The notes under the pieces: generated by a model
Told to the model about the DNA's origin: nothing
The model's database searches: none
The model's input: only the letters and a program-made list of their open reading frames with translations
Translations under genes and position numbers: made by a program
In this document: piece by piece, positions 1-64,000 of the stretch
Numbering within the stretch: the first letter of the stretch is position 1
Layout: each line of letters begins with the position of its first letter
Origin: Lepisosteus oculatus
Taxonomy: Eukaryota > Chordata > Actinopteri > Semionotiformes > Lepisosteidae
Length of the DNA: 64,000 nt
Reading direction: 5' to 3'
Assembly (NCBI RefSeq): GCF_040954835.1
Contig: NC_090709.1
Coordinates: forward strand, 39,610,975-39,674,974

Positions 1-590
1 TGTGCCGTGTGCAGTGTCCAGTCTGTGCCGTGTGCAGTGTCCAGTCTGTGCCGTGTGCAGTGTCCAGTCAGTGCTGTGTGCAGTGTCCAGTCTGTGCTGT
101 GTGCAGTGTGCAGTCTGTGCCGTGTGCAGTGTCCAGTCTGTGCCATGTCCAGTGAGCCAGCGCAGTGTCCAGTCTGTGCCGTGTGCAGTGTCCAGTCTGT
201 GCCGTGTGCAGTGTCCAGTCTGTGCTCTGTGCAGTGAGCCAGCGCAGTGTCCAGTCTGTGCTGTGTGCAGTGCGCCAGCGCAGTGTCCAGTCTGTGCTGT
301 GTGCAGTGTGCAGTCTGTGCTGTGTGCAGTGTGCAGTCTGTGCTGTGTGCAGTGCGCCAGTCTGTGCAGTGTCCAGCCTGTGCCGTGTGCAGTGTCCAGT
401 CTGTGCTGTCCAGTGCGCCAGCGCAGTGTCCAGTCTGTGCCGTGTGCAGTGTCCAGTCTGTGCCGTGTGCAGTGTCCAGTCTGTGCCGTGTCCAGTGAGC
501 CAGCGCAGTGTCCAGTCTGTGCTGTGTGCAGTGTCCAGTCAGTGCTGTGTCCAGCGAGCCAGCGCCGTGTCCAGCCGCCGTGTCCCCTGT
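1..590. repeat. Minisatellite, about 22-23 bp unit, in SKIV2L intron
   Basis: About 25 imperfect copies of a TGTGCCGTGTGCAGTGTCC-type unit, variants of each other, run from the window edge to just upstream of the acceptor at 597. Many units contain CAG. The open frames across it are artefacts of the repeat. Confidence 0.9.
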
Positions 591-597
591 GTTGCAG

Positions 598-903
598 GGC
601 GTGCAGCGTGTGGTCGCCGTGGCCCAGCGGATCGGCGAGCTGCAGCGGGACTGCGGGCTGGCCCAGTCGGTGGAGGAGTTCGTGGGGCAGTACAAGTTCG
701 GGCTGACGGAGGTGGTGTACTGCTGGGCCCGGGGCATGGTGAGAGACAGCGCCCCCCGCAGGGCCCACGCCGCGTCCAGCAGCCAGCGTGAAGGAAGGAA
801 GGAGGGGTTTGGGTTTCAGGCACAACGTTTTAATAATGCATCGTCCCCGACATTCACCGCATATAACGCCTTTCTGAACGCACCACTCAGAGCGCCTCTC
901 GGG

Positions 904-941
<38 letters not shown>

Positions 942-1554
942 CCCTGTCCTCTCTCTGCCCAGCCCTTCTCGGAGATCGGTGTGTGTGTGTGTGTGTCTGA
1001 CCCTGTCCTCTCTCTGCCCAGCCCTTCTCGGAGATCGGTGTGTGTGTGTGACCCTGTCCTCTCTCTGCCCAGCCCTTCTCGGAGATCGGTGTGTGTGTGT
1101 GTGTGTGTGTCTGACCCTGTCCTCTCTCTGCCCAGCCCTTTTCGGAGATCGGTGTGTGTGTGTGTGTCTGACCCTGTCCTCTCTCTGCCCAGCCCTTTTC
1201 GGAGATCGGTGTGTGTGTGTGTGTCTGACCCTGTCCTCTCTCTGCCCAGCCCTTCTCGGAGATCTGTGTGTGTGTGTCTGACTCTGTCCTCTCTCTGCCC
1301 AGCCCTTCTCGGAGATCGGTGTGTGTGTCTGACCCTGTCCTCTCTCTGCCCAGCCCTTCTCGGAGATCGCGCAGCTGACGGACGTGCAGGAGGGCATCGT
1401 GGTGCGCTGTATCCAGCGTCTGGACGAGGTCCTGAAGGACGTGCGCAACGCCGCCCGCATCGTGGGCGACTCGGTGCTGCACTCCAAGATGGAGCAGGCC
1501 TCCACCGCCATCAAGAGGGACATCGTCTTCACCGCCTCCCTGTACACCCACTGA
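598..1554 (+). CDS. skic2: SKIV2L (SKIC2) RNA helicase, last two coding exons (partial)
   Basis: C-terminal end of the cytosolic Ski2 helicase, the RNA-unwinding subunit of the Ski complex that feeds mRNA to the exosome. Exons: 598-738 (47 codons, begins [10 protein letters not shown], ends YCWARGM) and 1354-1554 (begins PFSEIAQL, ends [11 protein letters not shown], then TGA at 1552-1554). From family knowledge these match the end of the DSHCT domain of vertebrate SKIV2L, including the [27 protein letters not shown] and RRDIVFAASLYT-type motifs. Acceptors end GTTGCAG and TGCCCAG; the donor after 738 is GTGAGA. Both exons are in phase 0. The helicase core lies off the left edge. In mammals the gene is in MHC class III. 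The intron between the exons carries repeated copies of the second acceptor (see the repeat at 905-1353). Confidence 0.95.
905..1353 (+). repeat. Intronic array with copies of the SKIV2L last-exon splice acceptor
   Basis: After a (GT)n tract, a unit of about 50-60 bp repeats. It holds the polypyrimidine tract CCTCTCTCTGCCCAG, the first 16 or so nt of the last exon (CCCTTCTCGGAGATCG, or CCCTTTTC in two copies) and a (GT)n run of variable length. Seven copies precede the real exon start at 1354. AG dinucleotides sit near 962, 1021, 1071, 1133, 1192, 1249 and 1301. Confidence 0.93.
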
Positions 1555-1555
1555 G

Positions 1556-1880
1556 GACATCCAGGACAGGGGGGTCCGGCTGGACACTGGAGGACATCGA
1601 GGACACTGGGGACACAGAGACAGGGGGGTCCGGCTGGACACTGGAGGACATCGAGGACACTGGGGACACAGAGACAGGGGGGTCCGGCTGGACACTGGAG
1701 GACATCGAGGACACTGGGGACACAGAGACAGGGGGGTCCAGCTGGACACTGGAGGACACTGGGGACACAGAGACGGGAGGGTCCGGCTGGACACTGGAGG
1801 ACATCAGGGACACTGGGGACACAGAGACGGGGGGGTCAGGCTGGACACTGGAGGACACTGGGGACACTGGGGGACACTGG
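1556..1880. repeat. Minisatellite in SKIV2L 3' UTR
   Basis: About five copies of a 50-62 bp unit (GGACACTGGAGGACATCGAG core). The array begins at the stop codon: the sequence around the TGA (CACTGAGGACATC) resembles the inner unit (CACTGGAGGACATC), so the UTR array seems to have grown from the end of the coding exon. Confidence 0.85.
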
Positions 1881-2006
1881 GAGTATCAGAAGGGTCGACA
1901 CTCTGGTTTGCTGAGGGTCACAGGGGGTTCACTGGGGGTCTCTGAGGCAGGGGGGCGGTGGGAGAGGAGAGGGGTGGACTGGTCCCGCCAGTCCGCGGAT
2001 TTGGAG

Positions 2007-2012
2007 AATAAA
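2007..2012 (+). terminator. SKIV2L polyadenylation signal
   Basis: AATAAA about 450 bp after the SKIV2L stop codon, with no other good AATAAA between. It lies about 40 bp from an opposing AATAAA at 2051-2056 on the minus strand, so the two transcripts converge tightly. Confidence 0.7.
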
Positions 2013-2050
2013 AGAACCGCCCGAGCTCTCAGGTCGGCTGCTTCCTGATC

Positions 2051-2056
2051 TTTATT
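2051..2056 (-). terminator. Candidate polyadenylation signal of IgSF-1
   Basis: AATAAA on the minus strand (TTTATT on plus). It is the natural 3' end for the leftward Ig receptor gene, convergent with SKIV2L. Not proven, because the terminal exon of that gene is uncertain. Confidence 0.5.
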
Positions 2057-2099
2057 TCCTCCCCCGTCTGTCGCGCCGCCCCGCATCACTTCCTGTCCG

Positions 2100-5000
2100 G
2101 GAGACCGCCTCCTGGACATCAGCCGGGCCACTCACGACACGAGCCCCTTAGACCCGGAGAGGAGCCGGGGTATCGGCTTGTTCCCCACCCCCACCCCCCT
2201 CTGTGTACAGCAGAGCCCCCTGTCCTGACTGGAGGAGCTCACCCAGCTGTGTCTGGAGAGAAGCCAGGGTATCGGCTTCAACCACAGGGCTGGGCAGCTT
2301 GTTCCACACCCCCACCCCCCTCTGTGTACAGCAGAGCCTCCTGTCCTGACTGGGTGCGTGTCTGTGTGTCTGTGTGTCTGTGTGTCTGTGTGTCTGTGTG
2401 TCTGTGTGTCTGTGTGTCTGTGTGTCTGTGTGTGAGTGTGTGTGTGTGTGAGTGTGTGAGTGTGCGTGCCCTGCAGTGGGCTGGTGTCTCGAACCCGTCC
2501 CGCACACAGAGGGTAGAAGACGGGTGGGGTGGAGGTATTGTCTCCCCTGGGGGTTTGGGATCTCCCCGTCCTGCTGGTCCTCGCTCCCTCTCTTCGGAAT
2601 GGGGCCGGCTCCCGTGAGGAATGAGGAATGAGGAATGAGGAATGAGGAATGAGGAATGAGGAATGAGGAATGAGGAATGAGGAATGAGGAATGAGGAATG
2701 AGGAATGAGGAATGAGGAATGAGGAATGAGGAATGAGGAATGAGGAATGAGGAATGAGGAATGAGGAATGCGCGCCGGGGAGCGGTAGAGACGGCGGTGG
2801 TGCCCCTCGCCGCCCCGGGGGGAGACGGGCCCCTCAGGACCGGCCCTCTCCGGGCTCTCCGCGGCGCCCCCGCGTCCGCGCCTGGGAAGAGACTGCCACC
2901 GGGGGGGCCCGGGGCCGGGAGAGGGGGAGGAGCCACTGTGAGAGCCGATCGGTCCCTGGGCCGGGCGCTGGACCGGTGTGAGTGGCCAGCTGTTGTTTCA
3001 GTGTCCAGTCTGTGTGTCACTGTGGCGGTCTGTGTGGGTCAGTCTGTGTGCCACTGTGACAGTCTGTGTGGGTCAGTCAGTGTGCCACTGTGACAGTCTG
3101 TGTGTCACTGTGCCAGTCTGTGTGGGTCAGTCAGTGTGCCACTGTGACAGTCTGTGTGGGTCAGTCACTGTGCCACTGTGACAGTCTGTGTGTGCCAGTC
3201 AGTGTGCCACTGTGGCAGTCTGTGTGTGCCAGTCAGTGTGCCACTGTGCCAGTCTGTGTGGGTCAGTCAGTGTGCCAGTCTGGGCGCAGTGTGTGGGTCT
3301 GGCTGTCCAGTGCTCAGGTCTTTAGTGCCCTCACCTCTCCTCCTGGCCTTGTGCCACGCGGTGACCACAGCTGCGATCATCCCCAGCAGGCCGCCGGCCA
3401 TCAGCGCCGCGTACGCCGAGTAGAAAGTGGAGGTGATGCCGAAGGGGTTCCCCTGCACTGGGCGGGGCAGAAGAGGGAAAGGGCTGAGGGCACTGGTGCC
3501 ACACTCTGCCCCGCCTGGAGGAACTTCACACTGACAACCTGATACTCGCCCCCTGCGTACTCGATCACTGCCAGCCCGCGTAATCGATTTCCTCCATAAC
3601 CCGTCTCCTCCAGCCCACATAATCGATTTCCTGTGTAAACTGTCGCTGCCAGCCCATATGATCGATTTCCTGCTTACTCGATCTCCTCCAGCCCATATAA
3701 TCGATTTCCTGTATAATCTATCGCTGCCAGCCCATATAATCGATTTCCTGTGTACTCGATCTCCTCCAGCCCATATAATCGATTTCCTGTATAATCTATC
3801 GCTGCCAGCCCATATAATCGATTTCCTGCGTACTCGGATCTCCTCCAGCCCATATAATCGATTTCCTGTATAATCTATCGCGTCCAGCCCATATAATCGA
3901 TTTCCTGTGTACTCGGATCTCCTCCAGCCCAGATAATCGATTTCCTGTATAATCTATCGCTGCCAGCCCATATAATCGATATCCTGTGTACTCGGATCTC
4001 CTCCAGCCCATATAATCGATTTCCTGCGTACTCGATCTCCTCCAGCCCATATTATCGATTTCCTGTGTACTCGGATTTCCTCCAGCCCATATAATCGATT
4101 TCCTGCGTACTCGGATCTCCTCCAGCCCATATAATCGATTTACTGTATAATCTATTGCGTCCAGCCCATATAATCGATTTCCTGTGTACTCGGATCTTCT
4201 CCAGCCCATATAATCGATTTCCTGTATAATCTATCGCTGCCAGCCCATATAATCGATATCCTGTATAATCTATCGCTGCCAGCCCATATAATCGATATCC
4301 TGTGTACTCGGATCTCCTCCAGCCCATATAATCGATTTCCTGTATAATCTATCGCTGCCAGCCCATATAATCGATTTCCTGTATAATCTATCGCTGCCAG
4401 CCCATATAATCGATATCCTGTGTACTCGGATCTCCTCCAGCCCATATAATCGATTTCCTGTATAATCTATCGCTGCCAGCCCATATAATCGATTTCCTGT
4501 ATAATCTATCGCTGCCAGCCCATATAATCGATATCCTGTGTACTCGGATCTCCTCCAGCCCATATCATCGATTTCCTGTATAATCTATCGCTGCCAGCCC
4601 ATATAATCGATTTCCTGCATAACCGATCTCCTCCAGCCCACATAATCGATCTCCTGCCAAGCAGATCTCCGGCAGTCCACTCGCTCAACTTCCTGCTTGA
4701 CCCCCCCGCCTGTCAGATAGATCGCTGCCGCCCCGCCCCCCCCCCCCGGCCCCCGCCATCGATGGCCCCCCGCGACCGAGCGCTCGCAGCCCGCGCAGTA
4801 CCTGTCAGCCGGCTCCTCCGCCGGGCGAAGCAGATCCCGTCGTTCAGGGCCTCGCACCAGTACTCCCCGCCGTCCCCCGGGCCCAGCGAGGGGATCGGGA
4901 GCGAGTGGCCCCGGGCGCCCTGCACGGACAGGGGCCGGTCCGGATGGCTGGGGGCCCGGCGGTACCAGGAGACGCGGTGGGGGCCCACCAGGTCCGGGAC

Positions 5001-8000
5001 GCAGGTCAGAGCCGCCGGGCCGCCCGGGGGGACCGAGAGGCGGACGGGGTCCTGCTCGGGACACACTGGGTGGAGGGGACGGAGAGAGTGGACGGGGGTC
5101 AGCGTCGGCGGGGAGGGGCGGGCGGTGGAGGAGGAAGAGGAGGAAGAGGGGAGAGGCGGCCCTCACCCGTCAGGACGAACTCCCACACGGCCTCGCCCGC
5201 CGAGCACTTGTACCGGCCGCTGTGGCGCAGCGACGCCGCGGTGATCGCCAGCGACCCGTTCCGGGACACGACGGGTCCCTTCTCCCTGCGCGCGCTCCTC
5301 GTCTCCGCCGCGCCCGTGTCCGGGCAGGTCACCTGCCCGAAGGGGGTGTGCCAGGTGACCGGCCATCCCACCCTGGAGCAGCCACGGAAGCAGGGGAGCT
5401 CGACCGGCCCTCCCATTGCCACGGAGACATAGATCTGAACTGCGGGGGGGGACACCGGCGCGTCAGACAGAGGTTCCCTGGACCCCGGGGTCTCGACCCG
5501 CTGATCCCCCCTGCAGAGCCGGGGTATCGGCTTCAGCAGCCACAGAACCTGAAGTCTAGACAGGGTTCACACTCGGAAACGGATTCAGACTCGGAAACTG
5601 AAGTGGAAACAGGTTCAGACTCGGAAACTGAAGCAGAAACAGGTTCAGACTCGGAAACTGAATTGGATTCGGATTCAGACTCAGAAACTGAAGTGCAAAC
5701 AGATTCAGACTCGGAAACTGAATTGGATTCGGATTCAGACTCAGAAACTGAAGTGCAAACAGATTCAGACTCGGAAACTGAATTGGATTCGGATTCAGAC
5801 TCAGAAACTGAAGTGCAAACAGATTCAGACTCGGAAACTGAAGTGCAAACGGATTCAGACTCAGAAACTGAAGTGCAAACAGATTCAGACTCGGAAACTT
5901 AAGTGGATTCGGATTCAGACTCGGAAACTGAAGTGGAAACGGATTCAGACTCGGAAACTGAAGTGCAAACGGATTCAGACTCAGAAACTGAAGTGCAAAC
6001 AGATTCAGACTCGGAAACTTAAGTGGATTCGGATTCAGACTCGGAAACTGAAGTGGAAACGGATTCAGACTCGGAAACTGAAGTGGAAACAGATCCCGAC
6101 TCGGAAACTGAAGCGGAAACGGATTCAGACTCGGAAACTGAAGCGGATTCGGATTCAGACTCGGAAACTGAAGCAGATTCGGATTCAGATTCAGACTCAG
6201 AAACTGAAATGCAAACAGATTCAGACTCGGAAACTGAAGTGGATTCAGATTCAGACTCGGAAACTGAAGTGGATTCGGATTCAGACTCGGAAACTGAAGT
6301 GGATTCAGATTCGGATTCAGACTCGGAAACTGAAGTGGATTCAGATTCAGACTCGGAAACTGAAGTGGATTCAGATTCGGATTCAGACTCGGAAACTGAA
6401 GTGCAAGCAGATTCAGACTCAGAAACTGAAGCGGAAACGGATTCAGACTCGGAAACTGAAGCGGAAACGGATTCAGACTCGGAAACTGAAGTGCAAACGG
6501 ATTAAGACTCGGAAACTGAAGTGGAAACAGATCCCGACTCGGAAACTGAAGCGGATTCGGATTCAGACTCGGAAACTGAAGCAGATTCGGATTCAGATTC
6601 AGACTCAGAAACTGAAATGCAAACAGATTCAGACTCGGAAACTGAAGTGGATTCGGATTCAGACTCGGAAACTGAAGTGGATTCGGATTCAGACTCGGAA
6701 ACTGAAGTGGATTCAGATTCGGATTCAGACTCGGAAACTGAAGTGGATTCAGATTCAGACTCGGAAACTGAAGTGGATTCAGATTCGGATTCAGACTCGG
6801 AAACTGAAGTGCAAGCAGATTCAGACTCAGAAACTGAAGCGGAAACGGATTCAGACTCGGAAACTGAAGCGGAAACGGATTCAGACTCGGAAACTGAAGT
6901 GCAAACGGATTAAGACTCGGAAACTGAAGTGGAAACAGATCCCGACTCGGAAACTGAAGCGGATTCGGATTCAGACTCGGAAACTGAAGCAGATTCGGAT
7001 TCAGATTCAGACTCAGAAACTGAAATGCAAACAGATTCAGACTCGGAAACTGAAGTGGATTCAGATTCAGACTCGGAAACTGAAGTGGATTCGGATTCAG
7101 ACTCGGAAACTGAAGTGGATTCAGATTCAGACTCTGAAACTGAAGTGGATTCAGATTCGGATTCAGACTCAGAAACTGAAGTGGATTCAGATTCGGATTC
7201 AGACTCAGAAACTGAAGTGCAAACAGATTCAGACTCTGAAACTGAAGTGGATTCAGATTCAGACTCGGAAACTGAAGTGGATTCGGATTCAGACTCGATA
7301 ACTGAAGTGGATTCAGATTCAGACTCTGAAACTGAAGTGGATTCAGATTCAGACTCTGAAACTGAAGTGGATTCAGATTCAGACTCGGAAACTGAAGTGG
7401 AAACAGATTCAGACTCTGAAACTGAAGTGGATTCGGATTCAGACTCAGAAACTGAAGTGGATTCAGATTCAGACTCGGAAACTGAAGTGGAAACAGATCC
7501 CGACTCAGAAACTGAAGCGGATTCGGATTCAGACTCGGAAACTGAAGCAGATTCGGATTCAGATTCAGACTCAGAAACTGAAATGCAAACAGATTCAGAC
7601 TGGGAAACTGAAGTGGATTCAGATTCAGACTCGGAAACTGAAGTGGATTCAGATTCAGACTCGGAAACTGAAGCGGATTCGGATTCAGACTCGGAAACTG
7701 AAGCGGATTCGGATTCAGACTCGGAAACTGAAGCGGAAACGGACTCTGGGCCCGGGGGTCCAGCAGCAGAACCCGCAGTGACTCACCGGTCAGCTGCGTC
7801 ACCTGGTAGCTGAGGCAGCGTGTCCCCTCCAGCACCACGCAGTAGTAATCGCCGCTGTCCTCCCGGCGGGGGTCCCGGAGGAGGAGGGAGGAGGAGTTGC
7901 CGTCGGAGACCCGCGCCCACTCCCCCAGATCTTCCACCAGCGACGGTGGGTCGGTGCCCGGGAGAGTGGGGACCGCCCTCCGGTGATGGTACCACAGGAC

Positions 8001-9670
8001 GGTCCTGCCCTTGGGCGCAGAGCCATCGGTGCAGCTCAGACTCGTGCTGTCCCCCTCGTGACAGGTCCCCTTGACGTCTTCCAGCTTCCTGGCGCAGACT
8101 GTGGGAGGTGCAGGGAAACTGAGTGGGTGGGTGGCAGCCACAGATCTCTCTTCTCTGTCTACCTGCTGCAGTTCTGACTTCTCTCCTGACGGGCAGCCGA
8201 TCTGACTTCCCTTTCCAAAGGCAGCGGATCTGACCTCTGTCCCCACAGGCAGCGGATCTGACTTCTCTGTCTAACTGCTGCAGATCTGACTTCTCTCCCG
8301 ACAGGCAGGAGATCTGAGATCCTCTCCCGACAGGCAGCAGATCTGAGATCCTCTCCTGACAGACAGCGGATTTGACTTCTCTTTCTAAAGGCAGCGGATC
8401 TGACCTCTGTCCCCACAGGCAGCAGATCTCTCATTACAGTCAGTGGATCTCACTTGTTCTGACAGGCAGCAGATCTGACTTCCCTCTTAACAGGCAGCAG
8501 ATCTGACTTCTCTAGCTAATGTCAGCAGATCTGACGACTGTCCTCTCCGATAGCAGATCTGACTTCCCTCTTAACAGGCAGCAGATCTGACTTCTCTAGC
8601 TAATGTCAGCGGATCTGACGACTGTCCTCTCCGATAGCAGATCTGACTTGAACTTGAACTTGAACTTCATTACCATATGTAACCGGTACTGGTACAATGG
8701 AATTCTTACTTACAGAAAGTCTCTCGATTGTAAAACAAGTGTAAAAAACAAGACAAAGTGCAAACAGACTTCCCTCTTAACAGGCAGCAGATCTGACTTC
8801 TCTAGCTACTGTCAGCGGATCTGACGACTGTCCTCTCCGATAGCAGATCTGACTTCCCTCTTAATAGGCAGCAGATCTGACCTCTTTCTAAAGGCAGCAG
8901 ATCTGTTCTCTTTCCCCACAGGCAGCAGATCTGACTTCTCTCATTACAGTCAGTGGATCTCACTTGTTCTGACAGGCAGCAGATCTGACTTCTCTAGCTA
9001 CTGTCAGCGGATCTGAGGACTGTCCTCTCCGATAGCAGATCCGACTTCCCTCTTAAGAGGCAGCAGATCTGACCTCTTTCCCGACAGCCTATCCAGCAGG
9101 TATGAAATGACCAAGCAGCCCGAGGCAGAGAGAGGAGCCCTTCACCTCACCTGTCAGGCTGTACTGTCTGCGACTGATGAGGCGGCCATCTTCCCATTCC
9201 TCGTACCAGTACAATCCCGAGTCGGACTCAGTAAGGTTGGTGATCTTGATGGTTTGTGTTCCTGCGCTGATTGCCTTACCGGTTTTAGAATCGAAATACT
9301 GGCTAGACATCCCTGAAACCAATACCCGGCCCGTTAGGTCTGGGACAGCGCTCGTGTTCCGTGACAAGTCAGAAACCACCTCCGGTCGATCCGCAGTTTG
9401 CCGGAAGATTTTGCATTCGATGACGGTATTCCTGCACGTCAGGGAGATCGCCCCCCCTCGGCTGACGAACTGCAGCTCTGCATCGGGCTGTGGGTGCTCT
9501 GCAGGGAGAGGGGAGGACACAGGATAGTAGGGTAGCCCAGAGCACCGACTGTCCTCCCCTCCCCAAACACACACACACACAGTCCACACTGACTGTCCAC
9601 ACACACACACACAGTCCACACTGACTGTCCACACACACACACACACACACACACTGTCCACACTGACTGT

Positions 9671-9709
<39 letters not shown>

Positions 9710-10220
9710 CCACACTGACTTTCCCCACACACATACACTGTCCACACTGCCTGTCCCCACACACACACAGTCCACACTGACTGTAAATACACACACACTG
9801 TCCATACTGACTGTCCACACACACACACACAGTCCACACTGACTGTAAATACACACACACTGTCCACACTGACTGTCCACACACACACACAGTCCACACT
9901 GACTGTAAATACACACACACTGTCCATACTGACTGTCCACACACACAGTCCACACTGACTGTAAATACACACACACTGTCCACACTGACTGTCCACACAC
10001 ACATACACTGTCCACACTGACTGTCCACACACACTTACACTGTCCACACTGACTTTCCCCACACACATACACTGTCCACACTGACTGTCCACACACACTC
10101 TGTCCCTACTGACTGTCCACACACACACACACACTGTCCACACTGACTTTCCCCACACACACACAGTCCCCACCGACTGTCCACACACACACACCCTGGA
10201 CAGGACACCAGTCCATCACA

Positions 10221-10276
<56 letters not shown>

Positions 10277-10629
10277 TCCACATTGACTGTCCACACACAC
10301 ACTGATGGTAGACACACACGGTCCACACACACACACACACTGTCCACACATGCACTGCTCATACACTGTTCACACACACGGTCACATAAGCACATTCCAG
10401 GTAGTCGAGTCCAGGAGTATAGCTGATCCTGATCAAGTTGACACTGCTCCAGGTACTCACATTGAGGATTAGAGTAAAACCTGGCAGTTCAACACCCTAA
10501 TTTCTCTCTGCAGACATCACCTGTCCTGTGAGGTCCAGTGTGTTGAGGAGGGAGGCTCTTACCTGTGTTGAGGTGAGCAGTGTGGAGTAGCAGCACCAGC
10601 AGCAGTCCTCTCTCAGTGTCCACACTCAT
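2100..10629 (-). CDS. IgSF-1: four-Ig-domain transmembrane receptor, MHC-linked
   Basis: Putative type I cell-surface immune-type receptor; ligand unknown. Coding exons: 10629-10563 signal peptide ([22 protein letters not shown]); 9498-9151 Ig1; 8098-7787 Ig2; 5439-5167 Ig3; 5065-4802 Ig4; 3457-3335 transmembrane. All are in phase 1, one Ig domain per exon, the classical IgSF layout. Residues: signal 1-22, Ig1 23-138, Ig2 139-242, Ig3 243-333, Ig4 334-421, TM exon 422-462, with a hydrophobic stretch [19 protein letters not shown] and then HKARRR as stop-transfer. Ig2-4 show Cys...Trp...D-x-G-x-Y-x-C. Ig1 has the first Cys, but its F strand reads GLYWYEE, without the usual Cys. The TM has no charged residue, which argues against DAP12-type pairing. 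The last exon is unsettled: an acceptor after TGTCCAG near 2118 would give a tail of about 8 residues, and another acceptor at 2936-2937 opens a long low-complexity frame. The gene could be called an NITR/CD300-like or other multi-Ig receptor; I do not recognise an orthologue. Confidence 0.85.
2161..2351 (-). mobile_element. LINE-tail-derived 121-bp element, about 1.5 units
   Basis: Minus-strand frame reads [18 protein letters not shown], resembling the WNSLP...SFKSRLK end of non-LTR retrotransposon reverse transcriptases. This copy retains the W that other copies have changed to G. It lies in the 3' part of IgSF-1. Confidence 0.7.
2352..2470. repeat. (TGTGTGTC)n microsatellite
   Basis: About 10 copies of an 8-bp TGTGTGTC unit, then TGTGAGTG variants. 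Low complexity, no coding signal. Confidence 0.9.
2617..2768. repeat. (GAGGAAT)n heptamer array
   Basis: About 21 nearly perfect copies of a 7-bp unit. Because 7 is not a multiple of 3, the reading frame cycles every three units, which produces the FLIPHSS minus-strand frame. Confidence 0.95.
2995..3300. repeat. Minisatellite, about 30-33 bp unit
   Basis: About 10 imperfect copies of GTGCCACTGTGACAGTCTGT plus GTGGGTCAGTCA, just downstream (gene sense) of the IgSF-1 TM exon donor. Confidence 0.85.
3575..4680. repeat. 39-40 bp minisatellite with palindromic ATCGAT cores
   Basis: About 27 copies of a unit containing CCCATATAATCGATTTCCTG followed by either TATAATCTATCGCTGCCAG or TGTACTCGGATCTCCTCCAG, the two forms alternating. 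It is AT-rich against the GC-rich surroundings and fills the intron between the Ig4 and TM exons of IgSF-1. Confidence 0.95.
5560..7745. repeat. 2.2-kb 6/18/24-bp minisatellite, open on both strands
   Basis: Units built from GATTCAGACTCGGAAACTGA plus AGTG or AGCG, with variable GATTCG/GATTCA insertions. Higher-order structure is visible: a GATCCCGACTCGG variant recurs near 6090, 6529, 6937 and 7495. The plus strand reads (SDSETEVD)n with four TAA interruptions. The minus strand reads LQFPSLNxNP without a stop and is in frame with the Ig2 exon of IgSF-1. The array lies in the Ig2-Ig3 intron. Confidence 0.95.
8155..9095. repeat. AGATCT-containing minisatellite, about 28-31 bp unit
   Basis: About 28 imperfect copies of ACAGGCAGCAGATCTGACTT with varied tails (CCCTCTTA, CTCTAGCTA, CTCTCCGATAG). 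Larger blocks of 80-90 bp are duplicated. It lies in the Ig1-Ig2 intron of IgSF-1 and is interrupted by an inserted element at 8648-8769. Confidence 0.9.
8648..8769. mobile_element. 122-bp non-autonomous element inserted in satellite
   Basis: Starts with (TTGAAC)3, contains CCATATGTAACCGGTACTGG and ends AAGTGCAAACAGAC. The flanking satellite unit (AGATCTGAC / TTCCCTCTTAA) is resumed exactly on the other side. A second copy of about 100 bp lies near 62271-62361. Possible GAC at both ends of the insertion. Family not identified. Confidence 0.75.
9555..10390. repeat. (CA)n-rich minisatellite
   Basis: Units CACTGACTGTCCACACACAC and CTGTAAATACACACACACTG alternate with (CA)n runs over about 830 bp, between the signal-peptide and Ig1 exons of IgSF-1. 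A single CCTGGACAGGACACCAGTCC segment at 10193-10215 matches the SINE-tail unit seen at 12.9-13.5 kb. Confidence 0.9.
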
Positions 10630-10764
10630 TCTCACCCTGTCCCTGTGATCACTCTCTGCTCTGTATCTCTCCAGGACAAGCACAGCGCCTCAGGGTGTGT
10701 GAGAGTCGGTGTCTTATTCTGAGAGCTGTGACGCAATTTCCCTTACACTGCTGGGCTGTAAGCA

Positions 10765-12232
10765 TGTCTGATCTGATGTGTCTCCTCTCTGTCTGATCTA
10801 CTGAATCACACTGACGATCAGACTGCAGTGTGTGTCTCCTCTCTGTCTGATCTACTGAATCACACTGACGATCAGACTGCAGTGTGTGTCTCCTCTCTGT
10901 CTCATCTACTGAATCACACTGATGATCAGACTGCAGTGTGTGTCTCCTCTCTGCCTGATCTACTGAATCCACACTGACGATCAGACTGCAGTGTGTGTCT
11001 TCTCTCTGTCTGATCTATTGAATCCACACTGACGATCAGACTGCAGTGTGTGTCTCCTCTCTGTCTGATCTACTGAATCACACTGACGATCAGACTGCAG
11101 TGTGTGTCTTCTCTCTGTCTGATCTACTGAATCACACTGACGATCAGACTGCAGTGTGTGTCTCCTCTCTGTCTGATCTACTGAATCACACTGACGATCA
11201 GACTGCAGTGTGTGTCTCCTCTCTGTCTGATCTACTGAATCACACTGACGATCAGACTGCAGTGTGTGTCTCCTCTCTGTCTGATCTACTGAATCACACT
11301 GACGATCAGACTGCAGTGTGTGTCTCCTCTCTGTCTGATCTACTGAATCACACTGACGATCAGACTGCAGTGTGTCTCCTCTCTGTCTGATCTACTGAAT
11401 CACACTGACGATCAGACTGCAGTGTGTGTCTTCTCTCTGTCTGATCTACTGAATCACACTGACGATCAGACTGCAGTGTGTGTCTCCTCTCTGTCTGATC
11501 TACTGAATCCACACTGACGATCAGACTGCAGTGTGTGTCTTCTCTCTGCCTGATCTACTGAATCACACTGACGATCAGACTGCAGTGTGTGTCTCCTCTC
11601 TGTCTGATCTACTGAATCACACTGACGATCAGACTGCAGTGTGTGTCTCCTCTCTGTCTGATCTACTGAATCACACTGACGATCAGACTGCAGTGTGTCT
11701 CCTCTCTGCCTGATCTACTGAATCACACTGACGATCAGACCGCAGTGTGTGTCTCCTCTCTGTCTGATCTACTGAATCACACTGACGATCAGACTGCAGT
11801 GTGTCTCCTCTCTCTGATCTACTGAATCACACTGACGATCAGACCGCAGTGTGTGTCTCCTCTCTGTCTGATCTACTGAATCACACTGACGATCAGACTG
11901 CAGTGTGTGTCTTCTCTCTGTCTGATCTACTGAATCACACTGACGATCACACTGCAGTGTGTGTCTTCTCTCTGTCTGATCTACTGAATCACACTGACGA
12001 TCAGACTGCAGTGTGTGTCTCCTCTCTGTCTGATCTACTGAATCACACTGACGATCAGACTGCAGTGTGTGTCTCCTCTCTGTCTGATCTACTGAATCAC
12101 ACTGACGATCAGACCGCAGTGTGTGTCTCCTCTCTGTCTGATCTACTGAATCACACTGACGATCAGACTGCAGTGTGTCTCCTCTCTCTGATCTACTGAA
12201 TCACACTGACGATCAGACTGCAGTGTGTGTCT
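10765..12232. repeat. 54-bp minisatellite, about 27 copies
   Basis: Unit TCTGATCTACTGAATCACAC + TGACGATCAGACTGCAGTGT + GTGTCTCCTCTCTG. Very homogeneous, with a few units lacking 2-4 bp. As 54 = 18 codons, short frames of a repeated 18-aa unit appear; there is no sign that they are genes. Lies just upstream of the IgSF-1 signal exon. Confidence 0.95.
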
Positions 12233-12234
12233 TG

Positions 12235-12285
12235 TACCTGTCCTGTCAGTGTTGAGTAGCAGCACCAGTAGAAGTGTCCAGTGTC
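12235..12285 (-). pseudogene. Relic copy of the IgSF-1 signal-peptide exon
   Basis: The minus strand contains CTGGTGCTGCTACTCAACAC followed by TGACAGGACAG and GTACAAG. This strongly resembles the end of the real signal exon (CTGGTGCTGCTACTCCACAC ... ACACAG, GTAAGAG). It sits on the far side of the 54-bp array, as if the first exon had been duplicated with the array between. It has no start codon in the right place. It could also serve as an alternative 5' exon. Confidence 0.55.
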
Positions 12286-12589
12286 TGTGATATTTCTCTC
12301 TCTCTCTCTCTCTCACACTCACACACTCACCATAACCCCTCTCTCTCTCCTCTCCTCACCCCTCAGGAAGAGATCGAGACCCATCAGATCAGACCCCGTT
12401 TCCTCGCCCGCCCCGTCCTTATCCACCCCAGGAATCTGCAGAATCGGCAAGAGCCGGGACACCGCAGGCAGCGGCTCATTCGCCGACTGGTTGCCGTAGA
12501 AACGATCTCCCGAGCGATCAGATGAACGATAAGGCTCACGAAGCTACAGAAGCTCGAGGGTGGAGGGGTGGGGGTGTCTTCTGCGGCTC

Positions 12590-12865
12590 AGCCCCCTCTA
12601 TTCAGAAAGCTCGAAAGGGCACAGCAGTCGGGGGGGGGGTGGGATCACCAGCCGGGGGTTGCGGGTTCGAGTCACAGGTGGGGCACAGATGCTGTAGCTC
12701 CCTCCTCTCTGATCCAGCCACAGAAGGACCAGTCCCTTCCGGAGAGTCTGCGGCGCACATCCACCTGCCCACCGTCGGATCACTTCTTCCAGTTCAGGGT
12801 CACGGGGGGGAGCTGGAGTCTGTCCCAGCAAGCACTGGGCACAAGGCAGGGCTCCCCCTGGACAG
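12590..12865 (+). mobile_element. tRNA-derived SINE-like element
   Basis: Contains a B-box-like GGGTTCGAGTCAC (about 12662-12675), a middle body and a 3' segment (CAGGGTCACGGGGGGGAGCT ... CCTGGACAGGACAGCAGTCC) known as part of common fish interspersed repeats. It leads straight into the 52-bp array that amplifies its tail. Exact family name uncertain. Confidence 0.6.
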
Positions 12866-13034
12866 GACAGCAGTCCATCACAGGACACACACACACACTC
12901 ACACACCCTGGACAGGACACCAGTCCATCACAGGACACACACACACACTCACACACCCTGGACAGGACACCAGTCCATCACAGGACACACACACACACTC
13001 ACACACCCTGGACAGGACACCAGTCCATCACAGG

Positions 13035-13065
<31 letters not shown>

Positions 13066-13240
13066 GGACAGGACACCAGTCCATCACAGGACACACACAC
13101 ACACACTCACACACCCTGGACAGGACACCAGTCCATCACAGGACACACACACACACTCACACACCCTGGACAGGACACCAGTCCATCACAGGACACACAC
13201 ACACACTCGCACACCCTGGACAGGACACCAGTCCATCACA

Positions 13241-13282
<42 letters not shown>

Positions 13283-13420
13283 GACAGGACACCAGTCCAT
13301 CACAGGACACACACACACACACACACACACTCACTCACACACCCTGGACAGGACACCAGTCCATCACAGGACACACACATACACTCACACACACCCTGGA
13401 CAGGACACCAGTCCATCACA

Positions 13421-13455
<35 letters not shown>

Positions 13456-13500
13456 GGACAGGACACCAGTCCATCACAGGACACACACACACACACAGAC
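12866..13500. repeat. Tandem array of the SINE tail, about 50-bp unit
   Basis: About 12 copies of CCTGGACAGGACACCAGTCC + ATCACAGGACACACACAC with variable (CA)n/(CACTCA) lengths. The unit is the 3' end of the preceding SINE-like element, so the array grew from the tail of a retroposon. Confidence 0.9.
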
Positions 13501-13789
13501 AGTGCATGTGAGCGAACGCCAGACGGAAAAGCAGACGACAGAAAGCGACACCAGGCGGGCGTGCGTTTTCTCCGTTTATTGACGTGACTCAGGAGGCCAC
13601 TGGCACGGTGGATCGAAGGCTCTGACCTGTGACACCCTGACCTCTGACCTTTCACACCCTGACCTGGGATGTTCCCCACCCCCTCTTCCTCACTCTCTCT
13701 CTCTGGAACAATAATAGTGCGATGATGAAGGCTCACACATCACACATCCTCTCGATTCACTAAATGAACATCCCTTCCTCACTCTATCC

Positions 13790-14618
13790 CTTTCATCCTC
13801 TTCCTCCTCCTCAGTGAGACTCAGTGCGATGAGAAAGGCCCCTCTTCCTCCTCCTCCTCAGTGAGACTCAGTGCGGTGAGGAAGACTCCTCCTCCTCCTC
13901 CTCCTCAGTGAGCCTCAGTGTGGTGAGGAAGACTCCTCCTCCTCCTCAGTGAGCCTCAGTGTGGTGAGGAAGGCCCCTCCTCCTCCTCCTCAGTGAGACT
14001 CAGTGCGGTGAGGAAGACTCCTCCTCCTCAGTGAGACTCAGTGCGGTGAGGAAGGCCCCTCCTCCTCCTCCTCCTCCTCCTCCTCAGTGAGACTCAGTGC
14101 GGTGAGGAAGGCCCCTCCTCCTCCTCCTCCTCCTCAGTGAGACTCAGTACAGTGAGGAAGACCTCCTCCTCCTCCTCAGTGAGCCTCCGCGCGGTGAGGA
14201 AGGCCCCTCTTCCTCCTCCTCCTCAGTGAGCCTCAGTGCGGTGAGGAAGACTCCTCCTCCTCAGTGAGCCTCCGCGCGACGAGGAAGACTTGTCCTCCTC
14301 CTCCTCCTCCTCAGTGAGACTCAGTGCGGTGAGGAAGACTCCTCCTCCTCAGTGAGCCTCCGCGCGACGAGGAAGACTTGTCCTCCTCCTCCTCCTCCTC
14401 AGTGAGACTCAGTGCGGTGAGGAAGACTCCTCCTCCTCAGTGAGCCTCCGCGCGGCGAGGAAGACTTGTCCTCCTCCTCCTCCTCAGTGAGACTCAGTGT
14501 GGTGAGGAAGACTCCTCCTCCTCCTCCTCCTCAGTGAGACTCAGTGCGGTGAGGAAGACTCCTCCTCCTCCTCCTCAGTGAGCCTCAGTGCGGCGAGGAA
14601 GGCCCCTCCTCCTCCTCC
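13790..14618. repeat. CT-rich minisatellite downstream of TRIM stop codon
   Basis: About 18 units of (CCT)n + CAGTGAGACTCAGTGCGGTG + AGGAAG. It runs right up to the TRIM stop at 14619-14621, so it makes up the start of the TRIM 3' UTR. On the minus strand it is a GAGGAGG purine tract. Confidence 0.9.
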
Positions 14619-17600
14619 TCAGTAGCGGCAGAGCGTCAGCGGGTCGCGGTTCCGCCCCCCGCGGGCCGGGCCGGGGCACAGGTGGGCGGCGATGCTGGGG
14701 GAGGGGCAGTGCTCCTGGGTGTGGAGGGGGCTCATGTCGTCGGCGCTGTAGAAGGTGACCCGGCGGGCCCCGCAGTCCAGGTACACCCCCACGCGGCGGG
14801 GCCGGCCCGCGGGCCGCACCGGGCCCCCCCCGGCGCCGGCGCTGACCCGGTACCCGCTGCCCTCGCGCAGCTCCAGGACCACGAGGCTGTGGGGCCACAG
14901 GAAGTTGGCCAGCTTCTCGATCCAGCGGGTCTGCTTCTCCTGGGGGGGGGCAGGCAGGGTTAGAGACTGGACCCCTGGACCCCTGTACCCCTGGACCCCT
15001 GGACCCCTGGACACCTGGACACCTGCACCCCTGGACCCCTGGACCCCTGGACCCCTGGACACCTGGACCCATGTACCCCTGGACATCTGCATCCCTGGAC
15101 CCCTGGACCCCTGGACCCCTGGACACCTGCACCCCTGGACCCCTGGACACCTGCATCCCTGGACCCCTGGACCCCTGGACACCTGCATCCCTGGACCCCT
15201 GGACCCCTGTATTCCTGCATCCCTGGACCCCTGGACCCCTGGACCCCTGTATCCCTCCCTGGAGCCAACATGGATAACATGGCTGGGCAGCCTGTTCCCC
15301 ACCCCCACCCCCCTCTGTGTACAGCAGAGCCTCCTGTCCTGACTGGAGGAGCTCACCCAGCTGTGTCTGGAGAGCAGCCCCAGGGTATCGGCTTCAACCA
15401 CAGGGCTGGGCAGCTTGTTCCCCACCCCCACCCCCCTCTGTGTACAGAAGAGCCTCCTGTCCTGACTGGAGGAGCTCACCCAGCTGTGTCTGGAGAGAAG
15501 CCAGGGTATCGGCTTCAACCACAGGGCTGGGCAGCCTGTTCCCCACCCCCACCCCCCTCTGTGTACAGAAGAGCCCCACCCCATCACCCTTTTTCCCTGT
15601 CGGGACTGGAACCTGCAACCCTCCCATCAAGACCCCCGACCCCCGACCCCCGCCCCTCGCGACGCCCCTGAGCTGCGGTACCTGGACCTTCTCCAGCTGG
15701 ACGCCCACGCTCCAGTCCGTCTTCTGCCCCACTTCCACCTCCCAGTAGTGCGCGCCGGAGGAGAAGGTCTCCCGGCTGCGCACGGCCGCGGCGGGGGGGT
15801 CGGGCGGGGGGCCTCCGCGCTGGCGGCCCGGGGCGTCCGCGCGCCGCACGCTGCACGCGTCCGCTCCCACCACCAGGGAGGGGTCGCCGGCGTCCACCAG
15901 GGTGAGCCGATCGGGAACTGGGTGGGGTGGGGAGAGAGGGGGGTACCCCGTGAGCTGAGGGGCGTCGCTGCCTGGCCAGGGCGGATGTGACTGGCTGGCT
16001 CGGCTCAGGCGGCCTCTGCACGTATTGTGTATTGGCCCTTATGGGTGTTGAACCTGAACACCCTGGTGCACACCTGTATGCAACTGTACACACCCGTACA
16101 CACCTGAACACATCCTATACATACCCGAACACACCTGAACACCCTGGTGCACACCTGTATGGAACTGTACACACCCACACACACCTGAACACATCCTATA
16201 CACACCCGTACACACCTGAACACCCTGGTGCACACCTGTATGGAACTGTACACACCCACACACACCTGAACACATCCTATACACACCCGTACACACCTGA
16301 ACACCCTGGTGCACACCTGTATGCAACTGTACACACCCACACACACCTGAACACATCCTATACATACCCGTACACACCTGAACACCCTGGTGCACACCTG
16401 TATGGAACTGTACACACCCACACACACCTGAACACATCCAATATACACCCGCACACACCTGAACACCCTGGTGCACACCTGTATGGAACTGTACACACCC
16501 ACACACACCTGAACACATCCAATACACACCCGTACACACCTGAACACCCTGGTGCACACATGTATGCAACTGTACACACCCACACACACCTGAACACATC
16601 CAATACACACCCGTACACACCTGAACACCCTGGTGCACATCTGTATGCAACTGTACACACCTGAACACCCTGGTGCACACCTCTATGCAACTGTACACAC
16701 CCACACACACCTGAACACATCCAATACACACCCCTACACAGCTGAAAACTCTGGTGCACATCTGTATGCAACTGTACACACCTGCATACACCTGCACACA
16801 CTGGTACACATCTGCACACACCTGCACACACTGCTACACACCTGTCCTGAGGACCTGCTGCATCTCCCTCCAGATGAAGTACTGCAGGTGAGTCTCGTAG
16901 GGCCCCAGGGACAGAGAGCCGGGTGTCACGCTCACAGATTTCAGCCTGGACTCGTACCTGCAGGGGGGAGAGAGGGAGAGTCACACAGGCCACTCGACAC
17001 TGGGGGAGCAGGGGGGCCACAGGGGTGTCGACTGCAGTCTGGGAGACAGGAGACAGCCGAGTCTGGGAGACAGGAGTCTGGGAGACAGGAGTCTGGGAGA
17101 CTGCAGTCTGGGAGACGGGAGACAGCCGAGTCTGGGAGACTGCCGAGTCTGGGAGACTGCCGAGTCTGGGAGACGGGAGACAGGAGTCTGGGAGACAGCT
17201 GAGTCTGGGAGACTGCAGTCTGGGAGACAGGAGACAGGAGTCTGGGAGACAGCTGAGTCTGGGAGACTGCAGTCTGGGAGACTGCAGTCTGGGAGACAGG
17301 AGACAGGAGTCTGGGAGACAGCTGAGTCTGGGAGACTGCAGTCTGGGAGACAGGAGACAGGAGTCTGGGAGACAGGAGACAGGAGTCTGGGAGACAGCTG
17401 AGTCTGGGAGACTGCAGTCTGGGAGACGGGAGACAGCCGAGTCTGGGAGACAGCTGAGTCTGGGAGACTGCAGTCTGGGAGACGGGAGACAGCAGTCTGG
17501 GAGACAGGAGACAGGAGTCTGGGAGACAGGAGACAGGAGTCTGGGAGACAGCTGAGTCTGGGAGACGGGAGACAGCCGAGTCTGGGAGACAGCCGAGTCT

Positions 17601-20600
17601 GGGAGACAGCTGAGTCTGGGAGACTGCAGTCTGGGAGACAGGAGACATGAGTCTGGGAGACAGCTGAGTCTGGGAGATGGGAGACAGCTGAGTCTGGGAG
17701 ACAGCTGAGTCTGGGAGACGGGATACAGCTGAGTCTGGGAGACGGGAGACAGGAGTTTGGGAGACAGCAGTCTGGGAGACAGGAAGCAGGAGGGAGGAGG
17801 CAGGAGGCAGGAGGCGGGAGTCTTGAGTCGGGAGACGGGAGTTACGAAGCTGGAGTCTGAAGTCAGGAAGCAGGAAGGAGGAGTCGGGAGTCGGGGGTGT
17901 TTAGCCTAGAGACCAGGCTGATCTCTGAAACTGAAATAATAATGATTATTATTATCATCATGATGTCTCTCTCTCCGGAAGGGCAGCGACTCACCCGCTG
18001 ACTGTAATCACCTCCCACTCCTCCGCCTCTTGAGTCGGGGGGTCCCTCTCCTTCAGGCTGTCCACGGCCGCGGTCCCCCTCTCACCCCACCACTGCCGAG
18101 ACAGGCGCAGACTCTCATCAGCACAGGTAGGGCTGAGCTCTTAAACAACCCATCGGTTTCGCTCAGCCTGTTCCCCACCCCCACCCCCCTCTGTGTACAG
18201 TAGAGCCTCCTGTCCTGACTGGAGGAGCTCACCCAGCTGTGTCTGGAGAGTAGCCAGGGTATCGGCTTCAACCACAGGGCTGGGCAGCCTGCTCCCCACC
18301 CCCGCCCCCCTCTGTGTAAAGCCCGTGCTTCCCGTCGCCCCCCCCAGGGCCCGGAGTGGCGCGCGCACCTGCAGGAAGTCCTGAGGCGCGGCGAGGTCCA
18401 GGCCGGGCAGCAGCTGGCTCTCGGCGGCCGTCCCTTCGCGCAGCGCGGCCTCGATCCGCGCCAGGCCGCTCCCCATGGGCGCCAGCGCCGCGCGCTCCGC
18501 CCGCGCCAGCTCGCCCGCCAGCTCGTCCTCCCGCCGGCGCAGGAACGCGTGCAGCTCCCCGAACTGCGCCGCCAGCCCCTCCGCCAGCGAGCGCGACTTC
18601 TCCTGCGGGGGGCGCAGAGGAGCCGTGGGGTACTTCACTGGACACTGCAGCGAGCCCCGCTCCTGGGGCAGGGCACCCCAGTACAGAGAGTGTCATAGGC
18701 CACCCTAAATCAGGGGTCTACACTGCACCTGGTGGACCCCAATACAGATAGTGCCATAGGTCACCCTAAATCAGGGGTCTACACTGCACCTGGTGGACCC
18801 CAATACAGATAGTGCCATAGGTCACCCTAAATCAGGGGTCTACACTGCACCTGGTGGACCCCAATACAGATACTGTCATAGGTCACCCTAAATCAGGGGT
18901 CTACACTGCACCTGGTGGACCCCAATACAGATAGTGTCATAGGTCACCCTAAATCAGGGGTCTACACTGCACCTGGTGGACCCCAATACAGATAGTGCCA
19001 TAGGTCACCCTAACTCAGGGGTCTACACTGCACCTGGTGGACCCCAATACAGATAGTGTCATAGGTCACCCTAAATCAGGGGTCTACACTGCACCTGGTG
19101 GACCCCAATACAGATACTGTCATAGGTCATCCTAAATCAGGGGTCTACACTCCACCTGGTGGACCCCAATACAGATACTGTCATAGGCCACCCTAAATCA
19201 GGGGTCTACACTGCACCTGGTGGACCCCAATACAGATACTGTCATAGCTCACCCTAAATCAGGGGTCTACACTGCACCTGGTGGACCCCAATACAGATAG
19301 TGTCATAGGTCACCCTAAATCAGGGGTCTACACTGCACCTGGTGGACCCCAATACAGATAGTGTCATAGGCCACCCTAAATCAGGGGTCTACACTGCACC
19401 TGGTGGACCCCAATACAGATACTGTCATAGCTCACCCTAAATCAGGGGTCTACACTGCACCTGGTGGACCCCAATACAGATAGTGTCATAGGTCACCCTA
19501 AATCAGGGGTCTACACTGCACCTGGTGGACCCCAATACAGATAGTGTCATAGGTCACCCTAAATCAGGGGTCTACACTCCACCTGGTGGACCCCAATACA
19601 GATACTGTCATAGGCCAACCTAAATCAGGGGTCTACACTGCACCTGGTGGACCCCAATACAGATACTGTCATAGCTCACCCTAAATCAGGGGTCTACACT
19701 GCACCTGGTGGACCCCAATACAGATAGTGTCATAGGTCACCCTAAATCAGGGGTCTACACTCCACCTGGTGGACCCCAATACAGATACTGTCATAGGCCA
19801 CCCTAAATCAGGGGTCTACACTCCACCTGGTGGACCCCAATACAGATAGTGTCATAGGTCACCCTAAATCAGGGGTCTACACTCCACCTGGTGGACCCCA
19901 ATACAGATACTGTCATAGGCCACCCTAAATCAGGGGTCTACACTGCACCTGGTGGACCCCAATACAGATACTGTCATAGCTCACCCTAAATCAGGGGTCT
20001 ACACTGCACCTGGTGGACCCCAATACAGATAGTGTCAAAGGTCACCCTAAATCAGGGGTCTACACTCCACCTGGTGGACCCCAATACAGATACTGTCATA
20101 GGCCACCCTAAATCAGGGGTCTACACTCCACCTGGTGGACCCCAATACAGATACTGTCATAGGTCACCCTAAATCAGGGGTCTACACTGCTCCTGGGGAC
20201 CCCAATGAAGATCGCGTCATAGGTCACCCTAAATCAGGGGCTTGTACCTCCGGTCCAGGGGGAACCCCAATTCACTGTTCCTGGGGGACCCCAGTCTCTC
20301 AGGTCGCCCCGAGTCAGGGCTGCAGGTATGAGCCGGGGGTAGGAGAGAGGGGGAGAGGGGGAGGGGTCTCACCTGAATCCCGGCGATCTCGGCCCGCTGG
20401 GCCTCCTGCAGGCTCCGCAGGGCCTGGTTGTCCGTCAGCAGGAACTGCACGGCGTCGCTCAGCTCGGCCTGCAGGGCACAGAGCAGGGCCGGCGTGACTG
20501 CTGGGCTCGGGTCCGAGCACAGCTCTCACCGCGGGCGAGCTCACGGTTACATCGCCGAGCCCGCCCTCATCCCCGATCGCCCCAATACCGGGACTCAGTC

Positions 20601-22160
20601 ATCCCTGATCGCCCCAGTAACGGGACTGAATCATCCCCAATCACCCCAGTAACAGGACTGACTCACCCCCGATCGCCCCAATACCAGGACCGACTGATCC
20701 CCGATCACCCCAGTAACGGGACTGAATCATCCCCAATCACCCCAGTAACAGGACTGACTCATCCCCTATCGCCCCAATACCAGGACTGACTGATCCCCGA
20801 TCACCCCAGTAATGGGACTGACTCATCCCCTATCACCCCAGTAACGGGACTGACTCATCCCTGATCGCCCCAGTAACAGGACTCACTCATCCCCGATCGG
20901 CCCAATAATAGGACTGACTCATCCCAGATCGCCCCAGTAACAGGACTGACTCACCCCCGATCGCCCCAATACCAGGACTGACTGATCCCCGATCACCCCA
21001 GTAACGGGACTGAATCATCCCCGATCGCCCCAGTAACAGGACTGACTGATCCCCGATCACCCCAGTAACAGGACTGACTCATCCCCGATCGCCCCCAGTA
21101 ACAGGACTGACTGATCCCCAATCGCCCCAGTAACAGGACTGACTGATCCCCAATAGCCCCAGTAACAGGACTGACTGACTGATCAATCTAGTAACGGGAG
21201 TCGTTACTGTTCCCAGGTTCATGAACACGTCTGTTCACTGCCGGGTCGCAGAACTAACCGGGGGTACCCCGAAATTCGGCAACCCCCCCCCCAAAACAAA
21301 ACAGAACACTCTTTCTACAGAGCCGACGCGATGACGCCGCGCGTGAGGAGGGGTTAATTATTCAATTAGGCGAAGCGGGGGCCAGCTGGCCCACGTCTGC
21401 ACGTGCGCGCGTGGAAATGGAGGGGTCGATGCCGTGCGCGGTCTCGTCACGCGTGGTCAGTACTCGGGAAATGTTGGGTAAAACCCCCCACGATTCATTT
21501 CTGGCTTTTTTTTCGAAGCAGAATATCGTCGGGTGGAGTTTCACGATAATGATAATAATAATAATAATAATAGTAATGATAGTAATGATAATGACTCGGC
21601 TTGTTGCGAGGCGATATCTGAACGCTGCGTGGGTTTCTTTCTTTGGTTTTGTTAAGTTTTTACCCCACCTTGTACACGCCCGCCGCCTCCGCCAGCGGAC
21701 GCACGGCGTGTCCGTCGTGATCGCCCGGGGCCCGGCACGCCCGGCAGGTCAGCCGCCGGTCCGTGTGGCAGTAAAACTCCAGCTCCTCGCCGTGCCGGGG
21801 GCACCGGTCCGCCCAGCTGCCCGGGCCCGAACCCGAACCGGGGCTCGGACCCGGGCCTACCCGCCCACCGCGATCCCCGGGCTCGCTTAGGAGCAGCTGC
21901 CGGGCGCGGTCCGCCAGGTTCCGCAGCGCCCGGTTGGTCTTCAGCGAGGCCGGGTCCGGCACGGCCGCCCGGCACTCGGGGCACAGCGCGGGAGCAGCCG
22001 CGGCCCCCCCGCCTCGCAGGACCGCGGCCACGCAGGCCCGGCAGATGTTGTGGCCGCAGTCCAACAGCAGCGGGTCGCGGAAGAGCTCCAGGCACACCGG
22101 GCACTCCAGATCGGCGGCCAGGGCGGAGGTGGTCTCCAGGCTGGCCGGAGCCTGAGCCAT
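14619..22160 (-). CDS. TRIM E3 ubiquitin ligase (RING, B-box 2, coiled coil, PRY-SPRY)
   Basis: Predicted cytosolic E3 ubiquitin ligase of the TRIM class IV (zinc-binding A33 / TRIM35/39-like) group, many of which act in antiviral sensing. Coding exons: 22160-21669, 20468-20373, 18602-18369, 18092-17995, 16957-16842, 15917-15682, 14939-14619; phases close and give about 530 aa. RING C3HC4: C20, C23, C35, H37, C40, C43, C60, C63. B-box 2: C120, H123, C131, D134, C139, C142, H148, H151. The 96-bp and 234-bp exons encode the coiled coil, sizes standard for the family. The next exons give WWGERG and SLSLGPYETHLQYFIWREM, family landmarks. PRY-SPRY (about 346-530) shows GAHYWEVEVG, W-SVGV and RVGVYLD. 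Unusually, the B30.2 domain is split by an intron of about 740 bp holding repeats; it is usually in one exon. The PRY part is proline/arginine-rich and degenerate. Specific orthology is not assigned. Confidence 0.9.
14970..15262. repeat. 10-bp CCTGGACCCC array in the TRIM SPRY intron
   Basis: About 28 copies of a decamer (CTGGACCCC/TGGACACCTGCA variants). Lies inside the intron that interrupts the TRIM B30.2 domain. Confidence 0.9.
15285..15575 (-). mobile_element. LINE-tail-derived 121-bp unit, about 2.4 copies
   Basis: Tandem copies of the window-wide element (CCCCACCCCCCTCTGTGTAC ... GGTATCGGCTTCAACCACAG), in the TRIM SPRY intron. Confidence 0.75.
15590..15665 (-). mobile_element. Possible SINE fragment with B-box-like motif
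   Basis: Minus strand has GGGTTGCAGGTTCCAGTCCC, similar to a tRNA B box. Short and diverged. It lies between the LINE-tail copies and TRIM exon 6. Confidence 0.3.
16055..16845. repeat. 81-bp minisatellite, about 9 copies
   Basis: Unit: CACCTGAACACCCTGGTGCA + CACCTGTATGGAACTGTACA + CACCCACACACACCTGAACA + CATCCTATACACACCCGTAC. 81 bp = 27 codons, so all frames stay open over long distances. Fills the TRIM intron between exons 5 and 6 and abuts the exon 5 donor. Confidence 0.93.
17035..17800. repeat. GAGTCTGGGAGACAG minisatellite, 12-20 bp units
   Basis: About 50 short units made of GTCTGGGAGAC joined by AGGAGACAG, AGCTGA or TGCA, decaying into GGAGGCAGGAGG after 17790. TRIM intron between exons 4 and 5. 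Confidence 0.92.
18165..18320 (-). mobile_element. LINE-tail-derived 121-bp unit
   Basis: One full copy plus a partial of the dispersed 121-bp element, in the intron between TRIM exons 3 and 4. Confidence 0.75.
18690..20250. repeat. 61-bp minisatellite, about 25 copies, highly homogeneous
   Basis: Unit: GGTCACCCTAAATCAGGGGT + CTACACTGCACCTGGTGGAC + CCCAATACAGATAGTGTCAT + A. Copies differ at a few diagnostic sites (ATAGTG/ATACTG, GGTCACC/GGCCACC/GCTCACC, CTGCACC/CTCCACC), in a pattern suggesting block duplication of several units at once. TRIM intron between exons 2 and 3. Confidence 0.96.
20560..21190. repeat. 32-bp minisatellite, about 19 copies
   Basis: Unit: CCCCGATCGCCCCAGTAACA + GGACTGACTCAT. 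TRIM intron 1. Confidence 0.93.
21546..21595. repeat. (TAA/TGA)n trinucleotide tract
   Basis: Short ATGATAATAATAATAG tract in TRIM intron 1; a similar tract lies at 22360-22398, upstream of the gene. Confidence 0.85.
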
Positions 22161-22840
22161 TGTCGGTCGGTCGGGCGGGCGTCACCCCCTCCTTCTCTCT
22201 CCCCCGGTGCTGTTTCGGGGTGTCTGTGAATCCCAGCTCCCGGGGCTCGGGGCTCGGTGCTCTGCGGTTCCGAGTTTCGCTTTCGACGGGGCCGGACCTC
22301 GCCCCGACTTCCCGTCCAACCCACTCTCTCTCTCTCTCGTGTTAGTGCTGATATTTGCGTTCTGATAATAATAATGATAATAATAATAATAATAATGACG
22401 AAGACTTATTCTTATTAATGTGGGGGGGGCGGTTCTTGTTGGGTTTTTGTTTTGGCTGGGTTTTAGTTTCCGACACCCTGAGTCTTTTATCCCGCCTCTG
22501 CCGGCTTATTGATTATTGATTTTTTTTTTTTTTAAATATTTTTATTTTTTTAAAGGCGAGAAGGAAAGGAAGTTTTCCGCCACCCCGTCCCCGTGCTCGG
22601 TCACTGGAGCTGGGTTTTAAATTTGGGTTCGGGCTCGGGGCAGCACCGTGGCAGGATCCGGTCCAGCGGGTCGGCACCGGCTCCGGTTCGGGCGTAGGCG
22701 CCGAGCAGGGGTCTTCCGCCGGCCCCTCGGTCTCTATAGCGCCTTTCGTCCCCGGGGGGCTTCGCGTTTGACAGGGGACCCCTTTGTGTGCACTGTGCGC
22801 CCGAGGGCTATTTGTCACCCTGTACGTATTTGTCGTTGTG
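22161..22840 (-). promoter_or_regulatory. TRIM upstream region (putative promoter)
   Basis: GC-rich, CpG-containing sequence immediately upstream of the TRIM start codon, with a (TAA)n tract at 22360-22398 and a poly(T)/A-rich stretch at 22520-22550. No TATA box is obvious. No coding exon is seen in this interval. Confidence 0.35.
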
Positions 22841-23300
22841 TGTCACTGTGTGTGACTGTGTGACAGTGCAGGTGGAATTGTGCGTGACTGTGTGTTAGTG
22901 AATGTCATTGTGTGATGGTGTGTCACTGTGTGTTAGTGAATGTCATTGTGTGATGGTGTGTCACTGTGTGTTAGTGAATGTCATTGTGTGATGGTGTGTC
23001 ACTGTGTGTTAGTGAATGTCATTGTGTGATGGTGTGTCACTGTGTGTGACAGTGTGTGCGAGTGTGTGACTGTGTGACAGTGCAGGTGGAATTGTGCGTG
23101 ACTGTGTGTCAGTGAATGTCATTGTGTGATTTTGCGTGACTGTGTGTTAGTGAATGTCGTTGTGTGATTTTGCGTGACTGTGTGTTAGTGAATGTCGTTG
23201 TGTGATTGTGTGTGACAGTGTGCGAGTGTCGTTGTGTGATTGTGTGTCACTGTGTGGGGCAGTGTGTGCGAGTGTTGTTATGCGTCACTGTGTCTAAGAG
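22840..23300. repeat. GTGTGTTAGTGAATGTCATT minisatellite
   Basis: Units of about 38 bp (GTGTGTTAGTGAATGTCATT + GTGTGATGGTGTGTCACT), about four good copies and several diverged ones, between the TRIM and PRRT1 promoters. Confidence 0.85.
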
Positions 23301-23456
23301 AGTGTGTGTGTGTGTGACTGGCAGAAGGGACCCCACACACACACACACGCGTGATCGCGGGCACTGCGGAATGCGGGACCCTCGCCGGGAGACCCCGGCA
23401 CGTTAATATAGAGCAGAGAGGGAGGAAACACACACACACACAGAGAGGGAGGGAGC

Positions 23457-23491
<35 letters not shown>

Positions 23492-24073
23492 CACACAGAG
23501 GGAGGGAACGCACGCACGCACGCGCACACACACACACAGAGGAGAGAGGTGCATACTCGCACACAGAGAGAGGCACACACACACACGGGGAGGAGAGGAG
23601 AGGCTGTTTCTGTTACTGCGGCGCTGTGTGTGAGTGAGAGAGAGAGAGGAAAAACGACAGAAAACCCTTATTCGCCGGACTGACGCTGCCGGCTCTGCGA
23701 GACTGCCTTCATCCTCCTCCTCCTCATCATCATAATACTAATCATTGGTGTGTGCACCCTCACTAACCCTCGTCAACAGCCCGGCGAGAACCGCGGGAGG
23801 GGGGGTCGTCGCGGCGATGGGCGGCGCCTTGGTGGGCAGGGCGGAGTGAAATTCACAGCCTCAGCCTCAGCACCAGCCCCGTGAGCATCTTCCTCCTCAT
23901 CCTCGTCCTCCTCGTCTCCAAGACCACCAAGACGACGACGACGACGACGACAGGGGGGCGTCTCGGCTCTTAACGCGGAGACCAGCGAGCGAGCGAGCGA
24001 GCGAGAGAAAGAAAAGAAAGGAAAAATAAAGGAGAAATCGCACGACCAGGGGAGAGACGTCTCTCCGCCCGCC
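23300..24073 (+). promoter_or_regulatory. PRRT1 promoter / 5' UTR region
   Basis: CpG- and CT/CA-rich sequence before the PRRT1 ATG, with a TATA-like TTAATATA near 23403-23410 and (CGA)n/(GACGAC) tracts near 23930-23960. The open frame on the opposite strand here is not supported by any recognised protein. Confidence 0.4.
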
Positions 24074-28013
<3,940 letters not shown>

Positions 28014-28169
28014 CCCCGCCCCCGCCGAGACTCGGACACCTTCACCGACCCGCCGACTGACCGACCCACTGACCGACCGGCCTCGCTCACTGCCCCTGCT
28101 GCCCTGTCGGCGATCGATAACGCTCCCGGATTCCCCTGCCTGACACTACGACCGCCTCCCGCCCTGGAC

Positions 28170-28915
28170 CGAGAAGTCGAACCCTGGACCCTGGACTGGA
28201 CCAGCTGGACCCTGGACTGGACTGGACCGGCCCCTGAAGCAGGCGGCCTCTGGGCTGGACCAGCCCCTCGACCCTGGACTGGACTGGACCAGCCCCTTGA
28301 CCCTGGACCGGACTGGACCCTGGACTGGACAGGCCCCTGGACCCTGGACCCTGCTCTCTGGACCCTAGTCTGGACAGGCCCCTGGACCCTGCTCTCTGGA
28401 CCCTGGTCTGGACAGGCCCCTGGACCCTGGACCCTGCTCTCTGGACCCTGGACTGGACAGGCCCCTGGACCCTGGTCTGGACAGGCCCCTGGACCCTGGT
28501 CTGGACAGGCCCCTGGACCCTGCACTCTGGACCCTGGACTGGACAGGCCCCTGGACCCTGCACTCTGGACCCTGGTCTGGACAGGCCCCTGGACCCTGGA
28601 CCCTGCTCTCTGGACCCTAGTCTGGACAGGCCCCTGGTCCCTGGACCCTGCACTCCGGACCCTGGTCTGGACAGGCCCCTGGCCCCTGGACCCTGGACCC
28701 TGCTCTCTGGACCCTGGACTGGACAGGCCCCCGGACCCTGGACTGGACAGGCCCCCGGACCCTGGACCCTGGACCCTGCACTCTGGACCCTGGACTGGAC
28801 AGGCCCCTGGACCCTGCACTCTAGACCCTGGACTGGACAGGCCCCTGGACCCTGCACTCTAGACCCTGGACTGGACCGGTCCCTGGACCCTCAACCCCAA
28901 GCCAGCCGGACCCTC
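28170..28915. repeat. Minisatellite in PRRT1 3' UTR
   Basis: About 30 units made from GGACCCTGGACTGGACAGGC + CCCT with TGCACTCT or TGCTCTCT inserts. Begins about 160 bp after the PRRT1 stop. Confidence 0.92.
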
Positions 28916-29109
28916 AACCCTGCCCCTGGCCCGACTGGATCACATCTGCGCGAGAGGAGTCTCCCCCGGATACAGGACTTCCTGGTCTGGAGGCGCTGCT
29001 GGCCGGGGTTCGACCTGCTCTCCCTCCCGCTGCGACTCCGCCAGTCTCCCCCAGGGGGCGCAAGAGGACAAGGCAGGCGGCTGTCTCGCTCTCCTCCTGG
29101 ACAGCCAAG

Positions 29110-30450
29110 AGTGTCGTCGGTGTTAGAGGAGTGTCTTGACTGTCGGACGAGAGTCTTGTCAGAGGAGTGTCTTGACTGTCGGACGAGAGTCTTGTCAGAG
29201 GAGTGTCTTGACTGTCGGACGAGAGTCTTCTCAGTATTTGAGGACTGTTTTGAGTATCAGACAAGAGTATTGTCAGTGTTTGATTAGTGTCTTTGGTATT
29301 AAACAAGAGTGTGGTCAGTATTAGAGGACTGTTTTGAGAATCAGACGCGAGTATTGTCGGTATTAGTGGACTGTTTTGAGAATCAGACGCGAGTATTGTC
29401 AGTATTAGTGGGCTGTTTTGAGTATAAGACATGGGTATTGTCAATATTGGAGGACTGTTTTGAGTATCGGACGAGAGAGTATTGTCAGTATTGGACGACT
29501 GTTTTGAGTATCGGACGAGAGAGTATTGTCAGTATTGGACGACTGTTTTGAGTATCGGACGAGACTGTGGTCAGTATTAGAGGACAGTTTTGAGTAACGG
29601 ACGAGACTGTGGTCAGTATCGAAGGACTGTTTTGAGTATCGGACGCGAGTATTGTCAGTATCAGAGGACTGTTTTGAGTATCGGACGAGAGTATTGTCAG
29701 TATTAGAGGACTGTTTTGAGTATCGGACGAGAGTGTGGTCAGTATTGGACGACTGTTTTGAGTATCGGACGAGAGAGTACTGTCAGTATTGGACGACTGT
29801 TTTGAGTATCGGACGAGACTGTGGTCAGTATTAGAGGACAGTTTTGAGTAACGGACGAGACTGTGGTCAGTATCGAAGGACTGTTTTGAGTATCGGACGC
29901 GAGAGTATTGTCAGTATTGGACGACTGTTTTGAGTATCGGACGCGAGAGTATTGTCAGTATTGGACGACTGTTTTGAGTATCGGACGAGAGAGTACTGTC
30001 AGTATTAGAGGACAGTTTTGAGTATCGGACGAGACTGTGGTCAGTATTAGAGGACAGTTTTGAGTATCGGACGAGACTGTGGTCAGTATTAGAGGACAGT
30101 TTTGAGTATCGGACGAGACTGTGGTCAGTATTAGAGGACAGTTTTGAGTAACGGACGAGACTGTGGTCAGTATCGAAGGACTGTTTTGAGTATCGGACGA
30201 GACTGTGGTCAGTATTAGAGGACAGTTTTGAGTAACGGACGAGACTGTGGTCAGTATCGAAGGACTGTTTTGAGTATCGGACGCGAGAGTATTGTCAGTA
30301 TTGGACGACTGTTTTGAGTATCTGACGAGACTGTGGTCAGTATTAGAGGACAGTTTTGAGTATCGGACGAGACTGTGGTCAGTATCGAAGGACTGTTTTG
30401 AGTATTGGACGCGAGTGTGGTCAGTATCTGAGGAGTGTGTAGAGTAAGGA
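29110..30450. repeat. 42-bp minisatellite, about 31 copies
   Basis: Unit: AGTATTAGAGGACTGTTTTG + AGTATCGGACGAGAGTATTG + TC, with GACTGTGGTC variants and multi-unit duplications. No coding exon is seen from 28014 to 30450. Confidence 0.94.
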
Positions 30451-31175
30451 GTGAGTAATGTACTGGGTGAGGCTGCCGTTGCGTGGCGGGTGAGTGTTTC
30501 TGAGTTTCCGGTGAGAGTATCGGGAGCTTCAGAAGAGAACAGCCCCAGCATCGCCGGCGCCACCTGGAGGAACGCACGCGGGGCAACCGAGCCCCCGCCG
30601 GCCGCCATTTTGGCTCCGGCTCTCCACACACCGCTTCAGGAGGCCGGGCCCCGCGCCCAGAGCCGGGATGGCACCAGTTTCTGGTCTGCCGCCCGCGGGA
30701 CACAAACGTGAAATCGGACGAAGCCTCACCCCGCCTGCGGACATGTTTGTTTTTCTAAAAAAAAAGACTACAACTCCCAGAATCCTTTGGAGGACCTCCT
30801 CCCCCTTTGCGCCATTTTGATATATATATATACACGTTTTGTGGCTGCTTCCTTGATGATGAACTTGCTTTCTAGGCGTGTTTTGCTGGTTTCTGTCCCT
30901 GTAGGCCGTTTCCCGGGCTGGTGGTTTTTCTCTGTCAAAGAGTCGGGTCTAGACCCCTCCGCGATGCTCCCATGCCAAGCTCGGTCGGTTTCGGTGTGTC
31001 GGGGGTGCCCCAGCCGGAGCTGGAGAAGGACGTTCGGGAGACCCGTCCCCCCCCCCAACACCTCCACGGCCCCACAGTGCCCCCGGAGCTCTGACCCCAG
31101 GCCTGGGGGGCTGTGGTACCCCAGAGAGGAGGAATGTCACGTCCCAGACGTACCTGGTCCTGAGTACCCCCCCTG
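30450..31175. promoter_or_regulatory. Promoter-like unique patch with ZNF143 and YY1 motifs
   Basis: CpG-rich unique sequence. ACTACAACTCCCAGAATCC at 30767-30785 matches the ZNF143/THAP11 promoter motif. CCGCCATTTTGG near 30601-30612 and CGCCATTTTGAT near 30809-30820 match YY1 core sites. These motifs cluster near vertebrate transcription starts. I cannot identify a gene start; frames here match no family I know. Confidence 0.45.
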
Positions 31176-31179
31176 TGAG

Positions 31180-32605
31180 TGTGTCCTGATCTCAGGTGAC
31201 TTTCCTGCACTACTGATCTCGCATGACTTTACTGCAGTACTGTCACCTGATCTCACATGACTTTACTGCACTACTGATCTCGCATGACTTTACTGCAGTA
31301 CTGTAACCTGATCTCACATGACTTTACTCCACTACTGATCTCGCATGACTTTACTGTAGTACTGTCACCTGATCTCACGTGACTTTACTGTAGTACTGTA
31401 ACCTGATCTCGCATGACTTTACTCCACTACTGATCTCACATGACTTTACTGCAGTACTGATCTCACATGACTTTACTGCACTACTGATCTCACATGACTT
31501 TCCTGCACTACTGATCTCATGTGACTTTACTGCAGTACTGTAACCTGATCTCACATGACTTTACTCCACTACTGATCTCGCATGACTTTACTGCACTACT
31601 GATCTCACATGACTTTACTGTAGTACTGTAACCTGATCTCAGGTGACTTTACTGTAGTACTGTAGCCTGATCTCACATGACTTTACTGCACTACTGATCT
31701 CGCATGACTTTACTGCAGTACTGTCACCTGATCTCACATGACTTTACTGCACTACTGATCTCACATGACTTTACTGCACTACTGATCTCACATGACTTTA
31801 CTGCACTACTGATCTCACATGACTTTACTGCACTACTGATCTCAGGTGACTTTACTGTAGTACTGTAACCTGATCTCAGGTGACTTTACTGTAGTACTGT
31901 AGCCTGATCTCACATGACTTTACTGCACTACTGATCTCAGGTGACTTTACTGTAGTACTGTAACCTGATCTCAGGTGACTTTACTGTAGTACTGTAGCCT
32001 GATCTCACATGACTTTACTGCACTACTGATCTCATGTGACTTTACTGCAGTACTGTAACCTGATCTCAGGTGACTTTACTGCACTACTGATCTCAGGTGA
32101 CTTTACTGTAGTACTGTAACCTGATCTCAGGTGACTTTACTGTAGTACTGTAGCCTGATCTCACGTGACTTTACTGCACTACTGATCTCACGTGACTTTA
32201 CTGTAGTACTGTAACCTGATCTCACATGACTTTACTGCACTACTGATCTCATGTGACTTTACTGCAGTACTGTAACCTGATCTCAGGTGACTTTACTGTA
32301 GTACTGTAACCTGATCTCAGGTGACTTTACTGTAGTACTGTAGCCTGATCTCACATGACTTTACTGCACTACTGATCTCATGTGACTTTACTGTAGTACT
32401 GTAACCTGATCTCAGGTGACTTTACTCCACTACTGATCTCACGTGACTTTCCTGCAGTACTGTAACCTGATCTCACATGACTTTACTCCACTACTGATCT
32501 CATGTGACTTTACTGTAGTACTGTCACCTGATCTCACATGACTTTACTGCAGTACTGTAACCTGATCTCGCATGAATTTACTGCAGGACTGTAACCTGAA
32601 GTAAA
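31180..32605. repeat. Minisatellite, about 25/36 bp units
   Basis: Two alternating modules: CTGATCTCACATGACTTTAC + TGCACTA and the same with TGTAGTACTGTAAC. About 50 modules. Confidence 0.93.
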
Positions 32606-33280
32606 GTCACGTGACATCACTACGTTGCTTTAATCATACAGTACTTGACTTTACTGCAGTACTGTAACATGAGCCCATGACTGCTGTTCCCTGATCTGAC
32701 TGGGTTTTACTGCAGTATTGTACCCTGATTTCACTAGACTATACCACACTTTATTGTGTGGATCTCCCTGGGCGTTATTGCACTGTACTATGTTTTTACC
32801 CTGATCTCCCTGGGCTTTACTGCGCTGGACTGTGTTTTTACACTGATCTCACTGGATTTTACTGCACTGTACTGTAATTTTACCCTGTTCTCACTGGGCT
32901 TTATTGTACTGTGTTTTTACCCTGATCTCCCTGGGCATTACAGCACTGCACTGTACTGTGTTTTTACCCTGATCTCATTGGGCTTTACTGCACTGCACTG
33001 TACTATTCTTTTACCCTGATCTCACTGGGCTTTGCTTCAGTGTACTGTGTTTTTACCCTGATCTCACTGGGCATTACTGCACTGTACTGTACTCTTCTTT
33101 TACCCTGATCTCACTGGGCTTTACTGCACTGTACTCTTCTTTTACCCTGATCTCACTGGGCTTTACTGCACTGTACTGCTCTTTTACCCTGACCTCACTG
33201 GGCTTTACTGCACTGTACTGTGTTTGTACCCCGATCTCGCTGGGCGTGACCCCCACTGTACTGTGGTTTTTCCAGCAGTG
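32606..33280. repeat. Diverged minisatellite continuing the previous array
   Basis: About 17 diverged units of TTTTACCCTGATCTCACTGG + GCTTTACTGCACTGTACTGT. Related to, but older or more diverged than, the array on its left. Confidence 0.85.
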
Positions 33281-33282
33281 AG

Positions 33283-33508
33283 CTCACAGCAGATGCAGGA
33301 GTCGGGCTGTCTGAATGTGGGGCCGGTAGGTGCTCTCTCTTTTGGGGGGGGGGGGGGGGAGTTCTGGGGGACAGGGCTTTCTGAAGACAGACTGGGGGGT
33401 GTGCGGTTCGGTCTTCATGTCCTCTCTCTCTCTCTCTCCCGGTTTCCCTCGGTGTCTCCACACGAACATGGCAGCACAGTATTGACGACTCCAGCTCTTT
33501 GAAATAAA
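33283..33508 (+). other. Possible 3'-terminal exons of an unidentified plus-strand transcript
   Basis: TTTTTCCAG acceptor at about 33282, a short open segment (QQMQESGCLNVGP), a GTAGGT donor near 33330, a CT-rich tract, and AATAAA at 33503-33508. The arrangement looks like the end of a transcript, but I recognise no protein and cannot link it to upstream exons. Confidence 0.25.
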
Positions 33509-33779
33509 GAGAAGTTGTTTACTCTGTGTGGCGTGGTGCTGTGTGTGTGTGTGGCTCTCCTCTCCTCGCAGGCTGGAATCAGCTCGGCTCGGAAGGGCTA
33601 TTTATAGCCAGGCCCCGTTTCTCTCTCTCTCTCGGGGCTCTGCTAAACAAGCACAGCCAGCGGAGCTCCTACTGCGCACTCCCTCTGCCTCTGCCTCACA
33701 CACACACGCCGCACAGAGAGAGCAGGCCGACTGTGTGTGTGTCGGGCTCTCTGTGCGCGCGCCTCAGCGTGTCGGTGTG

Positions 33780-35230
33780 TGCGTGTTGTACAGACACGCT
33801 GACTGTTCCTCTCACACAGTCCTGGTCCTGACAGTGTGTGTTGTGTGTTGTACAGACGTGCTGACTGTTCCTCTCACACAGTCCTGGTCCTGACAGTGTG
33901 TGTTGTGTGTTGTACGGATGTGCTGACTGTTCCTCTCACACAGTCCTGGTCCTGACAGTGTGTTGTTGTGTGTTGTACAGACACGCTGACTGTTCCTCTC
34001 GCACAGTCCTGGTCCTGACAGTGTGTGTTGTGTGTTGTACAGACACGCTGACTGTTCCTCTCACACAGTCCTGGTCCTGACAGTGTGTGTTGTGTGTTGT
34101 ACAGACGTGCTGACTGTTCCTCTCACACAGTCCTGGTCCTGACAGTGTGTGTTGTGTGTTGTACAGACGCGCTGACTGTTCCTCTCACACAGTCCTGGTC
34201 CTGACAGTGTGTGTTGTACAGACGCGCTGACTGTTCCTCTCACACAGTCCTGGTCCTGACAGTGTGTGTTGTACAGACGTGCTGACTGTTCCTCTCACAC
34301 AGTCCTGGTCCTGACAGTGTGTGTTGTGTGTTGTACAGACACGCTGACTGTTCCTCTCACACAGTCCTGGTCCTGACAGTGTGTGTTGTGTGTTGTACAG
34401 ACGCGCTGACTGTTCCTCTCACACAGTCCTGGTCCTGACAGTGTGTGTTGTACAGACGTGCTGACTGTTCCTCTCACACAGTCCTGGTCCTGACAGTGTG
34501 TGTTGTGTGTTGTACGGACGCGCTGACTGTTCCTCTCACACAGTCCTGGTCCTGACAGTGTGTGTTGTGTGTTGTACAGACACGCTGACTGTTCCTCTCA
34601 CACAGTCCCGGTCCTGACAGTGTGTGTTGTGTGTTGTACAGACACGCTGACTGTTCCTCTCACACAGTCCCGGTCCTGACAGTGTGTGTTGTGTGTTGTA
34701 CAGATGTGCTGACTGTTCCTCTCACACAGTCCCGGTCCTGACGGTGTGTGTTGTGTGTTGTACAGACACGCTGACTGTTCCTCTCACACAGTCCTGGTCC
34801 TGACGGTGTGTGTTGTGTGTTGTACAGACACGCTGACTGTTCCTCTCACACAGTCCTGGTCCTGACGGTGTGTGTTGTGTGTTGTACAGACACGCTGACT
34901 GTTCCTCTCACACAGTCCTGGTCCTGACAGTGTGTGTTGTGTGTTGTACGGACACGCTGACAGTTCCTCTCACACAGTCCTGGTCCTGACAGTGTGTGTT
35001 GTACAGATGTGCTGACAGTGTGTTGTGTGTTGTACGGACGTGCTGACTGTTCCTCTCACACAGTCCTGGTCCTGACAGTGTGTGCGTGTTGTACAGACGC
35101 GCTGACTGTTCCTCTCACACAGTCCTGGTCCTGACAGTGTGTGTTGTGTGTTGTACGGACGCGCTGACTGTTCCTCTCACACAGTCCTGGTCCTGACAGT
35201 GTGTGTTGTGTGTTGTACAGACGCGCTGAC
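33780..35230. repeat. 62-bp minisatellite, about 23 copies
   Basis: Unit: CTGACTGTTCCTCTCACACA + GTCCTGGTCCTGACAGTGTG + TGTTGTGTGTTGTACAGACA + CG. Each unit has an acceptor-like TTCCTCTCACACAG. The first units run out of unique sequence at 33520-33780. Confidence 0.94.
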
Positions 35231-35520
35231 AGTCCCTCGGCACACAGCCCCGGGCCTAACAAGACAGTGCGAAAGGGAGACGGAGCGGTTGCCAAGGCGA
35301 CGGGCAGGCCAGACTCTTCCCAGCAGGATCACAGATGGCCGTTTAGCCTCTTGGAGCGGCTCGCTATCTCTGAGATCGTTTAACACGCCTCCCGCTGGCA
35401 GCACGGCCAAGCAGCTCTGTCAGCCCCCCATTCAGAATCTATTAGTCTCTCTCGTTAGCGGTCTCCTGGCCTGCTGTGTGCCAGTGTGTGACAGATTGTG
35501 ATTTCAGAGTCAGGGACGGA
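35230..35520. other. Unique spacer between arrays
   Basis: About 290 bp of non-repetitive sequence with an X-box-like GTTGCCAAGGCGAC near 35290. No exon with convincing splice sites is visible. Confidence 0.3.
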
Positions 35521-36485
35521 GCTTCTGTGTCTGTCTGTCTCACTGTATTACTGTGTCTCTCTCACTGTTTGACTGTATGGCTGTGTGTCTCTGTGTATTT
35601 TTATTCTGTGATTCGTGTTTTACTGTGTGACTGTGTGTGTGTTACTGTTTTTTCATGTAATTATCACAGTTTTATGGAGTGACTCTGTGTCTCTGAGTGT
35701 TTTATTTTGTGGCTGTGTTTGTGTATTTGATCCTGTAACTGTCTCGATGTGCTTTACTATGATACTGTGTATCTCTGTGTGTGTTATTGTGTGACTGTGT
35801 CTCACTGTGTATTTTATCCTGTGACTGTGATCTGGCTGTTTGAGTGTTACTCTGTGTCACTGTGTTTGACTGTTTCTGAGTGTGTTATTGTGTGACTGTC
35901 TCACTGTGTATCTTATCCTGTGACTGCGATCTGGCCGTTTGATTGTTACTCTGTGTCACTGTGTTTTACCGTTTCTGAGTGTATTGTTGTGCGACTGTGT
36001 TTCACTGTGTATTTTCTCCAGAACCGGTTTGACTTTGTTTCGTGACTGTTACTGTGTGCTTGACTTTGATTGTGAGTGGTTGTGACTGTCTTCACTGTGT
36101 ATTTGTGTTTCTCCGTGTGTTTTGTGTTGTGTTTACCCGTCTGACTGTTTGGGAGTGTATTATTGTCATTGTGTCTTTATTATCCTGTAACTATGACTCA
36201 CTGTTTTACTGTTTGGTTTTGTCTGGATGTGCTTTTTATGTGACTCTGTATGTCTCTGTGATTTACTGTGGTCTGTGTTGTATCTTGTGATAGTGTTTCC
36301 GTGTGGTTTGTCACTTTTTCTTTGTGTTTTATTGTCACTGTCTCATTGTGTATTTTAACCTGTAACCGTGATTCACTGTGTTTTGCTATTTTGTCTCCAT
36401 TTGTTACTCATATTGTCATAGTGAGTGTGTGATTGTGAGTTTTACTATGTCTCATTGTGTTTAACTGTCTGTGTGTGTTCCTTGT
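35520..36485. repeat. Diverged TGTGACTGT-rich low-complexity sequence
   Basis: Degenerate units such as TTTTACTGTGTGACTGTGTC, apparently a decayed relative of the array on its right. No gene seen. Confidence 0.75.
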
Positions 36486-36489
36486 GACT

Positions 36490-37140
36490 GTGTTTTACTG
36501 TGGAACTGTTTCTCTGTGTGTTCTCCTGTGTGACTGTGGGTCTGTTTCTCTGTGTGTTCTCCTGTGTGACTGTGGGTCTGTTTCTCTGTGTGTTCTCCTG
36601 TGTGACTGTGGGTCTGTTTCTATGTGTGTTCTCCTGGGTGACTGTGGGTCTGTTTCTCTGTGTGTTCTCCTGGGTGACTGTGGGTCTGTTTCTCTGTGTG
36701 TTCTCCTGGGTGACTGTGGGTCTGTTTCTCTGTGTGTTCTCCTGGGTGACTGTGGGTCTGTTTCTCTGTGTGTTCTCCTGGGTGACTGTGGGTCTGTTTC
36801 TCTGTGTGTTCTCCTGGGTGACTGTGGGTCTGTTTCTCTGTGTGTTCTCCTGGGTGACTGTGGGTCTGTTTCTCTGTGTGTTCTCCTGGGTGACTGTGGG
36901 TCTGTTTCTCTGTGTGTTCTCCTGGGTGACTGTGGGTCTGTTTCTCTGTGTGTTCTCCTGGGTGACTGTGGGTCTGTTTCTCTGTGTGCTCTCCTGGGTG
37001 ACTGTGGGTCTGTTTCTCTGTGTGTTCTCCTGGGTGACTGTGGGTCTGTTTCTCTGTGTGTTCTCCTGGGTGACTGTGGGTCTGTTTCTCTGTGTGTTCT
37101 CCTGGGTGACTGTGGGTCTGTTTCTCTGTGTTCTCCTGGG
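36490..37140. repeat. 36-bp minisatellite, about 18 copies
   Basis: Unit: TGTTTCTCTGTGTGTTCTCC + TGGGTGACTGTGGGTC, nearly perfect. 36 bp = 12 codons, so five frames are open; these are not genes. Confidence 0.96.
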
Positions 37141-37665
37141 TGACTTTATGGGACTGTTTCTCTGTGTGTTCTCCTGGGTGACTTTATGGGACTGTTTGTC
37201 TCCGTGTGTGGTCCTGGGTGACTTTCTGTGTGGTCCTGTGTGACTTTGTGGGACTGTTGGTCTCTGTGTGTGGTCCTGTGTCATTTTGTGGGACTGTTGG
37301 TATCTCTGTGTGTGGTCCTGTGTCATTTTGTGGGACTGTTGGTCTCTCTGTGTGTGGTCCTGTGTCATTTTGTGGGACTGTTGGTCTCTCTGTGTGGTCC
37401 TGTGTCATTTTGTGGGACTGTTGGTCTCCGTGTGTGGTCCTGTGTCATTTTGTGGGACTGTTGGTCTCCGTGTGTGGTCCTGTGTCATTTTGTGGGACTG
37501 TTGGTCTCTCTGTGTGAGTTCCTGTGTCATTTTGTGGGACTGTTGGTCTCTCTGTGTGAGTTCCTGTGTCATTTTGTGGGACTGTTGGTCTCTCTGTGTG
37601 AGTTCCTGTGGGACTGTTGGTCTCTGTCTGTGTGAGTTCCTGTGGGACTCTGTGGGACTGTTGGT
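37140..37665. repeat. 40-bp minisatellite, about 11 copies
   Basis: Unit: GTGTGGTCCTGTGTCATTTT + GTGGGACTGTTGGTCTCTCT, a derivative of the neighbouring 36-bp family. Confidence 0.93.
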
Positions 37666-38050
37666 CCCAGCACTGCTCTGTGAGAGAGCCGTCTCACTCC
37701 CCACTGAGACAAACCTATCCCAGAATCCCCTCTGCTGAGGTGGCTGGTACGTATCCCCCTTCCCAGAGCTCTCACTCTCTCACTCTCTCACTCTCTCACT
37801 CTCTCACACACTCGGGAGAAATAAAGAGGCGCACAACAGGGTGGGAAATATCTTCTCTGTTTTCCAGGCAGGGGGAATAGAGGGGAGGAAGTCTCTCTCG
37901 GGACGGGCGGCAGAGGTGAGTGGGCGCTGGGCGGCGGTCCCGACGTCCGCGGAGAGTGCTACCGTGCTTCCAGAGGGCCCGGGCCCGGACAGCGGTCCCG
38001 ACGAACGGTATTGGATGGGAAGTGCAAAGATGCAGTAGAGTCCAAGACCA
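37665..38050. other. Unique spacer with AATAAA
   Basis: Non-repetitive sequence with AATAAA at about 37820-37825 (plus) and a CT-rich tract before it. No exon recognised. Confidence 0.3.
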
Positions 38051-38632
38051 GACCCGCAGTGACAGTGAAGTCCCGAACTGGACCACCGGTGCTGCGCAGG
38101 TCCAGACCAGACCCCCAGTGACGGTACAGTCCCGAACTGGACCACCGGTGCTGCGTGGGTCCAGACCAGACCCCCCAGTGACAGTACAGTCCCGAACTGG
38201 ACCACTGTTGCTGCGCAGGTCCAGACCAGACCCCCAGTGACAGTACAGTCCCGAACTGGACCACCGGTGCTGCGTGGGTCCAGACCAGACCCCCCAGTGA
38301 CAGTACAGTCCCGAACTGGACCACTGGTGCTGCGCAGGTCCAGACCAGACCCCCAGTGACAGTACAGTCCCGAACTGGACCACCGGTGCTGCGCAGGTCC
38401 AGACCAGACCCCCAGTGACAGTACAGTCCCGAACTGGACCACCGGTGCTGCGCAGGTCCAGACCAGACCCCCAGTGACAGTACAGTCCTGAACTGGACCA
38501 CCGGTGCTGTGTGGGTCCAGACCAGACCCCCAGTGACAGTACAGTCCTGAACTGGACCACCAGTGCTGCTTGGGTCCAGACCAGACCCACAGTGACAGTA
38601 CAGTCCTGAACTGGACCACCGGTGCTGTGCGG
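38050..38632. repeat. 59-60 bp minisatellite, about 10 copies
   Basis: Unit: CAGACCAGACCCCCAGTGAC + AGTACAGTCCCGAACTGGAC + CACCGGTGCTGCGCAGGTC. Confidence 0.95.
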
Positions 38633-39310
38633 GACGAGTCTCTACAGTCGGGGTCCCAGTGCGGGACGAGTCTCTACAGTCGGGGTCCCAGTGCAGGGTG
38701 AGTCTCTACAGCCGGGGTCCCAGTGCAGGGTGAGTCTCTACAGCCGGGGTCCCAGTGCAGGGTGAGTCTCTACAGCCGGGGTCCCAGTGCAGGAGGAGTC
38801 TCTACAGTCGGGGTCCCAGTGCAGGAGGAGTCTCTACAGTCGGGGTCCCAGTGCGGGACGAGTCTCTACAGTCGGGGTCCCAGTGCAGGATGAGATTCTA
38901 CAGTCGGGGTCCCAGTGCAGGGTGAGTCTCTACAGTCGGGGTCCCAGTGCAGGGTGAGTCTCTACAGTCGGGGTCCCAGTGCGGGACGAGTCTCTACAGT
39001 CGGGGTCCCAGTGCGGGGTGAGACTCTACAGTCGGGGTCCCAGTGCGGGGTGAGTCTCTACAGTCGGGGTCCCAGTGCAGGGTGAGACTCTACAGTCGGG
39101 GTCCCAGTGCGGGACGAGTCTCTACAGTCGGGGTCCCAGTGCGGGACGAGTCTCTACAGTCGGGGTCCCAGTGCGGGACGAGTCTCTACAGTCGGGGTCC
39201 CAGTGCGGGACGAGTCTCTACAGTCGGGGTCCCACTGCGGGACGAGTCTCTACAGTCGGGGTCCCAGTGCAGGAGGAGTCTCTACAGTCGGGGTCCCACT
39301 GCGGGGTGAG
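38633..39310. repeat. 32-bp minisatellite, about 21 copies
   Basis: Unit: GGGACGAGTCTCTACAGTCG + GGGTCCCAGTGC. Lies about 80 bp downstream (gene sense) of the TMEM268-like stop codon, so it is probably part of that gene's 3' UTR or flank. Confidence 0.95.
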
Positions 39311-39386
39311 TCTCAGAGATCCCAGCCAGAGTACAATCGTAATACAGGTTTCATCTCTCCTATCCCCGCCTCGACTCCACTGCCCT

Positions 39387-42300
39387 CTATCTCAGCACGG
39401 CCTTCTCTACGTACTGACAGAGACAGGGGGTGTTGGTCCTCCTGACGTGCAGGGGGCGCTCTTCGGAGGGCAGCCCGCGGGCCGCCAGGAGCCTCACGTA
39501 GACGGCGCCGTAGGTGAGCAGGAGGCGATGGGCCATCTCCTGCAGAGGGGCGGAGAATCGAGCAGATCGCGTGGGGGTATATCGGGTCTGCGGGTGCCGC
39601 CTGGCCCTCTCGCGCGAGAGAGGGAGGCAGCAGGGATGTACAGTATCCGAGAGGCCGGGGAGGGGTTCAGTCGCTGTGTCAGAGCGTCGGTGTGTAGGTC
39701 AGTGGGTGTCAGGCTACCGGCCACTGTGTCCGTTGATCGTCGCAGGGTCAGTGCGTGAGAGTGTCAGCCGGTCAGTGTGTCACAATGTCGCTGTGTCAGC
39801 GGGTGGGAGTGTCAGGATGTCAGCTGGTCAGAGTGGGAGAGTGTCAGTGTGTGAGAGTGTTGTCCCATCTCTCGGTCAGCACCAGTCTGTCCGCACACAG
39901 CGGTCAGTGTGGGAGAGTGTTGTCCCATCTCTCGGTCAGCACCAGTCCGTCCGCACACAGCGGTCAGTGTGTGAGAGTGTTGTCCCATCTCTCGGTCAGC
40001 ACCAGTCCGTCCGCGCACAGCGGTCAGTGTGTGAGAGTGTTGTCCCATCTCTCGGTCAGCACCAGTCCGTCCGCGCACAGCGGTCAGTGTGTGAGAGTGT
40101 TGTCCCATCTCTCGGTCAGCACCAGTCTGTCCGCGCACAGCGGTCAGTGTGTGAGGGTGTTGTCCCATCTCTCGGTCAGCACCAGTCTGTCCGCGCACAG
40201 CGGTCAGTGTGGGAGAGTGTTGTCCCATCTCTCGGTCAGCACCAGTCTGTCTGCACACAGAGGTCAGTGTGTGAGAGTGTTGTCCCATCTCTCGGTCAGC
40301 ACCAGTCTGTCCGCACACAGCGGTCAGTGTGTGAGGGTGTTGTCCCATCTCTCGGTCAGCACCAGTCTGTCCGCACACAGCGGTCAGTGTGTGAGGGTGT
40401 TGTCCCATCTCTCGGTCAGCACCAGTCTGTCCGCACACAGCGGTCAGTGTGTGAGGGTGTTGTCCCATCTCTCGGTCAGCACCAGTCTGTCCGCACACAG
40501 CGGTCAGTGTGTGAGGGTGTTGTCCCATCTCTCGGTCAGCACCAGTCTGTCCGCACACAGCGGTCAGTGTGTGAGGGTGTTGTCCCATCTCTCGGTCAGC
40601 ACCAGTCTGTCCGCACACAGCGGTCAGTGTGTGAGGGTGTTGTCCCATCTCTCGGTCAGCACCAGTCTGTCCGCACACAGCGGTCAGTGTGGGAGAGTGT
40701 TGTCCCATCTCTCGGTCAGCACCAGTCTGTCCGCACACAGCGGTCAGTGTGGGAGAGTGTTGTCCCATCTCTCGGTCAGCACCAGTCTGTCCGCACACAC
40801 AGCGGTCAGTGTGTGAGAGTGTTGTCCCATCTCTCGGTCAGCACCAGTCTGTCTGCACACAGCGGTCAGTGTGTGAGGGTGTTGTCCCATCTCTCGGTCA
40901 GCACACCCAGCGGTCAGTGGGCCGGACTCACCTCGGGGGTCCCCTCGGGCACCAGGCTGTAGCTCTTGCTCAGCTGGGGCTCCCTCTGCTGGCCGCGGGC
41001 GGAATCGCGGGCCGGCTCCTGCTCCCCTCCGCTCAGCAGCAGGGGGGTCTCCTCCGAATCCGCGGCCTCCGCCGACCCCTCGGGGTCGGGGGTCGCGACC
41101 TTCACGAGCAGCAGGAGGTGGGCGAGTCTCTGGTGCAGCTTGGACTGTAAGAGAGGGGAGGGGAGTTTGTGTTCACGGTCAGTATGGAGAATTCAACGGC
41201 AGGGATCGGGGGACAGGATGTTGAGGGTTCGAGTCTGCTCTGTCCACTGTGGCACCTAACGGCACCAGAATTGGCTCTGCATCCCTTCTGGAAGGAGAGA
41301 CCCCACTCTGGGCCAGCACAGCTGGGTGAGCTCCTCCAGTCAGGACAGGGGGCTCTGCTGTACACAGAGGGTGGTGGGGGTGGGGAACAAGCTGCCCAGC
41401 CCTGTGGTTGAAGCCGATACCCTGGCTTCTCTCCAGACACAGCTGGATGAGCTCCTCCAGTCAGGACAGGAGGCTCTGCTGTACACAGAGGGGGGTGGGG
41501 GTGGGGAACAAGCTGCCCAGCCCTGTGGTTGAAGCCGATACCCCGGCTTCTCTCCAGACACAGCTGGGTGAGCTCCTCCAGTCAGGACAGGAGGCTCTGC
41601 TGTACACAGAGGGGGGTGGGGGTGGGGAACAAGCTGCCCAGCCCTGTGGTTGAAGCCGATACCCTGGCTTCTCTCCAGACACAGCTGGGTGAGCTCCTCC
41701 AGTCAGGACAGGAGGCCCTGCTGTACACAGAGTGGGGTGGGGGTGGGGAACAGCTCCTCTCGGGGGCTGTGGGTTTGTGACCTGTCCTCCGCTCTCCTCG
41801 CTCAGGAGTGACGCTGGAGCTGGGAGTGATGTCGGTCTCCCTGGGGGCCCCCCTCGGCGCTGGACAGCGAGACCCACCTGCAGCTGAGCCCGGACGAAGC
41901 TCTGCTCCTCCAGCAGCTCGGTCAGCCTGGCCCGGCAGCCGGACAGGTCAAAGTGGACAAAGAGCAGCTGACCCAGTTAAGGAAAGGTGTGTGTGTGTGT
42001 GTAATTCAGTGTGTGGGGTTCAGTCTGTGGGTCTGTGTGTGATTCAGTCTGTGTGTTGGGGTGTGGTTCAGTGTGTATAATTCACTGGGTGCGGTTCGGG
42101 GGGGATGTATAATTTGGGGGGTGCGTTTCGGGGGGGGTGTATAATTCGGGGTGTGTGGTTCGGGAGCGGGGTGTATAATTCGGGGGGTGTATAATTCACT
42201 GGGTGTCAGGGTGTGGTTCAGTGTGTATAATTCGGGGGGTGTGGTCCGGGAGGGGTGTATAATTCGGGGGGTGTGGTCCGGGAGGGGTGTATAATTCGGG

Positions 42301-45300
42301 GCGTGCGGTTCAGGGGGGTGTATAATTCGGGGCGTGTGGTCCGGGAGGGGTGTATAATTCGGGGCGTGCGGTTCGGGGGGGTGTATAATTCGGGGGGTGT
42401 GGTCCGGGAGGGGTGTATAATTCGGGGCGTGCGGTTCAGGGGGGTGTATAATTCGGGGTGTGTGGTCCGGGAGGGGTGTATAATTCGGGGCGTGCGGTTC
42501 GGGGGGGTGTATAATTCGGGGGGTGCGGTCCGGGAGGGGTGTATAATTCGGGGGGTGTGGTCCGGGAGGGGTGTATAATTCGGGGTGTGTGGTCCGGGAG
42601 GGGTGTATAATTCGGGGTGTGCGGTTCGGGAGGGGTGTATAATTCGGGGTGTGCGGTTCGGGGGGGGTGTATAATTCGGGGTGTGTGGTTCGGGGGGGTG
42701 TATAATTCGGGGCGTGCGGTTCGGGGGGGGTGTATAATTTGGGGTGTGTGGTCCGGGAGGGGTGTATAATTCGGGGTGTGTGGTTCGGGGGGGGTGTATA
42801 ATTCGGGGGGTGCGGTCCGGGAGGGGTGTATAATTCGGGGGGTGTGGTTCGGGGGGGTGTATAATTCGGGGGGTGTGGTCCGGGAGGGGTGTATAATTCG
42901 GGGGGTGCAGTTCGGGGGGGTGTCGGTGAAGGATACTTGATGGAGGCTGGAGCAGTTCTGCACCGTGTCCCAGACTCCAGTCAGGAGCTCGTGTTGGCTC
43001 AGCACCTCGTTGGCCTGGATCAGCCTCACGTCAGTGTTCATGTTGATCTGGGAGAGAGAACGAGCGGTCTCTGAGTCTCGGGGTACGGGGGTATCCCTCG
43101 GCCCCGGGGATAGGGACTGACCTTCCTGTTGTTTTGACCGAGGATGAGGAGGACCAGTGAGGTGAGCAGGACAGCCAGGACACTGACCGACAGGCAGAAC
43201 AGCCAGAATCTCCTCTCCACCAAGCTGCTGAGGTACAGATGGAGCGAGGAGTAGAGGCCACACCAGATCACCATGTACACAGCCTGGGGAGAGAGAGAGA
43301 CACCAGATCACCATGTACACAGCCTGGAGAGAGACACACCAGATCACCATGTACACAGCCTGGAGAGAGACACACTAGATCACCATGTACACAGCCTGGA
43401 GAGAGACACACTAGATCACCATGTACACAGCCTGGGGAGAGAGAGAGAGACACCAGATCACCATGTACACAGCCTGGAGAGAGACACACCAGATCACCAT
43501 GTACACAGCCTGGGGAGAGAGAGAGAGAGACACCAGATCACCATGTACACAGCCTGGAGAGAGACACACAGACACCAGATCACCATGTACACAGCCTGGG
43601 GAGAGACACACAGACACCAGATCACCACGTACACAGCCTGGAGAGAGACACACAGACACCAGATCACCACGTACACAGCCTGGAGAGAGACACAGACACC
43701 AGATCACCATGTACACAGCCTGGAGAGAGACACAGACACCAGATCACCACGCACACAGCCTGGCGAGAGACACACAGACACCAGATCACCACGTACACAG
43801 CCTGGAGAGAGACACACAGACACCAGATCACCACGTACACAGCCTGGAGAGAGACACACAGACACCAGATCACCATGTACACAGCCTGGAGAGAGACACA
43901 CAGACACCAGATCACCATGTACACAGCCTGGAGAGAGAGAGAGACCAGATCACCATGTACACAGCCTGGAGAGAGAGAGAGACCAGATCACCATGTACAC
44001 AGCCTGGAGAGAGAGAGAGACCAGATCACCATGTACACAGCCTGGAGAGAGACACACAGACACCAGATCACCATGTACACAGCCTGGAGAGAGACACACA
44101 GACACCAGATCACCATGTACACAGCCTGGGGAGAGACACACAGACACCAGATCACCACGTACACAGCCTGGAGAGAGACACACAGACACCAGATCACCAC
44201 GTACACAGCCTGGAGAGAGACACAGACACCAGATCACCATGTACACAGCCTGGAGAGAGACACAGACACCAGATCACCACGCACACAGCCTGGCGAGAGA
44301 CACACAGACACCAGATCACCACGTACACAGCCTGGAGAGAGACACACAGACACCAGATCACCACGTACACAGCCTGGAGAGAGACACACAGACACCAGAT
44401 CACCATGTACACAGCCTGGAGAGAGACACACAGACACCAGATCACCATGTACACAGCCTGGAGAGAGAGAGAGACCAGATCACCATGTACACAGCCTGGA
44501 GAGAGAGAGAGACCAGATCACCATGTACACAGCCTGGAGAGAGAGAGAGACCAGATCACCATGTACACAGCCTGGAGAGAGACACACAGACACCAGATCA
44601 CCATGTACACAGCCTGGAGAGAGACACACAGACACCAGATCACCATGTACACAGCCTGGAGAGAGACACACAGACACCAGATCACCATGTACACAGCCTG
44701 GAGAGAGACACACAGACACCAGATCACCATGTACACAGCCTGGAGAGAGACACACAGACACCAGATCACCATGTACACAGCCTGGAGAGAGACACACAGA
44801 CACCAGATCACCATGTACACAGCCTGGAGAGAGACGCACAGACACCAGATCACCATGTACACAGCCTGGAGAGAGACACACAGACACCAGATCACCATGT
44901 ACACAGCCTGGAGAGAGACACACAGACACCAGATCACCATGTACACAGCCTGGAGAGAGACACACAGACACCAGATCACCATGTACACAGCCTGGAGAGA
45001 GACACACCAGATCACCATGTACACAGCCTGGGGAGAGAGAGACACCAGATCACCATGTACACAGCCTGGGGAGAGAGAGACACCAGATCACCATGTACAC
45101 AGCCTGGAGAGAGAGAGACACCAGATCACCATGTACACAGCCTGGAGAGAGACACACAGACACCAGATCACCACGTACACAGCCTGGAGAGAGACACACA
45201 GACACCAGATCACCACGCACACAGCCTGGAGAGAGACACACAGACACCAGATCACCACGCACACAGCCTGGAGAGAGACACACAGACACCAGATCACCAT

Positions 45301-48181
45301 GTACACAGCCTGGAGAGAGACACACAGACACCAGATCACCATGTACACAGCCTGGAGAGAGACACACAGACACCAGATCACCACGCGCACAGCCTGGGGA
45401 ACAGGGAGAGAAGTCCAGTTCGGAGTGACTCACTGGGGCCAGGAAGAGTTGGAAGAGGGTGGAGTTGAACAGGAGGTAGCGTCTGATCGAAGGGCTGTCC
45501 AGGGCGTTCAGGAAGGGTCGGTCGAATTCCTGGACCGGGATCTGGAATATACTCCTATTGTAACAGACTGTTCTACTGGACTGGGACTGGAGCTCCTATT
45601 GTAACAGACTGTTCTACTGGACTGGGACTGGAGCTCCTATTGTAACAGACTGGTCTACTGGACTGGGACTGGAGCTCCTATTGTAACAGACTGGTCTACT
45701 GCACTGGGACTGGAGCTCCTATTGTAACAGACTGTTCTACTGGACTGGGACTGGAGCTCCTATTGTAACAGGACTGTTCTACTGCACTGGGACTGGAGCT
45801 CCTATTGTAACAGACTGTTCTACTGCACTGGGACTGGAGCTCCTATTGTAACAGACTGTTCTACTGCACTGGGACTGGAGCTCCTATTGTAACAGACTGT
45901 TCTACTGCACTGGGACTGGAGCTCCTATTGTAACAGACTGGTCTACTGGACTGGGACTGGAGCTCCTATTGTAACAGACTGGTCTACTGCACTGGGACTG
46001 GAGCTCCTATTGTAACAGGACTGTTCTACTGGACTGGGACTGGAGCTCCTATTGTAACAGACTGGTCTACTGGACTGGGACTGGAGCTCCTATTGTAACA
46101 GGACTGTTCTACTGCACTGGGACTGGAGCTCCTATTGTAACAGGACTGTTCTACTGCACTGGGACTGGAGCTCCTATTGTAACAGACTGGTCTACTGCAC
46201 TGGGACTGGAGCTCCTATTGTAACAGACTGTTCTACTGCACTGGGACTGGAGCTCCTATTGTAACAGACTGTTCTACTGGACTGGGACTGGAGCTCCTAT
46301 TGTAACAGGACTGTTCTACTGGACTGGGACTGGAGCTCCTATTGTAACAGACTGTTCTACTGCACTGGGACTGGAGCTCCTATTGTAACAGACTGGTCTA
46401 CTGGACTGGGACTGGAGCTCCTACTGTAACAGACTGTTCTACTGCACTGGGACTGGAGCTCCTATTGTAACAGGACTGTTCTACTGCACTGGGACTTGAG
46501 CTCCTATTGTAACAGACTGTTCTACTGGACTGGGACTGGAGCTCCTATTGTAACAGGACTGTTCTACTGCACTGGGACTGGAGCTCCTATTGTAACAGAC
46601 TGGTCTACTGGACAGGGACTGGAGCTCCTATTGTAACAGACTGTTCTACTGCACTGGGACTGGAGCTCCTATTGTAACAGACTGTTCTACTGCACTGGGA
46701 CTGGAGCTCCTATTGTAACAGACTGGTCTACTGCACTGGGACTGGAGCTCCTATTGTAACAGGACTGTTCTACTGCACTGGGACTGGAGCTCCTATTGTA
46801 ACAGACTGTTCTACTGCACTGGGACTGGAGCTCCTATTGTAACAGACTGGTCTACTGCACTGGGACTGGAGCTCCTATTGTAACAGACTGGTCTACTGCA
46901 CTAGAAAATTAGCTGGTCCAGAGAATTGCAATGATACATTCATTATCTATAACATATAATTATTATTATTAGTGAACACAGTGCCAGTGCAGTGTGAGAA
47001 TGCGTCCACAGGAGGGCGACAAATCCTACATTTTATGGCACACTCGAAATAAACTCCTTCGTCTTGCAGTACCGGGCGGCGAACACCAGGTGGCGGTGGC
47101 GGGCCTGCGCGGGGCTCACCTGAACACCCTTCGCGGCCAGCAGGTCTCTGCACAGAGCCAGGTCGAAGCGAGGGGCCCAGGGGCAGGTGGACGGGCAGGC
47201 CAGCAGCACCTGGCCGTTGCTCCGGGCTGTGGGGGCGGGACAGGCCGGAGGGAGGAGGTCAGGCCGAGCGCGGGTCCGAGGTGAGAGAGAAGGAGCGCCG
47301 AGTGACCGATCGGGCTACTTCTGCAGCTGGTGCTGCTCTGGGTACGATCCCTTCCTGCTGCAGCCAGGGCTGGGCTAGATCACAGGCGGGTGCCCGAAGA
47401 GGCTGGGCAGCCTGTTCCCCACCCCCACCCCCACCCCCCTCTGTGTACAGAAGAGCCTCCTGTCCTGACTGGAGGAGCTCACCCAGCTGTGTCTGGAGAG
47501 GAGCCAGGGTATCGGCTTCAACCACAGGGCTGGGCAGCTTGTTCCCCACCCCCACCCCCCTCTGTGTACAGAAGAGCCTCCTGTCCTGACTGGAGGAGCT
47601 CACCCAGCTGTGTCTGGAGAGAAGCCAGGGTATCGGCTTCAACCACAGGGCTGGGCAGCTTGTTCCCCACCCCCACCCCCCTCTGTGTACAGCAGAGCCT
47701 CCTGTCCTGACTGGAGGAGCTCACCCAGCTGTGTCTGGAGAGAAGCCAGGGTATCGGCTTCAACCACAGGGCTGGGCAGCCTGTTCCCCACCCCCACCCC
47801 CCTCTGTGTACAGTAGAGCCCCCTGTCCTGACTGGAGGAGCTCACCCAGCTGTGTCTGGAGAGGAGCCAGGGTATCGGCTTCAACCACAGGGCTGGGCAG
47901 CCTGTTCCCCACCCCCACCCCCCTCTGTGTACAGTAGAGCCCCCTGTCCTGACTGAGGGACTGAGTGCTGCTCCTCTTTCCCCTAGTCCTGCTGATACCA
48001 CTGTCCTGGCGCTTATATAACCGAGGATGATGAGGGCGACGAAGGCGGTTGTCTTACCGTTGGCGTGCAGGTGGGTCCCGCTGCCCTCGGACCGGTTGTC
48101 GGAGGCCGCGGGCCCCTCGGCCCTCACCGAGATGACCACCCCGTCGGCTGGCCTCTCCGGCTGACCGGGGCTCTCGGCCAT
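39387..48181 (-). CDS. tmem268: TMEM268-like two-pass membrane protein
   Basis: Full-length TMEM268 family member. Coding exons: 48181-48058, 47226-47120, 45541-45434, 43283-43122, 43047-42937, 41967-41878, 41144-40932, 39539-39387 (TAG at 39387-39389). Phases close; about 355 aa (human about 342). Family landmarks: NGQVLL near residue 47, F-D-L then IRRYLLFNS before the membrane, two hydrophobic helices (about 104-130 and 140-162), NTDVRLIQAN, LLTGVWDTVQ, LLFVHFDL, an acidic EETPLLL segment, SYSLVPEGTPEEMAHRLL, YVRLL and a C-terminal TNTPCLCQ. An acceptor (GGTCTTTCAG) just upstream of the ATG points to a non-coding first exon further right. Human TMEM268 lies on 9q32 in the MHC paralogon, so this copy next to MHC class III genes may be an ohnolog. 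The gene symbol names the family; orthology versus paralogy is unresolved. The function of the family is poorly known. Confidence 0.9.
39841..40920. repeat. 60-bp minisatellite, about 18 copies
   Basis: Unit exactly 60 bp: CGGTCAGTGTGTGAGAGTGT + TGTCCCATCTCTCGGTCAGC + ACCAGTCTGTCCGCACACAG. 60 bp = 20 codons, so several 300-480 codon frames result. Last intron of the TMEM268-like gene. Confidence 0.97.
41200..41322 (+). mobile_element. Possible tRNA-derived SINE fragment
   Basis: Contains GAGGGTTCGAGTCTGCTCTG (B-box-like) followed by a unique body, directly before a run of LINE-tail units. Low confidence; family unknown. Confidence 0.35.
41323..41757 (+). mobile_element. LINE-tail-derived 121-bp unit, about 3.6 tandem copies
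   Basis: Opposite orientation to most other copies. The plus strand reads [20 protein letters not shown]. Antisense in the TMEM268-like intron between exons 6 and 7. Confidence 0.8.
42060..42935. repeat. 29-32 bp minisatellite, about 29 copies
   Basis: Unit: GTGTATAATTCGGGGGGTGT + GGTCCGGGAGGG, with G-run variants. Reaches the exon 5 donor (42936) of the TMEM268-like gene. Confidence 0.94.
43284..45410 (-). repeat. 2.1-kb array of about 50 copies of the TMEM268-like exon 4 acceptor
   Basis: On the gene strand the usual 42-bp unit is CTCTCTCCAG + GCTGTGTACATGGTGATCTG + GTGTCTGTGTGT: a pyrimidine tract and AG followed by the first 22-24 nt of exon 4, whose true start is 43283. Units of about 34 bp (GAGAGAGAC variants) also occur. 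Segments near 43599-44128 and 44129-44570 repeat with a 530-bp period, a higher-order duplication. Long open frames come from the unit being 14 codons. Confidence 0.95.
45548..46905. repeat. 41-bp minisatellite, about 33 copies
   Basis: Unit: ACTGTTCTACTGCACTGGGA + CTGGAGCTCCTATTGTAACA + G. It extends to within a few bases of the TMEM268-like exon 3 acceptor: the intron end CAATAGGAG continues the unit before diverging to TATATTCCAG. Confidence 0.95.
47400..47960 (-). mobile_element. LINE-tail-derived 121-bp unit, about 4.6 tandem copies
   Basis: Longest minus-orientation run of the dispersed unit, in TMEM268-like intron 1, sense to the gene. Units are nearly identical, so the amplification is recent. 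Confidence 0.8.
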
Positions 48182-48284
48182 CGGCCCTGAAAGACCAGCC
48201 GGGTTCTTAACGAGGCTTAACGAGCGACAACTTTCTGTCTCCCTGTGGCACTTGAAAAGGCACTGCGCCCCTCAGGGTCCCCCA

Positions 48285-48615
48285 CCCCCCCCCTCTGTGT
48301 ACAGCAGAGCCTCCTGTCCTGACTGGAGGAGCTCACCCAGCTGTGTCTGGAGAGAAGCCAGGGTATCGGCTTCAACCACAGGGCTGGGCAGCCTGTTCCC
48401 CACCCCCACCCCCCTCTGTGTACAGTAGAGCCTCCTGTCCTGACTGGAGGAGCTCACCCAGCTGTGTCTGGAGAGAAGCCAGGGTATCGGCTTCAACCAC
48501 AGGGCTGGGCAGCTTGTTCCCCACCCCCACCCCCCTCTGTGTACAGTAGAGCCTCCTGTCCTGACTGGAGGAGCTCACCCAGCTTGTTCCCCACCCCCAC
48601 CCCCCTCTGTGTACA
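48285..48615 (-). mobile_element. LINE-tail-derived 121-bp unit, about 2.6 copies
   Basis: Run of units upstream of the TMEM268-like start codon, ending with a truncated unit in which CTCACCCAGC joins directly to TTGTTCCCCACC. Confidence 0.8.
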
Positions 48616-49404
48616 GAATAACGAGTTGCCCAAGACTGAAAACGCGACTTTCGTAGCGTCGCCCGCTACGAAAGCAGAATTTCCCGACGGACGGTCCTGC
48701 GCCTTTAAACTCCGTTTCCCGACGGTCCGATCCGAGCAGAGGCGGCAGCGATGGCGGTGCCCTCTTCTCCCGGGCAGTGCGAGCCGCGCGCCACGTCGTG
48801 TGTCTTTTTAACGAGATCGCGGTGCGAGGGGGCTGAAACAGCGGAAACAAAAACCGAACCAAAACGAAACAAAAAAAAAAAGAAACGGAGACGCAGCGTT
48901 TCGACCCCGTTTCCGGGTCGAGAAGCGCGGAGTCCCCGGCGCCGCCTGGCGGCCGCGGGCGGTAGCGGCACCCCGCCCGGCCTGCAGGTGCAGCAGCAGC
49001 ACCAGCAGACACTGGGGTGGAGCTGCTTCTTCGAACTGGCCATCGCAACTTCCGCTTGTGACCTGGGGGGGGCCGGAAACCGCCGGGCTCGCCGAGGGGC
49101 GGGCCAGCGGGGTGTGTGTGCTGTGTGTGTGTTGTGTGTGTATGCGCAGCGAGCCGGGTCGTCAGCTCGGAAGCAGAAGCGCTGTGCTGCTCTGCCCGCG
49201 GCGAGTTTCACTTCTGCAGCTGAGTCAGGCTCCGGCTGCAAGTGGCGATCGCGTCTCTTTTTATTGTTGATCTGGTTTATTTTTGCGCGCACCTGCAGAG
49301 CGGAGGGGGGGGTTGAGCTGGGTCGTCGGTAGCCAGCTGATCCGTCCGAGCCGTCTGCCCCCGGCTGTTTCCACAGCGAGGCCGGGCTTCCGACTTTAAA
49401 TAAC
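48616..49404 (-). promoter_or_regulatory. CpG-rich promoter-like region upstream of TMEM268-like gene
   Basis: Unique CpG-rich sequence. A minus-strand GCTCTGCAG/GTGCGC near 49290 would be a suitable donor for a non-coding first exon joining the acceptor near 48188. The inference is from position and composition; no TSS motif is decisive. Confidence 0.4.
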
Positions 49405-49600
49405 GAGGCTGGGCGGCTTGTTCCCCACCCCCACCCCCCTCTGTGTACAGAAGAGCCTCCTGTCCTGACTGGAGGAGCTCACCCAGCTGTGTCTGGAGAG
49501 AAGCCGGGGTATTGGCTTCAACCACAGGGCTGGGCAGCCTGTTCCCCACCCCCACCCCCCTCTGCGTACAGTAGAGCCTCCTGTCCTGCCTGGAGCTGTG
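49405..49600 (-). mobile_element. LINE-tail-derived 121-bp unit, about 1.5 copies
   Basis: One complete and one partial copy, the second degenerating into CTGGAGCTGTGTCTGGACAG. Confidence 0.75.
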
Positions 49601-49774
49601 TCTGGACAGGACAGGCAGGTATTGGACCGCAGTGTTTGGGGGTGACAGCTTGACGAGCTGTGTCGGGCGGTGCAGTACGTACCCCAAGGCGCAGCGCAGT
49701 GTGGAGGGGCAGTATCCGGGCCGCGGGCAGCGTGGGGGTCCCGTCCTGCACAGAAGCCAATACTCGTGTGGGCT

Positions 49775-50340
49775 TGTGCTCTCTCTCTTTCTCTCTCTCT
49801 CTCTCACTCTCTCACTCCTCCTTCTGTCCCTTTGCCCCTGTCTCCCGGTCTCTCTCTCTCCTCTCTGCCCCTGTCTCCCGGTCTCTCTCTCTCCTCTCTG
49901 CCCCTGTCTCCCGGTCTCTCTCTCTCCTCTCTGCCCCTGTCTCCCGGTCTCTCTCTCTCTCTCTCCTCTCTGCCCCTGTCTCCCGGTCTCTCTCTCTCCT
50001 CTCTGCCCCTGTCTCCCGGTCTCTCTCTCTCTCCTCTCTGCCCCTGTCTCCCGGTCTCTCTCTCTCTCCTCTCTGCCCCTGTCTCCCGGTCTCTCTCTCT
50101 CTCCTCTCTGCCCCTGTCTCCCGGTCTCTCTCTCTCTCCTCTCTGCCCCTGTCTCCCGGTCTCTCTCTCTCTCCTCTCTGCCCCTGTCTCCCGGTCTCTC
50201 TCTCTCTCTCTCTCCTCTCTGCCCCTGTCTCCCGGTCTCTCTCTCTCTCCTCTCTGCCCCTGTCTCCCGGTCTCTCTCTCTCTCCTCTCTGCCCCTGTCT
50301 CCCGGTCTCTCTCTCTCTCCTCTCTGCCCCTGTGTCTGTG
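49775..50340. repeat. 31-bp CT-rich minisatellite, about 17 copies
   Basis: Unit: CTCTGCCCCTGTCTCCCGGT + CTCTCTCTCTC. All frames open; no gene. Confidence 0.95.
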
Positions 50341-50509
50341 TGCCTGCTCTGTTGCGCAGGGTGCTCTCTGTGTGTCTGTGCTCACGCTCTCTGCCTCAGT
50401 TTCACACTCTCTAACAGGAAGTGGGCGGGAACAAGGACACGAGACCCTCCGCGTCCCCGGTTGGCTCCTGTACGAGGATCTGGGTGCTGTAAGTCACTGA
50501 ACACTCCAG

Positions 50510-50985
50510 TTAACACCTTAACACTGCACTGAGAGAGAGAGGGGTTCATACACACACACTGACTGGACACTCCAGTACATGAACACTGCACTGAGAGAGA
50601 GAGGGGTTCATACACACACACTGACTGGACACTCCAGTACATGAACACTGCACTGAGAGAGAGAGAGGGGTTCATACACACACACTGACTGGACACTCCA
50701 GTACATGAACACTGCACTGAGAGAGAGAGGGGTTCACACACACACCCTGACTGGACACTCCAGTACATGAACACTGCACTGAGAGAGAGAGGGGTTCATA
50801 CAGACACCCTGACTGGACACTCCAGGACATGAACACTGCACTGAGAGAGAGAGGGGTTCACACACACACACTGACTGGACACTCCAGTACATGAACACTA
50901 CACTGAGAGAGAGAGGGGTTCATACACACACACTGACTGGACACCCCAGTACATGAACACTGCACTGAGAGAGAGGGGGGTTAAT
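50510..50985. repeat. 58-60 bp minisatellite, about 8 copies
   Basis: Unit: GACTGGACACTCCAGTACAT + GAACACTGCACTGAGAGAGA + GAGGGGTTCATACACACACACT. Confidence 0.94.
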
Positions 50986-51535
50986 ATTGAAGAGAAAGAG
51001 GGAGACAGTGTCAGACCGTGTGACTGAGCTCAGACATTGCACATGACTGCCGGAATGCTGCACGCCGCACAGCTCAGATTGTGTGAGGTTGTGAGAGGAC
51101 AGAGAGGACTCCCTGTGTGTCTGTGTGTGGCCAGTGCGTCTGGAGATGACGACAACACCACCACAGGAACGACAGCAGCTGCCGGTGCAATGCCGATGAG
51201 CTCTGGGGGTGTGTGGGTCAGTGTTCCCCCTTGCAGCTGGGGCAGTTCTCTGGGGTAATTCATCCTGCCTGCTCACCTTAGCTCCTCCTCCCAGCTGCAG
51301 AGAGAGGGCAGGTCCGTCGAGCACCGGTGAAGCAGAACCGGCCCGGTTTGACTGCGGTGTAGAAGACCGACTGTTGTGCAGCAGGAGGAGTCTGATTTCA
51401 GAGAGACTCTTCCCACACCGGAGACCGACGTCAGGTTCTGCTGGTGTAGCAGCATCAACACACACACACACAGAGAGAGAGATAGAGAGGGGCTGAGCTT
51501 TGTCACAGCGCTGTGGGCAGAGAGAGTCACACACA
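50985..51535. other. Unique sequence, no gene recognised
   Basis: About 550 bp of non-repetitive sequence between two arrays. Open frames exist on both strands but show no family motif and no paired splice sites I trust. Confidence 0.3.
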
Positions 51536-52842
51536 CTCTCACCCTGGTGTGGAGCAGAGAGAGAGCGCGCACACACTCTTACCTTGGTACGGAGCAGAGA
51601 GAGCACACACACAGACTCACCTCTGTGCGGAGCAAAGAGAACACACACACACAGACTCTCACTTTGGTGGGGAGCAGAGAGAGAGAGAGAGCAAGCACAC
51701 ACAGACTCACCTTGGTGTGAAGCAGAGAGAGCACACACACACACAGACTCACCTTGGTGCGGAGCAGAGAGAGCACACACACACAGACTCACCTTGGTGC
51801 GGAGCAGAGAGAGCACACACACACAGACTCACCTTGGTGTGGAGCAGAGAGAGCACACACACACACACACCTTGGTGCGGAGCAGAGAGAGCACACACAC
51901 ACACAGACTCACCTTGGTGTGGAGCAGAGAGAGCACGCACACACACACACACACACCTTGGTGCGGAGCAGAGAGAGCACACACACACACAGACTCACCT
52001 TGGTGTGGAGCAGAGAGAGCACGCACACACACACACACACACCTTGGTGCGGAGCAGAGAGAGCACACACACACACACAGACTCACCTTGGTGTGGAGCA
52101 GAGAGAGCACACACACACACACACCTTGGTGCGGAGCAGAGAGAGCACACACACACACCTTGGTGTGGAGCAGAGAGAGCACACACACACACACCTTGGT
52201 GCGGAGCAGAGAGAGCACACACACACACAAAGACTCACCTTGGAGCGGAGCAGAGAGAGCACACACACACACAAAGACTCACCTTGGAGCGGAGCAGAGA
52301 GAGCACACACACACACAAAGACTCACCTTGGAGCGGAGCAGAGAGAGCACACACACACACACAGACTCACCTTGGTGCGGAGCAGAGAGAGCACACACAC
52401 ACACAGACTCACCTTGGTGTGGAGCAGAGAGAGCACACACACACACACCTTGGTGCGGAGCAGAGAGAGCACACACACACACCTTGGTGCGGAGCAGAGA
52501 GAGCACACACACACACCTTGGTGCGGAGCAGAGAGAGCACACACACACACAAAGACTCACCTTGGAGCGGAGCAGAGAGAGCACACACACACACAAAGAC
52601 TCACCTTGGAGCGGAGCAGAGAGAGCACACACACACACAAAGACTCACCTTGGAGCGGAGCAGAGAGAGCACACACACACACACAAAGACTCACCTTGGT
52701 GCGGAGCAGAGAGAGCACACACACACACAGACTCACCTTGGTGCGGAGCAGAGAGAGCACACACACACACAGACTCACCTTGGTGTGGAGCAGAGAGAGC
52801 ACACACACACACAGACTCACCTTGGTGTGGAGCAGAGAGAGC
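51535..52842 (-). repeat. Array of about 30 consensus splice donors, about 42-bp unit
   Basis: On the minus strand each unit reads GCTCTCTCTGCTCCACACCAAG-like sequence followed directly by GTGAGTCTGTGTGTGTGTGT, i.e. AAG/GTGAGT, a consensus 5' splice site. The outermost copy (about 52822-52842) is preceded by unique sequence, so that copy may be the true exon end and the others duplicates. Some units lack the GAGTCT part and have only CAAGGTGTG. Confidence 0.9.
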
Positions 52843-53234
52843 CGCAGGCTGCAGTGAGATTATTTTCCGTCCCTGCTGCTCTGAAAATATCAACAACTTC
52901 CTCTGCCTGCAACTGTCACCCAGCCTGTGAGCGCCCTGTTCTCTCTCTCTCTCACACACACACACACTCGCTCTCTCACACACTGGACGCCCTGTCTGTA
53001 CTGAACGCACACTCGTACCCACTGAAAGTGAAAGAGAAGAGAGAGAGAGAGCCCTCTGGCACACTCACTGTCTGTGCGTCCTGCAGTAATGCTGAGACAC
53101 ACTCTTCCTTCTCTCTCTCTCTGCCTCCGCAGCGTCCAGTCGTGTCCAGATGCTGCTGTCCTCCCTGATCCCAGCTGGTGGGGATCTGTCTCAAACTAAG
53201 GAAGACTAAGGTGGTTCAAGTATTGCTCTTCCTC
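52843..53234. other. Unique sequence; possible non-coding exon (-) and weak terminal exon (+)
   Basis: The minus strand from about 52920 to 52822 could be a 5' non-coding exon ending in the donor that the adjacent array repeats. On plus, a good acceptor (CTCTGCCTCCGCAG near 53130) opens SSRVQMLLSSLIPAGG... to a stop near 53208; I recognise no protein. Confidence 0.25.
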
Positions 53235-53515
53235 CCTACCCATCTCTCTCTCTCTCTCCTGTCTGTCTCCCCTGTCTGTCCCTCCCCTATCCTCTGGTGT
53301 CTCTCTCTCTCTCTCCTGTCCTCTGGTTTCTCTCTCTCCTGTCTGTCTCCCCTGTCTGTCCCTCCCCTCTCCTCTGGTGTCTCTCTCTCTCTCCTGTCCT
53401 CTGGTTTCTCTCTCTCCTGTCTGTCCCTCCCCTCTCCTCTCCTCTGATGTCTCTCTCTTCTCTCTCTCCTGTCTCTCTGGTGTTCTCCTCTCTCTCTCCT
53501 CTGGCCCAGCCCACA
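53235..53515. repeat. TCTCTCCTGTCTGTCCCTCC minisatellite
   Basis: About eight irregular units of 35-60 bp with TCCTCTGGTGTCTCTCTCTC. Confidence 0.88.
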
Positions 53516-53576
53516 GCGCAGATTCCTCTCTCTCCAGTATTGACTCAGCCAGACAGCAGGAAAGGTGATTGATAAC

Positions 53577-53582
53577 TTTATT
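53577..53582 (-). terminator. Candidate polyadenylation signal of IgSF-2
   Basis: AATAAA on minus (TTTATT on plus), about 870 bp downstream of the IgSF-2 stop codon. The stretch between (53583-54455) is unique apart from a LINE-tail run and a B-box-like GGGTTCGAGTCAGAGAG (minus) near 53700, so it may be a long 3' UTR. Confidence 0.45.
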
Positions 53583-54174
53583 ACTGATCGTACCGATTGA
53601 GAGCGGGCGCCGCCCTCCGTCCCCGACTGCCCAAAAACGTTCGGAAGACCCCCGAAAAATTTCAGTTTACAGTCGCTGCCCCTCTCCCACTGTGACCTCT
53701 CTGACTCGAACCCTGAGCCGCCTCTGGGCCCCCTAAAGGAGTCACAGAAGGGTACCCCTCCCCCCCCCCCGGTTTCGGAACCGGGACTGAACCCAGAATG
53801 CACCAGGGCCCTGGGGAGTGGAGGGCCGGCTTTCGGAGAAATCGCCCTCTTCCGCCCCCCTGTGGTGAAGAGTGGTACTGCGCCGTCTCTCAAAATCAAA
53901 CGCGTTGAGGCCAATCACGGCCTTGAGCTGAAATGTGGATTTGATTAATTGGACCAAGCAATGGACAAGGCTGAAACAGAAGAAAATAACAGCAAAGTGT
54001 TGAGTAAAACTTAGAATAAAATGGAAATGTTTCTCTCTCTCTCTCTCTCTCCACCAGGGGGTGCTGTGATGCTGGGAGAGTGTTTTGCTGTGAGGAGCCA
54101 GGAGGTTGCCAGGAAACGGAGAAAACGGGCACATTGAAGAGTGAGACTGGTAAGGTGACTGGGTGAGAACCTCC

Positions 54175-54405
54175 TTTCAGGACAGGAGGCTCTGCTGTAC
54201 ACAGAGGGTGGTGGAGGTGGGGAACAAGCTGCCCAGCCCTGTGGTTGAAGCCGATGCCCCGGCTTCTCTCCAGACACAGCTGGGTGAGCTCCTCCAGTCA
54301 GGACAGGAGGCTCTGCTGTACACAGAGGGGGGTGGGGGTGGGGAACAAGCTGCCCAGCCCTGTGGTTGAACCCGATACCCTGGCTCCTCTCCAGACACAG
54401 CTGGA
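54175..54405 (+). mobile_element. LINE-tail-derived 121-bp unit, about 1.9 copies
   Basis: Plus-orientation copies just below the IgSF-2 stop codon, probably in its 3' UTR in antisense. Confidence 0.78.
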
Positions 54406-54455
54406 TGGCCTGGTCTGCTGCTAATTTACAGTGCTCAGGAACTGTGGGAGGGGTC

Positions 54456-57400
54456 CTAGCTGCCGGCCTTGACGGCGGAGTAAATGACGGCGTCTCCGCC
54501 CCCCGCCGGCCCCGCCCCCCCGGGCCCGGGGTTGAAGGTCACGCTGGCGTAGTTCTCGTCGGCGGTCGCCGGGGTCACCTGCCCCCCTGCAGCCGGTTTG
54601 ACTTCGTCGTAGGGGGTCTCTCCTGGAGAGGGGAGATCAGCGATACTGTTACTGTCCAGTGGGACTCGTCAGCTGGTGTTCTTCTCCAAATGGGAGGCTC
54701 TGCTGTACACAGAGAGGGGCGGGGGTGGGGAACAAGGCTGCCCAGCCCTGTGGTTGAAGCCGATACCCTGGCTTCTCTCCAGACACAGCTGGGTGAGCTC
54801 CTCCAGTCAGGACAGGAGGCTCTACTGTACACGGTGGGGGGTGGGGGTGGGGAACAGGCTGCCCAGCCCTGTGGTTGAAGCCGATACCCTGGCTTCTCTC
54901 CAGACACAGCTGGGTGAGCTCCTCCAGTCAGGACAGGGGGCTCTACTGTACACAGAGGGGGGTGGGGGTGGGGAACAAGCTGCCCAGCCCTGTGGTTGAA
55001 GCTGATACCCTGGCTTCTCTCCAGACACAGCTGGGTGAGCTCCTCCAGTCAGGACAGGAGGCTCTGCTGTACACAGAGGGGGGCGGGGGTGGGGAACAGG
55101 CTGCCCAGCCCTGTGGTTGAAGCCGATACCCTGGCTTCTCTCCAGACACAGCTGGGTGAGCTCCTCCAGTCAGGACAGGGGGCTCTTCTGTACACAGAGG
55201 GGGGTGGGGGTGGGGAACAGGCTGCCCAGCCCTGTGGTTGAAGCCGATACCCTGGCTTCTCTCCACACACAGCTGGGTGAGCTCCTCCAGTCAGGACAGG
55301 AGGCTCTGCTGTACACAGAGGGGGGTGGGGGTGGGGAACATGCTGCCCTGCTGGGGGAGCTCCTGGGATCCGTTCCCTCCTGCAGTCACAGACCAGCACC
55401 AGGAATTTCTCGGTGGTTTGACAGCTCAGTCTTCCCCAACCCCAGGACGACGGCCGTCAGTCGCTGTGCTCGGGGCGGGTACCCGGATCGGGCTGTGTGT
55501 TGCTGCTCTGACTCTCTTGACCCACCTGTGTTTGGGCCCGGGCTCTGACCCACGGACTGCTCCTTCCTCATCCTCCTCTTCCTCCCCCTCCAGACGCACA
55601 GCCCGACTGCGGCGCTGACCAGCACGACCGCAAGGACCAGTGGAACCAGTACTGTCCACAGCGGGTTGGACGGGCCTGAGGAGGAGAGAATCCCAGCCCC
55701 CTCAGTCCAGGTGAGATCACAGTGGTCCGGTCTGGCCCGAGTCCCTCTGCGTGTGTCTCTGCTGTGCCTGTCTGACTGTGGCATGACTGTGTGTGTTGTG
55801 TCTCTGTGATTCTGTAATGTGTGTGTTGTGTGTTGTCTGTGCCTGTCTGCGTGTGTCTCTGCTGTGCCTGTCTGACTGTGGCATGACTTTGTGTGTTGTG
55901 TCTCTGCGTTTCTCTAATGTGTGTTGTGTGTTGTCTGTGCCTGTCTGATTATGGCATGACTGTGTGTGTTGTGTCTCTGCGTTTCTCTAATGTGTGTTGT
56001 CTGTGCCTGTCTGCGTGTGTCTCTGCTGTGCCTGTCTGACTGGCATGACTCTGTGTTGTGTCTCTGCATTTCTGTAATGTGTGTTGTCTGTGCCTGTCTG
56101 CGTGTGTCTCTGCTGTGCCTGTCTGACTGGCATGACTCTGTGTTGTGTCTCTGCATTTCTGTAATGTGTGTTGTCTGTGCCTGTCTGCGTGTGTCTCTGC
56201 TGTGCCTGTCTGACTGTGACATGACTGTGTGTGATGTCTCTGTGTTTCTGTAATGTGTGTGTTGTGTGTTGTCTGTGCGTGAGTGGTCACTGCCCTGGTT
56301 TCTGTGTTTGCTACCTGATGGATTACCTGCACTGGGTCCAGGTGTGTCTTTGTCCTTCAGGTCGATGGTCCACTCCTGGATGGAGGTGATCTCTGCTCCG
56401 TCTCCGATCGCGATGCACAGGATCCTCTCAGGCCCCTGGGGCTGACGGACAATCCTGGCTCTGACGGTCTGCCCTGTTCGCTCACTGGCGCCGCCCTGCA
56501 GTGGGACCCCAGTACTGTCCCTCCAGCTCAGCTCCGTGTGGCCACAGCCCAGCCCGCAGGTGAGGGAGCAGGTCAGGGTGATGTTGGAGCCCTGCTGCAC
56601 CTCTCCAGTGTGATCGGCGCTCACTGGGGAAAAGATCGAAGCCGCGGTGACCTGTCGGATCAAAATGAGCACCTTCCCAGCCAGCCCACACCTGCTCCAG
56701 TTGTCCCCACAAGGCTGTGCAATCCCAGATAGGCTGTGCAGATGGGACCTACCTGACAGCGTGTTCAGAGCGACGCTCTGATGGTCTTGCAGAAGCTTTG
56801 TATCTTGATAACGTGAACACTTGTAGACGCCGCTGTCCTGGGTCCGGACCTGAGAGATCAGCAGTGATGTGTTCTGTGCCATCTGGACTCTGTCATCTAC
56901 TGTCTGCCCTTTGAGAGGAGTTCCCACACGTACGAGGGTATAGAGTGTCTCACTGAGGCTGGTATTGAATCTCTGAAAGGTCCAGACCAGCTTCTCTCCA
57001 CCTTCCAGGTCAGCGGTCAGCAGACAGGGGAGGTGGAGGGAGCCGCCCTCAGGGGCGAACACCTCTCTCGAACCCGGGACCGCGGGACGTTCTGTGGAAG
57101 CAAGAGGAGGAAGGGGGTTTCAGACACCGACAGTTCACAGCAGGCCTGGTGTTCCCCTGCCAAACTAGACGGTTACCATGGAGTGGAGTAAAGTGGACTA
57201 CAGTGTAGTATAGTGCAGTACAGTATAGTGTGGTATAGCCAGCTACACTAGTGTAGCACGGGGCAGTGCACAGCAGTATTGCATAGTATAGTGCAGTTAT
57301 ACAGTACAGTATATGGTAGCACGGTGCAGCTCAGTGCAGTATAGCGCAGTAATACAGTACAGTATATTAAAGAATGGTGCAGCTCAGTGCAGTATAGCGC

Positions 57401-60400
57401 AGTAATACAGTACAGTATATTAAAGAATGGTGCAGCTCAGTGCAGTATAGGGCAGTAATACAGTACAGTATACTTGAGCAAGGTGCAGCTCAGTGCAGTA
57501 ATACAGTACAGTATATTAGAGCACGGTGCAGCTCAGTGAAGTATAGCGCAGTAATACAGTACAGTATATTAAAGAATGGTGCAGCTCAGTGCAGTATAGC
57601 GCAGTAATACAGTACAGTATATTAGAGCACGGTGCAGCTCAGTGCAGTAATACAGTACAGTATATTAGAGCACGGTGCAGCTCAGTGCAGTATAGCGCAG
57701 TAACACAGTACAGTATATTAGAGCACGGTGCAGCTCAGTGCAGTATAGCGCAGTAATACAGTACAGTATATTAAAGAATGGTGCAGCTCAGTGCAGTATA
57801 GCGCAGTAATACAGTACAGTATACTTGAGCAAGGTGCAGCTCAGTGCAGTAATACAGTACAGTATATTAGAGCACGGTGCAGCTCAGTGCAGTATAGCGC
57901 AGTAATACAGTACAGTATACTTGAGCAAGGTGCAGCTCAGTGCAGTAATACAGTACAGTATATTAGAGCACGGTGCAGCTCAGTGCAGTATAGCGCAGTA
58001 ATACAGTACAGTATATTAGAGCACGGTGCAGCTCAGTGAAGTATAGCGCAGTAATACAGTACAGTATATTAAAGAATGGTGCAGCTCAGTGCAGTATAGC
58101 GCAGTAATACAGTACAGTATACTTGAGCAAGGTGCAGCTCAGTGCAGTAATACAGTACAGTATATTAGAGCACGGTGCAGCTCAGTGCAGTATAGCGCAG
58201 TAATACAGTACAGTATACTTGAGCAAGGTGCAGCTCAGTGCAGTAATACAGTACAGTATATTAGAGCACGGTGCAGCTCAGTGCAGTATAGCACAGTAAT
58301 ACAGTACAGTATATTAAAGAATGGTGCAGCTCAGTGCAGTATAGCGCAGTAATACAGTACAGTATATTAAAGAATGGTGCAGCTCAGTGCAGTATAGCAC
58401 AGTAATACAGTACAGTATATTAAAGAATGGTGCAGCTCAGTGCAGTATAGCACAGTAATACAGTACAGTATATTAGAGCACGGTGCAGCTCAGTCCAGTA
58501 ATACAGTACAGTATATTAGAGCACGGTGCAGCTCAGTGCAGTATAGCGCAGTAATACAGTACAGTATATTAAAGAATGGTGCAGCTCAGTGCAGTATAGC
58601 GCAGTAATACAGTACAGTATATTAAAGAATGGTGCAGCTCAGTGAAGTATAGCGCAGTAATACAGTACAGTATATTAGAGCACGGTGCAGCTCAGTCCAG
58701 TAATACAGTACAGTATATTAGAGCACGGTGCAGCTCAGTGCAGTATAGCGCAGTAATTACAGTACAGTATACTTGAGCAAGGTGCAGCTCAGTCCAGTAA
58801 TACAGTACAGTATATTAAAGAATGGTGCAGCTCAGTGCAGTATAGCACAGTAATACAGTACAGTATACTTGAGCAAGGTGCAGCTCAGTCCAGTAATACA
58901 GTACAGTATATGGTAGCACTGTGAAGTTCAAGGCAGTATAGCATAGTGCTATTCACCATAGTATTGCATGATGCAGTATAACAGTACCGTGTTATCTAGT
59001 ACAGTTGTAGTATAGTGCACTGTGATACAGTATAACAGTACAGTGTTGTCTAGTATAGTGCACTGTGGTACAGTATAACAGCACAGTGAAATCCAGAGGA
59101 CTATCATATAGTGTAGCGAAATACAGTTCAGGAGTGCAGCGCAGTATAGTGTAGAACAGTGCAGTACAATGTACTATTTTTTGTGACCCGTCTTCAGTCC
59201 GGACTGGTAGAGAGTACCTGAGTGTCTGTACTGCACTGACGCCTTCAGCTCGTCTTCCTCTCTCAGATCACACCTCCACGCCTGGTCTCGATTAAAATCA
59301 CGGAGCTTCATGGTCAGGACAGACTCACACGGAGACACTATGATCCTGAATCTCCGGTCTTTCAGCTCTGCGCCCTGCTCGTCCACCCAGGTCAGTCTCA
59401 GGTTCTTGGTCTTGTTACATTTGGCACTGTCAACATCAGGATACAGTCTGCAGTACAGTGACAGGATTTCTCCCATCAAGCTGAAATTGACTGGGGAGGA
59501 GAGAGAGAGAGGATCAAACACCCGTTCTAGAAACCCTCTCTACTGTAGGTCTATCTGGGTTCTAGACCTCTGGACTGGGGTTCTGGACCTCTGGAGTGAA
59601 AGGGTGGAAACAGAACCTCTTCCTTCGGGTCGGGCCGGACGGGGGAGTGAGTGAGGGCGGCGAGCTGCAGGGATCGAGCTCGGAGTGAACCGGGAAGCAC
59701 CCACCGGGAGAGAGGTCAGACTACAGGATCCTGACTTCATTCTTGTCAGTGAGAAATATCAAATACGCGAACGCTCAGATCCGATCTCGTCATTGGGATA
59801 TCTGCATTCAGACCTCTTTCTCGTCACTCAGGGTCTTACCAGAGAGCAGGCTGAGAGAGACGGTCTTTTTTCTAGTGGAATAAAGACCACAGGTGTACTG
59901 TCCAGTGTCTTCCTTCTTCAGGTTGTGTATGTGTAGGGAGCAGTCAGACAGTACCGTCAGTCTCCCAGCCCTGTCTGTCTGCGTGGTAACAACCTGTCCT
60001 TTCTCGATCAGCTGTGTCTCGGACCCAGACCCAGTGTTGTATTTCCAGGAAACTGAATCGCAGCTGCTGACTCCATCACAAGGCAGGGAGACAGTCCCTC
60101 CTTCAGAGGAGAACAGCTGCTGACCTGCAGGACAGACGCACACCGTGAGCTCCTGTCACCTCTTCATCACCTTCAGCCACAGTCAGAGACTCCTCTTCCT
60201 CACCTCCTCTCCCTCTGTTCTAGTGTCTACAGCTCTGACGTGTCTCCTCTCTCCTTTTCCTCACCTCCTCTCTCTCTGTTCTAGTGTGTCTACAGCTCTG
60301 ATGTGTCTACTCTCTCTGTTTCGGGATCTACAGCTCTGATGTGTCTCCTCTCACTCTGTTCCAGTATCTACAGCTCTGACGTGTCTTCTCTCTCCTCTTC

Positions 60401-60966
60401 CTCACCTCCTCTCATTCTGTTCCAGTATCTACAGCTCCTCTCTACTCTCTATTCTCAGTTTCCTCTCTTCTTCCTCTTTCAGTGTTGTGGTTTATAATTC
60501 TCACCCTTTCTCTTCAAGAGAAGCGACGCGTCACATCTCTAAACACAAAGAAACAGGATCGGGAAATTAGCAGCTTTCCTCCTGACCTCATGGTGTCGTA
60601 AGAACTTTCAAACGAGAGGAGGCTCATAGCCAACGATTCTGTTCGGTGAGATGAGTTAGTAGTTTGTTAGTAGTTTATTCGTTAACCAGGAGCTCACCCA
60701 GATGTGTCTGGAGAGAAGCCAGGGTATCAGCTTCAACCACAGGACTGGGCAGCTTGTTCCCCACCCCCGCCCCCCTCTGTGTACAGAAGAACCTCCTGCT
60801 CTCAGTTCTCAATGGACTTCCTCGAACCACAGACCCTCTGTCTCAGCCTCCCTCCCTCCCTCTCCTCCTCCGGTTCTGTCCGGACCTGGTGACCCGACTC
60901 ACCCTGCGCGGAGCCCAGCGCCCAGATCAGGAGAGGAGCCATCAGAGAGGGCAGCGCCGACCTCAT
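54456..60966 (-). CDS. IgSF-2: four-Ig receptor with ITSM/ITIM-like tail
   Basis: Putative type I inhibitory or SLAM-like immune receptor. Exons: 60966-60903 signal (MRSALPSLMAPLLIWALG); 60124-59840 Ig1; 59490-59218 Ig2; 57091-56753 Ig3; 56623-56327 Ig4; 55675-55526 TM; 54622-54456 tail (TAG). All junctions are phase 1; total about 524 aa. Ig1 (22-116) is V-like with SLPC...VSWKY...DTGQYTC. Ig2 (117-207) has LSLYC, RLTWVDEQG, AWRCDL. Ig3 (208-320) has LHLPC...LVWTFQR...DSGVYKC. Ig4 (321-419) has ITLTCSLTC...LSWRDS...ILCIAI. TM helix LWTVLVPLVLAVVLVSAAVG is followed by a basic WRGRKRRMRK. Tail tyrosines: TPYDEV (Y474), ENYASV (Y494), VIYSAV (Y517). The first fits the ITSM consensus TxYxxV and the last fits the ITIM V/I/LxYxxV/L; the middle is a weaker match. 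No orthologue recognised; the Ig2 style occurs in uncharacterised fish multi-Ig receptors. Confidence 0.9.
54695..55345 (+). mobile_element. LINE-tail-derived 121-bp unit, about 5.4 tandem copies
   Basis: Longest run in the window, in the IgSF-2 intron between the TM and tail exons, antisense to the gene. Units differ at only a few positions. Confidence 0.8.
55785..56290. repeat. Minisatellite, about 75-110 bp unit, about 5 copies
   Basis: Unit contains GTGTTGTGTCTCTGCATTTC + TGTAATGTGTGTTGTCTGTG + CCTGTCTGCGTGTGTCTCTG + CTGTGCCTGTCTGACTG + GCATGAC. IgSF-2 intron after the Ig4 exon. Confidence 0.9.
57180..59170. repeat. 1.8-kb AT-richer minisatellite
   Basis: Modules of GGTGCAGCTCAGTGCAGTAT + AGCGCAGTAATACAGTACAG + TATATTAAAGAAT, with or without the AGCGCAG segment and with TTAGAGCAC or CTTGAGCAA variants; about 33 modules. 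Edges (57180-57260 and 58935-59170) are diverged. IgSF-2 intron between Ig2 and Ig3. Confidence 0.94.
60155..60480. repeat. Short minisatellite TCTACAGCTCTGACGTGTCT
   Basis: About six diverged units with CCTCTCTCTCTGTTCTAGTG. IgSF-2 intron 1. Confidence 0.75.
60690..60790 (-). mobile_element. LINE-tail-derived 121-bp unit, single diverged copy
   Basis: Single copy with several substitutions (CAGATGTGTCTGG, ATCAGCTTCAACCACAGGAC), older than the tandem runs. IgSF-2 intron 1. Confidence 0.7.
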
Positions 60967-61169
60967 TGTCCAGTCTGCCAGTGTGCCCCTCGCCCTCTTG
61001 CCCCCTCGGTCTCTCCCTCCCTGCAGCGACAGAAGCAGGAAGTGACTCTGAGGCTGAACCGGCCCCTTCCTGTCAGAGCCGCTAACCACAGCCGCTTGAG
61101 AAAGAGCTGAGAATGGGCGTTGAGGAAAAAATAGGACTTCTCTTTTCTTCGTTAGCTGTGAGAGAATCC

Positions 61170-61375
61170 GCACAGCTTGTTCCCCACCCCCACACCCCTC
61201 TGTGTACAGCAGAGCCTCCTGTCCTGACTGGTGGAGTTCACCCAGCTGTGTCTGGAGAGAAGCCAGGGTATCGGCTTCAACCACAGGGCTGGGCAGCCTG
61301 TTCCCCACCCCCACCCCCCTCTGTGTACAGTAGAGCCTCCTGTCCTGACTGGAAGAGCTCGTCCAGCTGTGTCTG
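61170..61375 (-). mobile_element. LINE-tail-derived 121-bp unit, about 1.7 copies
   Basis: Tandem copies upstream of the IgSF-2 signal exon. Confidence 0.75.
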
Positions 61376-62250
61376 GGACCCTTGACCCCTGTGGCTGGTG
61401 CTGCATGAGCTCGGAGAGCAGGAGGCCCTGCTGTCGGCGGTACAGCTCACGAGTCTGAGGGCAGCAGTCCGGCTCGGTCCTGCTCATCCGAGCCCGAGCA
61501 CAGCACTCCCTCTGCTCCCCAGACTGATGCGGCGTCGTGCCATCGAGAGAGACCCGGACCCCAGCTCCTCCAGCCGTTAACACAGAGTAGTTCACCACAC
61601 CGCGCTGTGAAACCGTGAGAGAGCTGAAGAGCAATGCAACACACCATCAAGCAGGAGGCAAAGAGAAAGTCTGGACTTCTCTCTGCTTTGCTAGCCGACG
61701 AACTCCGCCCAGAAGGAGGTTCTCAGTCCGGAGCCGAACCTCGGACCCCCGGCAAGCACGGCCTTGAACCGATTTGACAGCGAGCCCCTCCCTTGTGCTG
61801 TCGTCTCCAGCTCTCCAGCTCCGGTGTCCCTCTCGGCAGAGGGGAGACGGGGCGACGCGCCCCCCGTGACGGACCGGCACGTCCGGCGGGCGGGGGGAAG
61901 ACACTCCCGGGACCGGGTCAAAAAAAGAAGAGCCCTTTCATTTACAGCGCAGGCGGAACGAGATGACCGCAGGACCGCCGAGCTCAAGCTCCTCTCTGAG
62001 CCGCCAAGTTCCTGGGTTAGCCGATGGCCACCAGCCTCCCCCCCCAGACCCGGTCTCTCTCTCTCTCTCCCCATCATCTCTCTTCGCAGCAGCTGCTCTT
62101 CCAAACCGGCTCCCAGCCGGCGGCCAGGCGAGGGAGGGCAGCAGATCGTTGTCCCCCCCCCCCCCACGGCATCCTGGGATCGGCGCTCCTCCAGGTGGGC
62201 GGCAGGTCAGTAGGGTCCGCTGAGGGCGCCCGATTTTGTTTCTGATTTTG
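61376..62250. other. Unique sequence upstream of IgSF-2, no gene recognised
   Basis: GC-rich unique sequence with several short frames but no family motif. A C-rich run lies at 62150-62163. Part of it (61690-61780) has a tRNA-like GGTTCAAGGCCG on the minus strand. It may include the IgSF-2 promoter. Confidence 0.3.
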
Positions 62251-62261
62251 TTTCTTGCACT

Positions 62262-62362
62262 TTGAACATAAACTTGAACTTGAACTTTATTGCCATATGT
62301 AACCGGTACTGGTACAATGGAATTCTTACTGACAGAAAGTCTCTCGATTGTAAAACAAGTAT
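62262..62362. mobile_element. Second copy of the 122-bp short element
   Basis: Shares CCATATGTAACCGGTACTGG, TACAATGGAATTCTTACT and AAGTCTCTCGATTGTAAAAC with the insertion at 8648-8769, and likewise starts with TTGAAC repeats. It is followed directly by LINE sequence. Confidence 0.75.
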
Positions 62363-62370
62363 TATTATTT

Positions 62371-62815
62371 TATAATAATAAACTATTTTATAAAGCGCCT
62401 TTAAAGGTGGCTTCTCAAAGCGCTTTACAGGATGACAATAACAATAAATAAGAAGACTACAACAATAAATAAGAAAATTTCACAAGGCAGGACACAATTA
62501 TAATTACAACAATACAACAATAACAATAGAGGAGACCGTGGAAGGTGGTATTAAGAAGAGCAGAGGGGTGAAGAATGGAACCAGTTCAGTAAAGGCTTTT
62601 CTGAAGAAGAAGGTTTTGAGTCTGGATTTGAAGGAGTTTAGAGAAGGTGACTCTCTGATATCCTTGGGCAAAGAGTTCCAGAGCTTGGGGGCATAGCAGG
62701 AGAAGGCCCTGTCACCCATACAATGTAGACGGGCTTGGGGGACAGTAAGGAGGGCAGAATTTGAAGAGCGGAGGTTGCGAGGTGGGGAGTAGGGCGATAA
62801 AAGTTCAGACAGGTT
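62371..62815 (-). mobile_element. LINE 3' end (reverse transcriptase C terminus and 3' UTR)
   Basis: Minus-strand frame 62719-62504 reads GDRAFSCYAPKLWNSLPKDI...SFKSRLKTFFFRKAF, the typical end of a CR1/L2/Rex-like reverse transcriptase ORF. It is followed by a 3' UTR with GTAAAGCGCTTTGAGAAGCC and AAGGCGCTTTATAAAATAG. 5'-truncated. Confidence 0.85.
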
Positions 62816-63040
62816 TATAATAATAAACTATTTTATAAAGCGCCTTTAAAGGTGGCTTCTCAAAGCGCTGTACAGAATGACAACAACAATAAATAAGAGG
62901 AATACAACAATAAATACGAATACACCAGATTAAACACAATGACAGCACACAGGGGAGACTGGCGGTGGTGGCACTAGGAAGAGCAGAGGGGTGAAGAGTG
63001 GAATCGGTTCAGGAAACCCTTTTCTGAAGAAGAGTCTGGA
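62816..63040 (-). mobile_element. Second, more truncated copy of the same LINE 3' end
   Basis: Repeats the ATAATAAACTATTTTATAAA, GCGCCTTTAAAGGTGGCTTC and AAGCGCT motifs of the neighbour and its GAAGAGCAGAGGGGTGAAGA segment, with substitutions. Two head-to-tail copies of one family suggest a nested or adjacent insertion. Confidence 0.8.
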
Positions 63041-63415
63041 TTTTTTCGATCGTCGGTTACGTGGCGTGAAGACAGAGGCGGGAAACGGGCTGACCGTGAC
63101 GCCGAAATCGAACCCCCTCCATTCCGTATCCCCTTGCGGGGCGAAAAGAGAGGGGCCGAGGGGCGTGCGCTCGATGACAGAGAGGCGCGTGTCGAGCAGA
63201 CGGCACTCAGCGCTGGGTCTCGAGCTCCATCCCAGATGCCGGCTCTTCTAGAATCGGATAAACGCGGGTTTATTATTGGTCTTTATTTACTTCATCGGTC
63301 CGGCACGCTTCAGTGGAGCGAGACGGAGACTGAGAGATTCATTGCCATCAGTATCGGCTCTGAAATGTCATTGTGTATAGATGCACGCTAAAATGAAATA
63401 ATATTCATAATGTAA
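63041..63415. other. Unique sequence, no gene recognised
   Basis: Non-repetitive sequence with no convincing exon. Frames on plus are short and match nothing I know. Confidence 0.3.
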
Positions 63416-64000
63416 ACTAGACTGACTCCACTGCTCCGTTACTGGAGTTTACAGCCTGTGAGCAGACCTGCTCTAGACTGACTCCACTGCTCTGTTACTG
63501 GAGTTTACAGCCTGTGAACAGAGCTGCTCTAGACTGACTCCACTGCTCTGTTACTGGAGTTTACAGCCTGTGGACAGACCTGCTCTAGACCGACTCCACT
63601 GCTCTGTTACTGGAGTTTACAGCCTGTGGACAGACCTGCTCTAGACCGACTCCACTGCTCTGTTACTGGAGTTTACAGCCTGTGGACAGACCTGCTCTAG
63701 ACCGACTCCACTGCTCCGTTACTGGAGTTTACAGCCTGTGAACAGACCTGCTCTAGACTGACTCCACTGCTCTGTTACTGGAGTTTACAGCCTGTGGACA
63801 GACCTGCTCTAGACTGACTCCACTGCTCTGTTACTGGAGTTTACAGCCTGTGGACAGACCTGCTCTAGACTGACTCCACTGCTCCGTTACTGGAGTTTAC
63901 AGCCTGTGGACAGACCTGCTCTAGACTGACTCCACTGCTCCGTTACTGGAGTTTACAGCCTGTGGACAGACCTGCTCTAGACTGACTCCACTGCTCCGTT
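63416..64000. repeat. 56-bp minisatellite, at least 10 copies, runs off the window
   Basis: Unit: CTCTAGACTGACTCCACTGC + TCTGTTACTGGAGTTTACAG + CCTGTGGACAGACCTG. Highly homogeneous; right end not in the window. Confidence 0.96.

Follow-up and report, generated by a model that had tools for sequence, protein, structure and literature searches.

How the splicing machinery settles on one acceptor has usually been studied two sites at a time, and the locus described here puts the same question with 53 near-identical acceptors in a single intron. The gene is encoded on the minus strand of the 64,000-nucleotide stretch of DNA that was analysed as a whole (hereafter the window). From the donor it is 82 nt to the nearest usable acceptor and 2150 nt to the last, which adjoins an exon of 162 nt. 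The pairing rules discussed below make opposite predictions for these two sites, and only one of them keeps the protein, which makes the gene a natural test of how cells choose the places at which RNA is cut. We consider it probable that a minisatellite has captured the splice acceptor, that the resulting array is intronic and evolves without coding constraint, and that the exon-proximal acceptor is the one normally used.

The gene had been called TMEM268-like in an earlier note made on this DNA, and the protein bears this out. Eight coding exons were placed in 39387..48186 on the minus strand (48186-48058, 47226-47120, 45541-45434, 43283-43122, 43047-42937, 41967-41878, 41144-40932, and 39539-39387). 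The conceptual protein obtained through acceptor 53, of 355 aa, matches positions 1-293 of the 293 positions of PF14800 (DUF4481, TMEM268 family) with an E-value of 7.5e-94 and a score of 314.8 bits, the cut-off being 25. Coding exon 3 (45434..45541, minus strand, 108 nt) ends in phase 0 and matches PF14800 positions 36-71 (E 5.1e-8), while coding exon 4 (43122..43283, minus strand), which carries the genuine acceptor, number 53, matches positions 73-121 (E 1.5e-9), starts at the same residue as its paralogue, and is followed by an intron of 74 nt. The match of exon 3 stops at position 71 and that of exon 4 takes up at 73, which gives no hint of an insertion between them.

The paralogue in question is a second gene of the DUF4481 family (contig C27:350051-352186), and the gene comparison was made with this paralogue within one assembly, no other species being taken in. 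It is compact, with about 2.1 kb for the matched exons, and its intron at the same position and phase as the array intron measures 307 nt; each of its junctions is present once, and TRF detected no tandem repeat in it. Aligned with the conceptual protein, it is 35% identical over 117 columns and shows no gap at the exon 3-4 junction, with one 4-column gap further on. Because the place and phase of the intron are the same and the protein alignment is free of gaps at the junction, the last acceptor, copy 53, is the conserved one. An alternative exon 4 elsewhere, which the earlier note had named as a refuting condition, receives a divided answer: the exon is unique by DNA search, yet a diverged paralogous gene does exist on C27. 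That search of the assembly (1,200,105,466 bases) returned 51 matches, of which one was the exon, 50 were in the array, and none lay outside, with the qualification that common words were skipped and absence elsewhere is accordingly not proof.

Intron 3 (43284..45433, minus strand, 2150 nt) begins with the donor GTGAGT after 45434 and ends at the acceptor before 43283, and tandem repeats of period at least 10 cover 2114 of its 2150 nt. A unique leader of 40 nt (45394..45433, minus strand), made up of the donor and the sequence up to the first acceptor copy, is followed by 52 tandem units (43284..45393, minus strand), each made up of a copy of the exon 4 start, a pyrimidine-rich tract, and CCAG. 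The 53 acceptors are all on the minus strand, with first exon bases from 45393 down to 43283. About 50 tandem copies of a real acceptor together with the start of exon 4 had been proposed for 43284..45410, and both the number and the interval hold, the latter to within about 20 bases. The proposed order of pyrimidine tract, CCAG, and exon 4 start is also found. The exon copies extend over the first 22-25 nt of coding exon 4 (24 nt in 41 units, 22 in six, and 25 in five, point variants permitted) and the units are not uniformly 42 bp: 32 are of this length, nine of 38 bp, five of 40, five of 36, and one of 44.

The units are highly alike. CCAG is present at 53 of 53 acceptors when coding exon 4 is included, CTCTCT in 48 of the 52 units, and comparison of the 53 copies shows variation at five of their first 24 positions. 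The acceptor search required an AG, and the even spacing of 36-44 nt leaves no room for a copy that lacks one. A 23-mer covering the junction and the exon gave, at up to three mismatches, 53 matches on the minus strand, all in the array and exon, and none on the opposite strand of the 64-kb window. Open frames of 729-755 aa that run over the array on the plus strand are the reverse reading of the same repeat.

Acceptor strength was estimated with a simple splice matrix built on general base frequencies, for which only comparisons within the matrix count. On this scale, the median is 5.6 (quartiles 3.0 and 7.2) for the 36 acceptors mapped in three genes, among them the terminal TMEM268 site. 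The upstream copies range from 4.3 to 10.2 around a median of 6.0, and the terminal site scores 9.2. Every upstream copy (52/52) reaches the lower quartile of the mapped acceptors, and the score of the terminal site is equalled or exceeded by 8 of the 52, in agreement with the earlier contention that the splicing machinery faces many near-equal sites. The window has 10,211 AGs on its two strands, those of the array among them, and 1.2% of these reach the array median. Since eight upstream copies score no lower than the last copy, strength fails to favour the latter; its choice would not be explained by sequence strength and would have to be explained by position.

Two rules of position are available. 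According to PMC9225289, sites nearest to each other across the intron pair under intron definition, and those nearest across the exon pair under exon definition. For intron 3 the first rule predicts copy 2, with an intron of 82 nt, and the second predicts copy 53. The same study describes a general preference for upstream acceptors that is strong in short introns and only reduced when introns on both sides are long; only the class with a long upstream and a short downstream intron behaves like exon definition (PMC9225289, its label LS being taken to denote that class). With a next intron of 74 nt, the gene would belong to this long-short class, provided that the 2150-nt intron is the relevant one.

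The consequences of the choice for the protein can be read from the sequence. Translated through exons 5-8, messages spliced at 50 of the 52 upstream copies meet a stop within the array, and those spliced at copies 51 and 52 meet one in exon 5. The normal end is reached from none of the 52, and copy 53 alone opens 242 codons to the normal stop. With respect to frame, 44 of the upstream acceptors are out of frame and eight in frame, all eight of the latter hitting a stop inside the array. The conserved protein demands copy 53, and this is the best-supported reading. Use of acceptor 1 was set aside, as it would need an intron of 40 nt, the shortest of 33 mapped introns being 74 nt long. Micro-exons within the array were also judged unlikely: in the unit that was inspected, the site most like a donor (ATG|GTGATC) scores 4.8, below the 6.9 of the exon 3 donor and the 8.5 of the exon 4 donor.

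The reading that we favour, that of a captured acceptor followed by use of the exon-proximal copy, can be put as a sequence of steps. A tandem duplication across the intron-exon junction would have produced a minisatellite, and the array would then have grown by unequal exchange or slippage. Its unit may represent a whole acceptor module, consisting of a candidate branch point of coding origin, a CU-rich tract, CCAG, and the piece of exon 4; inspection of two units gave GTGAT as the best branch-point candidate, at distances of 23 and 25 nt upstream of the AG. Each duplication would leave an intact junction beside the exon, and growth would be invisible to the protein as long as the last acceptor is used. 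Because duplication would always leave that junction in place, the array can be regarded as intronic and free of coding constraint, and the mixed unit lengths and the stops also speak against such constraint. The last acceptor would probably be chosen through definition of the 162-nt exon 4 between this acceptor and its own donor.

The strongest competitor is a ladder of isoforms, in which many copies would be used, the messages would differ in how many units they keep, most of them would be lost to nonsense-mediated decay, and the array would lower or tune the output of the gene by means of poison acceptors. That all 52 copies score like mapped acceptors is consistent with this, as is the premature stop that follows each of them, 50 in the array and two in exon 5, which is the layout of a poison exon extension. 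It also agrees with the use of minisatellite units as alternative splice donors in human IFI6, as relayed in PMC4526556, and with the general upstream-acceptor preference reported in PMC9225289. This preference is the main argument against the use of copy 53, would favour acceptor 2 and a truncated protein, and is the reason why our confidence in the exon-proximal reading is slightly reduced and that in the ladder slightly raised. On the other hand, with frequent use of the upstream copies, a gene whose eight exons are intact would lose most of its message, and comparable arrays in amphioxus, termed mirages, are reported in PMC3087553 and PMC3902484 not to disturb splicing. On balance, we regard the ladder as unlikely.

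Capture of a junction is not confined to this intron. A census was made of 69 junctions in three genes, with 26 exons from SKIV2L, eight from the TMEM268-family gene, and three from a PRRT1-like gene, first exons not being sought; each junction was represented by 30 bases, 15 from either side, and occurrences of this string within 8 kb were counted. The SKIV2L exons were mapped by alignment to the human protein (PDB 9g8r, 7qdr) and best-scoring sites; 48 edges were proposed, six were changed by hand after inspection, one unclear donor (that of listed exon 20) was left out, and the exon numbers are list positions. Extra tandem copies occur at 4 of the 69 junctions, namely at three of the 36 acceptors and one of the 33 donors, and the same four are obtained at 2, 4, and 6 mismatches, the TMEM268 exon 4 string being counted 14, 48, and 52 times, respectively. 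Capture is thereby seen on both sides of exons, with two acceptors in SKIV2L and one in TMEM268, and a donor in the PRRT1-like gene. Among control strings of 30 bases, extra copies were found for 1 of 60 from exon interiors, which falls within the seventh mapped SKIV2L exon, and for 265 of 351 from introns.

The last SKIV2L exon, which matches human Superkiller complex protein 2 with an E-value of 2.9e-19, is preceded by an array at 922..1369 (plus strand) containing seven extra copies (exon starts at 963, 1022, 1073, 1136, 1193, 1250, and 1303) and the genuine acceptor at 1354. Six of the seven extra acceptors meet a stop and one is frameshifted. The mirror image of this arrangement is found at 26990..27290 (plus strand), where the genuine donor at 27020, in a putative PRRT1-like exon, is accompanied by copies at 27125 and 27203 and by a partial copy. 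The three donors score 10.8, 11.2, and 10.8 in the matrix, and the two extra ones are in frame but run into a stop.

The remaining array belongs to the seventh mapped SKIV2L exon (L029:5986-6340 on contig C14, some 13.5 kb before the window begins), where the acceptor and 67 nt of exon, as judged by eye, are present in three tandem copies. Its two extra acceptors are both in frame and open, and isoforms with 52 or 96 more residues would be possible. The rule that protein is made from the exon-proximal copy alone has its one exception in this array, and the frame does not force use of that copy everywhere. Copies in the three acceptor arrays end at GT-rich runs or right beside them, from which we infer slippage or template switching between such runs as a plausible origin. 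An intron would in this way be able to grow by copying its own end with the protein untouched, and this seems to have happened in several genes of one region.

The region itself is an outlier in its repeat content. Tandem arrays of period at least 10 make up 59.9% of the window; among 20 comparison stretches of 10 kb, which were set at fixed positions on 16 contigs rather than randomly drawn, the median is about 0.4%, with 17 below 5% and the others at 16%, 25%, and 43%. Six-frame Pfam scans of the last of these, L013, the 43% minisatellite stretch, yielded no usable gene and one match below the cut-off. Within the three genes, 19 of 33 introns contain at least 60 bp of array, and arrays account for 70% of intron bases versus 0.6% of exon bases. 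Junction capture is most readily understood as a side effect of intense growth of minisatellites in GC-rich introns.

Several other arrays were observed in passing. A further array, of about 41 bp per unit (45542-46900), occupies a large part of the intron that precedes coding exon 3 and reaches to about 10 nt from the acceptor of this exon, leaving a poor pyrimidine tract and a matrix score of -2.7, the lowest of the 36. A unit of about 121 bp, which contains CCTCCTGTCCTGACTGGAGGAGCTCACCCAGCTGTGTCTGGAGAGAAGCC, recurs on both strands at many places, often in tandem (approximately at 15277, 27444, 41340-41760, 47420-47960, 48320-48620, 49400-49600, and 54300-55300), and resembles a dispersed repeat which in addition forms arrays. 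About 70 copies of a 30-bp unit form an array at 5556-8270 (minus strand), directly after an exon that was read by eye as Ig-like; several frames stay open through this array, with 904 aa on the minus strand, and it is probably intronic.

A more speculative extension, which we hold to be a little less likely still than the ladder, would make the array a functional dial. The 52 decoy acceptors would be bound and partly used, array length would determine what fraction of messages is lost through premature stops, and variation in length between individuals would then tune the output of the gene. More broadly, junctions would be captured repeatedly in minisatellite-rich stretches of this genome, as at the 4 of 69 found here, with introns growing from their own splice sites.

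That the array is an artefact of assembly, the true one being shorter or absent, is very improbable. A 13-unit block of 530 bp is present in two head-to-tail copies (units 19-31 and 32-44; 43596..44655, minus strand) that are equal letter for letter, at 530 of 530 bases, with 14 equal units at a shift of 13. This exact duplication could be an assembly error, and long near-identical arrays are hard to assemble. Against an artefact, the 52 units comprise 17 distinct sequences, the units at the edges differ from the bulk, and the window contains no N anywhere. Three more arrays of the same type occur in neighbouring genes, and arrays of other kinds fill 60% of the window. As for the proposal of the earlier note that the unit is free of stops and that upstream copies add hydrophobic blocks of 14 residues in frame, it has next to no chance of being right: the commonest unit, of 42 bp, does equal 14 codons without a stop, but 20 of the 52 units differ in length, the lengths of the exon-adjoining units 46-52 are mixed (44, 36, 42, 36, 36, 36, and 40 bp), an in-frame TAG is carried by units 49 and 50 (as ATCTAG, in the exon-proximal units 49-52 at 43284..43431, minus strand), for which reasons the frame is open into exon 4 and on to the normal end from 0 of 52 acceptors, and the PF14800 matches on either side give no sign of an insertion.

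Among known systems, duplication across splice signals is also a feature of intron gain by tandem duplication (PMC4974935, with a model in PMC3087553). Intron gain by this route makes a new intron, whereas here an existing one grows. NAGNAG and similar tandem alternative acceptors are examples of competing acceptors in a row. Acceptors of that type lying within 9 nt of each other are chosen after one common first step, according to PMC9225289, whereas the copies described here are spaced by 36-44 nt, have a tract each, and number 53. The repeat of the earthworm metallothionein gene is intronic only, unlike the junction-spanning array. As for acceptor arrays in vertebrates, none was found in the open-licence literature, which is weak evidence of absence.

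Human minisatellites offer two partial parallels. In IFI6 (6-16), two downstream units are used as donors and three mRNAs result (PMC4526556, citing Turri 1995). Both IFI6 and the present locus are thus minisatellites with splice-site units, but IFI6 is a donor-side case, whereas the large array consists of candidate sites on the acceptor side; the small PRRT1-like array is on the donor side. In human paralogues, minisatellite growth alters exon/intron structure and can bring in splice sites, as PMC2812944 describes. Those repeats have a mean unit of 30 bp present four times and change exons or make putative new introns, whereas here an existing junction has been copied 52 times.

The closest counterparts are the mirage minisatellites of amphioxus (Adh3, the globins BflGb6 and BflGb9, and TnC, with similar repeats in PGBD5), whose repeats, as here, span the intron-exon boundary and carry splice signals, and for which acceptor-side and donor-side cases are both known, as in the three genes studied (PMC3087553; PMC3902484). 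The same papers describe mirage units as homogenised inside the cluster and less so at its boundary. With respect to splicing, the RT-PCR results in PMC3087553 suggest that mirages do not interfere with regular splicing, and those of Adh and TnC are said in PMC3902484 not to generate aberrant mRNAs. For undisturbed splicing of the TMEM268-family gene, the frame and the paralogue would provide indirect support. By contrast, 53 acceptors stand in one array here, compared with six and three units in two BflGb6 haplotypes, and the units measure 36-44 bp, compared with 150-160 bp in BflGb6, although those of Adh3 are given as 10-72 bp. The intron here is almost wholly array, unlike those of the amphioxus mirages. 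At this locus and its neighbours, the unit spans the intron-exon boundary at 53 of 53 acceptors, the units carry splice signals, and both acceptor and donor sides are represented. In structure, the arrays match amphioxus mirages, a type described before in lancelets, of which the present one is unusually large.
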